From contig CAJCJD010000076.1 in the NCBI GenBank assembly GCA_903970555.1, forward strand, positions 1 through 64,000: DNA of 64,000 nt, given 5' to 3'. The position numbers were made by a program, and so were the translations under genes. This document shows positions 1 through 64,000 of the stretch, one piece after another (within the stretch, counting starts at the first letter, position 1; each line of letters opens with the position of its first letter). The DNA comes from Vulcanimicrobiota bacterium (GTDB lineage Bacteria; Pseudomonadota; Gammaproteobacteria; Xanthomonadales; Rhodanobacteraceae). The notes under the pieces are model-generated. The model made no database searches. It worked only from the letters and a program-made list of their open reading frames with translations, and was not told the DNA's origin.

Positions 1-1
1 G

Positions 2-217
2 CTGACGCCGGATTCCTCCCGCTTCTGGCCCGCCGACCAGTACAAAGTCGGCATCAGCCCGCCCAGCTACGACAAGCAGTTCGTGCGCGATTACCTGGAA
101 ACTTTGGACTGGAACAAGAAGGCTCCAGGCCCTAACGTTCCCGCCGAAGTGATCGCCGGTACCGCCGCAAAATATGCCGAAGCATTGCAGCGCCTCGCCA
201 ACATCACGTTGACCTGA
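2..217 (+). CDS. purC: Phosphoribosylaminoimidazole-succinocarboxamide synthase, C-terminal fragment
   Basis: This is the last 71 residues of a gene that begins before the window. The peptide opens with LTPDSSRFW, then [15 protein letters not shown] and [10 protein letters not shown], which is the conserved C-terminal part of SAICAR synthetase of the longer type. The enzyme is cytoplasmic and joins aspartate to CAIR with ATP in purine biosynthesis. The TGA is at 215-217 and the next gene starts four bases later, so purC probably leads an operon with the three small membrane-protein genes that follow. The family call rests on these C-terminal motifs only; the catalytic part is not visible. Confidence 0.88.
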
Positions 218-221
218 TGCG

Positions 222-554
222 ATGAACGCATGGCTTAGCTTGGGCCTGGCGATCGTTGCCGAGGTGATCGCCACCAGTGCGCTGAAAGCCTCCGACGGCT
301 TCAGCCATCTGTGGCCAAGTGTTGTCGTTATCGCCGGCTATGGCATTGCGTTCTTCTGCCTCAGCTTGACCTTGCGACAGATGCCGCTGGGGATTGCCTA
401 CGCGGTGTGGTCGGGCGCAGGCACCGCGTTGATCGCGACGATTGGCGTGCTGGTTTATCGCCAGAAACTCGACCTGCCTGCGATTCTTGGCATTAGCCTG
501 ATCGTCGCAGGTGTGCTGGTACTCAATCTTTTCTCGAAGAGTAGTGCGCACTGA
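222..554 (+). CDS. Small multidrug resistance (SMR/EmrE-type) efflux protein
   Basis: A 110-residue, almost wholly hydrophobic protein with four predicted membrane helices, the usual size and layout of the SMR family of proton-coupled drug/cation exporters. Family signatures are the N-terminal helix with a membrane-embedded acidic residue ([10 protein letters not shown]; Glu14 is the equivalent of EmrE Glu14) and the segment [21 protein letters not shown] proteins act as antiparallel dimers in the inner membrane. It follows purC by 4 bp and its TGA overlaps the ATG of the next gene, so translation is probably coupled. The substrate (toxic cation or guanidinium compounds) cannot be told from sequence alone. 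Confidence 0.93.
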
Positions 555-1045
555 TGTCATCGGACGCATCCGGCGTACGCAGCATGCGCGATTGGCTGGA
601 TAGCTACAGCCAGGATCACCAGCACCCGACGAATCGACTACTGCATTGGATCTGCGTACCGCTGATCGCGTGGAGCGTGATCGCGTTGCTGTGGACGATC
701 CCGGTACCGGAAGCGTTCCTGCACCCCGGCGCATGGGCGGTCTTCGCGATCGTGCTGGCGTTTACCTGGTATTGGAAGCACTCGCATCGTTTAGGTGCTG
801 CGCTCTTGATAGCACTCGCTGCGTTTGCCTTGCTCAGCTACTTCGCATTCCAGCAACTGGGCGCCAGCGAAATGCGTTGGCTTGCATTCGGTATTTTCGT
901 CGTCGCGTGGATCGGCCAATTTATCGGCCATATGCTTGAAGGGCGTCGACCGAGCTTTTTCACCGATCTCGCCTATCTGCTGATCGGACCCGCGTGGCTG
1001 ATGGATAAACTGCTACATCGAATGGGCTTTAAGGAAACCACATGA
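554..1045 (+). CDS. DUF962/Mpo1-like integral membrane protein
   Basis: 163 residues with four or five hydrophobic helices. The N-terminal MRDWLDSYSQDHQHPTNRLLH followed by a membrane helix is the hallmark of the DUF962 family. The yeast member, Mpo1, is a dioxygenase acting on 2-hydroxy fatty acids; conserved His residues (His in DHQHP, LLHWI and FIGHMLEG) are present here and would be the iron ligands. Bacterial members are mostly uncharacterised. Start and stop overlap both neighbours (TGATG upstream, ATGA downstream), so it sits inside an operon. Function in lipid oxidation is by family analogy only. Confidence 0.85.
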   Translation: MSSDASGVRSMRDWLDSYSQDHQHPTNRLLHWICVPLIAWSVIALLWTIPVPEAFLHPGAWAVFAIVLAFTWYWKHSHRLGAALLIALAAFALLSYFAFQQLGASEMRWLAFGIFVVAWIGQFIGHMLEGRRPSFFTDLAYLLIGPAWLMDKLLHRMGFKETT

Positions 1046-1455
1046 CGGGTTTGCTCACGCTGCTCAGCAGCATCATCTGGTGGGTGCTGTACAGCAGCGT
1101 TGGTGCAATCCTTCCGGCGCTGATCGTGTGGATCGTGCTGCGCTGGAGCGAGCGCGCTCCGGTGGTGTTCAATCGCGTTTATCTCGCGTGCCTGGTTTGG
1201 TGCTTGCTCACGCTGCTGATAACGGCCGGTGCTGCCGCGCATGTCGGCGTGATGCATCCACCGTTCGGCCCGTTGATTGCCAGCGGTACATTTCGAGCGT
1301 CGCTTGTGGTGTCGATGCTAATTGGCGTGATCGCGCTGTGGCGGTTGATTCCGCGCGTGGATGCGCGTCGCATTCGAATTGGCAGCGCATGCATTGCGGT
1401 GGCTGCCGTCATGGCGATTAGCTTCGGCGTCCTCACAACGCTAGTCGGCTTGTGA
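1042..1455 (+). CDS. Hypothetical four-helix membrane protein
   Basis: 137 residues, with hydrophobic stretches at roughly 5-28, 45-70, 83-102 and 113-135 that look like four membrane helices, and Arg-rich loops between them (LRWSERAP, RLIPRVDARRIR). No family was recognised. The ATG overlaps the TGA of the DUF962 gene by four bases, which argues for a real, translationally coupled gene at the end of the purC operon. A long GC-rich hairpin follows it at 1462-1489. Confidence 0.75.
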   Translation: MTGLLTLLSSIIWWVLYSSVGAILPALIVWIVLRWSERAPVVFNRVYLACLVWCLLTLLITAGAAAHVGVMHPPFGPLIASGTFRASLVVSMLIGVIALWRLIPRVDARRIRIGSACIAVAAVMAISFGVLTTLVGL

Positions 1456-1461
1456 TCCGCC

Positions 1462-1489
1462 GGCGTCACCCGGAACACCGGGTGACGCC
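1462..1489. terminator. Hairpin between convergent genes
   Basis: A perfect 12-bp stem (GGCGTCACCCGG / CCGGGTGACGCC) with a 4-base loop separates the end of the membrane-protein operon from the stop of transketolase on the other strand. It lacks a clear T-run on either side, so it may be a bidirectional hairpin that blocks read-through or protects 3' ends rather than a canonical intrinsic terminator. Confidence 0.6.
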
Positions 1490-1504
1490 ACAGGGCACTA
1501 TTAC

Positions 1505-3499
1505 TTAGCCGATTACTTTCTTCACGGTGTCGACCACATGGGACACCGTGAAACCGAACTGGTCGAACAGTTTCGGCGCCGGCGCAGACGCACCGAACGT
1601 GGTCATGCCGACCACCGCGCCATCCAGGCCCACGTACTTGCCCCAGAAATCCACACTGGCCGCTTCCACCGCCACGCGCGCACGACACCAGCCCGGCAGC
1701 ACGCCCTCGCGGTATTCCTGCGGCTGTGCGTCGAACAGTTCGGTACATGGCATCGACACTACGCGCACCGGCACATTCTGCTGCGCCAACGTGCGTGCCG
1801 CTTCCATCGCCAACTCCACTTCCGAACCGGTGGCGATCAGGATCGCCTTGAACTTGGTGTCCGCTGGATCGGAAAGCACATAAGCACCGCGCTTAATGTC
1901 CGCGAGTTGCTGCGGCGTGCGCTGCTGATGCTTGAGCGTTTGGCGCGAGAAAATCAGGCACGACGGTGCGCCTTTGCGCTCGATCGCCTCTTTCCATGCA
2001 GCCGCCGATTCCGTCGCATCGCAGGGACGCCAGACGCGGTTGTTCGGAATCAGGCGCAGCGCGGCGAGATGCTCGACAGGCTGGTGCGTGGGGCCGTCTT
2101 CGCCCAAGCCAATGGAATCGTGCGTGTAGACGTGGATGACATGCGCGGGAATCAGGCAGCTCATGCGCACTGCGTTGCGCGCATAGTCGGAGAACACCAG
2201 GAAGGTGCCGTCATACGGAAGGAAGCCGCCATGCAGTGCGAGACCGTTGGCGATGGCGCTCATGCCGAATTCGCGTACGCCGTAATGCACGTAGTTGCCA
2301 TCGGGGCCGGTGATGTTCTTGCTGCCCTTCCACATGGTGAGGTTGGAACCGGCAAGATCGGCCGAACCGCCAACCAATTCCGGCAGCAACGGACCGAACG
2401 CGTCGAGCGTCATCTGCGACGCTTTGCGCGAGGCGACATCCGGGCCATCGGCCTGCAATTTTTCGACGTATGCCTGCGACTTGCTCGCCCAATCTTTCGG
2501 CAATTCGCCGGCAATGCGGCGACGGAATTCGGCAGCGAGTTCGGGATAGGCCGCTTCGTACTTGGCGAAGGTTTCGTTCCACTTCTGCTCGCGCGCGGCG
2601 CCGGCTTTCTTCGCATCCCAGCCAGCGTAGATCTCGGCGGGGATTTCGAATGGAGGATGACGCCAGTCGAGCACATCGCGTGCCGCGGCGACTTCATCTT
2701 TGCCTAGTGCGGCGCCGTGCGACTCTTCCTTGCCTTGCTTGTGCGGCGCGCCGAAGCCGATGATGGTTTTGCAAATCACCAGCGTGGGCTTTTCGCTCTG
2801 GGACGTGGCTTGAGCCAATGCTTTCTTCACCGCTTCGGCATCGTGGCCGTCGACCACGCCGATCACGTTCCAGCCGTAGGCTTCGAAACGCTTGGTCGTG
2901 TCGTCGGTGAACCAGCCTTCCACTTCACCGTCGATGGAGATGTTGTTGTCGTCGTAGATCGCGACCAGCTTGCCCAGCTTCCAGGTACCGGCGAGCGACG
3001 CCACTTCGTGAGAGATGCCTTCCATCAGGCAACCGTCGCCGACGAACACGTAGGTGTGATGGTCGACGATGGTGTGATCGGGGCGATTGAAGTGCGCGGC
3101 CAGCACCTTCTCCGCCAGCGCGAAGCCGACCGAGTTGGCCAGACCCTGCCCCAGCGGACCGGTGGTGGTTTCCACGCCTGCCGTGTCGGCGGCTTCCGGA
3201 TGACCCGGCGTCTTGGAATGCAGCTGGCGGAAACGCTTGAGCTCGGCCATCGGCAGATCAAAGCCGGTGAGGTGCAGCAGCGCGTACTGCAGCATCGAGC
3301 CGTGGCCGTTGGAGAGCACGAAACGATCGCGATTAGGCCACTTGGGGTTGCCTGGGTTGAACTGCAGGAAGTCGTTCCACAGCACCTCGGCGATATCGGC
3401 CATGCCCATGGGCATGCCCGGATGGCCCGAATTGGCTGCCTCCACGGCATCCATGGCTAGGGCGCGGACGGCGTTGGCGAGTTCGCGGCGCGTGGTCAT
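1505..3499 (-). CDS. tkt: Transketolase
   Basis: 664 residues, the normal length for bacterial transketolase. This thiamine-diphosphate enzyme moves two-carbon ketol units in the pentose phosphate pathway. Visible motifs are the N-terminal [20 protein letters not shown], the ThDP/Mg signature beginning [12 protein letters not shown] with DDNNISIDG about 25 residues later, [15 protein letters not shown], and in the pyrimidine domain [16 protein letters not shown]. The C-terminal domain is complete ([18 protein letters not shown]). The start at 3499 (MTTRREL) has GGAG about 10 bases upstream. It heads the group of central carbon genes in this region but is transcribed alone, with the outer-membrane protein gene divergent from it. 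Confidence 0.97.
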
Positions 3500-3612
3500 C
3501 AGGCAGTTCTCCAGGGCAGGCGGCTAGGTAAAGGCGCCATTGTCGCCGATCGACATCGAACTGTCGCCACATCGGCGGCCATCCACACAACATTCGCCCA
3601 CCAATCAAGTGG

Positions 3613-3640
3613 TTGACATTAACACCCGCTTAATACTGTA
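3613..3640 (+). promoter_or_regulatory. Candidate promoter of the outer-membrane protein gene
   Basis: An exact -35 hexamer TTGACA (3613-3618) lies in the 277-bp tkt/omp divergent region. It is followed by an A/T-rich TTAATACTGT that could supply a -10 element (TACTGT at 15-bp spacing, shorter than the optimal 17). The -10 assignment is weak, so this is a candidate only. Confidence 0.35.
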
Positions 3641-3776
3641 CCTCTCGGTATTGAAACCCTTCAGGGCCCTCCCCATCTAATCGCCAGGCACCGACAACGA
3701 GCGGATGCCCGGCCGCGGCTTTACCTCTCCCCAAGGCGCCACGACCCGGATACAGACAAGAATTAAGGAATCCCCC

Positions 3777-4379
3777 ATGAAAAAGACGTTGCTTGCTATT
3801 GCCCTCGCTACTGCTGGTTTGGCCATCGTTCCCGCCGCCTTCGCCCAGACCGCCCCCACCCAAACGGCCCAGCAGGGCTGGTATGTCGGTGCAGAAGCCG
3901 GCTACGGCCAGGTGAACAAGGGCCCGTATGACAACCAGGGCAATTACATCGGTGGCATCAAGGGCGGTTACCGCTTCGCCATCAACCCGGAAGCCTCGGT
4001 TGGTGTGGAAGCTGGCTACCAGTATCTGGGCCTGATCGACGCCAAGGGCGCCAATAACGTGTCTTCGGATCGCGGCCGACTGCATGGTCCGACCCTGGGC
4101 GCAAACCTGCGTTGGAACTTCAATCCCGAGTGGTACGCCGAAGTTCGTGCCGGCGCATTCTATGCGCAGGGTCAGGGCCTGACTGGCGCTTTTGACGCTT
4201 CCAACCAACGCTTCGAGCGCGTTCGCCCCTACGCTGGCGTGGGCCTGGGTTACAACATCACTCAGAACTGGAGCGTTGGCGTGAACTACAACTACTACGA
4301 CGCTACCAGCCGCGGTGGTGACAACGGTGTGCGTTTGGACACCAACGCCGTCACGGTCGCTGCGGAATATCGCTTCTGA
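3777..4379 (+). CDS. OmpA-like outer-membrane beta-barrel protein
   Basis: 200 residues from the ATG at 3777, which has AAGGA about 8 bases upstream and begins a clear signal peptide (MKKTLLAIALATAGLAIVPAAFA, cleavage after AFA). The mature protein has alternating aromatic/polar strands (GWYVGAEAGYGQVNKG, GGIKGGYRFAINPEASVGVEAGYQYLG, YAGVGLGYNITQNWSVGVNYNYYD) and ends in Phe (VAAEYRF), the usual terminal residue of Gram-negative barrels recognised by the BAM complex. About eight strands fit, like the OmpA N-terminal domain or OmpW/OmpX; there is no peptidoglycan-binding domain. It is a single gene ended by a strong terminator, so it is probably expressed on its own. Substrate and function are unknown. 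Confidence 0.9.
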   Translation: MKKTLLAIALATAGLAIVPAAFAQTAPTQTAQQGWYVGAEAGYGQVNKGPYDNQGNYIGGIKGGYRFAINPEASVGVEAGYQYLGLIDAKGANNVSSDRGRLHGPTLGANLRWNFNPEWYAEVRAGAFYAQGQGLTGAFDASNQRFERVRPYAGVGLGYNITQNWSVGVNYNYYDATSRGGDNGVRLDTNAVTVAAEYRF

Positions 4380-4430
4380 TCGCAGTTGCTTGGTCGCATC
4401 GACGACGTCGTATGGTCGATGTCGAAACGG

Positions 4431-4459
4431 AAAGGGCGCCTTCAAGGCGCCCTTTCTTA
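4431..4459 (+). terminator. Rho-independent terminator of omp gene
   Basis: Perfect 10-bp stem AAAGGGCGCC / GGCGCCCTTT with a TTCAA loop, followed by TCTTATTT. It lies between the omp gene and the convergent aldolase gene and could act in both directions, but the T-rich side favours the plus strand. Confidence 0.85.
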
Positions 4460-4485
4460 TTTGCATAGCTCGTTAGAGCGAGCGA

Positions 4486-5490
4486 TCAACCTTTCCACTG
4501 ACCCAGCGCGGCCAGACCATTGTCCTTGGCGCGAGCGGAGACGGTTTTCTGTGCTTCGGCGTAGTTGCCCTTCATGTCTTTCGACCAGAGCTTCAACGCA
4601 GCCTGCTGCATGGCGCGGCCATAGGAGAACGACAGCGGCCACGGATGCGGGCCCATGCGGTTCATCGCATTGAGATGCGCGGTGGACTGCTCGTCGCTCT
4701 GACCACCCGAAAGGAACACGATACCCGGCAGCGTGGCCGGCACGGTGGTTTTCAGCACGCGCACGGTCGCTTCGGCGACTTCTTCGACGCTGGCCTGCTC
4801 GTCCGATTCCTTGCCCGGAATCACCATGCTGGTCTTCAGGATGGTGCCTTCCAGCAGCACGTTCTGCTCGTACAGCGCGTTGAACAAGCTGCGCAGCACG
4901 GCTTCGTGTACTTCGTAGCTCACTTCGATGGTGTGGTCGCCATCCATGATCACTTCCGGCTCGACCATCGGCACCAGACCAGCTTCCTGGCACAGCGCGG
5001 CATAACGAGCCAGCGCATGGCAGTTGGCTTCGATCGCGGTGGAGCTGGGGTTGTCTTCGCTGATGTTGATCACCGCGCGCCACTTGGCGAACTGGGCGCC
5101 GAGCTTGACGTATTCGGCCAGACGCTCGCGCAGGCCATCGAGGCCTTCGGTGACTACGTCGCCCGGGAAACCGGCCAGCGGCACCGGACCCTTGTCGACC
5201 TTGATGCCCGGGATGATGCCGTTCTTCTTCATCACCTGGGTAAAGGGAACGCCGTCCTTGGTGGACTGACGGATCGTCTCGTCGTACAGGATCGCACCGG
5301 AAATGTGGTCGGCGAGGTTCGGCGAGGTGAGCAGCAGCTCGCGGTACGCGCGACGGTTCTCTTCGGTGTTTTCGATGCCGACCGCCTCGAAGCGCTTCTT
5401 GATGGTGTTGGTCGACTCATCGATGGCGATGATGCCCTTACCGGGCGCGACCATCGCCAGGGCGATGCTCTCGAGATCTTCAATGCTCAT
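4486..5490 (-). CDS. fba: Class I fructose-bisphosphate aldolase
   Basis: 334 residues from the ATG at 5490 (MSIEDLESIALAMVAPGKG), which has GGAG about 8 bases upstream; a longer in-frame start 13 codons earlier has no such support. It cleaves fructose 1,6-bisphosphate to DHAP and glyceraldehyde 3-phosphate through a Schiff base. Visible class I features are GIIAIDEST near residue 20, KWRAVINI near 136, MVEPEV near 175 and the active-site lysine in LLEGTILKTSM (about Lys219). Most proteobacteria use the metal-dependent class II enzyme; the eukaryote-like class I form is typical of xanthomonads. It lies among pyk, gap and tkt. The C-terminus lacks the terminal Tyr of muscle aldolase. Confidence 0.95.
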   Translation of the reverse strand: MSIEDLESIALAMVAPGKGIIAIDESTNTIKKRFEAVGIENTEENRRAYRELLLTSPNLADHISGAILYDETIRQSTKDGVPFTQVMKKNGIIPGIKVDKGPVPLAGFPGDVVTEGLDGLRERLAEYVKLGAQFAKWRAVINISEDNPSSTAIEANCHALARYAALCQEAGLVPMVEPEVIMDGDHTIEVSYEVHEAVLRSLFNALYEQNVLLEGTILKTSMVIPGKESDEQASVEEVAEATVRVLKTTVPATLPGIVFLSGGQSDEQSTAHLNAMNRMGPHPWPLSFSYGRAMQQAALKLWSKDMKGNYAEAQKTVSARAKDNGLAALGQWKG

Positions 5491-5630
5491 GGGACGACTC
5501 CGTAAAACGTAGGCGGCATGGAACCGCAAGGGAGGGATCCACCCGTGCGGGCGGTCGGATTGAAAGAGCGCGATTATAGACCCATCCGGCCCGGGCGGGC
5601 CCGAGGCCGGGGGAGTCGCGGCCTGTCAGA

Positions 5631-6077
5631 TCAACCCTGACCGAAGCCCGTGAGCTTGCAGGGGGCCATCAGCGCGGCCTGCTGGGCATTGTCGTCCGGC
5701 GAATTGAACGGGACGATGTAGTACGTAGCGACCGGATTTTCGTTCTTGTTGGTCAAGGACGGCCCATAGCGGAACTTGGACACCGCGCTGATCGCGGCTT
5801 TGCCCAAGTCACTGGGCGGCATCACTTTCGCGACCTGGAGATTCATCGGCACACCGTCGGTGCCGATGGTGTAGGTGACCGCCACGCAGCCCGGCTTATA
5901 GATGTTCACGCCGCTGTTGGGCACATCCACCGAAATGCTGCCCTGATTGAGCAGGAGCCAATAGTTGGACAACTGCTCCGGCGCCACCTGACGCGTTTGC
6001 TGCGCCATGGCCGGCATGCCGGCGGCTAGGAGGGTGGCGACCAGCAGGGATTGGCCGAGACGATTCATCGTGCGCAT
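5631..6077 (-). CDS. Secreted protein with a TonB C-terminal-like domain
   Basis: 148 residues. The start at 6077 (MRTMNRLG) is fixed by GGAGGT six bases upstream. A signal peptide ends near MPAMAQQ. The rest resembles the TonB C-terminal fold: GCVAVTYTIGTDGVPMNLQVAKVMPPSDLGKAAISAVSKFRYGPSL split as an extended beta-alpha-beta unit, with the usual V-x-Y-x-I-x-x-D-G pattern and an FRYGP-like end in place of WxFxPA. It has no membrane anchor and no Pro-rich spacer, so it cannot be a classical energy transducer. It is probably a free periplasmic protein, role unknown. It is followed by no exbB/exbD and lies between fba and pyk on the same strand. Confidence 0.8.
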   Translation of the reverse strand: MRTMNRLGQSLLVATLLAAGMPAMAQQTRQVAPEQLSNYWLLLNQGSISVDVPNSGVNIYKPGCVAVTYTIGTDGVPMNLQVAKVMPPSDLGKAAISAVSKFRYGPSLTNKNENPVATYYIVPFNSPDDNAQQAALMAPCKLTGFGQG

Positions 6078-6163
6078 GGCATACCTCCGATGTATAGCTG
6101 TGGGGAGCGAGAGGTAGTCTAGCCAACCCGCAGCGCAACGGCGCTACGGGTCGACGTCCCTAG

Positions 6164-7636
6164 TTACAGATCGCGCAGGCTTTCCACCACGCCTTCCGCA
6201 CCAACCGAAAGCAGCTTGAGCGTATTGGTGCCGCCACCGCGACCGATATGGTCGCCGTGGGTCAGCACCACACGATCGCCTTCGGACAGCTTGCCTGCGA
6301 CAAACAACTGGCGCACGGCTTCGCGTGCCGACACCGCAGGGTTCAAGGTATCGTGGGTGAACTTCACCGGTTGCACGTCGCGCAACATCAGCATGCGGCG
6401 ACGGGCATCGTCGAAGGGCGACAACGCATAGATCGGCACGGAGCTGCGATAGCGCGACAGCCACTGCGCCGTAGCACCGGATTCCGTCAACGCCACGATC
6501 GCGCGCACGCCGATTTCGCTGGCGAGCAGCATGGCCGCCAACGCAATGGCCTGATCGGTGCGATCAAGACGATGTCCGGCGGTGGTGAGATCTTCCTTCG
6601 GTTCGAACTGGCGTTCGGCACCGAGGCAAATGCGACGCAGCGCGGCGACGGCTTTATCTGGATGCGCGCCCGCGGCCGATTCTTCGGACAGCATCACCGC
6701 ATCGGTGCCGTCGATGACCGCGTTGGCCACGTCAAGCACTTCGGCACGCGTCGGAATCGGCGAACGCACCATCGATTGCAGCATCTGCGTGGCGGTGATC
6801 ACCGCGCGGTTGCGCTGCACTGCCTCACGGATGATTTTTTTCTGCAGGCCAGGCAGCTCGGCATCGCCGATTTCCACGCCCAGATCGCCGCGCGCCACCA
6901 TCACGACATCGGAGGCGTCGATGATTTCGCCAAGCACTGGAATCGCATCGGCGCGCTCGATCTTCGCCACCAGCGACGCATTGCCGCCAGCCTCATGCAA
7001 CAAGCGCCGCGCCAAGTCCATGTCGGCGCCGGTACGCACGAACGACACCGCGAGAAAATCCGCGCCGATCTCGGCGGCCAACTTAATGTCGGCCTTGTCT
7101 TTCTCCGACAAGGCGCTGACGGAGAGACCGCCGCCTTGACGATTCAAACCTTTGCGATCGGACAGCTTGCCGCCGATCAGCACAAGGCAGCGCACTTCGG
7201 TGCCGATCACTTCGCGCACCGTCAGGGCGACGAGTCCATCGTCGAGCAACAAAACGTCGCCGGCCTTTACGTCATGGGGAAGACCCAGGTAGCTCACACC
7301 CACACGGTGGATGTCGCCCAGCGGCGCGTCAGCGCGGCAGTCCAACACGAACGGCTCGCCGTCGCGCAATTCAATCGGGCCATTGGCGAAGCGCTCGACA
7401 CGAATCTTCGGGCCCTGCAGGTCGGCCAGAATGCCTACCTCGCATCCAACCTTCTCCGCCACCTTGCGCACGGCGGCGGCTCTGGCGCGGTGATCGTCGG
7501 ACTGACCATGGGAGAGGTTGAGGCGTACAACATTCACGCCTTCGGCAATGATTTTTTCGAGCATCCCTGGTGCGTCGGTAGCGGGGCCCAGGGTGGCAAC
7601 AATCTTGGTACGGCGGGAATGAGTATCGGTAGTCAT
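6164..7636 (-). CDS. pyk: Pyruvate kinase
   Basis: 490 residues, the usual length. It transfers phosphate from phosphoenolpyruvate to ADP in the last step of glycolysis. It opens with SRRTKIVATLGPATDAPGML and contains NVVRLNLSHG, ILADLQGPKIRVERF, the active-site block around VAKIERADAI with MVARGDLGVEIGDAELP (Lys and the metal-binding Glu/Asp), and ITATQMLQSM (near 285) with RAEVLDVANAVIDGTDAVMLS. The C-terminal regulatory domain is present (VVLTHGDHIGRGGGTNTLKL). It is preceded by about 415 bp without a gene, in which two direct repeats sit close to the start. Confidence 0.97.
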   Translation of the reverse strand: MTTDTHSRRTKIVATLGPATDAPGMLEKIIAEGVNVVRLNLSHGQSDDHRARAAAVRKVAEKVGCEVGILADLQGPKIRVERFANGPIELRDGEPFVLDCRADAPLGDIHRVGVSYLGLPHDVKAGDVLLLDDGLVALTVREVIGTEVRCLVLIGGKLSDRKGLNRQGGGLSVSALSEKDKADIKLAAEIGADFLAVSFVRTGADMDLARRLLHEAGGNASLVAKIERADAIPVLGEIIDASDVVMVARGDLGVEIGDAELPGLQKKIIREAVQRNRAVITATQMLQSMVRSPIPTRAEVLDVANAVIDGTDAVMLSEESAAGAHPDKAVAALRRICLGAERQFEPKEDLTTAGHRLDRTDQAIALAAMLLASEIGVRAIVALTESGATAQWLSRYRSSVPIYALSPFDDARRRMLMLRDVQPVKFTHDTLNPAVSAREAVRQLFVAGKLSEGDRVVLTHGDHIGRGGGTNTLKLLSVGAEGVVESLRDL

Positions 7637-8051
7637 CGCTTAAGTTTTCACAGTCGTTCATGGAGCCTACCAGAACTTCACGGCGACTCGGCAATGTCAT
7701 GGCTATGCAATCGAATGCAATCGCACCGTGATGCATTGCCGCACGGAATTTCATCATTAAATAGATGGATAAACGTAAATCGGTCTTGACCTGCAAGCGA
7801 AGCTGATTGCTTTCGCACACATGCTGGGGACGACCCGCTCACAGACTCATCAATACTGTCGCGCATGGTTTGAAGCTTAGAGATCGGCCTGTTCGACGCA
7901 CGCTCACGTGGTGCAAACGTAGCCTTCCTTGCACGTGGCGAACAGGCGTTCGCAGCCGAGCGCACGGCTTCCAACAGAGAAACGGCGGCGAGGGCCAACT
8001 GGTGTTGAAGCCTCTCCGAGGAAAGGCTTCACGCGAAGCAAGCGCTAACCG
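7637..8051. other. Intergenic region upstream of pyk
   Basis: About 415 bp with no convincing gene: the short open frames here lack ribosome sites and family resemblance. The part next to pyk (7700-7800) is richer in A/T than its surroundings and probably carries the pyk promoter. The far end holds an imperfect hairpin (GAAGCCT ... AGGCTTC near 8007-8030) that could end the nuclease transcript. No tRNA or riboswitch shape was recognised. Confidence 0.5.
7705..7723. repeat. Tandem 9-bp direct repeat upstream of pyk
   Basis: ATGCAATCG occurs at 7705-7713 and again at 7715-7723, a 10-bp period (one helical turn), and a related ATGCATTGC follows at 7731. It lies 69 to 95 bp upstream of the pyk start. 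Such helical-phase repeats can be activator or repressor sites, but no known motif was matched. Confidence 0.4.
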
Positions 8052-8861
8052 TTACCCGTTTTGCAGCGCGATATTCAGCACTTCAGCCAACCGCCTTCCC
8101 GCTTCGCGCAGGCGGCTGTCGGCCACTGGCAGTTCGGCGTCGATGTAGGCCTGATCGATCTTGTGATTGGCCGGATAGATGTTCCGCGTGATTTGGCAGG
8201 ATTCTTCCGCCCATTGCGCAGGCGGATTGTCGAGCGGCGCGATCGCGGGCGGCAGGGGCGCGAAACCTTCGCCATCCAGCATGTTCGCGTAGGCCTTCCA
8301 ATCAAGATTCCGAGTACTGAGCAAACCCGAATCCCACACGCGGTGCAGGTTCATGCCCTGTCCCTGGAACTGCACCTGGTATTTATTGCCGCCGGCATCC
8401 TGCTGGTAGTTCGCGTGCAGAGGCTGGTGAATATCGCCGATGAAGTGCACCACGAATTTCAGCGCCTGCAAGCGCGCCTCATCCGGCTGGCTGCGGTCGC
8501 TCAGGATCTCGGTGTAGTGCTCGATGCCTTCAACCACGCACTGGCCATCTTTGCAGTCGCGCGGCGGGGTATAGGTGCAATCGCCGTCGAAATCGATGTA
8601 ATGCTTCGCGCGCGTCTGTTTCCACAGATCCTGCTGCTTGGGATCGTTGCGGATCTCGTCCGGCCAGCTGGCGATGTCGGCCAGCGACTGCGTGTGATCC
8701 AACGCCAACAGATGCTCCACTTCCGCCTTGGCGGCAGGGCTCAAGTGACGCTGCGCCAGTTCGGCCACCACGCTGTGTCCGAGCGGGCCCCATGCCTGAG
8801 CAACGGGCGCGATGGCGAGGGTGACGAACAAAGCGGCAGCGATGCGGCGTAGGGGAAACAT
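8052..8861 (-). CDS. S1/P1 nuclease family protein
   Basis: 269 residues from the ATG at 8861. A signal peptide (MFPLRRIAAALFVTLAIAPVAQA) is followed by WGPLGHSVVAELAQRHL; the Trp at the mature N-terminus and the nearby His are zinc ligands in this family, so cleavage right before Trp24 makes the active site. Further trinuclear-zinc residues are in DIASWPDEIR, KHYIDFDGD, VHFIGDIHQPLHA (near residue 150) and NLHRVWDSGLL. These periplasmic or secreted enzymes degrade single-stranded DNA/RNA and remove 3'-phosphates, which may serve nutrient scavenging. It stands alone on the minus strand, 52 bp downstream of the osmC-like gene. Confidence 0.93.
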   Translation of the reverse strand: MFPLRRIAAALFVTLAIAPVAQAWGPLGHSVVAELAQRHLSPAAKAEVEHLLALDHTQSLADIASWPDEIRNDPKQQDLWKQTRAKHYIDFDGDCTYTPPRDCKDGQCVVEGIEHYTEILSDRSQPDEARLQALKFVVHFIGDIHQPLHANYQQDAGGNKYQVQFQGQGMNLHRVWDSGLLSTRNLDWKAYANMLDGEGFAPLPPAIAPLDNPPAQWAEESCQITRNIYPANHKIDQAYIDAELPVADSRLREAGRRLAEVLNIALQNG

Positions 8862-8913
8862 GCGGAGCGTCCGGAGTGGGAAGCCCCGCATCTTGCCACA
8901 GCGCCTATGACAG

Positions 8914-9378
8914 TCAGGCGTTACTGGTGTGCACCACGGCGCCGGTGGCATCGCGCACGCTGACATCCACCGCGATGCCCTCCCGCACGCTCTCGGTGAC
9001 AATGCAGAAATCCTCAAACTGCTCCAACGCGCGATCGACGTGCTCGAGCGCGGCGGCGGCATCCGCCAGCTGCAGATCGACCGCAACGCGCGTTATTCGC
9101 CAGCGGCCGTGTTCGTTGCGCTTGAGGGTGGCGCGCGCCTTGGTCGTCAGCCGGCCCGGGGCATTCTTGAATTTGCGTAGCGCGAACAACAGGCTGGCCG
9201 ACAGGCAATTGGCGACCGACACCACCAGCAGCCGCGAGGGGGTGGGGCCGGCATCGCCACCCAGGGGCGCGCTTTCGTCGGTCACCAGATGGGGTATGGA
9301 GGTACCGTCAAAGCGCACGCGGAACTCGTAATCGCCGGTCTGCTCCATGCTTAGTTCGATGAATTGTTCGTCGCTCAT
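8914..9378 (-). CDS. OsmC-family protein
   Basis: 154 residues from the ATG at 9378, which has AAGGCAA just upstream; longer in-frame starts are unsupported. OsmC/Ohr proteins reduce organic hydroperoxides with two cysteines: Cys58 in VANCLSASLLFAL and Cys125 in EDFCIVTESVREGI fit the pair, though the second motif (CIVTES rather than CPYS) marks a less-studied subgroup. Cytoplasmic. The gene is divergent from gap and next to the nuclease gene. A hydroperoxide or stress role is by family only. Confidence 0.88.
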   Translation of the reverse strand: MSDEQFIELSMEQTGDYEFRVRFDGTSIPHLVTDESAPLGGDAGPTPSRLLVVSVANCLSASLLFALRKFKNAPGRLTTKARATLKRNEHGRWRITRVAVDLQLADAAAALEHVDRALEQFEDFCIVTESVREGIAVDVSVRDATGAVVHTSNA

Positions 9379-9550
9379 GGTGTTGCCTTTTCGAGGGGTG
9401 GACCAGGTCCGGACCCTACGATCCTGCGCCCTGCTGACTACCCATGCCAGTCCAAGATGAGAGACCGGCCCAGTTCCGGCTAAAATGGACGTTTCGGCGG
9501 TCCGGTTGGGCCGCCGCTTTGCTGCCCCATCATTTGGAGGATGCTGTCCC

Positions 9551-10564
9551 ATGGCCATCAAGGTCGCCATCAACGGTTACGGTCGCATTGGCCGCAATGT
9601 CCTGCGCGCGCTGTACGAATCCGGTCGCACGAACGAGTTCCAGATCGTCGCGATCAACGACCTCGGCAATGCCGAGACCAACGCGCACCTCACCCAGTAC
9701 GACACCGCCCACGGTAAATTCCCGGGCCAGGTGACGGTGGACGGCGGCGACCTGATCGTCAACGGCGACCGCATCAAGGTTTGCGCCGAGCGCGATCCGT
9801 CGAAGCTGCCCTGGGGCGAACTGGGCATCGACGTCGTGCTGGAATGCACCGGCCTGTTCACTTCCAAGGCCAAGGCCGGCGCGCATCTCGCTGCCGGTGC
9901 CAAGAAAGTGATCATCTCTGCCCCCGGCGACAAGGACGTGGACGGCACCTTCGTGTTCGGCGTCAACGACGACAAGATCACGGCGGCGCATCAGGTGATC
10001 TCCAACGCCTCCTGCACCACCAACTGCCTGGCACCGCTGGCCAAGGTGCTGCACAACAAAATCGGCATCGTGCACGGCCTGATGACCACGATCCACGCTT
10101 ACACCAACGACCAGGTGCTGACGGACGTCTATCACTCCGACCTGCGCCGCGCTCGCTCGGCCACGATGAGCCAGATCCCGACCAAGACCGGCGCCGCCGC
10201 GGCGGTGGGTCTGGTGCTGCCGGACCTCAACGGCAAGCTGGACGGTTTCGCCATGCGTGTTCCGACCATTAACGTGTCGGTGGTTGACCTGACTTTCGTC
10301 GCCGCACGCAACACCACCAAGGAAGAAATCGACGCCGCTATCAACGAAGCCGCCAATGGCGCGTTGAAGGGCATCCTGGCGGTGAACACCCAGCCGCTGG
10401 TGTCGGTCGATTTCAACCACAACCCGGCCTCCTCCACCTATGACGCCACGCAGACCCGCGTCATGGGCGGCACGCTGGTGAAGGTGCTGAGCTGGTACGA
10501 CAACGAGTGGGGTTTCTCCAACCGCATGTTGGACATGACCAAGGCGCTGATGGCGGCCAAGTAA
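9551..10564 (+). CDS. gap: Glyceraldehyde-3-phosphate dehydrogenase, type I
   Basis: 337 residues from the ATG at 9551 ([20 protein letters not shown]), with TTGGAGGA about 9 bases upstream. It oxidises glyceraldehyde 3-phosphate to 1,3-bisphosphoglycerate with NAD. The Rossmann motif NGYGRIGR is at 8-15, an Asp in INDLG near 37 favours NAD over NADP, the catalytic cysteine is Cys155 ([12 protein letters not shown]), the partner His182 is in [10 protein letters not shown], and the C-terminal [13 protein letters not shown] is intact. It is monocistronic: a strong terminator follows and no pgk is next to it. Confidence 0.97.
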
Positions 10565-10613
10565 GTACAACGCGTTCTCGCAGCCTAAGAGCGGCCATCT
10601 TCGGGTGGCCGCC

Positions 10614-10650
10614 AATAAAAAAGCCGGGCGGTGCGCCCGGCTTTTTTATT
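10614..10650. terminator. Bidirectional rho-independent terminator
   Basis: A 37-bp near-perfect palindrome: A-run, stem GCCGGGCG / CGCCCGGC with a GTG loop, and a T-run on the other side. It ends gap on the plus strand and tpx on the minus strand. A second hairpin (GCGGCCA / TGGCCGC, 10591-10612) lies just before it on the gap side. Confidence 0.93.
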
Positions 10651-10669
10651 GGATGACAACTTGTCGAGA

Positions 10670-11170
10670 TTATTTCAACACAGCGAGCGCCGCATCGTAA
10701 TTCGGCTCGTTGGCAATCTCTCCCACCAATTCGGTATGCAGCACCTTGTCATGCTCATCGAGCACGACCACCGCACGCGCGGCAAGCCCCGCCAACGGAC
10801 CAGACGCAAGCGCAACACCGTAGTGCTTGAGGAAGTCGTGCCCCCGCATGGTGGAGAGCGTGACGACGTTATTCAAACCTTCCGCGCCGCAGAAACGCGC
10901 TTGCGCAAAAGGCAGATCGGCCGAGATACACAACACGACGGCGTTGCTCAACTGGCTGGCTTGTTCGTTGAAGCGGCGCACCGAGGTGGCGCAGGTCGGC
11001 GTGTTGACGCTGGGGAAAATGTTCAACACCTTGCGCTTGCCATTGAAGCTGGCGAGCGTGGCATCAGACAGGTCTTTGGCGACAAGGCTGAAAGCAGGCG
11101 CGTGCTCGCCCACCGCAGGAAGATGGCCATCGACCTTGACCGGATTGCCCTTGAGAGTGACTTGGGACAT
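10670..11170 (-). CDS. tpx: Thiol peroxidase (atypical 2-Cys peroxiredoxin)
   Basis: 166 residues, full length for Tpx. It begins [15 protein letters not shown]. The peroxidatic cysteine is Cys60 in [16 protein letters not shown], the resolving cysteine is Cys94 in ARFCGAEGL, and the conserved [11 protein letters not shown] carries a third cysteine (81), matching the E. coli arrangement (61, 82, 95). It reduces hydrogen peroxide and lipid hydroperoxides, usually with thioredoxin. The start at 11170 has GGAG-like sequence upstream (AGGAGTTACCC). Single gene facing gap. Confidence 0.95.
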
Positions 11171-11252
11171 GGGTAACTCCTGACGTGTGTGAGAGATAGC
11201 TTGTGAAGATAGCGCCGATGCTCCGGCGCGTCACCTGCCCTCGCCCTCGACA

Positions 11253-12236
11253 TTATTTCAGCGGCGCAATCACTTGCTCGATGGCGCCGAAGATCGATGC
11301 ACCTTCGCCATCGGTTATGTCGATGCGAAGCGTGTCGCCGAACTTTAGAAATGGCGTGCTCGGCTTACCATCACGCAGCGCTTCCACTGTGCGCTGCTCG
11401 GCCAAACACGACGCGCCTTTGCTGGTGTCCTCATTGGCAATCGTGCCGGAACCGACAATGCTGCCGGCCGTAAGCGGCCGGGTCTTGGCAGCGTGAGCGA
11501 CAAGCTGCGCGAAGCTGAATTGCATATCCACGCCGCACTCGGCCTCGCCGAACCACTTGTCGTTCAACCATGTGCGCATCGGCAAATGCAACTTCTCGCC
11601 CTGCCATGCATCACCGAGTTCATCCGGAGTGACAAACACCGGCGAGAGCGCGGAGCGCGGCTTGGATTGCAGAAAACCAAAACCTTTGGCGAGTTCTGCC
11701 GGAATTAAACCACGCAGGCTGACGTCGTTGACCAGGCCTACCAACTGAATATGTTCAGCAGCTTGCTCGGGCGTGACCGCCATCGGCACATCGTCGGTCA
11801 CCACCACAACTTCCGCTTCGAGATCGATGCCGTATTCCTCGCTCGATACCACGACAGGATCGCGCGGCCCCAGGAAGCCGGCGCTCGTCGCTTGGTACAT
11901 CAACGGATCGACATAGAACGATTCGGGCACTTCCGCGCTGCGAGCACGGCGCACACGCGCCACGTGCGGCAGATATGCGCTGCCATCGACAAATTCATAA
12001 GCGCGCGGCAGCGGTGCGGCCAGCTTGGTCGAGTCCAGCGCGAAAGCACCTGCTGCTTTACCGGCGTTGAGCTCGTCCGACAACGCGTTCAAGCGCGGCG
12101 CGGTGTTGGACCAATCGTCCAACGCCGCCTGCAATGTCGCCGCAATGCCGGTGGCTTTCACGGCATGCTTGAGATCGCGACTGACGACGATCAACGTGCC
12201 ATCGCGTCCGCCTTCCTTGAGACTGCCCAGTTTCAT
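11253..12236 (-). CDS. Fumarylacetoacetate hydrolase-family protein
   Basis: 327 residues. Family motifs include the metal-binding EYGIDLEAEVVVVTDDVP (acidic residues near 140-150), GLVNDVSLRG, KGFGFLQSKPRSALSP and TAGSIVGSGTIANED. It lacks the long N-terminal domain of the animal enzyme. Placed beside hmgA, it most likely hydrolyses 4-fumarylacetoacetate to fumarate and acetoacetate, the last step of tyrosine breakdown; other family members act on acylpyruvates, so the context carries weight. It is downstream of hmgA on the same strand with a gap of about 100 bp, so co-transcription is likely. Confidence 0.9.
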   Translation of the reverse strand: MKLGSLKEGGRDGTLIVVSRDLKHAVKATGIAATLQAALDDWSNTAPRLNALSDELNAGKAAGAFALDSTKLAAPLPRAYEFVDGSAYLPHVARVRRARSAEVPESFYVDPLMYQATSAGFLGPRDPVVVSSEEYGIDLEAEVVVVTDDVPMAVTPEQAAEHIQLVGLVNDVSLRGLIPAELAKGFGFLQSKPRSALSPVFVTPDELGDAWQGEKLHLPMRTWLNDKWFGEAECGVDMQFSFAQLVAHAAKTRPLTAGSIVGSGTIANEDTSKGASCLAEQRTVEALRDGKPSTPFLKFGDTLRIDITDGEGASIFGAIEQVIAPLK

Positions 12237-12340
12237 GTATTTGCTCCGTTGGCCGCGTTCACGAGCGGCCTTTCACGTATTCGATTTGCGATGACGCATC
12301 TACGCGCCACCGGGTTACTTTGTCAGCGGGAAGCAACGCC

Positions 12341-13645
12341 TCATGGGCGCTCTGGATTGAAATGCTTGGCGATGCCCTGCCAGCACTTGTAGTAATCGTG
12401 CTGCAGCTGCGGCGCGTCGAGCGCCTGCTTGGTCGGATGGATCACATTGCGCGTCTCGAACATGAAGGCCATGGTGCCGGTGAGGTGATCGGGCTTGCTG
12501 ACATCGGCCGCGCTTGCCTTCTCGAAGCTCCCCGCATCGGGCCCGTGCCCACTCATGCAATTGTGCAGACTCGCGCCGCCCGGGGCGAAACCGCCGGCCT
12601 TGGCGTCGTACACACCTTCGATCAGCCCCATGAATTCGCTGGCGACGTTGCGATGGAAATACGGCGGACGAAACGTGTGCTCGGCCACCAGCCAGCGCGG
12701 CGGAAAGATCACGAAGTCGACATTCGCCGTGCCTGGCGTATCGCTGGGCGACGTCAGCACGGTAAAGATCGACGGATCGGGGTGATCCACACTGATTGAG
12801 CCGACAGTGTTAAAACGTGTCAGGTCGTATTTGTAGGGCGCGTAATTACCGTGCCAGGCCACCACATCCAGCGGCGAGTGATCGATGCGCGCGGTCCACA
12901 GTGCACCCTGGAATTTGTTGATCAGCTCGAAGTCGCCTTCGATATCTTCGTAGGCAGCGTGCGGTGTGAGGAAGTCGCGCGGCAACGCCATCGAGTTGGC
13001 GCCGATCGGGCCGAGATCCGGCAGGCGTAGCAGGCTGCCGAAATTTTCCGCGACATAGCCGCGCGCTTCGCTATCCAGCAGTTCGACACGGAAGCGTATG
13101 CCGCGCGGAATCACGGCAATCTCCAGCGGCTTGATATCCAGCACACCCAACTCGGTGGCGATGCGCAGGCGTCCTTGTTGCGGAACGATCAGCAATTCAC
13201 CATCGGCATCGTAGAAAAAGCGACCTTGCATCGAACGATTGGCCGCATAGATGTGGATGCCGCAACCGGCCTGCTCGGCAGGGCCACCGTTGCCGGCCAG
13301 CGTTACCAGACCATCGACAAAGTCGGTCGGCTTGGCCGGCATGGGCCACGGATCCCAGCGCAGTTGGTTAGGCGTGGCGGGGGCTTCGTCGAAGCGGTTA
13401 TGGAACGTGTCGTGCGGGCGCGGCTCGAATGGCTTGTGCATCGCTGCCGGACGGATGCGATACAGCCAACTGCGCTGATTACTATGCCGTGGCGCGGTGA
13501 ATGCGGTGCCGGAAAGCTGTTCCGCATACAGGCCATGCGCTACGCGCTGCGGCGAATTCTGGCCGGCAGGCAACACTCCGGGAATGGCCTCCGAAGCGAA
13601 TTCATTGCCGAAACCTGACTGGTATTCCTGTTTGCTTAGGGACAT
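12341..13645 (-). CDS. hmgA: Homogentisate 1,2-dioxygenase
   Basis: 434 residues from the ATG at 13645 ([20 protein letters not shown]), with GGAG seven bases upstream. It opens the aromatic ring of homogentisate to maleylacetoacetate using non-haem iron. Recognisable blocks are [43 protein letters not shown], and the iron-binding region [27 protein letters not shown] divided around its His/Glu residues near 335-345, then NCMSGHGPD near 370. Cytoplasmic. With hpd and the FAH-family gene it makes a tyrosine degradation cluster; a maleylacetoacetate isomerase gene was not found in the window. Confidence 0.96.
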
Positions 13646-13767
13646 GGAAGCTCCGCGACCTGCCGGCGCCCGAGGCGCACCGATGCCGATCCTATTACTC
13701 TTGACCACGCCTCGCTCATGGATTGAGGCGACACCTATCTAACTGCAACGACTGCAAAGGGGAAAAC

Positions 13768-14163
13768 ATGTCGGATCAATACGCTTCGTTAGGCCAAGCC
13801 ACCGCAAGCCACTCGATCAACGATCTCATCCAGCCGCTCGCATCGGGCAAAGGTTGGATGAAGTTCGTCGGCATCATGTTCATCATCCAGGGTGCCATTA
13901 CTGCCCTTACCATCGTCGGCATCCTTATCGCGTGGCTGCCGATTTGGATCGGCGTCCTGCTTGTGCAATCGGCCGGTGCCCTCGAACGCGCGCAACTCAG
14001 TGGCGATGCTTATGCCGTGAAGGAATCCTTGTCCAAACTCAGGACCTACTTCGTGATCCAGGGCGTACTGTTCCTGGTAAGCATTGCCCTCATGGTGCTG
14101 TATTTCATGTTCTTCGGCGCGATGTTCGCCACGATGATGAAACACGGCGGCTTCCCGCACTAA
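13768..14163 (+). CDS. DUF5362-like membrane protein
   Basis: 131 residues from the ATG at 13768, which follows AAAGGGGA. Two long hydrophobic segments (near 34-70 as FVGIMFIIQGAITALTIVG plus ILIAWLPIWIGVLLV, and near 95-122 as FVIQGVLFLVSIALMVLYFM) are joined by a polar helix LERAQLSGDAYAVKESLSKL. This layout resembles DUF5362 inner-membrane proteins of unknown role. It lies on the opposite strand between hmgA and hpd, so it is probably not part of the tyrosine pathway. Confidence 0.72.
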   Translation: MSDQYASLGQATASHSINDLIQPLASGKGWMKFVGIMFIIQGAITALTIVGILIAWLPIWIGVLLVQSAGALERAQLSGDAYAVKESLSKLRTYFVIQGVLFLVSIALMVLYFMFFGAMFATMMKHGGFPH

Positions 14164-14173
14164 GCAGCATATC

Positions 14174-14206
14174 TGGCGTGGCTGTCTGCAACGGACGGCC
14201 ACGCCA
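14174..14206. terminator. Hairpin between convergent genes
   Basis: TGGCGTGGC-T-GTC pairs with GAC-G-GCCACGCCA around a short loop, just after the stop of the DUF5362-like gene and before the stop of hpd. No clear T-run; a bidirectional hairpin is likely. Confidence 0.6.
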
Positions 14207-14212
14207 AACGCC

Positions 14213-15307
14213 TTACAGTACGCCGCGCCTCATCTGGTCGCGCTCGATCGATTCGAACAGCGCCTGGAAATTACCTTCGCCAAAACCCTCGTTGCCCTTG
14301 CGCTGGATGATCTCGAAGAAGATCGGGCCGATGTTGTTCTGCGTGAAGATCTGCAGCAGCTTGCGCTGCTTGGTCTCCGGATCGGCGTCGATCAGGATCT
14401 TGTTTTTGGCCAGGCGCGGCACATCTTCGCCATGGTTGGGAATGCGCATATCGATCACGTCGAAATACGTATCGGGCGTATCGAGGAATGCCACGCCCTT
14501 GGCGCGCATCGCCTCCACCGTGTCGTAGATGTTGTCGGTGAAGCAGGCGATGTGCTGGATGCCTTCGCCGTGATACGCGTCGAGGTATTCGTTGATCTGG
14601 CTCTTCGGATCGTTCGACTCGTTGAGCGGAATACGCACGACGCCGTCCGGTGCGGTCATCGCCTTCGATACGAGCCCGGTCTTGGCGCCCTTGATGTCGA
14701 AGTAGCGGATCTCGCGGAAGTTGAACAGGCGCTCGTAGTAATCGGACCACTTCTGCATGTTGCCGAAGTAGAGGTTGTGCGTAAGGTGATCGATGAAGGT
14801 CAAACCGAAACCGGCCGGATTCTGGTCCGCATCGGGGATCGGCGCATAGTCGCCGTCGTAGATGCTGCCCGCGTTGCCGTAACGATCGATCAGGTAAAGC
14901 ATGCAATCGCCGATGCCTTTCACGACCGGCGCATTCACCGCCTTCGTCTCGGCCTTGTCGAGCGACGCGTCGCCGCCGTTGCCCAACACCGTCTTGAGCA
15001 CTTCCGCCGCGGGCTTCTTGAAGCGGATCGCAAAACCGCAGGCACTCGGGCCGTGCTTGGCGGCAAAGTCGGCAGCGAAGGAATTGGGATCTTCGTTGAC
15101 CAGGAAATTCACGCCGCCCTGGCGATACACCGTGATCGGGCGACTCTTGTGCTTGAGCACGGCCGTGAAGCCCATGTTCTTGAACAAGGCGTGCAACTCG
15201 CCACCTCGGGCGCCCGGTGCGGCAAACTCGACGAATTCGAACCCGTCGATACCCATCGGGTTCTCGAAGGTGGTGACCTGCATGCCGAGGTTGGGTTGGG
15301 CGTTCAT
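14213..15307 (-). CDS. hpd: 4-Hydroxyphenylpyruvate dioxygenase
   Basis: 364 residues. The enzyme converts 4-hydroxyphenylpyruvate to homogentisate with oxygen and Fe(II). The N-terminal domain shows MGIDGFEFVEFAAP and the C-terminal catalytic domain shows FIDHLTHNLYFG (first iron His), GIQHIACFTDNIYDTV (second His) and GPIFFEIIQRKGNEGFGEGNF (iron-binding Glu and the C-terminal gate). It is divergent from a MarR-type regulator gene, and the shared region contains a promoter with an internal palindrome, so expression is probably repressed until an aromatic ligand binds the regulator. Confidence 0.96.
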   Translation of the reverse strand: MNAQPNLGMQVTTFENPMGIDGFEFVEFAAPGARGGELHALFKNMGFTAVLKHKSRPITVYRQGGVNFLVNEDPNSFAADFAAKHGPSACGFAIRFKKPAAEVLKTVLGNGGDASLDKAETKAVNAPVVKGIGDCMLYLIDRYGNAGSIYDGDYAPIPDADQNPAGFGLTFIDHLTHNLYFGNMQKWSDYYERLFNFREIRYFDIKGAKTGLVSKAMTAPDGVVRIPLNESNDPKSQINEYLDAYHGEGIQHIACFTDNIYDTVEAMRAKGVAFLDTPDTYFDVIDMRIPNHGEDVPRLAKNKILIDADPETKQRKLLQIFTQNNIGPIFFEIIQRKGNEGFGEGNFQALFESIERDQMRRGVL

Positions 15308-15391
15308 GGCGCGCTCCTGATCTAGTCGATGCGTTCAAGCCGATGCGCGACGACTGCTACGGCAGCGTGCCACCATCGGGATAAGGACCAC

Positions 15392-15420
15392 GTTATAGTT
15401 ACATATGAAACTAATTGCAA
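15392..15420 (-). promoter_or_regulatory. Probable sigma70 promoter of hpd
   Basis: On the minus strand TTGCAA (15420-15415) and TATAAC (15397-15392) are separated by exactly 17 bp, a good sigma70 match, placing the transcription start about 100 bp upstream of the hpd start codon. The spacer is filled by the palindrome described separately. Confidence 0.65.
15396..15413. promoter_or_regulatory. Probable MarR-family operator
   Basis: TAGTTACATATGAAACTA is an 18-bp palindrome with one mismatched symmetric pair (arms TAGTT-CATATG-AACTA), of the size and symmetry bound by MarR-family dimers. It occupies the spacer between the -35 and -10 elements of the hpd promoter and lies about 20 bp upstream of the preferred start of the marR gene, so one bound dimer could control both directions. 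Confidence 0.65.
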
Positions 15421-15434
15421 GGAACACTGCCGCA

Positions 15435-15899
15435 ATGCCCAACCCCCGCAAGCCCGCCCCGGTCGGCGCCGAACATGCCCCCTTGGAGCTGGAACACTTC
15501 CTGCCCTACCGGCTATCGATCCTCTCCAACACGGTGAGCCAGGCCATCGCGGACGACTACCAGCAACGGTACGACCTCAGCGTGACGGAATGGCGAGTGA
15601 TGGCGGTGCTGGCCCGTTTCCATGGCCTGTCCGCGCGGGAAGTGGCTGAACGCACGGCCATGGACAAAGTGGCCGTGAGCCGCGCCCTGGCCCGACTGGT
15701 GGAAGCCGGGCGGGTACACCGCGAGACGCATGGCAACGACAAACGACGCTCGGTATTAAGCCTTACCGAGGCCGGCTGGCTTATTCACGATGATGTGGCA
15801 CCGATGGCGCGTGCTCGCGAACGCGAAGTGTTGGCAAAGCTGGATGCCGAAGAGCAGCAGTGGCTGACGCAGATTTTGGACAAGCTGCTGGCGCATTAA
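15435..15899 (+). CDS. MarR-family transcriptional regulator of the hpd region
   Basis: 154 residues from the ATG at 15435, which has AAGGA 11 bases upstream. An in-frame ATG at 15405 lies inside the operator/-10 region and is probably upstream of or at the transcription start, so the shorter form is preferred. The winged-helix region is clear: VTEWRVMAVLARFHGLSAREVAERTAMDKVAVSRALARLVEAGRVHRE broken as helix-turn-helix plus wing (NDKRRSVLSLTEAG). It is divergent from hpd, and many such pairs respond to aromatic acids; a role as repressor of hpd and of itself is inferred from position. Confidence 0.88.
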   Translation: MPNPRKPAPVGAEHAPLELEHFLPYRLSILSNTVSQAIADDYQQRYDLSVTEWRVMAVLARFHGLSAREVAERTAMDKVAVSRALARLVEAGRVHRETHGNDKRRSVLSLTEAGWLIHDDVAPMARAREREVLAKLDAEEQQWLTQILDKLLAH

Positions 15900-15928
15900 A
15901 CCGCAGCGTCTGTCGCTTCGCGCCCCAT

Positions 15929-15972
15929 CTTTTGCTCGTCATTTCGGCCAGCGCCGGAATGACGAGCAAAAG
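15929..15972. repeat. Long palindromic intergenic element
   Basis: CTTTTGCTCGTCATT pairs with AATGACGAGCAAAAG, extended inward by CGGC/GCCG, giving a stem of about 20 bp. Its inner core (GTCATTTCGGCCAGCGCCGGAATGAC with a mismatch) is the same motif as in the repeats near 17.6 and 20.9 kb. It separates the convergent marR and POT genes; with A and T runs at its ends it could also terminate both. Confidence 0.7.
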
Positions 15973-15976
15973 GGTG

Positions 15977-17485
15977 TTACTTCACGCCGTGCATCAGGCG
16001 ATTGATCAACGGCGAAACCAACAGCAACAGCACACCGGCGCCAGCCAGCAACCAGAAGCTGAAGGTGAAACCACTTAGCGCCGAGGCGGCAGTCATTCCG
16101 TTTTCACCGCTGATGTGTCCAGCCAATAGGCCCGACAAGTTGCCGCCCACGGCCAGCGAGAGAAACCATCCACCCATCGCAAGGCCGACCAAACGCGGCG
16201 GCGCCAGCTTGGTCACCATCGACAGGCCGATCGGCGACAGGCATAGCTCACCCACTGTCTGCAGCACGTAACACGCGGTCAACGGCCAGAACGGAATCAA
16301 GCCATGCAAGTCGATCAACCGCGATAACGCATACATCAACACCAGGAAACCGAGCCCGTTAAAGATGAGGCCCAAGCCGAACTTACGCGGAATCGACGGT
16401 TCTTTATGCCGCTTTGCCAGATATGCCCACACCAGCGACACCAACGGCGCCAACACGATGATCGCCAGCGGGCTCACGGACTGGAACCAGCCCACCGGAA
16501 ATTCCCAGCCGCCGAACATCTTGCGATCAACCATGTTTTCGGCGAGGAAATTGAATGACGTGCCGAGCTGGAAATAGAACATCCAGAACAACAAGTTGAA
16601 CGCGAAGATTATCAGCATCGCGATCACGCGCTGTACCTGCACAGTGTCGTGACGCACGGCCTCCACGATCAACATTGTCGCCACACCGATAAACAACAGG
16701 CCGAGCAACCACTGCAAGCCGATGGCGCCGATCTTCGATAGCAGCAGATACACCACCGGCACAGCCACCACGACACCCACGAATACCCACAGCACGCGCA
16801 AGCGGCTGGACGCACCTGGCGCCGGGCGGCCTACGCCGCGCAGGCCACGTCGACCGAACCAGAACCACAACAGGCTCAACACCATGCCGACGCCCGCCGC
16901 CGCGAACACCAAGCGATAGTTCTGCTGCAATGGCGTGTCGGTGAAGTAGCTGGCCAGCCAGCCGGTGAGCAACGGCGCCACGAACGCGCCGCCATTGATG
17001 CCCATGTAGAACAGCGTAAAGCCGCGATCGCGCCGCTCATCTTTCGGGCCATATAACTGACCGACCATCGATGAGATGTTTGGCTTGAACAAGCCATCGC
17101 CCACGACCACCATCGCCAAGCCATAAAGCATGGCCTGCTGGCTTGGCAGCATGATCGTGAACAAGCCGACCGACATAACCAGCGCACCGAGCAGAATCGA
17201 GCGCTGGTAGCCAATAAGCTTGTCGGCGATGTAGCCGCCGAAAATGCCGGTGGCATAGATCAAGGCCGTGTACGCACCGTAGATCTTGCTGGCCCATGCC
17301 TGCCCGGAAGGGTCGCCATGGTAGAACTGCGCCACGATGTATAGCGCAAGCGCCCAGCTAACGCTGTAGAACGCGAAGCGCTCCCAGAACTCGGTCATGA
17401 AAAGCATCCACAACGGACGCGGATGACCGAGCATCTGCGGAAAGTCAGGCGCGCTATCGACGCCGGCTTCGAGACTTTGGCTCAC
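15977..17485 (-). CDS. POT-family proton-dependent oligopeptide transporter
   Basis: 502 residues with about 12-14 membrane helices. The N-terminal MTEFWERFAFYSVSWAL contains the E-x-x-E-R-type motif of POT/PTR2 symporters (here EFWERF), followed by IYGAYTALIYATGIFGGYIAD and the PTR2 signature region FTLFYMGINGGAFVAPLLTGWL split over helices 4-5. It imports di- and tripeptides with protons across the inner membrane. Members of the longer peptide transporter group of Xanthomonadales also show such C-terminal motifs (CLSPIGLSMVTKLAPPRLVG). Single gene; the region upstream holds a repeat and the kynA stop. Confidence 0.93.
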   Translation of the reverse strand: MSQSLEAGVDSAPDFPQMLGHPRPLWMLFMTEFWERFAFYSVSWALALYIVAQFYHGDPSGQAWASKIYGAYTALIYATGIFGGYIADKLIGYQRSILLGALVMSVGLFTIMLPSQQAMLYGLAMVVVGDGLFKPNISSMVGQLYGPKDERRDRGFTLFYMGINGGAFVAPLLTGWLASYFTDTPLQQNYRLVFAAAGVGMVLSLLWFWFGRRGLRGVGRPAPGASSRLRVLWVFVGVVVAVPVVYLLLSKIGAIGLQWLLGLLFIGVATMLIVEAVRHDTVQVQRVIAMLIIFAFNLLFWMFYFQLGTSFNFLAENMVDRKMFGGWEFPVGWFQSVSPLAIIVLAPLVSLVWAYLAKRHKEPSIPRKFGLGLIFNGLGFLVLMYALSRLIDLHGLIPFWPLTACYVLQTVGELCLSPIGLSMVTKLAPPRLVGLAMGGWFLSLAVGGNLSGLLAGHISGENGMTAASALSGFTFSFWLLAGAGVLLLLVSPLINRLMHGVK

Positions 17486-17610
17486 GAACTTCCCCTTGGA
17501 TCTTCGATAGTAGAAGCGCGGAACCAGGCCGACTTCGCGCTTTTGATTCCTCAGATGTAGCCAGTCATGTACGCGTCGTCAAATGCGGCGCAGCATCGCG
17601 ATTCTTTGCT

Positions 17611-17725
17611 GTCATTCCGGCGCAGGCCGGAATCCAGTTGAATAGATCAGTGCGCGGCACCCAACAGATGGTTTTGTGTGCTTCGCACGCATGGTTCACT
17701 GGATTCTGGCCTGCGCTGGAATGAC
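17611..17725. repeat. Composite inverted repeat (REP/BIME-like)
   Basis: The arm at 17611-17638 (GTCATTCCGGCGCAGGCCGG followed by AATCCAGT) is matched by an inverted, slightly diverged copy at 17698-17725, with about 60 bp between. Each arm also contains its own small hairpin. The same motif occurs near 15.95 and 20.9 kb, so this is a dispersed family. It fills the gap between the POT transporter start and the kynA stop. Confidence 0.8.
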
Positions 17726-17737
17726 GTGAGGCAAGAA

Positions 17738-18586
17738 TCAGCTTCCCAATACCGTGCGCACGTCCAGCAGCTCGGGGAAAAACTCCAGATCCAGCGCCTT
17801 CTTCAAGAACGCCACGCCCGAGGAACCGCCCGTGCCCCGCCGATGTCCGATGATCCGTTCCACCGTTTTCATATGGCGGAAACGCCAAAGCTGGAAACTC
17901 TCCTCCACATCCACCAGTTGCTCACACATGTGGTATTCCGGCCAGAACGCCGCCCGCTCCTCGTAAATGCGTTTGAACACAGGCAACAAATCGTCATGGC
18001 GTTGATACGGCTCGCTCCAATCACGTTCTACGCGAGCCGCCGGCACCGCATGCCCGTGGCGCGCGAGGTAACGCAGGAATTCGTCGTAAAGCCCAGGTGC
18101 CTCAAGTACCTCGCGCAACGTCGCCTGCGCGGCAGGGTCGTAGCCGAACACGCGCAGCATCTGGGCATTCTTGTTGCCGAGCAGGAATTCGATCACCCGA
18201 TATTGCAGCGACTGAAAGCCCGACGAAGGGCCCAGCACGTCGCGAAACTCCAGGTATTCCGACGGCGTCAGCGTCTCCAGCACCGCCCATTGCTCGAACA
18301 GCTGCCGCTGGACCTGCTTCACGCGGGCCAGGATCTTCAAACAGGCGTTCAGATCGTCGATGCGCAGGTGCGCGATGGCGGATTTGAGCTCATGGATGAT
18401 CAGTTTCATCCACAACTCGGCCACTTGGTGCTGCACGATGAACAGCATCTCATCGTGATGCGGCGGCTGGCTGAGAGGTTGCTGGGCGGTAAGCAGCTGG
18501 TCCAGCCGCAGGTAGCCGCCGTAGGTCATCTGCCCATTCAGGTCGAGCTGAATACCCGCCTCAAGATCACGCTGGTTATCCGTCAT
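17738..18586 (-). CDS. kynA: Tryptophan 2,3-dioxygenase
   Basis: 282 residues, the usual bacterial length. This haem enzyme opens the indole ring of tryptophan to N-formylkynurenine. Motifs: [33 protein letters not shown] broken around the substrate-binding Phe/His near 45-60, [19 protein letters not shown] near 125, and the proximal haem ligand in [14 protein letters not shown] near 240, followed by the substrate loop GTGGSSG. No kynurenine formamidase or kynureninase gene is adjacent, so the rest of the pathway must lie elsewhere. It is divergent from the E1 alpha gene. Confidence 0.95.
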
Positions 18587-18793
18587 GGTGCCCGCAAACC
18601 CGCAAAGATGCTCATGTTACCCGGTATGGCGAAAGCTGCCGTACGGGCTCGCATGCTGCAGTGTACCTTGCGGCGCAACATGGGCGCCTGCTAAAAAATG
18701 CAGTCTTGTCTGGGACTTTATGCGCGTCCGGCCCCACTGGATGGGCCGCGCCTCCCCCGCAGCGTTTTCCTTACCCAACCCCGGGAGCGAGTC

Positions 18794-19879
18794 GTGTCCA
18801 TCGCCGCCAAGTTTGAAATTGAGTATCTGCAATACCTCGATGCCGAGGGCAAGCAGGTCCGTGATGATCTGCCTGAGTTCACCAAGGACCTCGACCACAT
18901 GGTCGAGCTCTACAAGCTGATGATGTCCACTCGCGTGTTCGACGCGAAGTCGGTGGCTCTGCAACGTACCGGCAAGCTCGGCACGTACGCAAGCTGCCTC
19001 GGTCATGAAGCCTCACACGTTGGCATCGGTAGCGCCATGAGGCCGGAAGACGTGTTCGCCCCCAGCTACCGCGAATACGGTGCGCAGCTCTACCGTGGCG
19101 TACAGCCGCGCGAGGTGTACATGTACTGGGGCGGTGACGAACGCGGTAACGATTATCAGAAAGAACCTGCACGACACGACTTCGCATGGTCGGTGCCGAT
19201 CGCCACCCAATGCCTGCACGCAGCGGGTTCAGCGCTGGCGTTCAAGATCCGCAACGAACCGCGCGTGGCCGTATGCACGATCGGTGACGGCGGTTCGTCG
19301 AAGGGTGACTTCTACGGCGCCATCAACATCGCCGGCGCGCAGAACCTGCCGCTGGTTGCGGTGATCGTGAACAACCAATGGGCCATCTCCGTGCCGCGCA
19401 AGATCCAGTCCGGCGCACCGACGCTGGCCCAGAAAGGCATCGCCGCCGGCCTGTTCTCCATTCAAGTTGACGGCAACGACATCATCGCCGTGCGCAAAGC
19501 GATGGAAGACGCGTTGGAACGCGCCCGCACCGGCAAGGGCGGCAGCGTGCTGGAGCTGGTCACCTATCGCCTGAGCGATCACACCACCGCCGACGACGCG
19601 CGCCGCTATCGCGGTGAGCAAGAAGTGAAAGATGCCTGGGCGAAGGAACCGATGAAGCGCCTGCGCAACTGGCTGGTGGCCAAGAAAGTGTGGGACGACA
19701 AGAAAGAAGAAGCTTGGAAGAACGAGTGCGACGAGTGGATGGATAACGAGGTGAATGCTTACCTCGAAACCAAGACGCAGCCCGTCACGGCGATGTTCGA
19801 CTACACCTTCGCCGAAGTCCCCGCAGATCTCGCCAAGCAGCGCGATCTCGCCATCTCGCTCGACAAGAAGGCGCACTAA
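18794..19879 (+). CDS. pdhA: 2-Oxo-acid dehydrogenase E1 component, alpha subunit (pyruvate or branched-chain type)
   Basis: 361 residues if started at the GTG at 18794 (VSIAAKFEIEYLQYLD), which has GGGAG seven bases upstream; an ATG 32 codons earlier exists but the added residues have no family resemblance. The thiamine-diphosphate motif is GDGGSSKGDFYGAINIAG ending in VNN, and the phosphorylation-loop equivalent YRLSDHTTADDARRYR is present. With the beta subunit it decarboxylates a 2-oxo acid and passes the acyl group to E2. Pyruvate and branched-chain enzymes of this alpha2beta2 type are hard to separate by eye; both are possible. First gene of a three-gene operon. Confidence 0.9.
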   Translation: MSIAAKFEIEYLQYLDAEGKQVRDDLPEFTKDLDHMVELYKLMMSTRVFDAKSVALQRTGKLGTYASCLGHEASHVGIGSAMRPEDVFAPSYREYGAQLYRGVQPREVYMYWGGDERGNDYQKEPARHDFAWSVPIATQCLHAAGSALAFKIRNEPRVAVCTIGDGGSSKGDFYGAINIAGAQNLPLVAVIVNNQWAISVPRKIQSGAPTLAQKGIAAGLFSIQVDGNDIIAVRKAMEDALERARTGKGGSVLELVTYRLSDHTTADDARRYRGEQEVKDAWAKEPMKRLRNWLVAKKVWDDKKEEAWKNECDEWMDNEVNAYLETKTQPVTAMFDYTFAEVPADLAKQRDLAISLDKKAH

Positions 19880-19882
19880 GCC

Positions 19883-20863
19883 ATGGCACAAATCACTCTC
19901 ATCGAAGCCGTTACCCAGGCACTCGCTTATGAAATGGCACACGACGAAAGCGTCGTGGTGTTGGGTGAAGACGTAGGCGTCAACGGCGGCGTGTTCCGCG
20001 CCACTCAGGGCCTGCAGGAAAAGTTCGGCGAGCTGCGCGTGCTCGACACGCCGCTGGACGAAACCACCATCGCCGGCGTCACCGTCGGCCTGGCCGCACA
20101 AGGCATGAAGCCGGTCGCCGAAGCGCAGTTCGAAGGCTTCATCTATCCGATGATGGAACAGATCGCGTGTCACGCTGCGCGTCTGCGCAACCGCACGCGC
20201 GGCCGCATCACTGTGCCGGCCGTGTGGCGTGCGCCGTGGGGTGGTGGTATCCGCGCGCCGGAACATCATTCCGAAGCGAACGAACATCTGTTCACCAACA
20301 TCCCAGGTCTGCGCGTGGTAATGCCCTCTTCGCCTGCTCGCGCTTACGGTCTGTTGCTCGCTGCTATTCGCGATCCAGATCCGGTGATGTTCTTCGAGCC
20401 CAAGCGCATCTATCGCCAGTACAAGGAAGAAGTGCCGGATGACGGCGAAGCCTTGCCCCTGGACGTGTGCTTTGTGCTGCGCGACGGCACCGACGTCACC
20501 ATCGTGACCTGGGGCGCGCAGGTGAAGGAAGCACTGGAAGCTGCCGACGCACTCGCCGAGGAAGGCATCAGCGCCGAAGTCATCGACGTCGCCACGCTCA
20601 CCCCGCTGGATTTCGACACCATCGCCGAATCGGTGCAGAAAACCGGCCGCTGCGTGATCGTGCACGAAGCGCCCAAGACCGCCGGCTTCGGCGCGGAAAT
20701 CGCCGCGCGTCTGGCCGAGGAATGCATGTACGACCTGATCGCGCCAGTCGAACGCGTCACCGGTTACGACACGCATATTCCGCTGTTCCGGCTCGAGATG
20801 AAATACCTGCCGAGCACGGAACGTGTGGTAGAAGCCGCGAAACGCGCACTGGCAGCAAGCTGA
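19883..20863 (+). CDS. pdhB: 2-Oxo-acid dehydrogenase E1 component, beta subunit
   Basis: 326 residues, starting 3 bp after the alpha-subunit stop. Typical blocks are VVVLGEDVGVNGGVFRATQG, LDTPLDETTIAGVTVGLA, EAQFEGFIYPMMEQI, APWGGGIRAPEHHSEANEHLF divided at the catalytic His region, and GAQVKEALEAADALAEEGISAEVID. The GGVFRAT and EHHSE forms are common in branched-chain E1 beta as well as pyruvate E1 beta. The C-terminal domain is complete (HIPLFRLEMKYLPSTERVV). Followed within the operon by a palindromic repeat and then E2. Confidence 0.92.
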   Translation: MAQITLIEAVTQALAYEMAHDESVVVLGEDVGVNGGVFRATQGLQEKFGELRVLDTPLDETTIAGVTVGLAAQGMKPVAEAQFEGFIYPMMEQIACHAARLRNRTRGRITVPAVWRAPWGGGIRAPEHHSEANEHLFTNIPGLRVVMPSSPARAYGLLLAAIRDPDPVMFFEPKRIYRQYKEEVPDDGEALPLDVCFVLRDGTDVTIVTWGAQVKEALEAADALAEEGISAEVIDVATLTPLDFDTIAESVQKTGRCVIVHEAPKTAGFGAEIAARLAEECMYDLIAPVERVTGYDTHIPLFRLEMKYLPSTERVVEAAKRALAAS

Positions 20864-20877
20864 CTTATAACTTGCGC

Positions 20878-20952
20878 TCGTCGTCCCGGCGAAAGCCGGG
20901 ACCCAGCGCCTAGAACAACGACACTGGATCTCGGCTTTCGCCGGGATGACGA
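20878..20952. repeat. Palindromic repeat inside the E1-E2 operon
   Basis: The arm starting TCGTCGTCCCGGCGAAAGCC (20878) is matched by an inverted copy ending near 20952 (reverse complement TCGTCATCCCGGCGAAAGCC), with a short unrelated centre. It is the same family as the elements near 15.95 and 17.6 kb and occupies most of the 112-bp gap between the E1 beta stop and the E2 start. It would form a stable RNA hairpin inside the operon transcript. Confidence 0.8.
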
Positions 20953-20975
20953 CAACAGAATTTACGGGAATCATC

Positions 20976-22349
20976 ATGGCCGACATCAAGACGTTCTACC
21001 TGCCGGACCTCGGCGAGGGCCTGCCCGACGCCACCATCGTCGAATGGCATGTCAAAGAAGGCGACAGCATCAAGCTCGACGCACCGCTCGTGTCGATGGA
21101 AACCGCCAAGGCGGTGGTCGACGTGCCTTCACCGTACACCGGCAAGGTCACCAAGTTGCATGGCGCCACTGGCGACGTGATCGAAACCGGCGCCGCACTG
21201 GCCGAATTCGAGCCCGACCCGAATGCCAAGCAGCGCGCCGAAGCAGAAGCCACCGGCCATCATCATGGCCCGAAGAAAGCCGCTACGCCGGAACCGAAGA
21301 AAGTCGTCGCTTCCGATGAAGGCGGTGAAATCGAAAGCGAAGGCAAAGCCGATCGTGAAGACGAAGGCACTGTAGTTGGCGCAATGATCAGCGGCAGTCA
21401 TGTGCATGTCGAACAGGCATCCAGCGTCGGTGGCGTGAAAGCCGTGCCGGCTGTGCGCGCATTGGCGAAGAAGCTCAAAGTGGACATCACTCGCGTGCGC
21501 CCGAGCGGCGCCGATGGTGTGGTGACCATGCAGGACGTGAAAAACGCCGCCGCTAACGGTTCGGCCGCACTCGGCTCTGCGCCGGCGCGCGCTGCGCCTG
21601 CTTCGGCCGGTCGCCACCTCGCTCCCGAGCTGCCGCAGCCAGAGCCTGCACGCACAGCTACGTCGCTTGCCGGCAAGCCAGTACGCACGGCGCCGCCGAG
21701 CGTGCAAGCAAGCGGGCAGCCGGAGCAGCTCAAGGGTGTTCGCCGCAACATGGCCCGCGTGATGGCCGACGCGCACGCCAACGTGGTTCCGACCACGCTG
21801 GTAGATGACGCCGATCTGCATGCATGGATCGGCAAGCAAGACATCACCGCGCGCTTGATTCGTTCCATTGTCGCGGCATGCAAAGCCGTTCCCGCGCTCA
21901 ACGCGTGGTTCGACGGCAAGAACCTCACCCGCACACTGCATCCGCATGTGGATATCGGTATCGCGGTCGACACGGATGACGGTCTTTTCGTGCCCGCACT
22001 GCGCAACGCCGACGTGCTCGACGGCGCCGGCATTCGTGCCGGCATCAAGCGCCTGCGCACGCAGGTGGAAGACCGTACGATTCCTTCGTCGGAACTGTCC
22101 GGCTACACCATCAGCCTGTCCAACTTCGGCATGTTCGCCGGCCGCTATGCAACACCCGTGGTCGTGCCGCCGTGCGTGGCCATCATCGGCGCCGGCAAGC
22201 TCAGCCACGACGTGGTTGCAGTGATGGGCGGTATCGAAGTACATCGCCGTATGCCGATCAGCATCACGTTCGATCACCGTGCTGCGACGGGTGGTGAAGC
22301 GGCGCGCTTCCTTAAGGCACTCCTGGATGATTTGGCATTGCCGAACTGA
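20976..22349 (+). CDS. 2-Oxo-acid dehydrogenase E2 (dihydrolipoyl acyltransferase)
   Basis: 457 residues from the ATG at 20976 (MADIKTFYLPDLGEGLPDA). One lipoyl domain (about 1-80) with the lipoylated lysine Lys45 in SMETAKAVVDVPSP; a charged linker; a peripheral subunit-binding domain near 160-195 (VRALAKKLKVDITRVRPSG, then DGVVTMQDV); an Ala/Pro-rich linker; and the acyltransferase domain (LKGVRRNMARVMADAHANVV to the end). The active-site His434 is in TFDHRAATGGEAARFL, where the Asp usually found four residues after His is Thr438. No E3 gene follows; a strong terminator does. The acyl substrate (acetyl or branched-chain) is not settled. Confidence 0.92.
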   Translation: MADIKTFYLPDLGEGLPDATIVEWHVKEGDSIKLDAPLVSMETAKAVVDVPSPYTGKVTKLHGATGDVIETGAALAEFEPDPNAKQRAEAEATGHHHGPKKAATPEPKKVVASDEGGEIESEGKADREDEGTVVGAMISGSHVHVEQASSVGGVKAVPAVRALAKKLKVDITRVRPSGADGVVTMQDVKNAAANGSAALGSAPARAAPASAGRHLAPELPQPEPARTATSLAGKPVRTAPPSVQASGQPEQLKGVRRNMARVMADAHANVVPTTLVDDADLHAWIGKQDITARLIRSIVAACKAVPALNAWFDGKNLTRTLHPHVDIGIAVDTDDGLFVPALRNADVLDGAGIRAGIKRLRTQVEDRTIPSSELSGYTISLSNFGMFAGRYATPVVVPPCVAIIGAGKLSHDVVAVMGGIEVHRRMPISITFDHRAATGGEAARFLKALLDDLALPN

Positions 22350-22369
22350 TTCGCGAAGTCGCTCAGAAA

Positions 22370-22399
22370 CGAAAAAGGCGCCCTAGGGCGCCTTTTTCG
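22370..22399 (+). terminator. Rho-independent terminator of the E1-E2 operon
   Basis: A perfect 30-bp palindrome with A-run, GGCGCCCTAGGGCGCC core and T-run, 20 bp after the E2 stop codon. Symmetry means it could act on either strand, but only the plus-strand operon runs into it. Confidence 0.92.
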
Positions 22400-22571
22400 T
22401 GGCCGATATTCCATCAGTGAGGACTACGTTTAAGAAGACGATATGACGACAAATCACGTAAGCATTCGCCTTCAAGATGACAGCCTTCGCACTACACGCT
22501 TTGCGACGACGCCGCTGCGACAATCCACGATCCGCCCCTTGTAAAGCATCACGCGCTGGAAGGATCCCACC

Positions 22572-23441
22572 ATGCGGCGACTCCCCCCACTCATCGCCCT
22601 ACGCTTTTTCGAAGAAACCGCTCGTCACTGCAGCTTCAATCGTGCGGCGGCCGCGCTGTGCGTGACACAAAGCGCAGTCAGCCGCCAGATCCGGATTCTG
22701 GAAAGCACGCTGGACACACAACTCTTCGAGCGCAATCACCACGGCGTGCACCTCACAGCGTCGGGCGCACAGCTTCTCACATGCATATCCGGAGCATTCG
22801 ATGCGATCGAGCAAGGCACCCGCCGTCTCGCACGCACTCACAACCGCGAAAAACTGATATTGGCTGCACCACCGACGTTCGCCACCCAATGGCTTTCGCC
22901 CCGGCTCGAATCACTTATCACCCAGCTTCCGGATATCGAGCTGTCGGTGCGCACGACTTCACGCGGAGATGAACACTGCTGCATCCGATTCGATCGCCGA
23001 CCGCCGCACGGCCACCCGACAGAACTGCTATGGATGGAGCAACACGTCCTTGTAGGTGCCACACAGCGAGCCGGTCAACCCTTGGAAGCACTGATTGAAC
23101 AGCTACCAGCCATGCACATCCTGCACGAAGGAAAGCGTCTCGACCTTTGGCCTGACTGGCTAGCAAGCGCAGGATTTACGAGCGATGATGTGGGTAGCGC
23201 CATCGAACTCTCTACCTTGGAACAGGCCATCCAAGCTGTGCGCAAGGACGCTGGCCTGGCGATCATCGACTACAACATGATCGCCGATGAGCTGCGCGAA
23301 GAACAGTTAGCCATGCTCTCGCCCATCGAAGTCAGTGGACCGTACGGCTACTGGCTCGATATACCTCCCCAGCATGCCGCATCCAACTCCGTGCAAACAT
23401 TCGCGACGTGGGTGCGTGATCAGGTTCGCCGCTCCGGCTAA
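22572..23441 (+). CDS. LysR-family transcriptional regulator
   Basis: 289 residues. The N-terminal winged helix is clear: ALRFFEETARHCSFNRAAAALCVTQSAVSRQIRILE split over its helices, then LFERNHHGVHLTASG. The effector domain follows (LILAAPPTFATQWLSPRLES, IRFDRRPPHGHPTELLWMEQ), closest in look to the GcvA subgroup. The start MRRLPPLIALRFF follows AAGGATCCCACC. It is convergent with, and next to, the operon of transporter, aldehyde dehydrogenase, aldo/keto reductase and Fae homologue, which it might control; the position (at the far end of that operon) makes this uncertain. Confidence 0.92.
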   Translation: MRRLPPLIALRFFEETARHCSFNRAAAALCVTQSAVSRQIRILESTLDTQLFERNHHGVHLTASGAQLLTCISGAFDAIEQGTRRLARTHNREKLILAAPPTFATQWLSPRLESLITQLPDIELSVRTTSRGDEHCCIRFDRRPPHGHPTELLWMEQHVLVGATQRAGQPLEALIEQLPAMHILHEGKRLDLWPDWLASAGFTSDDVGSAIELSTLEQAIQAVRKDAGLAIIDYNMIADELREEQLAMLSPIEVSGPYGYWLDIPPQHAASNSVQTFATWVRDQVRRSG

Positions 23442-23466
23442 GTCATGGCTCATCCATGACTTAGCC
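23436..23466. terminator. Hairpin between lysR and the MFS gene
   Basis: A perfect 13-bp stem (GGCTAAGTCATGG / CCATGACTTAGCC) with a 5-base loop begins over the lysR stop codon and lies just before the stop of the convergent transporter gene. No T-run, so probably a bidirectional 3' hairpin. Confidence 0.65.
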
Positions 23467-23476
23467 GTGGCGCCAC

Positions 23477-24890
23477 TTAGGCTTTGGCCGCGTCGTTAAG
23501 GCATAAATTTCGTGTTTCCGGCGCCCATGCCATTGACACCACCATACCGATCACCAATACCGCAGCCAGCACCATCATCGACATCTGCAGACCAAACGTT
23601 TTGATGCCGATCGGCAGGAGAAATACGCCGATGGCTGAGCCAAGGCGACTGCAGGCGATGGCAAACCCCACACCACACGCACGCACCTCGGTAGGGAAAC
23701 ACTCCGGTGGATACACCCCGACCAGATTGGATACAGCCGACAACGTCGCCGTAAACAACGCAAAGGCGGCAACCATAGCTATCGAGGCCGAATCCGGCAG
23801 CAAGCTCAGCATGGCCAGCGCAGCGGCAGTCACCGCGAAGGAAGCGATCAGAAACACACGCCGCGGCAACTTGATCGTCAACCAGATACCAACAATTGCT
23901 CCGGCGATCAACAAGCCGTTCAGCAGCAAGTCGGCATTGCTGCCATCCGATAGCTTGATCAGCTTGAGAATGTCCGGAAGGAACGTGTAGATCGCAAAGT
24001 ACGGGATCACCAGGCACACAAAGAATACGCAATTGAACAATGTACGCTTGATCAGATCACGCTGGAAAAGACGCCCAAACCCACCCGGCATGTTGCGATG
24101 ATCATCGCCTTGCACACTGGTATCCAGCACGACCTTCTGGCCGAAATGCTTTTTCACAATGGCATCTGCCTCCGCCTCGCGCCCTTTGTTAAACAGCCAG
24201 CGCTGGCGACTCCGGGGTGCCCATGCGCAGAACAAGCACGATCAGGGCCGGTACTCCAGCGGACGCCAGCAACCAGCGCCAAGCATCCGGATCCGACGAA
24301 TACTGCACGTAGTGAATACCTAAGAGATCGGCCACCACGTAACCAATCGTCCATATCACGCTAAACGAGCCCAACAGCATGCCGCGATGCTTACGCGGCG
24401 AGAACTCGGCAAGAATGGCGTGCCCCACAGCGAAGTCGCCGCCCATGCCCACGCCCAACAGTACGCGCAACAAACATAACGTCAACGGTGTTTGAGCATA
24501 GAACTGCGCGAACGCCGTGGCCGTGATAATCACAAAGCTCAACAAAAAAATCTTCTGCCTGCCCAAGCGATCGGATAACCAGCCGAATAGCAAGCTTCCA
24601 AGAAAAATGCCCATCAAGGTGGAGCAACCAATAAGGCCCTCCCATAGCGCGCGATGCTCTGCGTGAACACCGATCATCTGGTCCAGCAACGGCTTCAATG
24701 CGTACGCGATCGTCCCTATCGCGAAGCCCTCGGTCAAATGCGCACCAAAGGTGAGGCCGGCAATCTTGCAATGGAAGAAGTTCAAGGGCACGTCGTCGAG
24801 CAGAACCTTCACCTCCGACGATTCCTGTCGCTTGCCGGTATATCCGACCAATCCTTCTACGGTTGCTGCTTGTCCATCTCCGCTGCCCAT
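23477..24890 (-). pseudogene. MFS transporter, frameshifted near 24203
   Basis: The reading frame starting at the ATG at 24890 (GGGAG 6 bases upstream) encodes MFS helices 1-6 (LFGWLSDRLGRQKIFLLSF, RVLLGVGMGGDFAVGHAILA split, SPRKHRGMLLG) and ends early at 24189 after GTPESPALAV. The remaining half (PYFAIYTFLPDILKLIKL, VYPPECFPTEVRACGVGFA) continues in another frame to 23477. Removing one base at about 24203, in CCAGCGCTGG, restores GTPESPRWLFNKGREAEAD, which is the expected junction in this family. So one base is inserted. The cause is either a real inactivating mutation or a sequencing error. Last gene of the fae-akr-aldh operon; substrate unknown (metabolite:proton symporter type). Confidence 0.85.
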
Positions 24891-24943
24891 GTTTACTCCC
24901 TTCCCTTGCATGGACGCCGACGTCGCCCGTGTCATTCGCTTCG

Positions 24944-26380
24944 TTATTTCAAACCGCCCATCATCAGGTACTTCAATTCGACGTATTCATCGAGTCCGTA
25001 CTTGGAACCCTCGCGTCCAAGACCCGATTGCTTCACGCCGCCAAAGGGAGCCACCTCGGTTGAGATGATTCCTTCGTTGATGCCGACCATGCCGCTTTCC
25101 AGCGCTTCGGCGACGCGCCATGTGCGCGCTATCGCGCGGGTGTAGAAGTACGCCGAAAGACCGAACGGTGTGTTGTTGGCGGCGGCAATGACTTCTTCTT
25201 CGGTTTCGAAGCGAAAACATGCCGCTACTGGCCCGAAGGTTTCTTCCTGCGCGATCAGCATGTCGTGCGTAGCATCGATCAGCACGGTCGGCTCGTAGAA
25301 CGTGCCGCCCAGTGCGTGCGGCTTGCCGCCGGCAATAACCTTCGCGCCCTTGCTCAATGCGTCCGCGACGTGACTCTGCACTTTGTCCAAGGCGGCGCGG
25401 TTGATCAGAGGGCCTTGGTCGAACTCGCCCGCCAACGCATCGCCGACGCGCAACTTGCGCACGGCTTCGGCCAGAGCCTGCGTGAAGGTGTCGTACACAC
25501 CGCTCTGTACATAGAAGCGATTTACACAAACGCAGGTTTGCCCAGTATTGCGGAATTTCGAAGCGATGGCGCCGCGCACTGCCGCCTCAATATCGGCATC
25601 GTCGAACACGATGAAGGGGGCGTTACCGCCTAACTCGAGCGAAAGCTTCTTCAACGTGTCCGCGCATTGCGTGGCCAGCAGTTTGCCGGTACGAGTCGAA
25701 CCCGTGAACGACAGCTTGCGCACGACATCCGAGCCAGTAAGTACTTTGCCGATGGATAGCGCGTCGCCGGAAACAATGTTGAAAACGCCCTGCGGTATGC
25801 CTGCCTGCTCGGCAAGTACGGCTAATGCGAGCGCCGACAAGGGTGTTTCTTCCGATGGTTTCAATACCATGGTGCAGCCGGCCGCGAGTGCAGGCGCTGC
25901 TTTGCGAGTGATCATGGCGAGCGGGAAATTCCATGGCGTGATAGCCGCAACCACACCGACCGGCTCGCGCGTGACCAAGATCTTCGAGTTGGGGAAGGGG
26001 CTGGGAATCACATCGCCGTAGCCGCGCTTGGCTTCTTCCGCAAACCATTCGAAGAAGCTCGCTGCGTAGCCAACTTCACCGCGTGCCTCGGCGAGCGGTT
26101 TGCCCTGTTCGCGGCTCAGCAATTCCGCCAAGGCGTCGCGGTGTTCAAACATCAGCTCGCCCCAGCGGCGAACCTTGATACTGCGCTCTTTTGCCGTTAG
26201 CGCGCGCCAACCGGGAAATGCATCGGAAGCCGCAGCGACCGCCTGCTCCGCCTCGGCAGCGCCGCCCTTCGCCACGTTGGCAATGACGTCGCCCGTAGCG
26301 GGATTGCTGACGGGATAGGTTTCCGAACCCGTAAGCCACTTGCCGCCTATGTAATGCCCGTTACGCAGAAGATCATTCAT
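24944..26380 (-). CDS. gabD: NAD(P)-dependent succinate-semialdehyde dehydrogenase-type aldehyde dehydrogenase
   Basis: 478 residues, full length. Motifs of the aldehyde dehydrogenase superfamily: ITPWNFPLAMITRKAAPALA, KPSEETPLSA, FTGSTRTGK, the catalytic Glu in LELGGNAPFIVFDDAD (near 255) and the catalytic Cys in RNTGQTCVCVNRFYVQ (near 290), and QEETFGPVA. FFEWFAEEAKR and the C-terminal EGIISTEVAPFGGVKQSGLGREGSKYG (in part) are characteristic of the GabD subfamily. The true substrate in this operon may be another semialdehyde. Its start overlaps the stop of the aldo/keto reductase by four bases. Confidence 0.9.
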   Translation of the reverse strand: MNDLLRNGHYIGGKWLTGSETYPVSNPATGDVIANVAKGGAAEAEQAVAAASDAFPGWRALTAKERSIKVRRWGELMFEHRDALAELLSREQGKPLAEARGEVGYAASFFEWFAEEAKRGYGDVIPSPFPNSKILVTREPVGVVAAITPWNFPLAMITRKAAPALAAGCTMVLKPSEETPLSALALAVLAEQAGIPQGVFNIVSGDALSIGKVLTGSDVVRKLSFTGSTRTGKLLATQCADTLKKLSLELGGNAPFIVFDDADIEAAVRGAIASKFRNTGQTCVCVNRFYVQSGVYDTFTQALAEAVRKLRVGDALAGEFDQGPLINRAALDKVQSHVADALSKGAKVIAGGKPHALGGTFYEPTVLIDATHDMLIAQEETFGPVAACFRFETEEEVIAAANNTPFGLSAYFYTRAIARTWRVAEALESGMVGINEGIISTEVAPFGGVKQSGLGREGSKYGLDEYVELKYLMMGGLK

Positions 26381-27414
26381 GCCGCGCCCTCCTCTACCGC
26401 TGCGAATCGCCCGGTTGCGGCGCGAGGTTCGCGTGCAATGCGCTGACCGGCTGTGTAATCGTTGATAAGATCGCAGGGCGTATAGTTGCGTTCCAGCTCG
26501 TGTAGCTCTTGCGCATCAAGGCGCGTTTCAAGTGCTGCCACTGCGCTATCAAATTGCTCGGCTGTGTCCGCACCGACCAGCATGCTTGCAATGTTTTGGT
26601 GCTGCAGCACCCAAGCCTGAGCAATCTGTGCTGCTGACACGCCGCGCCGCGCGGCCACGCGCGCTGCGGAGACAGCGATTTCGCGTGACGCTTTATCGCC
26701 ATACATCTGTGCGGTAAAGAAATCCGTTTGATTGCGGGTGGAATTCGCATCACAGGAGAGCAAGCCACGTGCGAGCGGACTGAACACAGATACGCCAACA
26801 CCTTGGTCGGCACAGTAGGGAATCATTTCCCGCTCTTCCTCACGGTAGGCGAGGTTGAGCTGCAGCTGCATGTTGATCGGCTTGTGCCAACCATTGCGTT
26901 CACAGACATGCATGATCTTGGCCAGCTGCCACGTGTACATGGTCGAGACACCGATGTAGCGCGCCTTACCGGCTCGCACGATATCGTTCATCGCACCCAT
27001 GGTCTCTTCAACTGGCGTATTGACGTCGAAGAAATGCAGCATGTAGATATCGACGTAGTCCATATCCAGTCGCCTCAGCGAGCCGTGGATACCGTCCATG
27101 ATGTGTTTGCGCGAATGGCCCCCCGCATTGGGATAGACGCCCATGTCGTAGCCGACCTTGGTCGTTATGACGATCTCTTCGCGGCGCACGAGTCTATTGA
27201 GAATTCGGCCGACCACCTCTTCGCCCATGCCAGTCGAATAAAAGTCCGCCAGATCGATGAAGTTGACGCCGGCGTCCAGCGCATGCCGCACGATGGGCTC
27301 GCTCTGCGCTTCGTCGAAGATCCACGGCTTCCAACGGGGTGTACCCATGTTCATGGTGCCGAGACAAAGGCGGGACACTTTCAGGCCTGATTGGCCAAGA
27401 CGAACATATTCCAT
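26377..27414 (-). CDS. Aldo/keto reductase (YajO-like)
   Basis: 345 residues forming an AKR TIM barrel. It starts MEYVRLGQSGLKVSRLCLGTMNMG. The catalytic tetrad is visible: Asp and Tyr in FIDLADFYSTGMGEE, Lys in VITTKVGYD, His in YMLHFFDVNTPVEET. The NADPH-site end SMLVGADTAEQF is present. The pattern GKARYIGVSTMYTWQ and AYREEEREMIPYC is closest to E. coli YajO and related oxidoreductases. Second gene of the operon, 29 bp after fae, overlapping the dehydrogenase gene by 4 bp. Natural substrate unknown. Confidence 0.9.
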   Translation of the reverse strand: MEYVRLGQSGLKVSRLCLGTMNMGTPRWKPWIFDEAQSEPIVRHALDAGVNFIDLADFYSTGMGEEVVGRILNRLVRREEIVITTKVGYDMGVYPNAGGHSRKHIMDGIHGSLRRLDMDYVDIYMLHFFDVNTPVEETMGAMNDIVRAGKARYIGVSTMYTWQLAKIMHVCERNGWHKPINMQLQLNLAYREEEREMIPYCADQGVGVSVFSPLARGLLSCDANSTRNQTDFFTAQMYGDKASREIAVSAARVAARRGVSAAQIAQAWVLQHQNIASMLVGADTAEQFDSAVAALETRLDAQELHELERNYTPCDLINDYTAGQRIAREPRAATGRFAAVEEGAA

Positions 27415-27443
27415 GCGGCGAACTCCCTTTCTTCTGACGCTGC

Positions 27444-27965
27444 TTAGGCTTTTGGCGTGTAAAACGGATTGCTTACGTTGGCCGCCGCCGCAAACACTTC
27501 GTCGCGACGTGGAAGACCGAGCATGGCCGCGCGGATCGCGTTCTTGCAGGCTTGATAGTTGTTCTCGTACACGGCATCGAGATTGTCGGCGGCAGGATTG
27601 ACCCAGTTGGCCGATACCACGACCCAGTCGTTTTCCGCTTCCGGCGGCAGAACACCCTCTTCCAGTGACTCAGCAACTGCCTTGGCGATGCCTGCCTGCG
27701 ATGCACCCCAGGTTGCGTTGCCGTGGAAGTCGCCAGCGATCTGGGCTTTATTGACATACAGCGTCAACGGCTTGGTGGGCACGCCCGGCGTGGCGATGAT
27801 CACGAAGGGGGCGTGTCCTGCCGAAGGCGTTGCCAATGCGGTGGCAAAAGCCTGACCTGCCGGGCCGCTGCGCGGGCCGACCAATACGTTGATATGCGCG
27901 AGGTTGACGCCCGGACCGACGAATCCTTCGCCGATATAGAGTGTCTTGCTTTCGGTTGTGCTCAT
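27444..27965 (-). CDS. fae: Formaldehyde-activating enzyme (Fae) homologue
   Basis: 173 residues, the usual length of Fae. In methylotrophs Fae joins formaldehyde to tetrahydromethanopterin. The family core is all here: YIGEGFVGPGVNLAHINVLV with the catalytic His24 (His17 of the Methylobacterium enzyme), then VGPRSGPAGQAFATAL, KPLTLYVNKAQI, GASQAGIAKAVAESLEEGVL and NNYQACKNAIRAAMLG. First gene of an operon with an aldo/keto reductase, a semialdehyde dehydrogenase and an MFS transporter, with no methanopterin genes nearby. It may therefore act with another cofactor or as an aldehyde-binding protein; that part is inference. Confidence 0.93.
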   Translation of the reverse strand: MSTTESKTLYIGEGFVGPGVNLAHINVLVGPRSGPAGQAFATALATPSAGHAPFVIIATPGVPTKPLTLYVNKAQIAGDFHGNATWGASQAGIAKAVAESLEEGVLPPEAENDWVVVSANWVNPAADNLDAVYENNYQACKNAIRAAMLGLPRRDEVFAAAANVSNPFYTPKA

Positions 27966-28171
27966 TTCATTGCCGCCATCAGAAAACAGTCGATGACCCG
28001 ATTGTGCTGTCGTGACGGCACACAGGAGAATGGATGTTTCCTGATAAGCGGTATGACTAAAGCGCAGGGCTTGGAGTGCGGCAATTCCTACAAAACGTCG
28101 TCGCGCTAAATGGGCACGCGTTGCGCCACGGCATCTAACGACAGTCTGCTGATGATGGCGGCGGGCGATTG

Positions 28172-29557
28172 TCAGCCAGCGTCTGTTGCTGACTGCATTC
28201 CAGGCAACTGCATCGTCACGTCCAATCCGCCATCCGCGCGATTTTGCGCGTCGACTTCACCACCATGCACTTGCATGACACGTTGCACTATCGCGAGGCC
28301 AAGCCCATGGCCGCCCGCGTGCACCGCATTGGTGCCTCGATAGAAAGGCCTGAACAACAAGCTCAGTTCTTCGGTCGGGACGCCGGGGCCATGATCGCGA
28401 ATGCGTATTTTGGCCTGATGCTGGACGGCGCTGACTTCCACATCGACGGATCCATTTTCGGGGCTGAATTTGATCGCGTTGGCGATCACGTTATCCAGCG
28501 CGCGTTCCAGCAGGATGCCACTGCCAAAGACCGTTACTGGTTCGGCGTCGGCCATCTTTAGCTGAATGCCGCGCGCTTGCGCCTCGACACGCGCCGCACC
28601 GAGGCGCGATCGGGTGAGCTCGGTGAGATCCACGGGCTCGCGCTCCATGCCTGGCAGGCCACCTTCAAGTCGCGACAGCGCCAACATTTCTGCTGTCATG
28701 CGATCCATGCTTCCGATTTCCTGCTCGGCATGCTGGAAATGTTTGGCTGCTTCCTTCGGATCCTTACTGTGTTGGGCCAGATCGAGAATCAGATGCAAGC
28801 GCGCGAGCGGCGAGCGCAATTCGTGCGACAGGTCCTGTAAAACACCGCGATCATGCGCAACCAGCAACTCGATGCGTTCGGCCATGCTGTTGAAATCCCG
28901 CGCAAGCTGGCCGAGCTCGTCATGAGCGGCGCTCCAACGTTGGTCGACGCGCGTAGCGAATTCGCCCGCCGCCATCTTGCGCGTGGCCGCACGCATCGCG
29001 TCAACCGGACGCGATACGCTACGCGCCACCCACCAGCCGATGGCGCCGATCAACAGCAATGAAAGCGCCAGTTGCACGAGAAGCAAAATCTTCTCGCGCG
29101 CGCGTGGCGGAATACGCGAACGCGAACTGCTTACCGCCACGAATTGCCGCTGATGTCCGTCGCTGCCAGTGACCTGTTGTACGGCGATGTAGAAGCCAGG
29201 CCATGGATTCAATTCGACGTTGTGCCCGGAGGCAAGCCAGTCTGGCAATGACTCGCGCATCACGGACGGCAGGCGTATGTCGCGCAAGGGTGTCCCGTTC
29301 TCGTAAAGCGTCGCGTCGACACCTCCCTCGCGCTGTTGCCGCACCCATGCATCGAGCCCGTTCGCACCGCCTGTGTCATACGCTTGCTCGGCTGCCTGTG
29401 CGAGCGCGGGCCAATCGATGTCCTGCTCTGCCGTGTACGCGATGAAGCTACGAGTTAACGCGCCTCCCAACAGCAAGACCACAAGGTTGGCAATGCAGAA
29501 GAAGATCAACAGGCGCCAGAACAGCGGGCTGCGGAACGGGCTCTTGAATGTGTTCAC
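28172..29557 (-). CDS. cpxA: CpxA-like sensor histidine kinase
   Basis: 461 residues. Layout: membrane helix near 15-35, periplasmic sensor domain about 36-160, second helix near 163-185, HAMP domain (WVARSVSRPVDAMRAATRK, ending near 240), histidine box LQDLSHELRSPLARLH, and ATPase domain with N box (LDNVIANAIKFSPENG), G1 (RDHGPGVPTEE) and G2 (GGHGLGLAIVQR). The start overlaps the cpxR stop by four bases, so the two are coupled. CpxA-type kinases sense envelope protein misfolding. Identification as Cpx rather than another OmpR-partner kinase is supported by the divergent cpxP-like gene and the CpxR box upstream. Confidence 0.88.
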   Translation of the reverse strand: MNTFKSPFRSPLFWRLLIFFCIANLVVLLLGGALTRSFIAYTAEQDIDWPALAQAAEQAYDTGGANGLDAWVRQQREGGVDATLYENGTPLRDIRLPSVMRESLPDWLASGHNVELNPWPGFYIAVQQVTGSDGHQRQFVAVSSSRSRIPPRAREKILLLVQLALSLLLIGAIGWWVARSVSRPVDAMRAATRKMAAGEFATRVDQRWSAAHDELGQLARDFNSMAERIELLVAHDRGVLQDLSHELRSPLARLHLILDLAQHSKDPKEAAKHFQHAEQEIGSMDRMTAEMLALSRLEGGLPGMEREPVDLTELTRSRLGAARVEAQARGIQLKMADAEPVTVFGSGILLERALDNVIANAIKFSPENGSVDVEVSAVQHQAKIRIRDHGPGVPTEELSLLFRPFYRGTNAVHAGGHGLGLAIVQRVMQVHGGEVDAQNRADGGLDVTMQLPGMQSATDAG

Positions 29558-30249
29558 GCCTGTCCCCCGCCGTTGGCAAGCAATACGTAGCCGGCACCAC
29601 GAATGGAATCGATGCGTGGCGATTGCGCCGACGCTTCGGCCAACTTATGCCGTAGACGACTGACGTGCACATCGATGCTGCGATCGAATCGTTCCAGCTC
29701 ACGACCGAGCGCCACGCGCGTCAACGATGTTTTATCGATAACTTCGCCGGCTCGCTGCACCAACATCAGCAGCAGCGCGAATTCCGCACCGGTCAGATTG
29801 AGCTCTTGCTCGCCGGCATACGCGCGTCGCTCGCCCGGCAATAGCCGTAAAACGCCTGCCGTGAGTATGCCGACGCTCTCCACAGTGTGGCGACGCAACT
29901 GCGCGCGCACACGCGCCAGCAATTCGCGCGGTAGGCATGGCTTGGAAAGATAATCGTCCGCGCCAAGTTCAAGCCCGACGACGCGATCCACCGGCTCACC
30001 GCGCCCGGAAAGCATGATCACCGGCAAGCGATGTTGCGAACGCAATTCGCGCAACGTATCAAGGCCGCTGCGGCCCGGGAGCATGACGTCGAGAATCAGC
30101 AGATCCGGGCGCAACGCGGGATCGCGCAGCTGAGTCAGTACGGCATCGCCATCGTGCACGACCTCCACCTGCAGGCCTTCGCGGCGCAGGTATTCGGCAA
30201 GCAGCGCGCACAGCTCGCGGTCGTCATCACCAATCAGTATTCGGGACAT
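29554..30249 (-). CDS. cpxR: CpxR-like response regulator
   Basis: 231 residues, OmpR/PhoB type. Receiver domain about 1-120 with acidic DDD at 8-10, phosphorylated Asp54 (LLILDVMLPGRSGLD), switch Ser in VIMLSGRGEP and Lys in GADDYLSKPCLPRELLARV. The winged-helix DNA-binding domain follows (LTGAEFALLLMLVQRAGEV, SIDVHVSRLRHKL). The short LLAEYLRREGLQVEVVHDG start is typical of the CpxR/RstA group. First gene of the cpxRA operon; a consensus-matching CpxR box lies about 90 bp upstream in the divergent region, so autoregulation is likely. Confidence 0.9.
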   Translation of the reverse strand: MSRILIGDDDRELCALLAEYLRREGLQVEVVHDGDAVLTQLRDPALRPDLLILDVMLPGRSGLDTLRELRSQHRLPVIMLSGRGEPVDRVVGLELGADDYLSKPCLPRELLARVRAQLRRHTVESVGILTAGVLRLLPGERRAYAGEQELNLTGAEFALLLMLVQRAGEVIDKTSLTRVALGRELERFDRSIDVHVSRLRHKLAEASAQSPRIDSIRGAGYVLLANGGGQA

Positions 30250-30339
30250 GGGCTAGTAGCGGGAAAACCATCAAAGAGACCGCGCTTACTATCGCATTCC
30301 GCGCTGCGATTGGCTGCTCGTGGCTTACGTCTCCCTGAC

Positions 30340-30354
30340 TTTACCCTTCTTTAC
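30340..30354 (-). promoter_or_regulatory. CpxR box
   Basis: The minus strand reads GTAAAGAAGGGTAAA, a perfect match to the CpxR recognition pattern GTAAA-N5-GTAAA known from E. coli. It lies in the 181-bp region between divergent cpxR (start 30249) and the cpxP/spy-like gene (start 30431), about 77 bp before the latter's start codon, a position suited to activating one or both promoters. Confidence 0.8.
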
Positions 30355-30430
30355 ATGCCGGCAAAGATCTTAAACGCGCCTCTGCATTCAAATAGTCACA
30401 ACACCCCCACTCACATGCAGGAGCTTCACT

Positions 30431-30946
30431 ATGCGCAAGACAATGACCCTGTCGATCATCCTGGCTGCGGCCCTGGGCTGCTCCGCACTTGCTCTCGCTC
30501 AGGGCGGTCCCGGCTTCGGCGGCCCCGGTGGTCCCGGCGGCCATGGCCATCACGGCGGCGGTTTTGGCGAACTTCGCGGCCTGAACCTGACCGACGCCCA
30601 GAAAGCCTCCGTCAAGCAGATCGTCCAGGCCAGCTTCACTCAGCTGAAGCCGCAGTTCCAGGCGGTTCGCCAGGCACGTCAGGCTTTTGAAGCGCTGTCG
30701 CCGACCTCGTCGGGCTACCAGGCAGCCGCTGCAACGCTCGCCCAGGCCGAAGCCAGCCTGACCAGCGCTCGCATCACCGCCCGTGCAGCCGTTACCGCGC
30801 AGATCTACACCACCGTGCTGACCAGCGCACAGCAGAGCCAGGCGGCTGCGCAGAAGGCTGCGTTCCAGGCACGTAAAGCTCAGTGGCAGCAGTTCAAGGC
30901 TGCTAACCCGACGCCGTCGGCTTCGGGCTCGAGCTCGGCGCAGTAA
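30431..30946 (+). CDS. CpxP/Spy-family periplasmic protein
   Basis: 171 residues with a signal peptide (MRKTMTLSIILAAALGCSALALA), then a Gly/His-rich stretch (GGPGFGGPGGPGGHGHHGGG) that could bind metal, then the LTxxQ-type motif LNLTDAQKASVKQIVQASF and a long helical, Ala/Gln-rich region (LAQAEASLTSARITARAAVT). This fits the cradle-shaped CpxP/Spy/CnrX group of periplasmic chaperones or stress sensors, though only one LTxxQ motif is obvious. AGGAG lies upstream of the ATG. Divergent from cpxRA with a CpxR box between, so probably induced by envelope stress. A C-terminal Ser/Pro tail is odd for the family. Confidence 0.82.
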   Translation: MRKTMTLSIILAAALGCSALALAQGGPGFGGPGGPGGHGHHGGGFGELRGLNLTDAQKASVKQIVQASFTQLKPQFQAVRQARQAFEALSPTSSGYQAAAATLAQAEASLTSARITARAAVTAQIYTTVLTSAQQSQAAAQKAAFQARKAQWQQFKAANPTPSASGSSSAQ

Positions 30947-31018
30947 GTTATCGAGATAAAAATTAAGTAACTCGGTTAGTCGGATCTTAGCGGACGTTAC
31001 TAACCGGAAATAACTTGG

Positions 31019-31050
31019 GCGATCGCCGCTGCATCGGCGATCGCTTTTTT
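31019..31050 (+). terminator. Rho-independent terminator of the cpxP/spy-like gene
   Basis: A perfect 10-bp stem (GCGATCGCCG / CGGCGATCGC) with a 6-base loop followed by six T. It is about 70 bp after the stop codon and faces the convergent AhpD-like gene. Confidence 0.92.
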
Positions 31051-31069
31051 ATGCCCGCAAGTAAAACGA

Positions 31070-31606
31070 TCAGGCGGCTTTCGGAAAATCGAGCACGGTG
31101 TCGTTGACGCGATTGACCATGTTGGTGAACAAAATCGCGCTCACTGCCAGCAAGGCTTCAATGATCTGGCGATCGCTGTAACCGGCCTTCTTCACGCTTT
31201 CGACTGCATCTGCCGGCAACGTGCCAGACGTTGTCACCACACGCACCGCAAATTTCACCAAGGCATCGAGCTTGGCATCGGCACTGAACGCGCCGCTGCG
31301 CAATTCACGCAACTCTTCGGCACTGAAGCCGGCCATCTTGCCGGTCATGCTGTGCGCGGCCAAGCAATAGTCACAAGCGGACACTTCGCTTACGGCGAGG
31401 TTGATCGCTTCCTGCTCTCGCGCGCTAAGTGCGCCTTGCTTCAACACGGCACCGGTCTGCAGCACATGCGCAAGTACGGCGGGTGCGTTGCTGCCCAGGG
31501 TGAGATACGCGTTCGGTACTTTGCCGACCGCGCGCTTGATGGCGGTGAACAACTGTTCGGTTTCGCCCGAGGCTTCATCGATCTTGATGGTGTGTAGACG
31601 GTTCAT
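31070..31606 (-). CDS. Carboxymuconolactone decarboxylase/AhpD-like protein
   Basis: 178 residues from the ATG at 31606, which has GGAG seven bases upstream (another ATG two codons earlier is too close to it). The AhpD core motif is present as SACDYCLAAHSMTGK with Cys78, Cys81 and His85, the CxxC-His redox centre used in alkylhydroperoxidase reactions. YciW/uncharacterised peroxidase-related members look like this (FTAIKRAVGKVPNAYLTLG start, NMVNRVNDTVLDFP end). The gene is divergent from an AraC-type regulator that probably controls it. Confidence 0.9.
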   Translation of the reverse strand: MNRLHTIKIDEASGETEQLFTAIKRAVGKVPNAYLTLGSNAPAVLAHVLQTGAVLKQGALSAREQEAINLAVSEVSACDYCLAAHSMTGKMAGFSAEELRELRSGAFSADAKLDALVKFAVRVVTTSGTLPADAVESVKKAGYSDRQIIEALLAVSAILFTNMVNRVNDTVLDFPKAA

Positions 31607-31759
31607 GAGCATTCTCCAAAGCGGATTGAGTGAGTGAGATTGAGTAGCCGGTTGTCTTGACTCGCGTCGCTGCAACCGTGGATGTATCGTAGGCGCGCCT
31701 GACGCTCTTATCTGCACATAAACGTCTACTTTTATTGCTCAAACGTCTCAAAGGTAGCC

Positions 31760-32701
31760 ATGGACAGCCTCGGCCATCTCATCCGCACGCTTTCGCCTTC
31801 CGGAAGCATCGATCTGCATTGCCTTCTCGCCGGCATCTGGGTTGCGGACCAACCTGCCGCACCATTGGGCCACGTGCCTTATCACGTGATCCTTGGTGGC
31901 CAGTTGCGCTTGCGCTTGGGGGGCGCCAGCCAGATGTTCGGGGCGGGCGATGTGCTGGTATTTCCTCATGGCACAGGCCACTCGCTAGAAAGCGTCGCTC
32001 TCGGTGAGAGCGACGTGCCACCGGAAGGTGATGGGGAACGGCATTTCAATGGCGTCGTGACAGAGGTGGTCGCCCAGGGGGATGGCCCCGTGCTGGACAT
32101 GCTGTGTGGCAAGTTCGTGATGGGAGAGACGGCAAGCTCATTGCTGCGACCGCTGCCCGATGTGCTGCATATCCGTAGTGAGGGACGCCCATCTTTGGTG
32201 GCGCTAGTCGAGATGATGCGAAACGAAAGCATCGATCCAAGGCCCGGCGGCGCGGCTGTCATCAACGATCTTTCCAGCGCTTTGTTTACGCTGCTGCTGC
32301 GCCATCTGATGACGGAGAAACATCTCACCGGCAGCGTGCTTGCCCTATTGGCGGATGCGCGGATGAGCCGGGCCGTGGAGGCTGTGCTGATGGATCCGGC
32401 ACAGCCATGGACCGTGGGCACGATGGCTCAGCGCGCGCTGGTATCCCGAGCCACTTTTGCGCGCCGTTTCGCCGAACTTGGCGGCACTTCGCCACTGGAA
32501 TGGGTGACCCATATCCGCATGGAACTGGCCGCGCGCCTACTCGTTCGCGAAGGATTGCCCGCCAATCAGGTCGCCGAGCGATGCGGCTACGCCTCCGAGG
32601 CCGCCTTTGGACGCGTATTCAAAAAACATTATTCAAGCAGCCCCGGCGCTTATCGCCGGAGGATGCTGAACGAAGCCGGGCGCACACAGACGCCTCCCTG
32701 A
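31760..32701 (+). CDS. AraC-family transcriptional regulator with cupin domain
   Basis: 313 residues. The N-terminal half is an AraC-type cupin sensor domain (YHVILGGQLRLRLGG, MFGAGDVLVFPHGTGHSLE near 60-75). The C-terminal double helix-turn-helix is clear (WTVGTMAQRALVSRATFARRF, VAERCGYASEAAFGRVFKKH, SPGAYRR). It is divergent from the AhpD-like gene; such pairs are common, and the regulator often responds to reactive electrophiles or small hydrophobic ligands. The effector is unknown. Confidence 0.92.
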   Translation: MDSLGHLIRTLSPSGSIDLHCLLAGIWVADQPAAPLGHVPYHVILGGQLRLRLGGASQMFGAGDVLVFPHGTGHSLESVALGESDVPPEGDGERHFNGVVTEVVAQGDGPVLDMLCGKFVMGETASSLLRPLPDVLHIRSEGRPSLVALVEMMRNESIDPRPGGAAVINDLSSALFTLLLRHLMTEKHLTGSVLALLADARMSRAVEAVLMDPAQPWTVGTMAQRALVSRATFARRFAELGGTSPLEWVTHIRMELAARLLVREGLPANQVAERCGYASEAAFGRVFKKHYSSSPGAYRRRMLNEAGRTQTPP

Positions 32702-32766
32702 TTGTCACGTCTTTGTCTTGTGCGGTGCTTAGCTTCCATAGGGCTGACCATTCAGAGGCATGCCCC

Positions 32767-34350
32767 ATGCAGACGGAAGTCGCTGTTGCCACCGCCGCGT
32801 CGCCAAGCCAAGGTTCGGGGCGCATTTTCGGCATTGTTTTCGGCTTGATCCTGTTGGTGGGCGCCGGCTATGCCGGTCTTCACCTGATCGATGATCTCTC
32901 GATTGTCCGCTCGCACTCCGCAGGGCCATTCATCCTGCTGGGTATCGCGCTGCTGATCGCACTGGGATTCGAATTCGTCAACGGTTTCCACGACACCGCC
33001 AACGCGGTGGCAACGGTGATCTACACCAATTCCATGCCAGCTAACTTGGCGGTGATCTGGTCGGGCATTTTCAACTTCATCGGTGTGCTCACATCCTCAG
33101 GTGCGGTCGCCTTCACCGTGGTATCGCTGCTGCCGGTCGAGCTGATCTTGCAGGTGGGCAGCGGCGCCGGCTTTGCCATGGTGTTCGCCTTGTTGCTGGC
33201 CGCCATCGTATGGAATCTCGGAACCTGGTATTTCGGCTTGCCGAATTCGTCGTCGCACACGTTGATCGGTTCGATCATCGGCGTCGGCCTCGCCAATCAG
33301 CTCACCTCGGTGAAAACCGGCACCAGCGGTGTGGATTGGAATGCCGCTGCGGGCGTGTTCAAAGGATTGATCTTCTCGCCCATCGCCGGCTTCATCCTCG
33401 CGGGCCTCCTGATGTTGGTGCTGAAGGCTGTGGTCAAGATTCCCGCGCTGTATAAGGCGCCGGAAGGGAAGAAGCCGCCGCCGTGGCCGATTCGCGCACT
33501 GCTCGTGTTGACCTGCACCGGCGTGAGCTTCAGCCATGGCTCCAACGACGGTCAGAAAGGCATGGGCCTGATCATGTTGATCCTGATCGGCACTGTGCCT
33601 ACCGCTTACGCGTTGAATGGCGCGGTATCGGGCGGCCAGGTCAAGAGCTTCCATGAAGTCTCGGTCGCGGCGCAGCAGGTATTGGCAACCTTCGATCACG
33701 GCATTACCGTCAGCGGCGATCCGCGCGCGATCGTCACCAACGCCGTGCAACAGCGCAAACTATTGCCCGATACGGCGCCGGCTCTCTCCGAACTCATGGC
33801 TGAGATCGATCATCAGGTCGGCAATCGCACATCACTGCGCGCAGTGCCGCCAGAACAGATGGGCAACGTGCGAAATGACATCTATCTGGCTAACGCTGCG
33901 ATACCGCTAGTGCTCGCGCAGCCCGGACTGAGCAAGGATCAGACGTCCGCACTTACCACCTGGCGCGGCCTCGGCACGCAGGCGATCCAGTTCATTCCAC
34001 CCTGGGTGAAGGTGGCGGTAGCACTCGCGCTGGGCCTGGGAACGATGGTGGGCTGGAAGCGCATCGTGGTGACGGTCGGCGAAAAGATCGGCAAGGAACA
34101 TCTCACATATGCACAAGGTGCATCGGCCGAACTGATTGCGATGGGCCTGATCCAGGCGGCCGACATGTATCACCTGCCAGTAAGCACTACACACGTGCTG
34201 ACTTCCGGCGTGGCCGGCACCATGGCGGCGAATGGCTCGGGATTGCAGTGGGCGACCGTGCGCAATCTGCTGATGGCTTGGGTGCTGACACTACCCGCGT
34301 CGATCTTGCTTGCAGGTGGTCTGTTCGTGGTGCTGAAGCATTTGTTCTAA
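32767..34350 (+). CDS. pit: Inorganic phosphate transporter, PiT family
   Basis: 527 residues from the ATG at 32767 (MQTEVAVATAASPS). About ten membrane helices. Both PiT signature repeats are visible: GFEFVNGFHDTANAVATVIYT near 65-85 (split here for length) and SFSHGSNDGQKGMG near 255-268; SSSHTLIGSIIG and PVSTTHVLTSGVAGTMAA are the two S-T/H helix motifs. PiT proteins import metal-phosphate with protons. A soluble insert of about 130 residues (near 295-425) between the halves is somewhat long. There is no adjacent phoU-like partner gene. It follows the AraC gene on the same strand by 65 bp but is probably independent. Confidence 0.94.
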   Translation: MQTEVAVATAASPSQGSGRIFGIVFGLILLVGAGYAGLHLIDDLSIVRSHSAGPFILLGIALLIALGFEFVNGFHDTANAVATVIYTNSMPANLAVIWSGIFNFIGVLTSSGAVAFTVVSLLPVELILQVGSGAGFAMVFALLLAAIVWNLGTWYFGLPNSSSHTLIGSIIGVGLANQLTSVKTGTSGVDWNAAAGVFKGLIFSPIAGFILAGLLMLVLKAVVKIPALYKAPEGKKPPPWPIRALLVLTCTGVSFSHGSNDGQKGMGLIMLILIGTVPTAYALNGAVSGGQVKSFHEVSVAAQQVLATFDHGITVSGDPRAIVTNAVQQRKLLPDTAPALSELMAEIDHQVGNRTSLRAVPPEQMGNVRNDIYLANAAIPLVLAQPGLSKDQTSALTTWRGLGTQAIQFIPPWVKVAVALALGLGTMVGWKRIVVTVGEKIGKEHLTYAQGASAELIAMGLIQAADMYHLPVSTTHVLTSGVAGTMAANGSGLQWATVRNLLMAWVLTLPASILLAGGLFVVLKHLF

Positions 34351-34501
34351 ACAGATCGACCAACTGGCGATCTGTATTGGCAAGCACAGTGCAATGCTGT
34401 GCTTGCGCATCGACTAGATGCTTTACCAGCTATCACCGACACGCTCCGCCCAAGTGGTCATCCTTGACCATGAAACCTCCTGAGATGATCGTTGGCGGTG
34501 C

Positions 34502-34720
34502 TTAGTGCACGTGGTGCTTGTGCGCGTGTTTCTTCGCCGCATGCTCGGCATGCTCGGTCGCATGCAGCTTGTGGCCGTGCGCCAGGTGTGCGTGATGGCT
34601 GGCCTTCTCGTGATCGCCGCCTTCAGCGTGCTTGGCCGCTTCACGATGATGTTTGGCAGCTTCTTCCAGATGTTTTGCCGCTTCGTGGTGATGATGATGA
34701 ATCTCGTGCTCGGTGCTCAT
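34502..34720 (-). CDS. Histidine-rich small protein
   Basis: 72 residues, of which about a third are His, with Ala, Glu and Lys making most of the rest: an opening HHHHH run followed by heptad-like EAAKHLEEAAKHHREAAKHA and an end AAKKHAHKHHVH. The composition suggests one long amphipathic helix with metal-binding capacity. GAGGAG is correctly spaced before the ATG at 34720, which supports translation of this strand rather than the overlapping plus-strand frames. No signal peptide. Similar short His-rich proteins exist in related bacteria, mostly uncharacterised; nickel/zinc storage or stress roles are guesses. Confidence 0.78.
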   Translation of the reverse strand: MSTEHEIHHHHHEAAKHLEEAAKHHREAAKHAEGGDHEKASHHAHLAHGHKLHATEHAEHAAKKHAHKHHVH

Positions 34721-35036
34721 GCAGCTCTCCTCGATAGGCGTACACCCAGCCCAGGTAGCCAGGTTCGTCCAGCTAAGCAGATGTCGGTGTCACGCTTATG
34801 ACGTTGCGCAACGTGATATCGGCAAAGTTACTGCGCGCACGAGAAACAAAAACAGAACACGGCATTCGCACAAACAACACGTCGCTGAACGAACGCGACG
34901 CCGCATGGCTTTTTACAACATTGTTTTTACGCGCGACTTGTTGCCATGTCCGTGCGAATCGTCAGCGATGCGCCTGTTTGCGTAACCAGCAACACATTCC
35001 ATGCGCAAAACAGTTCACCTGCCCAAGGAGATTGCC
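34721..35036. other. Intergenic region before the BON-domain gene
   Basis: About 316 bp between divergent genes with no convincing gene. The stretch near 34850-34950 is relatively A-rich and T-rich (GAGAAACAAAAACAG, ACATTGTTTTTACG) and may hold promoters, but no clear -35/-10 pair or known operator was identified. Confidence 0.45.
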
Positions 35037-35468
35037 ATGCGTAACACGTCCCTTCTGCACAAATCCCTCATCGCCGGCGGCGCGATGATCGCCTTTGCAG
35101 GCCTGCCACTCTCCCTGGTGATGGCGCAAAGCGCTCCAACTTCATCGGCCACGCCGCAATCGTCCAATGCGATGCAATCGACCGGAAGCACACCATCGAG
35201 CAACGAAACGGTACCTGGCAAGGTCGATGACACCTGGATCACTACCAAGGTGAAATCGAAATTTACTGCTGCCAAGAACGTGAAGTCGTCCGATATCTCG
35301 GTGAGCACGACGGACGGCGCCGTCACCCTGACCGGTAACGTAGCCTCCGCTAAACAGAAGACGCACGTGATCCATCTCGCCAAGCAAGTGAAGGGCGTGA
35401 AGAGTGTGGATGCCAGCGGCTTGACTGTCAGTGGGCCAGCAAGCTCAAGCAGTTCAAGCGGTCAGTAA
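35037..35468 (+). CDS. BON-domain periplasmic protein (OsmY-like)
   Basis: 143 residues from the ATG at 35037, which has AAGGAG six bases upstream; an earlier ATG at 35001 lacks this. A signal peptide (MRNTSLLHKSLIAGGAMIAF, cleaved near MAQS) is followed by a Ser/Thr-rich spacer and one BON domain near 65-125: DDTWITTKVKSKFTAAK, VSTTDGAVTLTGNVAS and VKSVDASGLTVSG. BON domains bind phospholipid surfaces; OsmY-type proteins are periplasmic stress proteins. The C-terminus is a Ser-rich tail. Single gene, probably stress-induced by family analogy. Confidence 0.88.
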   Translation: MRNTSLLHKSLIAGGAMIAFAGLPLSLVMAQSAPTSSATPQSSNAMQSTGSTPSSNETVPGKVDDTWITTKVKSKFTAAKNVKSSDISVSTTDGAVTLTGNVASAKQKTHVIHLAKQVKGVKSVDASGLTVSGPASSSSSSGQ

Positions 35469-35491
35469 CCGTAAGTCATCGACGGTAAGCG

Positions 35492-35528
35492 ATCGAGCCG
35501 GATGGTGTTTCATGTCATCCGGCTCGAT
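35492..35528. terminator. Hairpin between the BON gene and trpS
   Basis: A perfect 13-bp stem (ATCGAGCCGGATG / CATCCGGCTCGAT) with an 11-base loop lies between the convergent stop codons. There is no T-run. Confidence 0.6.
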
Positions 35529-35548
35529 GTGCGTAAACAATGGGCCGC

Positions 35549-36919
35549 TTACTCGCCTTCTTGCGCGGCAAGCATATCCAGCGCATCGCGAAGATAGGTA
35601 AGTGCTTCGTCGCGCGCCGGCTCATCGACATAGTCAGGCGTACTAGCGACGGGTTCGCCGTCCAGCTCCAGTACCAGTGAAAGAGGCAAGACGTGCAACG
35701 TCGCTGCCGCACCGCCCATCGATTTCAGCTGCTTCTGCACGGCGCCGGCAGCCTTGGGATCTTTGAAGGATTTCGACAGCAGCAACTCCTCGCCTTCGGA
35801 GGAGAACAAGCGAAAGCGGAAACTGCCGTCGGAGTCGCGGAAGCTCGCAAAGCGAGGCGACTTGCCTGATTTGGACGGCAACTTGGCCTTGCCCGCATTC
35901 ATGGTGACCGACGACATGCTGCGCAAGCCAATCGCATCACGCAGTTCGGCAATTTTCGGGCCCGCGATGGCGCGCGCCTTGCGGGCACCATCACGCAAGA
36001 TTTCTTCGATCGCGGCAGGCCGTGCAATCAAACTCTCGTAGCGCTCGCGCATCGGCGCCACATCGGCTTCGACGCGCTCGAACAACACTTGCTTGGCCTC
36101 GCCCCAGCCGATGCCCTCTTCCAAGGCGCGGCGAAACGCGGCGCTTTCGGCCTCGCTGGCAAAGGCGTGGAAAATGGTGAACAACGCGGAGCCATCCGGG
36201 TCTTTCGGCTCGCCCGGCATGCGCGAATCGGTGACGATGCGCATGATCGTCTCACGCAGTTGCTTGGCACCACCATCGAACAGCGGAATGGTGTTGTCGT
36301 AACTCTTGGACATCTTGCGGCCGTCGAGGCCTGGCAAGGTCGCCACTTGTTCTTCGATCAGCGCCTCGGGCAACGCGAAGAATTCGCGACGGTAGATGTG
36401 GTTGATACGCTGCGCGATGTCGCGCGCCATTTCGATGTGCTGGATCTGGTCGCGACCCACCGGCACCTGTTGCGCGTTGAACGCCAGGATGTCGGCGGCC
36501 ATGAGCACCGGATACATGTACAAGCCGGCCGTGATGCCCGCGTCGGGGTCTTCGCCGGTCTCGGTGTTCTTATCCACCGCCGCCTTGTAGGCGTGTGCGC
36601 GATTGAGCAAGCCCTTAGCGGTGACGCAGGTGAGGAACCAGGTGAGTTCCGGAATTTCCGGAATATCCGATTGCCGATAAAACGTGACCTTGTTCGGATC
36701 GAGCCCGGCCGCCAGCCACGTGGCAGCGATTTCCAGGCGCGAGCGTTCGATGCGGGCCGGATCGTCGCTCTTGATCAACGCGTGATAGTCGGCCATGAAG
36801 AAGAACGCATCGACATCCGCGCGGCGACTGGCCGCGATCGCCGGTCGAATGGCGCCGACGTAGTTGCCCAAGTGCGGCGTGCCGGTGGTGGTGATGCCTG
36901 TAAGGACGCGAGTTTGCAT
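35549..36919 (-). CDS. trpS: Tryptophanyl-tRNA synthetase with C-terminal extension
   Basis: 456 residues from the ATG at 36919 (MQTRVLTGITTTGTPHLGNYV), against about 330-340 for a typical bacterial TrpS. The class I signature motifs are TPHLGNY (HIGH equivalent, near 14-20) and GRKMSKSYDN (KMSKS, near 210). The catalytic and anticodon parts end near residue 335 (GPKIAELRDAIGL). The extra 120 residues are a separate module with FASFRDSDGSFRFRLFSSEGEELL (in part), resembling the DUF1508/YegP fold, plus an acidic helical tail. The gene is co-directional with arginase, which lies upstream. Aminoacylation is not in doubt; the role of the extension is unknown. Confidence 0.93.
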   Translation of the reverse strand: MQTRVLTGITTTGTPHLGNYVGAIRPAIAASRRADVDAFFFMADYHALIKSDDPARIERSRLEIAATWLAAGLDPNKVTFYRQSDIPEIPELTWFLTCVTAKGLLNRAHAYKAAVDKNTETGEDPDAGITAGLYMYPVLMAADILAFNAQQVPVGRDQIQHIEMARDIAQRINHIYRREFFALPEALIEEQVATLPGLDGRKMSKSYDNTIPLFDGGAKQLRETIMRIVTDSRMPGEPKDPDGSALFTIFHAFASEAESAAFRRALEEGIGWGEAKQVLFERVEADVAPMRERYESLIARPAAIEEILRDGARKARAIAGPKIAELRDAIGLRSMSSVTMNAGKAKLPSKSGKSPRFASFRDSDGSFRFRLFSSEGEELLLSKSFKDPKAAGAVQKQLKSMGGAAATLHVLPLSLVLELDGEPVASTPDYVDEPARDEALTYLRDALDMLAAQEGE

Positions 36920-37026
36920 GCGAGGGATATCGGCTAGTGCGAACAATGGCTACGCGACCGCGCACGATCGCGCGGCCGGGATTCATGCAGTGTACGGGCA
37001 AAGCGAAGGGGCGTGACAAGCACCAA

Positions 37027-37950
37027 TTAATCTGTACCGCGCATCAGGGTGGACTTGCCGAACAGCGACTCGACCAGCTCGACAGCCAGCTTCGCCGTCT
37101 GGTTGCGCTTGTCGTACGCCGGATTCAACTCGACAATATCCAGCGAACCGAGCCGACCGGTATCGGCGATCATCTCCATGCACAGCTGCGCCTCGCGATA
37201 GGTCGGACCGCCGCGCACCGTGGTGCCGACACCCGGCGCGATGGATGGATCGAGGAAGTCGACATCGAAACTCACATGCAGATGGGTGTCGGCATCGATG
37301 CCTTCGAGCGCTTCTTCCATCGTGCGCTTCATGCCCACTTCGTCGATGTGGCGCATATCGTAGATATCCATCTTCGCTTCGCGCACGAGGCGCTTCTCGC
37401 CTTCGTCGACCGAACGGATGCCGATCTGGCGATACACATCGGGTGAAGTCGCCGGCACACGATCGCCGATCTCCACCAGCTCACGCGGCCCGTTGCCGCA
37501 TAAGCAAGCCACTGGCATGCCATGGATGTTGCCCGACGGCGTGACCTGTGACGTGTTGAAATCGGCATGCGCGTCGAGCCACAGCACGCGCAAGTTTTTT
37601 CCTTGCTCGCGGCAATGCCGCGCCACCGCGCTGATCGAGCCGATCGCCAGGCAATGATCACCACCCAACATGATCGGCAGACGCCCGGCTTGCAGCTCGT
37701 GATGGATCGCCCCATGCACGGCGGTGTTCCAGGCGATGACTTCGGGCAGGTGACGATACCCCCCCTCCGGCGGCTGCCAGGGATTCATCGGGCCATGCAG
37801 ATTGCCGCGATCGATCACCTCCAGCCCACGCCGCCGCAGTTTCTCCGCGAGCTGCGCCACGCGTAGGGCTTCTGGCCCCATCGATGCACCGCGATGACCC
37901 GCGCCGATGTCCGTCGGCGCGCCGACCAATGCAATCACCTGCTTACTCAT
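37027..37950 (-). CDS. rocF: Arginase
   Basis: 307 residues from the ATG at 37950 (MSKQVIALVGAPTDIGAGHRG). The ureohydrolase manganese-binding motifs are intact: GGDHCLAIGSISA (near 100), WLDAHADFNTSQ (near 125) and SFDVDFLDPSIAPGVGTTVRGG (near 230, given here in part). The spacing and the GHRGASMGPEALR start fit arginase rather than agmatinase. It cleaves arginine to ornithine and urea in the cytoplasm. Weak ribosome site (GAGAAAAGCAGT). A tRNA-Thr gene lies just upstream on the same strand. Confidence 0.93.
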   Translation of the reverse strand: MSKQVIALVGAPTDIGAGHRGASMGPEALRVAQLAEKLRRRGLEVIDRGNLHGPMNPWQPPEGGYRHLPEVIAWNTAVHGAIHHELQAGRLPIMLGGDHCLAIGSISAVARHCREQGKNLRVLWLDAHADFNTSQVTPSGNIHGMPVACLCGNGPRELVEIGDRVPATSPDVYRQIGIRSVDEGEKRLVREAKMDIYDMRHIDEVGMKRTMEEALEGIDADTHLHVSFDVDFLDPSIAPGVGTTVRGGPTYREAQLCMEMIADTGRLGSLDIVELNPAYDKRNQTAKLAVELVESLFGKSTLMRGTD

Positions 37951-38042
37951 ACTGCTTTTCTCGTGATCCTGAGCGTACTTACGCAAGTGTAGCGGGTCAA
38001 AAGCCCCTGGGCTCAACGGGATTGGGGCGAACAATACGCAGC

Positions 38043-38065
38043 AAAAAGCCCGCATTGCTGCGGGC
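38043..38065 (-). terminator. Terminator of tRNA-Thr
   Basis: On the minus strand, 12 bases after the tRNA CCA end, GCCCGCA / TGCGGGC forms a hairpin with a 4-base loop followed by five T. It also insulates arginase from the tRNA transcript. Confidence 0.85.
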
Positions 38066-38076
38066 CTGGGTAAAAC

Positions 38077-38152
38077 TGGTGCCGGCACCCGGATTCGAAC
38101 TGGGGACCTACCGCTTACAAGGCGGTTGCTCTACCAACTGAGCTATGCCGGC
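38077..38152 (-). tRNA. tRNA-Thr (anticodon UGU)
   Basis: A 76-nt cloverleaf on the minus strand with an encoded CCA end. Acceptor stem GCCGGCA / TGCCGGC, D-arm AGCTCAGTTGGTAGAGC, anticodon stem ACCGC / GCGGT with loop CTTGTAA (anticodon TGT), and T-arm with GTTCGAATC. Discriminator base A. The UGU anticodon reads ACA and, with wobble, other ACN codons. A terminator follows. Confidence 0.96.
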
Positions 38153-38182
38153 ACGGGGCCGCGTATTCTAGCAGGCCTTCGC

Positions 38183-38902
38183 TCAAAAACAGCCTGTGCT
38201 GTGCGATCCGATTCCCGGATCGTGAATCCGGCTGCGCCAGTCGAAGTGACTGCTGTCGACGGGAATCAGGTCGAGCCAGTACTCCGGCACGGTTTCGGTG
38301 CGCTCACTCATCTGCGCGGGGAAGCCCGCTGTGACGATTTGATCGCGGCGTTTGCGTGCATTGGCGGGGTCTTTGAACAGGCCCAATGAGACAGTGTTCT
38401 GGTCGTCGCCGGAACCGACCACGAAATAATCCTGGATATTGCGCGCACCAAGCTCACGCGCCTGCGCCAGCGCTGCGGCATGGCTGGCGCTGGGCGGCAG
38501 ATGCACCCACCAGCCGCGCGACTGCGTGGTCTGCTCCTGGCGAGCGCGCGTGCGCTGCAATTCCGGGCCTAGCGCATTGCGCGCAATGCGTAGGTCTTCC
38601 TGTGTCGCGAATGGGCCTAATGCCATGCAAGCGTAGCTGAGGGCGTTTGTTGTCGGCGGCGTCAACACGGTCGCCGCGCTGGCGGGCGACGACACCGATA
38701 CGGACGATGTTGATGACACCGCCACGGAGGCCGCATGCGCAGCGGTGGTCGCGGGTGGCGGCAATTCGGACAGCAGGCGCAGCTTCGGTACGCCGGGGTC
38801 GGTCGCAAAGTGGCCGTGCGTGTCGTTCTGGCCCAATAGCAGCCACGCGCCGACAGCGATGTTGAGGGCGATCAGCAGAACGAACAGCAGGCGCAGGAAC
38901 AT
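38183..38902 (-). CDS. SPOR-domain membrane-anchored protein
   Basis: 239 residues from the ATG at 38902. One N-terminal membrane helix (LRLLFVLLIALNIAVGAWLLL) is followed by a Ser/Ala/Pro-rich periplasmic spacer and a SPOR-like domain near 95-215 (CMALGPFATQEDLRIARNAL, YFVVGSGDDQNTVSLGLFK, ARKRRDQIVTAGFPAQMSER). SPOR domains bind denuded glycan strands of septal peptidoglycan, so a cell-division or envelope role is likely. It lies downstream of birA-coaX on the same strand, an arrangement familiar in these bacteria, with 38 bp to the coaX stop. Confidence 0.88.
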   Translation of the reverse strand: MFLRLLFVLLIALNIAVGAWLLLGQNDTHGHFATDPGVPKLRLLSELPPPATTAAHAASVAVSSTSSVSVSSPASAATVLTPPTTNALSYACMALGPFATQEDLRIARNALGPELQRTRARQEQTTQSRGWWVHLPPSASHAAALAQARELGARNIQDYFVVGSGDDQNTVSLGLFKDPANARKRRDQIVTAGFPAQMSERTETVPEYWLDLIPVDSSHFDWRSRIHDPGIGSHSTGCF

Positions 38903-38940
38903 CGGCCATCCACCGGTATGGTTGGGGTCGTTCGAGGATT

Positions 38941-39699
38941 CTAGGGTGATGCGGGCATCGGGTGTGAGTCCGCCCACACAAGCAGCCCACGCAGCACGCT
39001 ATCGGTGGCAAGTTCGGCCGGCACGCCCAGCAGCGTTAGCAAAGTGGCTGCATCGCCGCCGTCCAGCAACAGGCGTGGCGCAACACCGCTGGATTGATCC
39101 GCGATGCGCGCGGCAAAACGCTCGATCAACGCAGCGACCGCTTGCCAGCAGCCTGAGGTCACGGCATCTGCGGTGTTGTCGGCGATGTCGCGTATTGCAC
39201 CGGCGTGTTCGGGGCGCACGCGTGCGGTGGCGCCCAGCAGCGATTGCTGCATCAGCAACGGACCGGGCGCGATCAGACCACCCAGGTGTTGGCCTTCCAC
39301 CGTAAGCGCATCGAGCGTGAGCGCGGTACCGACGCCGGCTAAAACGCATGGCGCATGTCCGGCTGCACGAGCGGCCACCATGGCCAGAAAACGATCGACA
39401 CCCAACCTCTGCGGCTCGGCGTAAGCGTTACGCACGCCGCATGCTTCGGCGGGTGTGCGTACCCATGCAATATCCGTAGCGAAAATGTCCGTGGCGAGCT
39501 TTTCGATCTGCGCCTCGCGAGCCGCATCGACGACCGATGCACCTAACACACGCTGGGGACGTGCCAGTCCTTGCCATGCTTGCGCAAGCGTCGCGGGGAC
39601 ATCTTCATCCCACGCCACGGCGCCGCGCGCAGACCAGCCGCCAGCTGCCGCAATCGCCCATTTCAGCCGGGTGTTGCCGAGATCAAGCAAGAGTTTCAT
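38941..39699 (-). CDS. coaX: Type III pantothenate kinase
   Basis: 252 residues. It phosphorylates pantothenate in the first step of coenzyme A synthesis. Type III (ASKHA-fold) motifs: LLLDLGNTRLKWAI (phosphate 1), PQRLGVDRFLAMVAAR, GVGTALTLDAL (phosphate 2, near 118) and LGGLIAPGPLLMQQSL, with the C-terminal LLLDGGDAATLL. Its ATG overlaps the birA stop by four bases, so the two are translationally coupled; linking biotin ligase and CoaX is a known proteobacterial layout. Confidence 0.95.
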   Translation of the reverse strand: MKLLLDLGNTRLKWAIAAAGGWSARGAVAWDEDVPATLAQAWQGLARPQRVLGASVVDAAREAQIEKLATDIFATDIAWVRTPAEACGVRNAYAEPQRLGVDRFLAMVAARAAGHAPCVLAGVGTALTLDALTVEGQHLGGLIAPGPLLMQQSLLGATARVRPEHAGAIRDIADNTADAVTSGCWQAVAALIERFAARIADQSSGVAPRLLLDGGDAATLLTLLGVPAELATDSVLRGLLVWADSHPMPASP

Positions 39700-40667
39700 G
39701 CGCGTCGCACCGTTACATCGGCGCTGTCGATACCGTGCAGGCCTGCGGCGGTTTGCAACTGCAGGGCACCGCGCGCATCGATGCCGGCGCCGATGCCGTC
39801 GAGTTCACCTGTTGCACCGCTGACGCGCAGCGGCACGCCGCGTAGGGCGTCGTGCTCAGAGTATTCGTCGACGAAGGCGGCGAAGCCGTCGCGCTCGAAT
39901 TGATCCAGACCGTCGACGAGGCTGGCGATCAGCGCGGCGACCATTCGGTTTCGATCCGGTGGCGCGCCCCGCGCAAGGCCGGCCAGGTCGCTGACCGGTT
40001 GGGCTGCCTGTTCGCATAACGCGGGTGTCAGCCGCAGGTTGAGGCCGATGCCGATCACTGCCGCGCAGGGGCCCTGATATTCGCCGCTCAGCTCGACCAA
40101 AATGCCAGCCAGCTTGCCTTCATCGGTCAGCACATCGTTCGGCCATTTCAGGCGCGGGCCGGTCATTGCAAGAGCATGCAGCGCGCGCAACACGATGACA
40201 CCCGTGGCCAGCGACAAGCCCGACAGCGACGCAAACCCCGCATCGAACCGTTTCAGGCACGAGAGATAAATATTCAGTCCGGGTGGGGACAACCAATTGC
40301 GCCCTCGCCTGCCGCGTCCTGCAGTCTGGGTCTCGGCCAACACCACGCTGAAATCCGGTGCGGCAACGCCCCGGCGCTGCAGTTCGCTGGAGGTGGAATC
40401 CAGTTCCCAATAAAGATCCAGCGCACCCAGGCGGCGACTTATTGCTGGAGGCAAATCGGCCCGGACGGAAGATTCATCCAGCATCTGGATAGGCCACGGC
40501 AACCGATACCCGGCCGCGCCGGCCGACTCGATCGGTACGCCGCGATGCCGCAGCGCTTCGATCTGCTTCCAGATTGCGGCCCGGGTCACCCCGGTCTCGG
40601 CAGCCAGACGGGAGCCAGAAAGGGTCTCCCCGCTGGCCAGGGCGGCCAAAAGTTGCTGCGGCTGCAT
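39696..40667 (-). CDS. birA: Biotin--[acetyl-CoA-carboxylase] ligase / biotin operon repressor
   Basis: 323 residues from the ATG at 40667 (MQPQQLLAALASGETLSG). The N-terminal winged helix (SRLAAETGVTRAAIWKQIEAL) indicates a bifunctional, DNA-binding BirA. The ligase domain has the biotinyl-5'-AMP loop GRGRRGRNWLSPPG (near 118-131), KWPNDVLTDEGKLAGILVE and a C-terminal SH3-like domain (LRGVPLRVSGATGELDGIG). It attaches biotin to acetyl-CoA carboxylase BCCP and may repress bio genes. First gene of birA-coaX-SPOR. A longer in-frame start 67 codons upstream overlaps the divergent gene and has no family support. Confidence 0.95.
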   Translation of the reverse strand: MQPQQLLAALASGETLSGSRLAAETGVTRAAIWKQIEALRHRGVPIESAGAAGYRLPWPIQMLDESSVRADLPPAISRRLGALDLYWELDSTSSELQRRGVAAPDFSVVLAETQTAGRGRRGRNWLSPPGLNIYLSCLKRFDAGFASLSGLSLATGVIVLRALHALAMTGPRLKWPNDVLTDEGKLAGILVELSGEYQGPCAAVIGIGLNLRLTPALCEQAAQPVSDLAGLARGAPPDRNRMVAALIASLVDGLDQFERDGFAAFVDEYSEHDALRGVPLRVSGATGELDGIGAGIDARGALQLQTAAGLHGIDSADVTVRRA

Positions 40668-40852
40668 GGTCTCAGTATTCCGGGAGACGGTAGAGCGGGC
40701 GCGGCCGCGGAAGGGAGGGGGAGCCTGAACGTAGCATCGGGCGATTCTAATGGCAGGCGACCGTTCGGAAACGTCCGTACCCGGCACTGGTATCCCTGCG
40801 CGCTTTCTGGGACCATCGGGCTGATAGGCATACGCCTCAGGGGCTGAACGCC

Positions 40853-41206
40853 ATGCGTGCCACACCATTGCTGCTCGGATGCTTGCTAAGCTTCGGCGCC
40901 ATCGCTAACGCGACGGCGGCCGGGATTGCGGCTGCCAGCACGATGGGCACAGCTTCCAGCTGCAGTTGCACGAATCAGTCTAGCGGTCACGCCGTTAGCC
41001 ACGAGGCAAGTTCCTCAAACGGCGACGCGCTCAATATTCCGCACAGTGTCGCTCCTTCTGTGTCATCCAGCAGAAGTACGAGCACCAGTTCCAGCAGCAC
41101 GGACGAAAGCACCACGCATTTGGGCGGCAGCGACACGATACCGACCGGCTCGTCGCATGGCTCCGGCCTCAGCTGGCAGTCTCTGCTGCCCGGCTCGATC
41201 CAGTAA
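40853..41206 (+). CDS. Secreted Ser-rich hypothetical protein
   Basis: 117 residues with a signal peptide (MRATPLLLGCLLSFGAIANATA) and a low-complexity mature part very rich in Ser, Thr, Gly and His, including SSSRSTSTSSSSTDESTT and a Cys pair (SCSCTN). No known domain. AGGGGCTG lies before the ATG. Divergent from birA. The bias could make it a disordered surface or cell-wall associated protein; a real gene is likely from the signal peptide and ribosome site, function unknown. Confidence 0.62.
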   Translation: MRATPLLLGCLLSFGAIANATAAGIAAASTMGTASSCSCTNQSSGHAVSHEASSSNGDALNIPHSVAPSVSSSRSTSTSSSSTDESTTHLGGSDTIPTGSSHGSGLSWQSLLPGSIQ

Positions 41207-41260
41207 CAAGCGTTCCACTCCCGATCGTTATCGAGCGGACGATGTCCGCCCCTTCCGCGT

Positions 41261-42718
41261 TCAATGCGGCGGTAACTGCACGCTGAAACGCGCGCCGCCA
41301 AACTCCGACGAACGATCAACGGTCAACTCGCCCTTATAAGCACGCACGATGTCCTGCACGATGGACAGGCCGATGCCGTGCCCTTTGACGCGTTCGTCGC
41401 CACGCACGCCGCGCTGCAGAACTTTTTCGATCTTGTCGTCGTCGATGCCGGGGCCGTCGTCTTCAACGCTGAGCAGCAAGCCGGGACGCTGACGTCCAAC
41501 CTGCGGCAGCGTTTTCACCACCAGCAACACGTGGTGACCTGCCCATTTGAACGCGTTCTCCAACAGGTTGCCCATCAGTTCGAGCAAATCGCCTTGTTCG
41601 CCGTAGAACGCGGCACCGTCTTCAATGTCGAATTCGCACAGTACGTTTTTCGCGGCGTAGACCTTTTCCAGGCTTTGCACGAGATCTTCGGCATGGCCTG
41701 CGATCGGCACAGCGCTGGCAAAGGTTTGGCCGCCCGACGTGGCAGCGCGTGCAAGCTGATACGCCACCAATTCATCCATGCGGCGCACCTGATCGAGCAG
41801 CGGCGTACGTTCCGTCGCGGCAAGATCGTTCGCCGACTCCACTTGCGAGCGAATCACGGCAAGCGGTGTCTTCAAACTGTGCGCAAGATCGGCAAGCGTA
41901 TTGCGGTAACGCGTTCGCTGCTCGCGTTCGCTGTCGATAAATGCGTTGATGCGATCGGTGAGGCCGGTGAGTTCGAGCGGATATTGGCTATCCAGATGAT
42001 CGCTGTTGCCGCGCTCGACACGCGTCATGTCGTTGGCCACTTTGCGCAGCGGCGTAAGGCTCCAACGCAGCAGCAGCAACTGCAACACGATCAACATCAC
42101 GCCTAGCGTCGCAAGCCAGCCGACCAGGCTACGTCGATACACCGCCGTGTTGCCTTCCAATTCGTCTTCCGTCTGCGCGACGGTAAAGGTGAGATGCACC
42201 GGTTCGGGCTTGGCCGTATCCAGTGCCCCGCCTTCGTGTTCGGGCATGTCCAGGGCCACGCCGAAGCTGTAGTAGTAAAGCCGCCCGAGCTCGGTATCGA
42301 CCGGCCCGATAAATTGCGACTGCCCCGGCTCCAGCGGATGCAGGAAACTGAAATCGCGTCCAAGCGCGGATGACGATTCCCAGTGAAAGCCGTTGTCGCC
42401 CAGCACCACTGCATACAGGCCCGAACCCGGGCGCGAAAACATCGGATCGGGCGGCGTGTCCGGCATCAGCGGCTTGCCGTAGCGACTCACGTCGGTGCCG
42501 GTGATGTACGAGATCACGTTGTCGTGCAGACGGTCCTGCAGCTTGTTGAGTTCGCTGGCGGCATACGTGCGCGACAACGTCCAGCCGATTGCGCCGAGGA
42601 AGGCAGCCAGCACTAGGCCGGTGGTGAGGGCCGCGCGCGCCGCCAGTGAGAACGGGCGGCGCTCGGCTCCATCATTCGTCTTCGCTGCGAGGAATGGCAA
42701 AGCGATACCCGCGTCCAC
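41261..42718 (-). CDS. phoQ: PhoQ-like sensor histidine kinase
   Basis: 485 residues if it starts at the GTG at 42718, inside the end of the regulator gene (47-bp overlap); the only ATG nearby (42675) is out of frame, so GTG or a slightly later codon is used. Membrane helices near 27-48 and 200-220 bracket a periplasmic sensor domain. The histidine box is LADLAHSLKTPLAVIRSQ, the N box LMGNLLENAFKWAGHH, then SVEDDGPGIDDDK and GHGIGLSIVQDIV. The HSLKTPLAV form is typical of PhoQ, a sensor of divalent cations, acid and antimicrobial peptides. Last gene of the PepSY-phoP-phoQ operon. Confidence 0.9.
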   Translation of the reverse strand: MDAGIALPFLAAKTNDGAERRPFSLAARAALTTGLVLAAFLGAIGWTLSRTYAASELNKLQDRLHDNVISYITGTDVSRYGKPLMPDTPPDPMFSRPGSGLYAVVLGDNGFHWESSSALGRDFSFLHPLEPGQSQFIGPVDTELGRLYYYSFGVALDMPEHEGGALDTAKPEPVHLTFTVAQTEDELEGNTAVYRRSLVGWLATLGVMLIVLQLLLLRWSLTPLRKVANDMTRVERGNSDHLDSQYPLELTGLTDRINAFIDSEREQRTRYRNTLADLAHSLKTPLAVIRSQVESANDLAATERTPLLDQVRRMDELVAYQLARAATSGGQTFASAVPIAGHAEDLVQSLEKVYAAKNVLCEFDIEDGAAFYGEQGDLLELMGNLLENAFKWAGHHVLLVVKTLPQVGRQRPGLLLSVEDDGPGIDDDKIEKVLQRGVRGDERVKGHGIGLSIVQDIVRAYKGELTVDRSSEFGGARFSVQLPPH

Positions 42719-43358
42719 GCACCGTTTCGATCGGCTTCATGCCGCTTTCCGGATCCAGCTTCCTGCGCAGGCGGCCAATGAAGACCTCCAGCACGTTCGA
42801 ATCGCGGTCGAAATCCTGCTGATAGATGTGCTCGGTGAGATCGGCCTTCGATACCAGTTCGCCGGCGTGCAGCATCAGGTATTCGAGCACTTTGTATTCG
42901 TAGCTGGTGAGATCCACCGGCTTGCCGTCGACCGACACCGTCTGCGCCGTGGTGTCGAGCTTGATCGGCCCGCACGCCAACACCGGCTTGGACCAACCAC
43001 TGGCGCGACGCACCAGCGCGTTGATGCGCGCCAGCAACTCTTCGACGTGGAACGGCTTGACCAGGTAGTCGTCGGCGCCATGCTTCAGGCCTTCGACCTT
43101 GTCCTGCCAGCTGCCACGTGCGGTGAGGATCAGGATGGGATAGCGCTGACCGGCCTCGCGCAGCGCCTTGACCAGGTCCATGCCCGACATCTTGGGCAGG
43201 CCAAGATCGATGATGGCCAGATCGAACGGCACTTCACGGCCGAGGTAGATGCCCTCTTCGCCATCCTGGGCGGCGTCCACGGCAAACCCATCGCGTTTGA
43301 GTCGAGCCGCCAGCGTTTCGCGCAACGGCGCTTCGTCTTCGACCAGGAGGATGCGCAT
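42672..43358 (-). CDS. phoP: PhoP-like response regulator
   Basis: 228 residues, OmpR type. MRILLVEDEAPLRETLAARLK carries the acidic pocket, Asp51 (AIIDLGLPKMSGMD) is the phosphoacceptor, TARGSW and GADDYLVKPFHVEELLARI complete the receiver, and the winged helix is SYEYKVLEYLMLHAGEL to FIGRLRRKLDPESGMKPIETV (in part) ending RGRGYRF. Its start shares one base with the stop of the PepSY gene, so translation of the three genes is coupled. The regulon probably concerns envelope and divalent cations, by homology. Confidence 0.93.
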   Translation of the reverse strand: MRILLVEDEAPLRETLAARLKRDGFAVDAAQDGEEGIYLGREVPFDLAIIDLGLPKMSGMDLVKALREAGQRYPILILTARGSWQDKVEGLKHGADDYLVKPFHVEELLARINALVRRASGWSKPVLACGPIKLDTTAQTVSVDGKPVDLTSYEYKVLEYLMLHAGELVSKADLTEHIYQQDFDRDSNVLEVFIGRLRRKLDPESGMKPIETVRGRGYRFAIPRSEDE

Positions 43359-43684
43359 TAGTGTTTCTCCTTCTTGTTGCTTCCGCCATTAGGGGACTTC
43401 TTGGGGGAGGATTGTGCCGCAGCCGGCGTATGCGTGCTGACATCGGATGGAACGGCGATCACCTGCACATGCCCCTCCGGGGTGAGCACCTTGATGCGGT
43501 ATTCCACTCTACGGCCGATATGGCGCGGTTCCGCAGACAGCACCTTGCCGCCGACCCGTTGCTGTACCTGGACAACGGCCTGATCGAGACTAAGGCCGCT
43601 TGGCGATGGGGACGACTGGGCAGCGGCCGTACCGGCCACCAACCACCCAGCCACGACCATCGATGCTAGTAGTTTCGAACCCAT
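43358..43684 (-). CDS. PepSY-like periplasmic protein
   Basis: 108 residues from the ATG at 43684. A signal peptide (MGSKLLASMVVAGWLVAGTA, cleaved near AQSS) is followed by one PepSY-like unit: LSLDQAVVQVQQRVGGKVLSA then RRVEYRIKVLTPEGHVQVIAV, the alpha-beta-beta pattern of that domain. The tail is Ser/Pro/Lys-rich and ends KKEKH. PepSY domains often inhibit proteases or bind metals. Being first in the operon with phoP and phoQ, it may feed a periplasmic signal to the kinase, as is usual in xanthomonads; that role is inferred. Confidence 0.83.
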   Translation of the reverse strand: MGSKLLASMVVAGWLVAGTAAAQSSPSPSGLSLDQAVVQVQQRVGGKVLSAEPRHIGRRVEYRIKVLTPEGHVQVIAVPSDVSTHTPAAAQSSPKKSPNGGSNKKEKH

Positions 43685-43773
43685 AGTCCCGTGAGGAGTG
43701 CCGGAAGGGATCTCGGCTGACGCGCCATACTGCGGAACTCGGGCTGAATAGTGACCGGACGAGCGAATACCGA

Positions 43774-44769
43774 TCACGCGGCAACCCGTATCGGGGCGAT
43801 GGCTTGCTCGATGAGCGCCCATCCGGCGCCGGCCTGGTGCGCGCCCTCGCTCAATGTGCGACGAAAGCCCCGCGCGCCCGGCTCGCCCTGGTACAGACCC
43901 AGCAAATGGCGGGTGATGTGTTTGAGCGACGTACCGCGCGCCAATTCCGCCTCGATGTACGGCCGCATATGCTGCAAGACGCTTTCACGCGAAGGCAACG
44001 GCACGCCGTACAGCGCTGCTTCGACCTGCGCCAGCACGTAGGGATCGTGGTATGCGGCGCGGCCCAGCATCACGCCGTCGACATGGTCCAGGTGCTCGCG
44101 CATGGCGTCGACCGTGGTGATGCCGCCGTTGATGATCACCACGAGCTGCGGAAATTCCTGCTTCAGGCGATACACGCGCTGGTAATCCAGCGGCGGGATC
44201 TCGCGATTCTCCTTCGGCGACAACCCTTGCAACCACGCCTTGCGCGCGTGCACTACCAATATCTCGACGCCAGCCTGCAGCATCGTTTCCGTGAATTGCT
44301 GCAGATCTGCGTAGTCGTCTTGATCGTCCACGCCGATGCGGCATTTCACCGTAACGGGCACCGTGACCGCGTCGCGCATGGCCTTGACACAATCACCGAC
44401 CAGCACGGGCTCACGCATCAGGCAAGCGCCAAAGCGCCCCGACTGCACGCGATCGGACGGACAGCCGACATTGAGGTTGATCTCGTCATAGCCCGCTTGC
44501 GCACCGAGGCGCGCGGCTTCGGCCAGCTCCTGCGGATCGCTGCCGCCCAACTGCAACGCGACGGGATGCTCTTGCTGACTGTGTTCCAGCAGACGCAATT
44601 GTTTGCCGCGCACCAACGCGGCGCTGGTCACCATTTCTGTGTACAGCCGCGCATGCGGCGACAACAAGCGGTGGAAATAGCGGCAATGGCGGTCCGTCAA
44701 ATCCATCATCGGGGCGACGGACAGGCGCCAAGGCGCGGCGGATTGAGAGGGTGGATGCCGATCGTTCAT
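43774..44769 (-). CDS. dusA: tRNA-dihydrouridine synthase A
   Basis: 331 residues. A flavin enzyme that reduces uridines in the tRNA D-loop. SVAPMMDLTDRHCRYFHRLL and the FMN-binding TIM barrel begin the protein; the catalytic cysteine is in INLNVGCPSDRVQSGRFGACL (in part, near 100), VKCRIGVDD and NGGITT are FMN contacts, and the C-terminal helical domain (HITRHLLGLYQGEPGARGFRR in part) is the tRNA-recognition part characteristic of DusA. Located upstream of the PepSY-phoPQ operon on the same strand but separated by about 90 bp. Confidence 0.95.
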   Translation of the reverse strand: MNDRHPPSQSAAPWRLSVAPMMDLTDRHCRYFHRLLSPHARLYTEMVTSAALVRGKQLRLLEHSQQEHPVALQLGGSDPQELAEAARLGAQAGYDEINLNVGCPSDRVQSGRFGACLMREPVLVGDCVKAMRDAVTVPVTVKCRIGVDDQDDYADLQQFTETMLQAGVEILVVHARKAWLQGLSPKENREIPPLDYQRVYRLKQEFPQLVVIINGGITTVDAMREHLDHVDGVMLGRAAYHDPYVLAQVEAALYGVPLPSRESVLQHMRPYIEAELARGTSLKHITRHLLGLYQGEPGARGFRRTLSEGAHQAGAGWALIEQAIAPIRVAA

Positions 44770-44774
44770 TACCG

Positions 44775-45449
44775 CTATTGTCGCGGATCGGCGCTTTCCT
44801 GTGCGATAGCCAGTTCTTCTCGCTTGGCCGCACTTTCCAGCCGCACCGAAAGCAAGCGCCCCGCTACGCCAAGCAGCGTCATCAGAACGGCGGCAATCTT
44901 CAGGTCAACGCTGTAGAGCATCACCGCCCCGAACAACAGCGTCACGAACCCTTCCTGTACCAGCCAGCTCCAGGCCCGGGACCTTGGCACATCCGGCGCC
45001 AGATCGGCCACAAAGGCCGCATAGCCCCAGCTGACAGCCAAGCAACCGTAAATGGCGGCCAGGGAAAGCGCATAGAAGAACAAGCTTTCCGCCGTGCCCG
45101 CGAATGCACCGGAGAGCATCACCCGGATTACCACCGGCATCAGCGCGACCAGGCTGAGCAGCAGCAGGGTGAGCATCGTCACCGGTAGGTCCACGGCGCG
45201 CAGGTGCGCCAGTGCGCGGCGATGACGTATCCACACGCCGCCGATAATGAAAAAGCTCACGAAATAGGTCAGTAGCGGCGTCAGCCACACCTTCGCCAAG
45301 CTGTCCCCGGGCGATGCTTCCGGCCGCAGCTCCACCGCGGACAAGGTCATGGCAATGGCGAAAACGCCGTCGGAAAGCATCACCAATCGATCGAAATGAC
45401 GCTGGTGAACGTGGTGCCCCTTCACGTGCGATGGTGCGCCTGTATCCAC
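44775..45449 (-). CDS. TMEM175-type potassium channel homologue (DUF1211)
   Basis: 224 residues from the GTG at 45449, chosen because GGGGAGG sits five bases upstream; a GTG ten codons earlier overlaps that site. The family motif is RLVMLSDGVFAIAMTLSAVEL (in part), corresponding to the R-x3-FSD of TMEM175 helix 1. Six hydrophobic helices follow. In bacterial TMEM175 two or four copies assemble a potassium-leak channel with hydrophobic gating. The FSD Phe is replaced by Leu here. Lies right upstream of dusA (5 bp gap), so possibly one transcript. Confidence 0.82.
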   Translation of the reverse strand: MDTGAPSHVKGHHVHQRHFDRLVMLSDGVFAIAMTLSAVELRPEASPGDSLAKVWLTPLLTYFVSFFIIGGVWIRHRRALAHLRAVDLPVTMLTLLLLSLVALMPVVIRVMLSGAFAGTAESLFFYALSLAAIYGCLAVSWGYAAFVADLAPDVPRSRAWSWLVQEGFVTLLFGAVMLYSVDLKIAAVLMTLLGVAGRLLSVRLESAAKREELAIAQESADPRQ

Positions 45450-45659
45450 GACAACCTCCCCTGTCCCTTGGTCCCGCACATGATGCCCCAGAAGCCGCAG
45501 CCAGCGCAGATTTCACGGATCTTGTAAAATGGCGCCAGGCCGCCATCTAATGCGGCACTCGCCAGGCCCCAGCGGCGCCCCCGCCCTCCCCACGCGAGTT
45601 TCATCGCCGATGCGCGGTGGACACTTCCCCTATCGCAACGACCCGAGAAGATAACCACC

Positions 45660-46436
45660 ATGGTGGCTTTGGCGACCGAGCAAGTAATTGACGTCCATCA
45701 CTGGAACGACAGCCTTTTCAGTTTCCGCACGACGCGCGACCCCAGCTTCCGCTTCGATAGCGGGCAGTTCGTGATGATCGGCCTCGAAGTGGATGGCCGC
45801 CCGCTGATGCGCGCCTATTCCATCGCCAGCGCAAGCTGGGAAGAACACCTGGAGTTTTTCTCCATCAAGGTGCAGGACGGCCCGCTCACCTCGCGTCTGC
45901 AGCATCTGAAGCCCGGTGACAGCCTCACCGTCAGCCGCAAGCCCACTGGCACATTGGTGCTTACGGATCTCAAACCCGGCAAGCATCTTTACCTGCTCGG
46001 CACGGGCACCGGCCTTGCGCCTTTCATGAGCATCATCCGCGACCCGGAAACCTACGAACGCTACGAGAAAATCGTGCTGGCGCATGGGGTGCGCAACATC
46101 AACGACCTCGCCTACGCCGATTACGTGCAGAACGAACTGCCGCAACACGATTACCTCGGCGAGCTGGTGCGCGAAAAGCTGATCTATTACCCCACCGTCA
46201 CGCGCGAAGCATTCCGCAACCGCGGCCGCCTCACCGACAACATTGTCGATGGCGCGATGAGCCAGGCCATCGGGCTACCGCCGCTGAATCCGGAAATCGA
46301 TCGCCTGATGTTGTGCGGTAGTCCCGCGATGCTCGACGATCTGTGCGCGCTACTCGATGCGCGTGGCTTCCACGCTTCACCGCGTACGCGCGAGCCAGGC
46401 GATTATGTGATCGAGCGGGCATTCGTCGAGAAGTAA
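45660..46436 (+). CDS. fpr: Ferredoxin--NADP(+) reductase
   Basis: 258 residues, the bacterial (Fpr) short type. FAD domain: FDSGQFVMIGLEVDGRPLMRAYSIAS (in part), with the RAYS(I) flavin motif near 51. NADP domain: LYLLGTGTGLAPFMSII near 110 and LMLCGSPAMLDD near 220, ending VIERAFVEK. It passes electrons between NADPH and ferredoxin or flavodoxin, often in oxidative stress and Fe-S repair. Single gene, ended by a hairpin facing the convergent kinase gene. Confidence 0.95.
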   Translation: MVALATEQVIDVHHWNDSLFSFRTTRDPSFRFDSGQFVMIGLEVDGRPLMRAYSIASASWEEHLEFFSIKVQDGPLTSRLQHLKPGDSLTVSRKPTGTLVLTDLKPGKHLYLLGTGTGLAPFMSIIRDPETYERYEKIVLAHGVRNINDLAYADYVQNELPQHDYLGELVREKLIYYPTVTREAFRNRGRLTDNIVDGAMSQAIGLPPLNPEIDRLMLCGSPAMLDDLCALLDARGFHASPRTREPGDYVIERAFVEK

Positions 46437-46448
46437 TCCGCGTCAATG

Positions 46449-46475
46449 CAGGATCGCGCAATCTACGCGATCCTG
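46449..46475. terminator. Hairpin between fpr and the kinase gene
   Basis: A perfect 10-bp stem (CAGGATCGCG / CGCGATCCTG) with a 7-base loop between the convergent stop codons. No T-run. Confidence 0.65.
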
Positions 46476-46499
46476 AGCGCAGCATTGCATCGGTGTTTC

Positions 46500-47153
46500 T
46501 CAGTCGCGAACGCGACCCTTTCCCTCGTTATCCCAATACCCAAACACACGCCGCGCAATCAGCTTGTACAGCCGCTTGCCTGTCGCGCGCCACAAGCGTG
46601 AGTGCACGGCCGGTGTTTTCAGCATCGCATGCTGACGTGCGCTTAGCGCATGGTCGCAATACGTGCGTTTGTGCTTGAGCAGATGGCGCAAGTCTTCGCG
46701 CGCCAGCAGACGAAACAGCCGACCGCGCCGACCGCGCGTCCAGGCAATCTGGAAATCCACCAATGCCGGACGCCCATCCACGCGCACCAGCCAGTTCGGC
46801 TCTTTGGCAAGATCGTTGTGCACGATGCCGCGCCGGTGCAATTGCGCAAGCAAGCGCAAAGCATCGCGGTAATACGAAGGCTCGCGCGGCTGCGCCTGCT
46901 GCATCGGTTGACCGGCGATGTAGCTGCGCAAGAGTTCATCGCCATTCCAACCCAGTAGTGAAGGCACGCCTTCGATGCCATCGAGCTTCGCCAGCGCACG
47001 CGCCTCGCGTGCCGCAGCGCGTCGCGCGAATACACGTGCCCACCAGCGTGCCGCGCGGATATCGCGCCGGATCATGCGCACGCCATCGCGCTCGATGATC
47101 TCGATACGACCGAGTTCATCGGCCTTGAGCAAGGTGGAATCGATGTTTGACAC
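46500..47153 (-). CDS. RIO1-like / small Ser-Thr kinase-fold protein
   Basis: About 217 residues with the start placed at the GTG at 47153 (VSNIDSTLLKADELG); a TTG nine codons earlier is possible. Kinase-fold signs: a minimal N-lobe (IERDGVRMIRRDI, EARALAKLDGIEGVPSLLG), hinge (NGDELLRSYIAGQPM), the catalytic loop IVHNDLAKEPNWLV with Asp, Lys and Asn near 120-130, and VDFQIAW in place of DFG. The length and HNDL form resemble RIO-type and LPS-core (WaaP/Kdo) kinases. Substrate unknown. Divergent from the DUF456 gene. Confidence 0.75.
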   Translation of the reverse strand: MSNIDSTLLKADELGRIEIIERDGVRMIRRDIRAARWWARVFARRAAAREARALAKLDGIEGVPSLLGWNGDELLRSYIAGQPMQQAQPREPSYYRDALRLLAQLHRRGIVHNDLAKEPNWLVRVDGRPALVDFQIAWTRGRRGRLFRLLAREDLRHLLKHKRTYCDHALSARQHAMLKTPAVHSRLWRATGKRLYKLIARRVFGYWDNEGKGRVRD

Positions 47154-47258
47154 AGATCTACCGATGAAAAGTGACGGCAACTTGCCGGCCGCACTGTCGC
47201 GGCGGACTATTGTGGCTTATCCGCGGCGATGTCGCCGCTTTAAGGACGACGGATCGCC

Positions 47259-47744
47259 ATGCTCGATATCGCCCTGTACGTGTTGGCCGGCGCACTGATC
47301 GTGGCAGGACTGATCGGCGCCGTGCTGCCGACCTTGCCGGGCATCCCGATGATCTTCGGCGGCATCTGGCTCGCCGCGGCCGTCGACGGTTATCGGCATC
47401 TGGGTCCAGGCTGGTTGATCGGCTTGGGCATATTGGCCGCATTGGGCGTGCTGATGGATTTCATCGCCGCATCCATCGGCGCAAAACGCGTGGGCGCCAG
47501 CAAACTGGCTGTCTGGGGCGCAACGCTGGGAACGCTGGCCGGCCTGTTTTTCGGCTTGCCGGGCCTGCTCCTCGGGCCGTTCGTCGGCGCGCTGCTGGGC
47601 GAGTTCACGTCGAGCAAAAGCGTGCTGCGTTCCGCGCACGTCGGGCTCGGCACTTGGGTGGGCCTGTTGTTCGGTGCCGTGGTGAAACTGGTGATTTCAC
47701 TGATGATGGTGGGGCTGTTCGGCTTCGCCATGCTGCTGGGATAG
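47259..47744 (+). CDS. DUF456-family membrane protein
   Basis: 161 residues with four to five Gly-rich helices. VLPTLPGIPMIFGGIWLAA near the N-terminus, DFIAASIGAKRVGASKLAVWG and FFGLPGLLLGPFVGALLGEF (in parts) near the middle are DUF456 signatures; the Gly-x-x-Gly helices suggest glycine-zipper packing. Function unknown for the family. Starts about 75 bp before a DUF885 gene on the same strand, so the two may be expressed together. Confidence 0.88.
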   Translation: MLDIALYVLAGALIVAGLIGAVLPTLPGIPMIFGGIWLAAAVDGYRHLGPGWLIGLGILAALGVLMDFIAASIGAKRVGASKLAVWGATLGTLAGLFFGLPGLLLGPFVGALLGEFTSSKSVLRSAHVGLGTWVGLLFGAVVKLVISLMMVGLFGFAMLLG

Positions 47745-47818
47745 CCCCCAACGTTCGATACATGGCGCGGCGGCCGCACCACCCTTAAGCTCGGCGGACA
47801 CCACACTGGGATGTCCAC

Positions 47819-49594
47819 ATGACCACACGCCTTGCCTTCGCCACGGCAGTCGCACTGGCCGCCATCGGATCGGTTCACGCACAAGCTCCGCAAACACCTG
47901 CCTGGGTTGCACGCAGCAACTCGGACGCCAAGGTACTGCTCGACGTCACGGGGCGCTTCCAACCCGAGGGCGCCACGCAGATCGGCCTGCCGGGCTACGA
48001 CGATAAAGTGATCGACCTTAAGCCGAACTCGGACGCGCGCATGAGTGCCGCGCTTGCCCAAGCCAAGTCCCAGCTTCAAAACATGCTTGCGACAGAGAAG
48101 GATGCCAACGTACGCCAGGATCTGCAGATCATGATCAAGGCAGCAGACCTGAGTATCGGGGCCATCGCCATCAACGACAAATACCTGCTTCCCTATCAGG
48201 ACGTAGGTCAGCTGATTTTCAACGGCGAATTTTACTTGCTGCAGGATGACGTGGATGCCAAGCGCAGATCGATGGCACTCAAGCGCCTGCAATGCTACGT
48301 AGGACAGGCACCTGGCTGCACGCCGATCACCAAGTTGGCCGAAGCACAGACCACCGATCGTCTATCCGACAAGCACCTGCTTGGCCCCTACAAGGGCAAT
48401 GTGGATCAGCAGCTTGCCAATACCCAGCGTTATGCGCAGGGCATCCGCCAGCTGTTTGTGAAATACAAGCTCGACGATGCCGAAGGCAAAGCTGCACTCG
48501 ACGCGATGGATGCGCAACTCAAGGATTACGACACGTGGGTGCATAGCACCATCGTGCCGCGCCAACGCGACGATTTCCGTCTGCCCGAGCCGCTGTACGC
48601 GTACAACCTCAAACAAGTCGGTATCGACATTCCGCCGGAAGAACTCATCAAGCAAGCCGAGCTGGAATTCGTGGAAGTGCGTTCGGCCATGCAGATGATG
48701 GCGCCTGTCGTCGCCAAGGCCGAAGGTTTCCAGGCCACGGATTACCGCGATGTGATCAAGGCGTTGAAGCAGCAGCAGCTCGGCAAAGATGACGTGGTGC
48801 CCTGGTACCACGAAGTAATCGGCAAGATCCAAGACATCGTCCGCCGCGAACACCTCATCACACTACCCCAGCGCGAGATGCAGATGCGCGTGGCGTCCGA
48901 TGCGGAAACCGCCAACCAACCCGCGCCGCACATGGACCCGCCGCCGCTCATCGACAATCACGGCGAACGAGGCACGTTTGTGCTGACGATGGGCAACCCT
49001 TCAACTCATGGCAGTGCATCGGATACCTACGACGATTTCACCTTCAAGGCTGCCGCCTGGACGCTCACCGCGCACGAAGGACGTCCCGGTCACGAACTGC
49101 AATTCGCTGCGATGGTGGAACGAGGCGTATCGCTGGCACGCAGCGTGTTCGCTTTCAACAGCGTCAACGTAGAAGGCTGGGCGTTGTATTCGGAATCGGA
49201 AATGCTGCCGTATGAGCCACCGGCCGGCCAGTTCACCACGCTGCAGTTTCGCCTGATACGCGCAGCGCGTGCGTTCCTGGACCCCATGCTTAACCTCGGC
49301 ATGATCACCAAGGAGCGCGCGCATGATGTCTTGCGCTACGACGTAGGTTTGTCCGAAGCGATGACGCGCGAAGAACTGGACCGCTACACCTTCAACAGCC
49401 CAGGCCAGGCGACCGCGTACTTCTACGGCTACATGCGCCTGCAACAGCTGCGCCTGCAAACGGAACTCGCCCTGGGTAAGCAATTCAACCAACAGGCCTT
49501 CAACGATTTCATCATCGGCCAGGGCCTGCTGCCGCCGGATCAATTGGCCGAAGCGGTGCGCACTCAATTCGTTCCTTCCCAACAGAAGAAGTGA
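47819..49594 (+). CDS. DUF885-family secreted metallopeptidase-like protein
   Basis: 591 residues with a signal peptide (MTTRLAFATAVALAAIGSVHA). The mostly helical body contains the zinc-type motif TAHEGRPGHELQFA (near 421, HE-x4-H) with EGWALYSESEMLP about 35 residues later, an arrangement like gluzincins, and a C-terminal FNSPGQATAYFYGYMRLQQLR (in part) that is conserved in DUF885. The family is thought to contain periplasmic or outer-membrane-lipoprotein peptidases related to carboxypeptidase M32-like folds; activity has not been shown for most. Single gene, ended by a perfect hairpin. Confidence 0.87.
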   Translation: MTTRLAFATAVALAAIGSVHAQAPQTPAWVARSNSDAKVLLDVTGRFQPEGATQIGLPGYDDKVIDLKPNSDARMSAALAQAKSQLQNMLATEKDANVRQDLQIMIKAADLSIGAIAINDKYLLPYQDVGQLIFNGEFYLLQDDVDAKRRSMALKRLQCYVGQAPGCTPITKLAEAQTTDRLSDKHLLGPYKGNVDQQLANTQRYAQGIRQLFVKYKLDDAEGKAALDAMDAQLKDYDTWVHSTIVPRQRDDFRLPEPLYAYNLKQVGIDIPPEELIKQAELEFVEVRSAMQMMAPVVAKAEGFQATDYRDVIKALKQQQLGKDDVVPWYHEVIGKIQDIVRREHLITLPQREMQMRVASDAETANQPAPHMDPPPLIDNHGERGTFVLTMGNPSTHGSASDTYDDFTFKAAAWTLTAHEGRPGHELQFAAMVERGVSLARSVFAFNSVNVEGWALYSESEMLPYEPPAGQFTTLQFRLIRAARAFLDPMLNLGMITKERAHDVLRYDVGLSEAMTREELDRYTFNSPGQATAYFYGYMRLQQLRLQTELALGKQFNQQAFNDFIIGQGLLPPDQLAEAVRTQFVPSQQKK

Positions 49595-49604
49595 TCGTCA
49601 TGCA

Positions 49605-49634
49605 CAGGCGGAGCGCGCAACGCTCCGCCTGTTT
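49605..49634 (+). terminator. Terminator after the DUF885 gene
   Basis: A perfect 11-bp stem (CAGGCGGAGCG / CGCTCCGCCTG) with a 5-base loop, followed by TTTCT. It lies between convergent genes and favours the plus strand. Confidence 0.75.
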
Positions 49635-49664
49635 CTCGATGCCCACGCTTGATGCAAAAACGCC

Positions 49665-50333
49665 TTAGGCGTGCACCGCCGGAATCACATAGAAAAACAC
49701 GGCAAGGAATTGCAACACGCTTCCGCTCAGCACAAAGAAATGCCACACCGAGTGGTGATACGGCAGTCGGCGCCAGAGGTAGAACGGCACACCCAAGGTG
49801 TAAGCCGCGCCACCGGCAAGTAGTAGCACCATGCCGCCCGTTTGCAGATGTGCCAGCAACGGGCGGAACGCCGCGATGCCAACCCACCCCATCGCCACAT
49901 ACAGCAACACCGCAAAGCGGCGGTAACGCTTGAGCACGCCCAGTTCCAGCGCGCTGCCCAGCAGCGCCAGACTCCACACAATGCCGAACAGGCTCCAGCC
50001 CCACGCACCGCGCAAGGCGATCAAGGTGAAAGGCGTATACGTACCGGCGATCAGCAGAAAAATCGCAATGTGATCCAAGGTGCGCAACGTGCGCCGGGCC
50101 GACTCGGTGCGAATCGTGTGATAGAGCGTCGAGGCCGTGTAGAGCAGGATCAGCGAGATGCCATACACCGCACTGGCCAACACATCGCTCGCCGTTCCGG
50201 CCGCGGCTGCATGCACAACCAACATCCCAAGCCCCACGACGCTCAGCAAAATGCCGATGCCATGGATCACGCTGCTGGCCAGTTCGTCGCCGAAACCGTA
50301 ACGCGGAAGCACCGCCTCGCTTGTTGCAGACAT
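49665..50333 (-). CDS. Hemolysin III / PAQR-family membrane protein
   Basis: 222 residues from the ATG at 50333, which has AGGAG eight bases upstream. Seven helices. Family motifs: YGFGDELASSVIHGIGILLS near the N-terminus, STLYHTI (metal His), LDHIAIFLLIAGTYTPFTL (His and Tyr/Thr) and the C-terminal LPYHHSVWHFFVLSGS with three His. These His/Asp positions match the zinc-site of PAQR/YqfA/hemolysin III proteins, which are putative hydrolases (ceramidase-like) of the membrane. The name hemolysin is historical; no toxin role is implied. Single gene. Confidence 0.9.
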   Translation of the reverse strand: MSATSEAVLPRYGFGDELASSVIHGIGILLSVVGLGMLVVHAAAAGTASDVLASAVYGISLILLYTASTLYHTIRTESARRTLRTLDHIAIFLLIAGTYTPFTLIALRGAWGWSLFGIVWSLALLGSALELGVLKRYRRFAVLLYVAMGWVGIAAFRPLLAHLQTGGMVLLLAGGAAYTLGVPFYLWRRLPYHHSVWHFFVLSGSVLQFLAVFFYVIPAVHA

Positions 50334-50815
50334 GCAAACTACTCCTGGACCGCTGGATAAATCGCCGGTCGAAGCTGACACGTTAACCGGTCAGTGGTGC
50401 ATTGCCTAATGGAAAGTCCATCGCCGTTCGATATTGAACGCGCTACCGATATTCCATCCGCACCCTTTGCCGCTCAACGCCAGCCAGCCATGGCGCCTAA
50501 TCGGTACCCGGCTATCCATACTGGCCTAGTTCGTGAAGGCGGTCGTCACGATGGCTGCACGCTTCGTCAAATCGCCTCCGTGCAGCATAGCTGTCGCGGC
50601 TATTGCCTCCCCGATATCCGTTAATCCTGCAACCCCGCACCCCTTGCGGGGTTTTTTTCTGCCCTAAGGCTTCTTTTTGCGGCCGTCTGGACGGCTATTG
50701 CGCAAAGCTGGGCGACAGGCATAGTCTGAAGCCGCACCCGCCACGGTCCCTCTGTGTCCCCGCACAGCGTGCTCCAGGTGCGACACAACTCACATCGTCG
50801 TCAGGAGGTCGTCTT
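50334..50815. other. Long intergenic region with a possible untranslated transcript
   Basis: About 480 bp between the divergent hemolysin III and tonB genes. A 76-codon frame (50394-50624) has no ribosome site of note, no known domain and unusual composition, so it is not called as a gene. A strong terminator at 50632-50658 has no gene before it on the plus strand, which hints at a small RNA transcribed from about 50400. The remaining 150 bp hold the tonB leader with AGGAGG. No riboswitch or tRNA shape was recognised. Confidence 0.5.
50632..50658 (+). terminator. Orphan rho-independent terminator
   Basis: Stem ACCCCGCA / TGCGGGGT with a 5-base loop, followed by six T. It is a textbook intrinsic terminator on the plus strand, but no recognised gene ends before it. 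Confidence 0.88.
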
Positions 50816-51481
50816 ATGCCGTCCGCAAGCCTGGCTGTCCGTCGTGCGCATCCCGATATTGTTCGTATTGCCGCTCTGAGCGCGGCCATTAGCCTCAACC
50901 TTGCCGCGCTGCTATTTGCCATGCGGCCATTGGCGCCGCAGATTGCCAATGTGTTTGAAACGGCAAAAGCCGAAACCATACGCATCATCGAACCACCGCC
51001 GAAAGTGATCCCGATACCCGATATCGTGGTCAAGCCACTACCCAGGCCTGTGCCTGTCACCGTGCCGGTGCATACACCCGTCACGCATGTTCAGCCGGTC
51101 ACGCCGCCCGTCGTCACGACGCCCCCAACCACCGAATCATCGCCCAACAGCAAACCTATGACGCCAACGCCGACGACGGGCGGACCACCCTCCATCGCCC
51201 CTGGCATTGTCTCGCTGGCGTATCGGTCATCGCCGCTGCACTTCCCCACGCAGGCGATACGCCTGCACATGCAGGGCACGGTGATGCTGCGCGTATTGGT
51301 CGATGAGAACGGCAAACCGCTCGATGTGGAAATCGAAAAGAGCAGTGGCTACCCGTTGCTCGACAAGAGCGCACGGGAGCAAGTGCTAGCCAGCTGGCAG
51401 TTTCAACCGGCAGTCGTGCAAGGCCAGTCGGTGCGTGCATGGGCGCGCGTACCGGTGAATTTCACGTTGCAGCAGCTTTGA
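50816..51481 (+). CDS. tonB: Energy transducer TonB
   Basis: 221 residues from the ATG at 50816, which has AGGAGG seven bases upstream. An N-terminal membrane helix (VRIAALSAAISLNLAALLFA) is followed by a Pro-rich periplasmic spacer (EPPPKVIPIPDIVVKPLPRP and PVHTPVTHVQPVTPPVV) and the TonB C-terminal domain (FPTQAIRLHMQGTVMLRVLV, SSGYPLLDKSAREQVLASWQF, PVNFTLQQL). It spans the envelope and passes proton-motive force to outer-membrane receptors. The partner ExbB/ExbD genes are not next to it; a stand-alone TonB is common in Xanthomonadales, which have many receptors. Confidence 0.92.
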   Translation: MPSASLAVRRAHPDIVRIAALSAAISLNLAALLFAMRPLAPQIANVFETAKAETIRIIEPPPKVIPIPDIVVKPLPRPVPVTVPVHTPVTHVQPVTPPVVTTPPTTESSPNSKPMTPTPTTGGPPSIAPGIVSLAYRSSPLHFPTQAIRLHMQGTVMLRVLVDENGKPLDVEIEKSSGYPLLDKSAREQVLASWQFQPAVVQGQSVRAWARVPVNFTLQQL

Positions 51482-51509
51482 AACGAGGCGATTCGCCCTG
51501 AAGGGACTG

Positions 51510-51541
51510 GGACCCGGTCAGCGCTACTGGACCGGGTCCCG
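51510..51541. terminator. Hairpin after tonB
   Basis: A perfect 11-bp stem (GGGACCCGGTC / GACCGGGTCCC) with a 10-base loop between tonB and the convergent small membrane-protein gene. No T-run. Confidence 0.65.
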
Positions 51542-51566
51542 CCCAATGGCTAGCACGAGCATCGCT

Positions 51567-51854
51567 TCAGTGCGATGCAGGCGGTGCAATGGCCGGGCGA
51601 CGCGCGATGTGCACTATCGTCCAGATCACCCCGAACAACAGCAGCGCCGGCAAGCACAAAGGCAACAGCGACAAGGCTACGATCGGCAGCACCAGCAACA
51701 TCACCAGGCCGCCGATGAACAGACCCACGGCGCCGGCCAGCAGGCCGAACAGGCCGCCAATCAATCCGAACACCAGCTTGAAGATCAGGCCGATCAACGA
51801 CCCCACGATCCACAGCCCGCCTACCAACATAGCTATCAGCATCAACGCGATCAT
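51567..51854 (-). CDS. Small glycine-rich membrane protein
   Basis: 95 residues, nearly all hydrophobic: MIALMLIAMLVGGLWIVGSL, then LIFKLVFGLIGGLFGLLAGA with GxxG repeats, LFIGGLVMLLVLPIVALSLL, and a C-terminal LLFGVIWTIVHIARRPAIAP. Three or four helices. GGAG is seven bases before the ATG at 51854. No family recognised; the Gly-zipper pattern resembles small envelope-stress membrane proteins. Convergent with tonB, divergent from the cupin gene. Confidence 0.72.
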   Translation of the reverse strand: MIALMLIAMLVGGLWIVGSLIGLIFKLVFGLIGGLFGLLAGAVGLFIGGLVMLLVLPIVALSLLPLCLPALLLFGVIWTIVHIARRPAIAPPASH

Positions 51855-52045
51855 GTCCGTTCTCCGATATCGGCCATCCGGTCAGATGCACCCCAACCGG
51901 GAAAGGTTTAGGGCGTGGCATAAGCATAGGCCGACGAGGCCTGTCGTCCATGCTGCAGAAGTCATGCTCGTTGGCCCAAGCCTTACGCTTGTTTAACGGG
52001 AGGCATGGTCCACTGCCGGCCATCTACGGTCTGCCTACGAAATTT

Positions 52046-52624
52046 ATGCGTACATACCGCCACAGTCTTAAAGCCTTACGGGATATTGCGCTTGCGCATA
52101 CGCTCGAAAGAAACCCAGACCTTGCGTCGCTTTCGCGCGAACTGGGCAGCATCATCCATCGCGATTCGCAAGCACTTGCCGATGGCCTGTCCGATTTACG
52201 CCGCAACAATCGTGGTTTCGAACGCTGGCTCGTTGGCCGCCGCGGTCGTCCTGGCGTAAGCGTGCTGGTGATGGCGTGGCCGCCCGGTTACACCACGCCG
52301 TCGCACGATCATGCGGGCCTGTGGGGTATCGAGCTGAGCATGTACGGCGCGCTGGAAGTGGAATCGTGGTCGCGCGCATCCACGGCCGAAGCGTGGCAAT
52401 TGCGCGGACGCGATTGGCTAGGCCCAGGCGATGCGACATGGTTCGACGCCGACATGCCTTATATGCATCGTTGCCGCAATCTTTCCCGGCACGAAACGGC
52501 GCTGACACTGCATGTCTACGGTGGTGATCTGAACGACTACGCCACGTACGAACAAATGGAGGCCGAGCCGTTCTGGCAGAGCCAACCCCAGCGCGCAAGG
52601 ATTGCCGGTCCTCTTCGCGTCTGA
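52046..52624 (+). CDS. Cysteine-dioxygenase-family cupin protein
   Basis: 192 residues from the ATG at 52046; the ribosome site is weak, and no better in-frame start was seen. The iron-binding cupin motif is GYTTPSHDHAGLWGIELSMYG (in part: His-x-His plus Glu near 86-95) and the second His is in CRNLSRHETALTLHVYGGDL, as in type I cysteine dioxygenase and its relatives that oxidise thiols (3-mercaptopropionate, cysteamine). The substrate is not certain. The next gene, a FAD protein, starts 43 bp later and they look like a two-gene operon. Confidence 0.85.
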   Translation: MRTYRHSLKALRDIALAHTLERNPDLASLSRELGSIIHRDSQALADGLSDLRRNNRGFERWLVGRRGRPGVSVLVMAWPPGYTTPSHDHAGLWGIELSMYGALEVESWSRASTAEAWQLRGRDWLGPGDATWFDADMPYMHRCRNLSRHETALTLHVYGGDLNDYATYEQMEAEPFWQSQPQRARIAGPLRV

Positions 52625-52667
52625 TATCAAAGCCAATCCAGCTTTATCCGTAATTCCAAGGAGTGAC

Positions 52668-54035
52668 ATGTTTCGACGGGTCGCCATCATTGGCGGCGGC
52701 GCCGCAGGGGCCACGCTGCTCAGCGAATTGCTGGAGCGCCCTGGGACGCAGCCGCTGCATCTGGACTGGTATACCGGCGGCGGCACGCCTGGTCGCGGCG
52801 TGGCCTATGGCACTCGTTCGGAACGGCATCTGTTGAATGTCCGCGCGGCATCGATGGGCATGTTTGCCAACCGACCGGGCGGTTTTCTCGAATACATGCA
52901 GAAGCGCGATCCGAGCATTGGGGGCACCGATTTTCTGCCGCGTTGCTGGTACGGCGATTACCTCGAAGCAGAAACGGCCCATACGCTGGAACGCGCCAAG
53001 GCGCACGGGCACGACGTGCGCATCGTGCCGTATGAAGTGGAAGCCATGGTGCCCGAGAACGACGGGGTGACCCTGTTCCAGGGCGAATCCACCACGCGCG
53101 TCGACGCGGCCGTACTTGCACTGGGCGCACTTGCGCCGCGCCCTCTTCCCAACGTCGATGATGCAGCACTGGCCAGCGGTCGATACGTCACCATGCCGTG
53201 GTCGCTGCTTGCTGACATCAAGCCAGACACGCAACCGCACAATGTGCTGATCATCGGCCTGGGCCTCACGGCAGTCGATGTGCTGCTCGAACTCGCCGCG
53301 ACATGGCCGAACGCACGCTTCACCGCTCTGTCGCGCCACGGCATGTTGCCGGAAGTGCACCAATTCAGCGCATCGCTTCCGTATGAAGACAGCGCCGAGC
53401 TGGTCGAGACGATGCGCGATGCGCCAGACATTCGCACCTGGATGCGCCTTCTGCGCGAGGCGATTGCGCATAGCGACGATTGGCGCAGCGTGATCGACTG
53501 CCTGCGCCCGCACACGTCATCACTGTGGCAGTTGCTGTCACAGGCCGATCGCGCACGTTTCCTGCGCCATGCACGCTGGACGTGGGAGCGCGCGCGCCAT
53601 CGCATGGCGCCACAGGTTGCCCAATCCATCGGGGCCCTAGAAAAAGATGGTCGGTTGCAGCGCCTGCGCGGGCATATGCATGGCGTCACGCTCACGGAGC
53701 GCGGCGTGCAGATGACCTTCCTGCCCAAAGGCGGCACATCCGAACAGACGCTCGACGCGGATCTGATCATCCAGAGCACCGGCCTGGAAACCGATGTGCG
53801 CCGTACGCAGCACACCTTGCTGCAACAGCTGATGACGAACGGCCACATCCGCTCCGATCCTTTCGGCCTGGGCATCGACGCCGCGCCGGACGGGCGACTG
53901 CTGCACGACGGCAGCGTGTGGCCGCGCTTGTTCGCCATCGGCAGCATGTTGCGTGGCACGTTGTGGGAATCGACCGCGATGCCGGAAATTCGCCAGCAGG
54001 CGAGGCAGCTTGCCGATCGACTGCTGGCTGATTGA
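52668..54035 (+). CDS. FAD/NAD(P)-binding protein (PF13454-like)
   Basis: 455 residues from the ATG at 52668, which has AAGGAG five bases upstream. It starts with an FAD dinucleotide motif (VAIIGGGAAGATLLSELLE), then RGVAYGTRSERHLLNVRAAS, a second dinucleotide motif (VLIIGLGLTAVDVLLELAAT near 195) and a C-terminal end typical of this oxidoreductase group (LFAIGSMLRGTLWESTAMPEIR in part). GVAYG...HLLNV is a signature of the family often found next to thiol dioxygenases. Likely oxidises a sulfur or N-hydroxyl compound; the reaction is unknown. Confidence 0.87.
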   Translation: MFRRVAIIGGGAAGATLLSELLERPGTQPLHLDWYTGGGTPGRGVAYGTRSERHLLNVRAASMGMFANRPGGFLEYMQKRDPSIGGTDFLPRCWYGDYLEAETAHTLERAKAHGHDVRIVPYEVEAMVPENDGVTLFQGESTTRVDAAVLALGALAPRPLPNVDDAALASGRYVTMPWSLLADIKPDTQPHNVLIIGLGLTAVDVLLELAATWPNARFTALSRHGMLPEVHQFSASLPYEDSAELVETMRDAPDIRTWMRLLREAIAHSDDWRSVIDCLRPHTSSLWQLLSQADRARFLRHARWTWERARHRMAPQVAQSIGALEKDGRLQRLRGHMHGVTLTERGVQMTFLPKGGTSEQTLDADLIIQSTGLETDVRRTQHTLLQQLMTNGHIRSDPFGLGIDAAPDGRLLHDGSVWPRLFAIGSMLRGTLWESTAMPEIRQQARQLADRLLAD

Positions 54036-54079
54036 AGCTTGCCAGTCGAAGCGTGATATCCACACAAGGTCTGGATGTA

Positions 54080-54187
54080 TCCCCCCCTGCGAAGTAGGGG
54101 GAGGTTAGGCGGGGGTTGCTCGCACTGGCCTCATCGCAAGACTGAGCAACCCCACCCCAGCCCTCCCCTGCGCACAGGGGAGGGAGC
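54080..54187. repeat. Intergenic inverted repeat (second family)
   Basis: The arm 54080-54122 (ending in GGGGGTTGCTC) is the inverse of 54143-54187 (starting GAGCAACCCCACCCC), with about 20 bp between. The arms are C- and G-rich and imperfect. This sequence class differs from the GTCATTCCGG family; both are typical intergenic elements of these genomes. It lies upstream of the cardiolipin synthase gene. Confidence 0.75.
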
Positions 54188-54268
54188 AGGTTCCGCACGT
54201 GATGTGGCTACCGGCTAGGCACTGAGACAGGAAGCAAAGCATTCGCCCATGCGAGAATCGCACGCACC

Positions 54269-55669
54269 ATGAGCCTCCCGCAGATTTTCGCCATCCTCGC
54301 CATGCTTCTGCACGCTGCGGGTATCGTCGCCGCGATGCATGCGGTGATGAATACACGCACCTCGCAAGGCGCGTTTGCCTGGGTGCTAGGGCTGACGTTG
54401 CTGCCCTACGTCACCCTGGTGCCCTATCTCTATCTGGGTCGCAGCCACTTCTCCGGCTATGTCACCTTGCACCGGGCGCATCGCCAACGACTGATGGACG
54501 CCGATATGCGCGGCGAAGATCTCGGCGTGCCGGAGCCCTGCACCAAATACGCCGCGCTGGCCCGCATGGTCGGCAACAATTTCCATCCCGGCCAGCAGCT
54601 GGAGCTGCTGATCGATGGCGAAGCGGCATTCGAGGCGATGTTTGCTGCCATCGCCCGTGCCGAACAATGCGTGCTGATGCAATTTTTCATCTTTCACGAC
54701 GACAACCTCGGTCGTCGCATGCAGCAGGCGCTGTTGGAGCGCGCTGCCGCCGGGGTGCAGGTGTTCGTGCTGTTCGATGGCATCGGCAGTCATGCTTTGC
54801 CCAGGCACTACGTGGAAACGTTGCGTAAGGGCGGCGTGGCGATTTTTCCGTTTGCCACCCAGCGCCGCAGCAATCGCTTTCAGCTCAACTTCCGCAATCA
54901 CCGCAAGATCGTCGTCGTGGATGGCTGGCTGGGCTTTGTCGGCGGCCTCAATGTCGGCGACGAATACCTCGGCTTGAAGCCGCCACTGGCGCCCTGGCGC
55001 GATACCCACTTGCAACTGAGCGGCCCCGCCGTGCTCGACCTGCAACGCAGCTTTGCCGTGGATTGGCACTGGGTGACTGGCGACCTGCCGCCGATGTTGC
55101 CCGCGCGTCCGGCGCAAGGCAGCGTACACACGCTGATCGCCGCCACCGGACCGGCCGACCCGCAGGAAACCTGCTCGCTGTTCTTTACGGTTGCTATCAA
55201 CGCCGCACGGCGACGACTATGGCTGACCACACCCTATTTCGTGCCCGACCAGGCGGTGATATCCGCACTGCGTCTGGCGGTGATGCGCGGCGTGGATGTG
55301 CGCGTGCTGATTCCATCGCGACCGGATCATCACACGGTGTTCCTGGCCTCCACGCTGCATGTGTATGACGCCATCAACGCGGGAATCCATATCTACCGTT
55401 ATCAGCCGGGATTCGTGCACCAGAAAGTGATCCTGATCGACGATGACACCACCAGTATCGGCAGCATGAATCTGGACGACCGCTCGTTCCGACTCAACTT
55501 CGAGATCGCCGCCTTGAACGTGGACCAAGCCTTCGCGGGTGACGTGGAGCGCATGTTGGTGGAGGATTTCAGCCGCGCGGTGGAAGTGACTCGCGACGAA
55601 TATCGCAAGGCTCCCTACCTACGCCGCCTAGCCATGCATGTGGCACGGCTGTTCGACCCGATTCTTTAA
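54269..55669 (+). CDS. cls: Cardiolipin synthase
   Basis: 466 residues. Two N-terminal helices (IFAILAMLLHAAGIVAAMHA and FAWVLGLTLLPYVTLVPYLYL) form the PLDc_N anchor. The two catalytic HKD motifs are FRNHRKIVVVDGWLGFVGGL (in part, HxK-x4-D near 210) and VHQKVILIDDDTTSIGSMN near 387, each followed by the usual conserved Gly/Ser/Asn. It joins two phosphatidylglycerol molecules to make cardiolipin at the inner membrane. Preceded by a palindromic repeat; the stop is 3 bp from the stop of the convergent membrane-protein gene. Confidence 0.94.
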   Translation: MSLPQIFAILAMLLHAAGIVAAMHAVMNTRTSQGAFAWVLGLTLLPYVTLVPYLYLGRSHFSGYVTLHRAHRQRLMDADMRGEDLGVPEPCTKYAALARMVGNNFHPGQQLELLIDGEAAFEAMFAAIARAEQCVLMQFFIFHDDNLGRRMQQALLERAAAGVQVFVLFDGIGSHALPRHYVETLRKGGVAIFPFATQRRSNRFQLNFRNHRKIVVVDGWLGFVGGLNVGDEYLGLKPPLAPWRDTHLQLSGPAVLDLQRSFAVDWHWVTGDLPPMLPARPAQGSVHTLIAATGPADPQETCSLFFTVAINAARRRLWLTTPYFVPDQAVISALRLAVMRGVDVRVLIPSRPDHHTVFLASTLHVYDAINAGIHIYRYQPGFVHQKVILIDDDTTSIGSMNLDDRSFRLNFEIAALNVDQAFAGDVERMLVEDFSRAVEVTRDEYRKAPYLRRLAMHVARLFDPIL

Positions 55670-55672
55670 ACG

Positions 55673-56059
55673 TCAATCGCCGCGCAACAGACGGCGCCAG
55701 TCGCCGCCGACCACGATCCAACCCAGGCCCGCGCCCACCATCGCGCCGATCAACTCCCAGAACACGCGCAGGCCGATGTTGTCCGGATCATGCACCTGCG
55801 CCAGCTTGACCTTGAGCAGCTGCACAGACTCGATGCCGGCCGAATAGTTGAAATAGATGAGATCCCACATGTCGCCACTACCGGTCAGCAATACGGCCAG
55901 CAGAAAAGCGACGCTGAGTTGCTTCAGCGGGCTCCAGCCCTGCTTGCGTGCAAACCACTGCAGGATGAGGTAGAGCACAAACGCCACGGCCGCGCTGATG
56001 GCGCCCGCTTCCAGGCCACCCACCAGTCCATAGCCCATCCACGATTGGTCGTAATGCAT
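55673..56059 (-). CDS. Hypothetical membrane protein
   Basis: 128 residues from the ATG at 56059 (MHYDQSWMGYGLVGGLEAGA). Helices near 10-36 (GLVGGLEAGAISAAVAFVLY), 50-66 (SVAFLLAVLLTGSGDMWDLI in part) and 100-118 (FWELIGAMVGAGLGWIVVGG) with an acidic loop between. No family recognised. Divergent from pncA, with start codons 88 bp apart. Confidence 0.7.
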   Translation of the reverse strand: MHYDQSWMGYGLVGGLEAGAISAAVAFVLYLILQWFARKQGWSPLKQLSVAFLLAVLLTGSGDMWDLIYFNYSAGIESVQLLKVKLAQVHDPDNIGLRVFWELIGAMVGAGLGWIVVGGDWRRLLRGD

Positions 56060-56147
56060 CGTTGCGTTGCCCTCGGATCGATCGCTTGCATTATGCCGCT
56101 CATTGGCTGTGGAATCTTGCGATAAAACCTCACCGCGAGTTGCTTCC

Positions 56148-56786
56148 ATGCACAGCCATGCCGCCTTGATCCTCGTCGACGTACAACCGGACTTCATGCC
56201 GGGCGGCGCGCTCGCCTGTCACGAGGGCGACGCCATCGTGCCGGGGATCGATCGCTTGCTGCGTCGGCGACTGTTCAAGCACACCGTGGCGACGCAGGAC
56301 TGGCACCCGCGCGGACACATCTCCTTCGCCAGCATGCACGCGGGCACGCAACCGTTCCAGCAGATCCCGTTGTACGGTCATCCGCAGACGCTGTGGCCGG
56401 ATCATTGCGTGCAGGGAACCGCCGGCGCGGCCCTGCATTCGGACATCGACTGGTCGCCCGTGGATCTGATCCTGCGCAAGGGTAGCGATCCTAGCGTGGA
56501 TTCCTACAGCGCCTTCCGCGAGAACCATGGCCCGGACGGCAGCCGCCCCAGCACCGGGTTGGCCGGCTGGCTGCGTGAGCGCGGGGTGAGCGAGGTGTAC
56601 GTGGCCGGGTTGGCCAGGGACGTATGCGTACTGTGGACTGTACAGGATGCGTTGGCGCTGGGTTTTCGCGCGCACGTACTGTGGGATCTCACTCGCCCGG
56701 TGACGCCCGACAGCGATGCCGATACGCGCGAGGCGCTGACGTCGGCGGGCATCGGCATCGTCGAGTCTGCCGCGGAGCTTGCCTAG
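56148..56786 (+). CDS. pncA: Nicotinamidase
   Basis: 212 residues from the ATG at 56148. It deamidates nicotinamide to nicotinate in NAD salvage. The catalytic triad is visible: Asp11 (LILVDVQPDF), Lys111 (LILRKGSDPSVDSYSAF) and Cys160 (VYVAGLARDVCVLWT). The metal site is in TQDWHPRGHISFA (Asp51, His53, His57) with WPDHCVQGT nearby. Start chosen from family length; the longer in-frame extension has no resemblance. Its stop shares the bases CTAG with the stop of the convergent CPXCG gene. Confidence 0.95.
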   Translation: MHSHAALILVDVQPDFMPGGALACHEGDAIVPGIDRLLRRRLFKHTVATQDWHPRGHISFASMHAGTQPFQQIPLYGHPQTLWPDHCVQGTAGAALHSDIDWSPVDLILRKGSDPSVDSYSAFRENHGPDGSRPSTGLAGWLRERGVSEVYVAGLARDVCVLWTVQDALALGFRAHVLWDLTRPVTPDSDADTREALTSAGIGIVESAAELA

Positions 56787-56971
56787 GTATCGTCCTCGCC
56801 CGTCGCCGTCACATGGGCGTGGTCGTCCGCATCGATCCACACGTCGATGCTGATCGGCCGGCAACACACCTGGCAATCCTCGATATAGCGCTGATCGCCT
56901 GCGGACGGATCGACCAGGATCTCGATACGTTCGCCGCAATACGGACACTGGATGTGACGGGACGCGAGCAT
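56783..56971 (-). CDS. CPXCG-motif cysteine-rich protein
   Basis: 62 residues. CPYCGE at 9-14 and DCQVCCRPI at 32-40 give two CxxC knuckles, likely binding one zinc; the acidic end HVTATGEDDT and the PIxIDVWIDAD block are typical of this small conserved gammaproteobacterial family. Function unknown. It overlaps the end of pncA and is followed by a HAD gene 21 bp upstream on the same strand, so the HAD and CPXCG genes may be co-transcribed. Confidence 0.9.
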   Translation of the reverse strand: MLASRHIQCPYCGERIEILVDPSAGDQRYIEDCQVCCRPISIDVWIDADDHAHVTATGEDDT

Positions 56972-56992
56972 GGCGCCAGTGTAGGCCGAAGA

Positions 56993-57712
56993 TCAGGCCA
57001 CCGCGCGTGCCGAGAGCTGCGCGATCGCCGCGGGAATGTCCGCCGGCGCCGCCACGGTGAGCATGCGCGGCGCATCGGCCTCGCCAAGCCCGTTTTCCAG
57101 CTCGTGCTCCCAGGTCACGTGATATGGCATGTGGACGCCCCATCCGCCCAGGCGGATCACCGGCTCGATGTCCGAACGCAGCGAATTGCCTACCATCGCG
57201 AACTGATTCGGCTGCAGCGAAAATTCGGCCAGCACGCGGCGATAGGTCGCGGTGTCTTTCTCCGAGACGATCTCGATGCGATGAAAAAGGTCGGCCATGC
57301 CCGACTGCGCGACCTTTTTCTCCTGATGAAATAGATCGCCCTTGGTGACCAGCACGACCGCGTGCTGTTCGGCCACCGCCGTCACCGCTTCGCGGATGCC
57401 CGGCAGCAATTCCACGGGGTGCTGGAGCACATGCTTGCCGATCTCCACCAACTGATGGATATCCGCCGCCGAGATGCGACCCTCGGTGATGGCGATGGCC
57501 GTTTCCACCATCGACAGCGTCATGCCCTTGGCGCCATAGCCGAACAACTTCAGATTGCGCCGCTCGGTGGCCAGCATGCCCGCCTGGACGTGCGCATCGG
57601 TGACATCCACATAGCGCCCGATCAGCGCCGTGAACTGCACGCTGGCCTCGCGGTAATAGCCCTCGCTGTGCCAGAGCGTATCGTCGCCGTCGAAACCGAT
57701 GAGCTTGAGCAT
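56993..57712 (-). CDS. HAD-family hydrolase
   Basis: 239 residues from the ATG at 57712. Motif I is IGFDGDDTLWHSE (Asp8 nucleophile, Asp10), motif II is VLVTKGD (Thr near 121), the motif III Lys is in IVSEKDTATYRRVL and motif IV is MVGNSLRSDIEPVIRLG. An alpha-helical cap (FTALIGRYVDVTDAHVQAGM and onward) is present. The subgroup resembles putative phosphatases of small metabolites (YjjG/phosphoglycolate phosphatase relatives). Substrate unknown. Divergent from the KirBac channel gene. Confidence 0.9.
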   Translation of the reverse strand: MLKLIGFDGDDTLWHSEGYYREASVQFTALIGRYVDVTDAHVQAGMLATERRNLKLFGYGAKGMTLSMVETAIAITEGRISAADIHQLVEIGKHVLQHPVELLPGIREAVTAVAEQHAVVLVTKGDLFHQEKKVAQSGMADLFHRIEIVSEKDTATYRRVLAEFSLQPNQFAMVGNSLRSDIEPVIRLGGWGVHMPYHVTWEHELENGLGEADAPRMLTVAAPADIPAAIAQLSARAVA

Positions 57713-57817
57713 GAAACACACTACCCTGTGAAGGAGGGGCAAGCTTACCCTCCCCGCTGGACAAATTCAGGCGGCTGGCGCGGCGCTACAATTCGGCCGA
57801 GACGCCGGAAGGAGTAA

Positions 57818-58735
57818 ATGCATATGACCAGGAAGCACCTATTCTCGCTGCGACCACGCCCGCGCGTCGTGCAGATCGGCGGACGGCCGTTTGTATCCGA
57901 AGGCCTCCGGGAGCATGCCTGGGACGACTTCTACCATCGCGCTCTCACGATGACATGGCCGGTTTTTTTCAGCCTTGCTATCACCGTTTTCCTGATGTTC
58001 AACGCACTCTTCGCGATGATCTACCAGATCGATCCGACCGGTATCGCCAACCAATACCCCAAAGGCTTGGCCGGCGCGTTTTTCTTCAGCGTGGAAACAC
58101 TCGCCACAGTCGGCTACGGCGACATGCATCCGCAGTCCGTCTACACGCATATCGTGGCAACGGCGGAAATCATCACCGGCATGGGCAATATCGCCGTGTT
58201 CACCGGCCTGATCTTCGCGCGCTTCTCGCGGCCGCGAGCCAAGATCATCTTTGGCAAGCATCCCATCGTTCGCATGATCGATGGCAAGCAGACGCTGATG
58301 ATGCGCGTCGCCAACATGCGCCTGAACCTGATCGCACAGGCTTCCGCGCAACTGCATCTGGTGCGTATGCACTCCACCCCCGAGGGCTTTCAGCTACGAC
58401 GCATCGAGGACATGAAGCTGCTGCGTGACCAGCATCCCATCTTCATGCTGAGCTGGAACGTCATGCATGTGATCGATGAAGACAGCCCCATGTACGGCAC
58501 AACGCCGGAAGGCCTGGAGGCTGGCGAGGCCACACTGCTGTTGACCATCGAAGGCGTCGACGAAACAACGTCGCAATCGATGATGGCGCGCCACCAATGG
58601 GGCACCAAGGACGTGCGGTGGAACCATCGCTACGTCGACTTGGTACATCGCGATGAAAACGGGGTCAACGTCATCGACTACACCGTCTTCGACGAAGTGC
58701 TGCCGTTGGACGAAGAGGAACAGAAAGCGACGTAA
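57818..58735 (+). CDS. Inward-rectifier potassium channel (KirBac)
   Basis: 305 residues; the ATG at 57818 is only 3 bases from GGAG, so the in-frame ATG at 57824 may be the real start. Slide helix near 33-44 (AWDDFYHRALTMTWPVFF in part), outer helix, pore helix and the selectivity filter TVGYGD (97-102 from 57818), inner helix with Gly hinge (IITGMGNIAVFTGLIFARFS in part), then a cytoplasmic immunoglobulin-like domain (RMIDGKQTLMMRVANMRLN in part). This is the standard KirBac plan: a tetrameric K+ channel of the inner membrane, opened by lipids or pH by family analogy. It differs from TMEM175 channels also found here. Confidence 0.94.
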   Translation: MHMTRKHLFSLRPRPRVVQIGGRPFVSEGLREHAWDDFYHRALTMTWPVFFSLAITVFLMFNALFAMIYQIDPTGIANQYPKGLAGAFFFSVETLATVGYGDMHPQSVYTHIVATAEIITGMGNIAVFTGLIFARFSRPRAKIIFGKHPIVRMIDGKQTLMMRVANMRLNLIAQASAQLHLVRMHSTPEGFQLRRIEDMKLLRDQHPIFMLSWNVMHVIDEDSPMYGTTPEGLEAGEATLLLTIEGVDETTSQSMMARHQWGTKDVRWNHRYVDLVHRDENGVNVIDYTVFDEVLPLDEEEQKAT

Positions 58736-58738
58736 GGC

Positions 58739-59113
58739 TTACGCCCCTACCCGCTTGCGCTCCGCATCGATGTCGTACACGGGACGCACTTCGATGCAGC
58801 CAGTCGCCGCCCATGGAAACGATTGGGCAATACGTACCGCTTCATCCATATCCGCCGCTTCGATCAGGTTGAAGCCGCCCAGATATTCGCGCGTTTCCGC
58901 AAATGGGCCATCCACAATCGTCGTGCGTTTGTTACGCACCCGTATCGTTTTCGTCGCGGCCGGCGGCTCCAATTGCATGGAGTCGAGCAAATGGCCTTCG
59001 GCACGCAGTTCGTCGGCATGCTTGAAGCAGCCGTTCATCATCGTGTCGTACTGACCGGGTGGTAGCGCATCGAGCAGCGTGTCGTCGTTGTAGATCATGA
59101 CCAGAAATTTCAT
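58739..59113 (-). CDS. YciI-like / DGPF-domain protein
   Basis: 124 residues from the ATG at 59113 (MKFLVMIYNDDTLLDALPPG). DGPFAETREYLGGFNLIEA in the middle is the DGPF signature, and AVRIAQSFPWAATGCIEVRP gives the conserved end. YciI-family proteins are small ferredoxin-like-fold dimers with an often-catalytic His/Asp, of unclear role; DGPF proteins often accompany sigma factors, but none is here. It ends 3 bp from the KirBac stop. Confidence 0.88.
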   Translation of the reverse strand: MKFLVMIYNDDTLLDALPPGQYDTMMNGCFKHADELRAEGHLLDSMQLEPPAATKTIRVRNKRTTIVDGPFAETREYLGGFNLIEAADMDEAVRIAQSFPWAATGCIEVRPVYDIDAERKRVGA

Positions 59114-59279
59114 GATGTTCTCGCTCAGACTGTTGGACGTAGCGGCAATCCGAAGGGTAGGCCAATCCACAGGTGCGAATCCACTGCCCAAGGTCATGGC
59201 GGCAAATACTCACCTCCGCAGCCCGTGCGATGATCGGGAAAGCAATGAACGCATCACTAAGCGTCGACGGAGATATCGC

Positions 59280-61502
59280 GTGCGCAAACACATCCTCGGC
59301 CTATGGTTTGCCGGTCTTGGCACACTCCTGCCCGTGCCCGGGGCGTTCGGTGCGGATGCGCCTGCCTTTGATGTGCGACCTGAGCAGGCGGTCATCGAGC
59401 GTTTGATGCCGCGACAGGCTTCGCAATTCGAGCTGGCGCCCATCGCCGCCAAGGCTGGGCATGAGCGCTTCCGCATCTCCCGCGCGGACAGCCACATCAA
59501 GGTTGAGGGCAGCACCCCAAGCGCCCTGCTCTTCGGCGTGAACTGGTACTTGAAGTACGTCGCCCATGTGCAGATTTCGCCCAATGGCGATCGGCTTGGC
59601 TTGGCTGCCTTCCCGTTGCCGGACCATGTGATCGAGAGGGAAACCCCATACGCCTATCGCTATGCCTTGAACCAGAATGTCGATGGCTACACCGCGGCGT
59701 ATTGGGATTGGCAGCGCTGGCAACGCGAGATCGATGTACTGGCGCTGTCGGGCATCAACGCCATGATTGTCGAACGCGGCATGGACACCGTGCTGTACCA
59801 GACATTTCGCGACGTCGGCTATTCGGATAGCGAGATTCGCGGCTGGATCACTCAGCCGGCTCACCAGAACTGGCAATTGATGGGCAACCTATGCTGCTTC
59901 AATGGCCCCATCAGCAGCGCCTTGATGCAAAAGCGCGCGGCCTCTGCGCAAAAGATCGTGGCGCGTCTACGCGAACTTGGTATCACGCCGGTATTGCCCG
60001 GTTTCTACGGCATCGTGCCGGCCGATTTCCACAAGAAATTTCCACGTGCGCACGTCGTGCCACAGGGCGAATGGGCGGGCTTCACGCGCCCAGGTTGGCT
60101 CGATCCGCGCGACCCAATGTTTGCCAAACTTGCCGCCGCGTTCTATCGCCATCAACGCGAGCTGTTCGGCGACAGCAGCATCTACGACATGGAAGTGTTC
60201 CAGGAAGGTGGCGACTCCGGCGACGTGCCCATTCCCGAAGCCGCCCGCGATGTGCAGAACGCATTGCTCGCCGCGCACCCCGGCGCAAACTGGATGATGC
60301 TGGCCTGGCAAGGCAATCCACGACAGGATCTGCTTGCCGGCGTCGACCGACAGCATTTGTTGATCATCGATATTGATCACGATCGCGTGCCACGCGACAA
60401 CCGGCAAAAGGATTTTCAGAACGCGCCCTTCCTGTTTGGCGGCATTTGGGAGTTCGGTGGCCGCACGACGCTCGGCGCCAATGTCGACAACATCACCCAG
60501 CGACTGCAACGCCTTGGCCGCACAAACAGCAATATGGTCGGTACCGCTGTATTTACCGAAGGCATGGACACCAATCCGTTCGCCTTCGACCTGTTCACGG
60601 AGATGGCCTGGCGCACGGATGCTATCGATCCCGCGTCATGGACTGCCGACTATGTACTGCGCCGATACGGCGCACCCGACTCACACGCGTTAGCCGCCTG
60701 GAATGTGCTGCTGAAGACGGCCTACAACATCCACATCGACAACGTCGTCTTCAATAGCGAGCGCGATGCCGCACAAGAATCGCTGTTCGACGCGCAACCC
60801 AGCCTCACCGTAAACCGCGCCTCCAACTGGTCGCCCGAAGCCATGCGCTACAGCGCCGGTGCTTTCAAACAGGCGCTGCCCGAAATGTTGCAGGTAGCGC
60901 CCGCGTTGCGTGGCACTGAAACCTATCAATACGATCTTGTGGATATTGCACGCCAGACACTAGCCAACGAAAGCCGGCTTCTCCTGCCGCAAATCAAGCT
61001 GGCTTACGATAATAAGGACCGTCCACACTTCGAGTCGCTAACGCAGCGTTGGTTGAAGCTGATGGATTTGCAGGATCAGCTACTGGCCACCGATCGGTTC
61101 TTTCTCGTCGGCACATGGCTGTCGCACGTCCAACCCTGGGCGACGACAGCCGACGAACGCAGCCGACTCGATTACGATGCGCGCTCGATCCTCACCACCT
61201 GGGGCGATCGCAAAGCCAGCGAAGGGGCTGACCTGCATGACTACGGCAACAAGGATTGGGCAGGCCTGACGCATGACTACTACCGTCTACGCTGGCAGAC
61301 CTACTTCCACTCCCTGGACGACGCATTGCGCACGGGTACAGTGCCGAAGCCCATTGACTGGTTCGCCGTGGGCGATACCTGGAACCACGGCACGCAATCG
61401 TATTCCGACCAACCCCGCGGCGATGCCTATGAGATTGCCGCGCGCGTGGCTCAGACGTTGAAAGAGGTCTCGGCATCCACGGCGATTCGGTCTTCGCCTT
61501 GA
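59280..61502 (+). CDS. Alpha-N-acetylglucosaminidase (GH89, NAGLU-like)
   Basis: 740 residues from a GTG at 59280, fixed by GGAG seven bases upstream; the peptide begins with a signal sequence (VRKHILGLWFAGLGTLLPVP, cleaved near FGAD). The tripartite NAGLU plan is present: N-terminal alpha/beta domain (FRISRADSHIKVEGSTPSAL), TIM-barrel domain (YRYALNQNVDGYTAAYWDWQ, SIYDMEVFQEGGDSGD near 300, AVFTEGMDTNPFAFDLFTEM near 427; the two Glu are the likely acid and nucleophile) and C-terminal helical domain (MRYSAGAFKQALPEMLQVAP). These enzymes remove terminal N-acetylglucosamine from glycans. The bacterial substrate is unknown. No other glycosidase is adjacent. Confidence 0.93.
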   Translation: MRKHILGLWFAGLGTLLPVPGAFGADAPAFDVRPEQAVIERLMPRQASQFELAPIAAKAGHERFRISRADSHIKVEGSTPSALLFGVNWYLKYVAHVQISPNGDRLGLAAFPLPDHVIERETPYAYRYALNQNVDGYTAAYWDWQRWQREIDVLALSGINAMIVERGMDTVLYQTFRDVGYSDSEIRGWITQPAHQNWQLMGNLCCFNGPISSALMQKRAASAQKIVARLRELGITPVLPGFYGIVPADFHKKFPRAHVVPQGEWAGFTRPGWLDPRDPMFAKLAAAFYRHQRELFGDSSIYDMEVFQEGGDSGDVPIPEAARDVQNALLAAHPGANWMMLAWQGNPRQDLLAGVDRQHLLIIDIDHDRVPRDNRQKDFQNAPFLFGGIWEFGGRTTLGANVDNITQRLQRLGRTNSNMVGTAVFTEGMDTNPFAFDLFTEMAWRTDAIDPASWTADYVLRRYGAPDSHALAAWNVLLKTAYNIHIDNVVFNSERDAAQESLFDAQPSLTVNRASNWSPEAMRYSAGAFKQALPEMLQVAPALRGTETYQYDLVDIARQTLANESRLLLPQIKLAYDNKDRPHFESLTQRWLKLMDLQDQLLATDRFFLVGTWLSHVQPWATTADERSRLDYDARSILTTWGDRKASEGADLHDYGNKDWAGLTHDYYRLRWQTYFHSLDDALRTGTVPKPIDWFAVGDTWNHGTQSYSDQPRGDAYEIAARVAQTLKEVSASTAIRSSP

Positions 61503-61697
61503 CGACAGCTGGTGCCAGGCAGGCCAAAGAGCATGACCAATGGGGCGTAGCGGCTAAAAACCCCGCAAATTCGAGACATCGCCGCCCGATTGAAGTTTTG
61601 CCCGGCCCCGCCGATACCCTCTACGGGCTCCGCTATGTAGGGCCCAGTGGTGAATTCAGGACCGCCTAGCCATGGCGGCTGTTGCCCGGAGACCCGC

Positions 61698-62315
61698 ATG
61701 ATCAGCACTCGGCCAAATCTCGCCTATCTGAAAGCTGCCTGGGCGGCACACGCCAGCATCAGTGCCGAGAATTGCCGGCAGAGTTATGACGAAGCGGGGA
61801 TCACCTTCGAACGCGTCAACCACTCCTGGATCGTGTGCAAGAACGACACACAGGTCTCCACCATGCCGCTGCGCTACACCCGGCAGGATCTGCGCATGGG
61901 CTTTCTGGGCCGCATTGAAATGGAAGCGCGCAAGGCCGCTGCCGAGATCGAAGCCGTGTTGCTTCGCGACCTCGACCTGCCCGATGACCACACGATCATC
62001 GTGGAGCTTGAGCAATCCATGCGCCAACTGCGCCGCAATGGCAGTCGTGCCCTGACCATATTGATCGGACCGGCAGCACTCGCCGATGTGCCCGTACAAA
62101 TCTACGTGGAAATGCACGCCTTCCTGGATGCCCCCCGGGCATGCCTCTACGCGCATCAAAACGATACGGAAGGTCACGCCGGTATGGAGGATCTTCTGGC
62201 GAATGCCTCCAAGCGTCAGCGTCGTCCACGCGCCGGCACCTACACGGAACTTGCCGAGCTCGTTGCGACAACGCTTAATGCGGCCATCAGCTCGTCACGC
62301 TCAATGGCTGCCTAA
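61698..62315 (+). CDS. Hypothetical cytoplasmic protein
   Basis: 205 residues from the ATG at 61698, with GGAG eight bases upstream. Mostly polar, no signal peptide and no membrane helix. It looks like a mixed alpha/beta protein: a helical start (LAYLKAAWAAHASISAENCR), then ITFERVNHSWIVCKNDTQVS, helical MEARKAAAEIEAVLLRDLD, a beta-rich middle (ALTILIGPAALADVPVQIYV) and a basic tail (KRQRRPRAG). No family recognised. About 195 bp of unassigned sequence separates it from the GH89 gene. Confidence 0.72.
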   Translation: MISTRPNLAYLKAAWAAHASISAENCRQSYDEAGITFERVNHSWIVCKNDTQVSTMPLRYTRQDLRMGFLGRIEMEARKAAAEIEAVLLRDLDLPDDHTIIVELEQSMRQLRRNGSRALTILIGPAALADVPVQIYVEMHAFLDAPRACLYAHQNDTEGHAGMEDLLANASKRQRRPRAGTYTELAELVATTLNAAISSSRSMAA

Positions 62316-62532
62316 GCGCATCGGCGAGACCGCAGACGCATCACGTTCGTTTTGCCAGCCGCCGAAAGACCATTTGGCTGCATGCCCTCGGCATGAAAAA
62401 CGGCAACGACTGACCATCGCAAAATCGGGCGCCCCTTGAAGCAACCAAACCATTACCTCTGCTGACGAAAAAGTTGTACGGTCGTGGCCGTCGTTCGGAA
62501 CCCACGTTCACAACGTCAGCATTGGAGCGTTT

Positions 62533-63111
62533 ATGTTCCCCACAGCAAGGCTCGAAGCGTTCTGCGACGCCATCATCGCAGTGGTGATCACCATCATGGT
62601 GCTGGATCTTCGCGTTCATACCAATGAAACGCCATCGGATCTGAAACAACTCGCACCGATCTTCATTGCGTACATCATTAGTTTCATTTTCCTGGCCATC
62701 TGTTGGATCAACCATCACTCGATCCTTAGCCGCGTGCATGCCGTCGATCGGCATACGCTGTGGCTCAATGTGCAGTGGCTGTTCTGGATTTCGCTATTCC
62801 CATTCGCAACCTCATGTGTCGGCGCCAGCCATGTCGCCGATTGGGCCGTTTCGATTTACGCGGCGCTGCAAGCGGCGATGTCGCTGTCCTATCGGTGGCT
62901 GGTCTATCGGGTTACAGGCAAGGCCGAGAGCATGGGATTTAGCGCAAGGCTATGGCAATCGGAATCTCGCCGTAACGCGATCGCTGTGGGCATCTATCTA
63001 GTCGCTGCACTGCTTGCGTTTCTATCCACTAGCGCTGCGCTGGTGTTGATCATCGGCTCTGGCCTGAGCTATTTCATGCCAAACCGCCATACAGGCTCCG
63101 TGGCCGAGTAA
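62533..63111 (+). CDS. TMEM175-type potassium channel homologue (DUF1211)
   Basis: 192 residues. The first helix carries RLEAFCDAIIAVVITIMVLD, the R-x-x-AF-x-D form of the bacterial TMEM175 motif, followed by five more hydrophobic helices (IFIAYIISFIFLAICWINHH, LWLNVQWLFWISLFPFATSC and others). GGAG is six bases before the ATG. Compared with the homologue at 44.8-45.4 kb it is shorter and lacks the N-terminal extension. The family forms K+-leak channels; here function is by homology. It precedes a bestrophin gene on the same strand by 77 bp. Confidence 0.85.
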   Translation: MFPTARLEAFCDAIIAVVITIMVLDLRVHTNETPSDLKQLAPIFIAYIISFIFLAICWINHHSILSRVHAVDRHTLWLNVQWLFWISLFPFATSCVGASHVADWAVSIYAALQAAMSLSYRWLVYRVTGKAESMGFSARLWQSESRRNAIAVGIYLVAALLAFLSTSAALVLIIGSGLSYFMPNRHTGSVAE

Positions 63112-63188
63112 ATGGCTATGATGCAGGCCTATCGGGTGTCGGCTCGCCTCGGCCGACCTTTTAACGACGCACTCTCGACGCTGCCGCC

Positions 63189-64000
63189 ATGATCGTACGC
63201 CCACGCCCCAACTGGTTCCGCATGCTTTTTATCGTCCGAGGATCGGTGTTGCCCGCGATCCTGCCGCAACTGCTTATCACCTTGGCGTTTGCTTTATTGG
63301 TTACCGCTTTTCACGGCTACGTCTTTGTGTGGAAGGTTTCGTTGACGTTCGTGCCTTTCTCGCTGATCGGCCTGACCCTCGCTATTTTTCTCGGCTTCCG
63401 CAACAACACCAGCTATGCACGTTATTGGGAGGCGCGCGTGCTATGGGGCGAGGTGCTGAATGACACGCGCTCGCTGGTGCGGCAATCGCTCACCCTGGTG
63501 GACTCGGCATCGTCCAATGCGGTATTCGCGCATCGCCTGATCGCCTTCGTTCACGCCTTGCGTCATCAACTTCGCGGCACAAACCCCGATGCCGATCTCG
63601 CACGATGGCTCTCCGAAAATGACCGCGCTCGCCTGAAGGGCACGCGTTACAAGCCCTCCACGATTTTGCTGCTGGCCGGCGAATGGCTGCGCGACCAGCG
63701 CGAGCAAGGCAAGCTCGCCCCACCGCTGGCGCAGGCGATGGAAGTGCATATGGGTCATCTCAGCGACGCGCTGGGTGGATGCGAGCGGATCGCCGGCACG
63801 CCCATTCCTTTCACCTACGCCGTGATCATTCATCGCACGGTGTATCTGTATTGCTTGCTTCTGCCGTTCGGCTTGGTCGATTCAATCGGCGCCATGACAC
63901 CGTTGGTCGTTACCTTTATCGCCTATACGTTCTTCGCCCTTGAGGCGCTTAGCTCCGAAATCGAGGAGCCGTTTGGCATGGAGCCCAACGATCTACCGCT
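63189..64000 (+). CDS. Bestrophin-family (YneE/RFP-TM) membrane protein, 5' part
   Basis: An open frame from the ATG at 63189 to the window end (270 codons, truncated). It begins MIVRPRPNWFRMLFIVRGSV and shows two early helices, then the bestrophin core GFRNNTSYARYWEARVLWGE, a long cytoplasmic region, and IPFTYAVIIHRTVYLYCLLL with PFGLVDSIGAMTPLVV, followed by EIEEPFGMEPNDLP, the calcium-clasp equivalent of this family. Bacterial bestrophins are pentameric ion channels. The ribosome site is weak, so the exact start is less certain than the family. It follows the TMEM175-like gene and may form an operon with it. Confidence 0.9.
   Translation, partial: MIVRPRPNWFRMLFIVRGSVLPAILPQLLITLAFALLVTAFHGYVFVWKVSLTFVPFSLIGLTLAIFLGFRNNTSYARYWEARVLWGEVLNDTRSLVRQSLTLVDSASSNAVFAHRLIAFVHALRHQLRGTNPDADLARWLSENDRARLKGTRYKPSTILLLAGEWLRDQREQGKLAPPLAQAMEVHMGHLSDALGGCERIAGTPIPFTYAVIIHRTVYLYCLLLPFGLVDSIGAMTPLVVTFIAYTFFALEALSSEIEEPFGMEPNDLP

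Follow-up and report, generated by a model that had tools for sequence, protein, structure and literature searches.

A divergent Fae-family protein in a conserved reductase and succinate-semialdehyde dehydrogenase cassette, with a probable role outside the tetrahydromethanopterin pathway

Genes at the locus

The stretch of DNA analysed here (the window, 64,000 nucleotides at its full length) lies on contig C76 of a Dyella-like metagenome assembly of 4.53 Mb, 247 contigs and 91.7% completeness; the nearest relative is a Lysobacterales MAG (G013, locus L025). ORF calling combined with Pfam and NCBIfam models gives the minus-strand order Fae, aldo/keto reductase (AKR), succinate-semialdehyde dehydrogenase (SSADH), and MFS transporter. 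The Fae-family protein (27444..27965, minus strand; PF08714) has 173 amino acids and is followed after 29 bp by the AKR (26377..27414, minus strand; PF00248), whose nearest solved relative is DepB (8hwn) and which overlaps by 4 bp with the GabD-like SSADH (24944..26380, minus strand). An earlier note, made from the letters of the sequence alone, had described a Fae homologue with His24 in the motif NLAHINVLVGP as well as this gap and overlap, and these are borne out by the ORF coordinates and, for the Fae, by scores above the PF08714 and TIGR03126 cut-offs. The transporter that the same note had placed after the SSADH is present, but in the window assembly it is divided over two frames near 24189-24235 instead of forming a single ORF: the frame of the N-terminal half (24189..24935, minus strand) stops at 24189 and the C-terminal half (23477..24235, minus strand) is in a different frame. 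In each of the eight other loci of the genus the matches to the two halves run on in a single frame, so either an assembly error or a recent mutation accounts for the split.

A LysR-family regulator gene (22572..23441, plus strand), which is absent from the earlier note, is convergent with the cassette. The locus is bordered by a sensor histidine kinase gene (28172..29557, minus strand) on one side and a PDH E2-like gene (20946..22349, plus strand) on the other, and both are kept in genomes of the genus with and without the cassette. Co-transcription of the cassette genes is suggested by their spacing; a sigma-70 promoter scan of 23300-28300 found no promoter. No gene for a transaminase was seen among those of the cassette. 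A chance ORF was considered for fae and is ruled out by its dN/dS, its family scores, and a gene order that recurs in tens of species.

The SSADH scores 697 bits against TIGR01780 (cut-off 646) and misses the stricter GabD equivalog PRK11241 (712 versus 828 bits). Compared with GabD of E. coli (3jz4) it is 60% identical and conserves the catalytic Cys, the Glu, and two Arg, the latter being residues for binding succinate semialdehyde; it differs from GabD in adjoining Fae and AKR genes. Because the protein keeps the GabD residues and passes the SSADH subfamily model, succinate semialdehyde is a likely intermediate of the route.

The Fae-like protein

The window Fae scores 171 bits against PF08714 (cut-off 27) and 148 bits against TIGR03126 (cut-off 118). 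Its His24 aligns with His22 of Methylobacterium extorquens Fae, presumably the catalytic residue of that enzyme. Identity to M. extorquens Fae is 29-31% in 84 window-type rows of the alignment (the window sequence being counted twice among them), 70-95% in 22 canonical rows, and 29 and 41% in two distant rows from Ensifer and Streptomyces, where the groups were set by locus number from the identities. The residues His24, Thr68, Asn72, Lys73, and Gln90 are unchanged in all 84 window-type and all 23 canonical rows. At five further positions the two types are each fixed in a different way: N26, H81, W86, W121, and N166 in 84/84 window-type rows, and D, Q, F, F, and H in 23/23 canonical rows. The five replacements correspond to Fae Asp24, Gln79, Phe84, Phe119, and His164, so the residues invariant in canonical Fae are not all retained. 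The Streptomyces and Ensifer homologues, which are also encoded near an SSADH, have all five window-type replacements, while row L148 (60% identity to M. extorquens Fae) has the canonical residue at all five positions.

A Fae family tree, proposed in the earlier note as a check, was built from 66 of the 118 rows and has three groups: canonical Fae with the M. extorquens enzyme, a divergent clade that lacks the His, and a window clade that stands apart from canonical Fae and includes the Ensifer and Streptomyces sequences. Support for the whole window clade is 92/89, with long branches and a bootstrap that had not settled. By tree and alignment, the window Fae belongs to a separate clade with at least five fixed replacements. 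Values of dN/dS between 0.03 and 0.12 against 11 relatives, which are rough since dS is mostly about 1 or higher, point to strong purifying selection.

An AF2 model of moderate confidence (mean pLDDT 71.7) has five PDB matches with E < 0.001, all of them Fae; in Foldseek the comparison with Fae structures gives E 1.7e-11 and a TM of about 0.7, with a large rmsd (5-6 Å). The predicted fold is that of Fae. The window protein thus has in common with the M. extorquens enzyme (EC 4.2.1.147; PDB 1y5y/1y60) its family, its modelled fold, and the core of His with Lys, Gln, and Thr, while differing in its low identity, in the five replacements, and in being encoded in an AKR/SSADH cassette, mostly in genomes without detected Mch.

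Conservation and distribution of the cassette

Scanning genomes with an alignment of seven Fae sequences gave 292 relatives, the best 80 of which were analysed. Among these best 80 loci, an SSADH of at least 70% identity is present in 80/80 and an AKR of at least 70% in 79/80; the exception (L038) has 51% identity over part of the protein. The C-terminal half of the MFS transporter is matched at 50% identity or more in 72/80, being absent from L041, L059, L065, L081, L082, L089, L091, and L101, although L082 ends at that point. No MFS was matched in genome G376 either, and the transporter is thus not constant. The AKR/SSADH overlap of 4 bp is found in 59 of 83 loci (the best 80 together with L161, L162, and L014). 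A LysR relative of at least 50% identity is encoded on the opposite strand in 43/80 loci, 42 of them having it downstream within about 3 kb and one (L078) upstream. Because LysR lies within 600 bp of the cassette in only 14/80 loci, and is present in only two of nine loci of the genus (the window and L021), it is a loose partner.

Within the genus, PF08714 is found in 9 of 16 genomes, the window's included; the 25 genomes that this sample includes from other genera all lack it. All eight other loci of the genus have Fae-AKR-SSADH-MFS, bordered on one side by the same pair of histidine kinase and response regulator genes and on the other by PDH E2. In the seven Fae-less genomes the kinase and E2 genes are about 0.05 to 4.5 kb apart at the same locus, with no cassette match in 16 kb (7/7). 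Since these genomes keep the borders of the locus without any match to the cassette, it was gained or lost as a unit.

Outside the genus the distribution is broad and uneven. In a class sample of 369 genomes (E 1e-30) the window's own copy was the sole Fae match, so the window clade is patchy. In a phylum sample of 398 genomes Fae was found in 23, and the window type was confirmed in five (the window's own genome, G199, G219, G374, and G376), with a further copy in G301 (170 bits) assigned to the window type by score only. The cassette of G219 has the order MFS-Fae-AKR-SSADH with a divergent LysR gene at 35% identity, and that of G199 has the order of the window with no LysR match; G219 and G199 belong to two other families. 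The G219 gene had no match when compared with E. coli DNA. In Ensifer (L014) the order is AKR-Fae-SSADH, and the same strand carries a LysR at 29% identity. In Streptomyces clavuligerus (L013) a gene for an OpuAC-type transporter comes first, then Fae and, 0.8 kb further, a 3-hydroxyisobutyrate-dehydrogenase-type reductase and an SSADH. The Streptomyces reductase has a different fold from the AKR, and its nearest solved structure is 2-hydroxymethylglutarate dehydrogenase. That either an AKR or an unrelated reductase accompanies SSADH and Fae suggests an alcohol/aldehyde step.

Fae-like matches were found in 68 of 72,556 plasmid records, eight of them at 80-90% identity and all eight from Burkholderia or Caballeronia. 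The window Fae has 83-88% identity to the Burkholderiaceae rows, which are nested inside the Dyella rows in a poorly resolved part of the tree. Horizontal transfer of the cassette Fae between Dyella and Burkholderiaceae, in either direction, is likely on these identities and this placement.

The flanking genes were considered as a clue to the pathway and rejected, as those scanned have no common theme. Burkholderiaceae loci are flanked by RF3, a beta-lactamase-family protein, an usher, H-NS, and DUF3422; G219 by glnS-type synthetase, PTS, and nagA-like genes; G199 by an Orn/Lys/Arg decarboxylase and permease; and Ensifer by ABC transporters. As no constant neighbour beyond the cassette genes was found across the best 80 of the 292 loci, the cassette may be chemically self-contained.

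Markers of the tetrahydromethanopterin pathway

The earlier note had suggested that this Fae homologue may bind another carbonyl compound or cofactor, and that a complete methanopterin pathway elsewhere in the genome would speak against the idea. Mch, Ftr, and Mpt_N were sought in the window genome and not found, in an assembly whose gaps, at 91.7% completeness, could hide genes. The same three markers were not found in the eight other Fae-bearing members of the genus, two of which (G003 and G009) each comprise one contig as listed. A first set of 24 genomes with window-type Fae combined the nine of the genus with 15 Burkholderiaceae; Mch was present in five, and Ftr was present in the identical five and missing from the identical 19. 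Each of the 19 genomes without Mch has exactly one Fae match (160-171 bits), while the five with Mch (G048, G049, G050, G052, and G053) have two or three, including a canonical Fae (231-234 bits) encoded 2.0-2.4 kb from mch. In a second set Mch was present in 17/52 genomes, among which G301 is included as having window-type Fae solely on how its third Fae scores. For both sets together Mch was found in 22/76 and not found in 54/76, although G374 and G825 are apparently one genome, leaving at most 75 distinct ones, and completeness is not given for the locus-derived genomes. Of 25 genomes searched for Mpt_N, 23 lack it and the two that have Mch contain it, thereby serving as a positive control; it was found in 0/14 control genomes.

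As the markers were not found and the Fae is tied to AKR, SSADH, and usually MFS genes across genera, it is very probable that the window-type Fae has no part in the tetrahydromethanopterin (H4MPT) pathway, and the core idea of the earlier note is supported; the sugar-derived route and the import role that the note gave to the transporter are conjectures. An ordinary methylotrophy module is rejected on the same three markers. Formaldehyde has another route in the window genome, since a glutathione-dependent formaldehyde dehydrogenase is encoded elsewhere in it (736 bits; cut-off 544).

Proposed function and alternative explanations

The locus is best read as a carbonyl-metabolism cassette composed of a Fae-like protein, an AKR, an SSADH, usually an MFS transporter, and sometimes a LysR regulator. 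The reading preferred here, to which we give about an even chance, is that the Fae-like protein is an H4MPT-independent paralogue whose substrate is a carbonyl compound, in a pathway that passes via succinate semialdehyde. The protein has kept the fold and the His/Lys/Gln/Thr core of its family but would work without tetrahydromethanopterin. The MFS transporter would move a small carbonyl or hydroxy compound derived from plants or soil, and the AKR would interconvert the alcohol and aldehyde of that compound. The Fae-like protein would then attach formaldehyde, or another small aldehyde related to it, to a partner that is not H4MPT, or detach it from such a partner; the SSADH would oxidise the C4 semialdehyde so formed to succinate, and any formaldehyde released would pass to the glutathione-dependent dehydrogenase. 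We infer catalysis by the Fae-like protein, the order and direction of the steps, and the class of substrate.

In a narrower version, the Fae-like protein would be a formaldehyde lyase of carbon metabolism: from a C4 semialdehyde bearing a hydroxymethyl group, similar to 2-(hydroxymethyl)-4-oxobutanoate and supplied by the AKR, it would split off formaldehyde and leave succinate semialdehyde for the SSADH. This version leans on the likeness of the Streptomyces reductase to 2-hydroxymethylglutarate dehydrogenase and is very unlikely; if true, it would add a new reaction to those of the Fae fold and make the route pterin-free.

The main rival to the H4MPT-independent metabolic route is carbonyl detoxification, which is possible but doubtful. 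Here the Fae-like protein would trap or detoxify formaldehyde with tetrahydrofolate or another amine, AKR and SSADH would detoxify other aldehydes, and the MFS transporter would be an exporter. A reductase and a dehydrogenase beside a protein of a formaldehyde family fit such a role, and detoxification was proposed, in the available text of a soil MAG study, for 12 MAGs that carry fae but lack other methylotrophy genes (PMC10994693). However, the genome already has its glutathione-dependent formaldehyde dehydrogenase, and the dehydrogenase of the cassette is of the GabD type and scores above a curated SSADH cut-off. It is unlikely that the protein is a non-catalytic carbonyl-binding or regulatory operon protein on the Fae fold, given that the five core residues from His24 to Gln90 are constant in 84/84 rows; another Fae-family clade has lost the His in 8/8 rows, and there is a precedent in EfgA, a formaldehyde sensor of a different kind according to the part of PMC8153426 available.

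An ordinary H4MPT-dependent Fae, with its pathway or cofactor overlooked or scavenged, would agree with the Pfam and TIGR03126 membership, the retained His, the incomplete assembly, and the 22 of 76 carrier genomes that have Mch. It is nevertheless highly improbable: neither Mch nor Ftr nor Mpt_N was found in any of the nine Fae-bearing members of the genus (two of them single-contig genomes), and the five Mch-bearing genomes with Fae counts have a separate canonical Fae close to mch. TIGR03126 is an NCBI equivalog model, and the window Fae scores above its cut-off, so that H4MPT activity in vitro is possible. This score counts against the H4MPT-independent metabolic route, as do the Mch-bearing carriers, the inconstant transporter and LysR, the different fold and 0.8 kb distance of the Streptomyces reductase, the flanking genes without a common theme, and an AKR specificity that is not readable from sequence.

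No published description of a Fae-AKR-SSADH cassette was noticed in a partial literature search, which is not proof of its absence from print; the cassette is not described in the portions available of PMC8153426, PMC5023235, PMC8879981, PMC10994693, PMC3763247, and PMC7356819. The protein family is known, but the searches made turned up no account of the conserved cassette in which it occurs here, and for the cassette we infer a function. Its conservation in bacteria without detected partner enzymes points to an undescribed job for the Fae family. If the clade is H4MPT-free, the Fae fold would have a second chemistry, which one small and well-delimited cassette would make testable in soil bacteria that can be cultured, such as Dyella and Paraburkholderia, and a widespread clade of this kind would make a Fae match alone misleading in metagenomes.

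Other divergent Fae homologues

The second divergent clade in the tree has M or E in place of the catalytic His in 8/8 rows. A further Fae, scoring 225-236 bits, is present in seven of the eight genomes, and one of 212 bits in the remaining genome. This clade probably corresponds to the published Fae2/Fae3 proteins, which are likewise divergent Fae paralogues of unsettled role. In the available text of PMC5023235, Fae3 is a distant homologue, and deletion of fae3 in Methyloversatilis universalis caused no growth defect on C1 compounds. If the Fae2/Fae3 type is indeed the His-less clade, the window type differs from it in keeping the His.

The MFS transporter gene of the cassette is split in this assembly by a frameshift at 24189-24235 of the window, and its two halves have in-frame matches in all eight of the other Fae-bearing loci from the genus, taken as Dyella. 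In an uncultured Paraburkholderia symbiont MAG (L038, 8998-13116), Fae is full-length, but the aldo/keto reductase, GabD-like SSADH, and MFS transporter matches are partial. In genome G219 (L161, 4435-16127), the cassette has a glnS-type tRNA synthetase gene on one side and a PTS/nagA-like cluster on the other, a layout reminiscent of the enterobacterial nag locus.

On a Streptomyces clavuligerus plasmid (L013, 7979-12778), an OpuAC-type transporter gene is followed by Fae and then by a reductase and SSADH; the nearest solved structure to this reductase is 2-hydroxymethylglutarate dehydrogenase (3cky), and an NRPS/PKS gene lies approximately 8 kb away. A second divergent Fae clade is represented by the Fae ORFs of loci L126, L127, and L165-L170, with Met or Glu replacing the His in every aligned sequence (8/8); seven of the eight genomes bearing these ORFs have an additional Fae of 225-236 bits.
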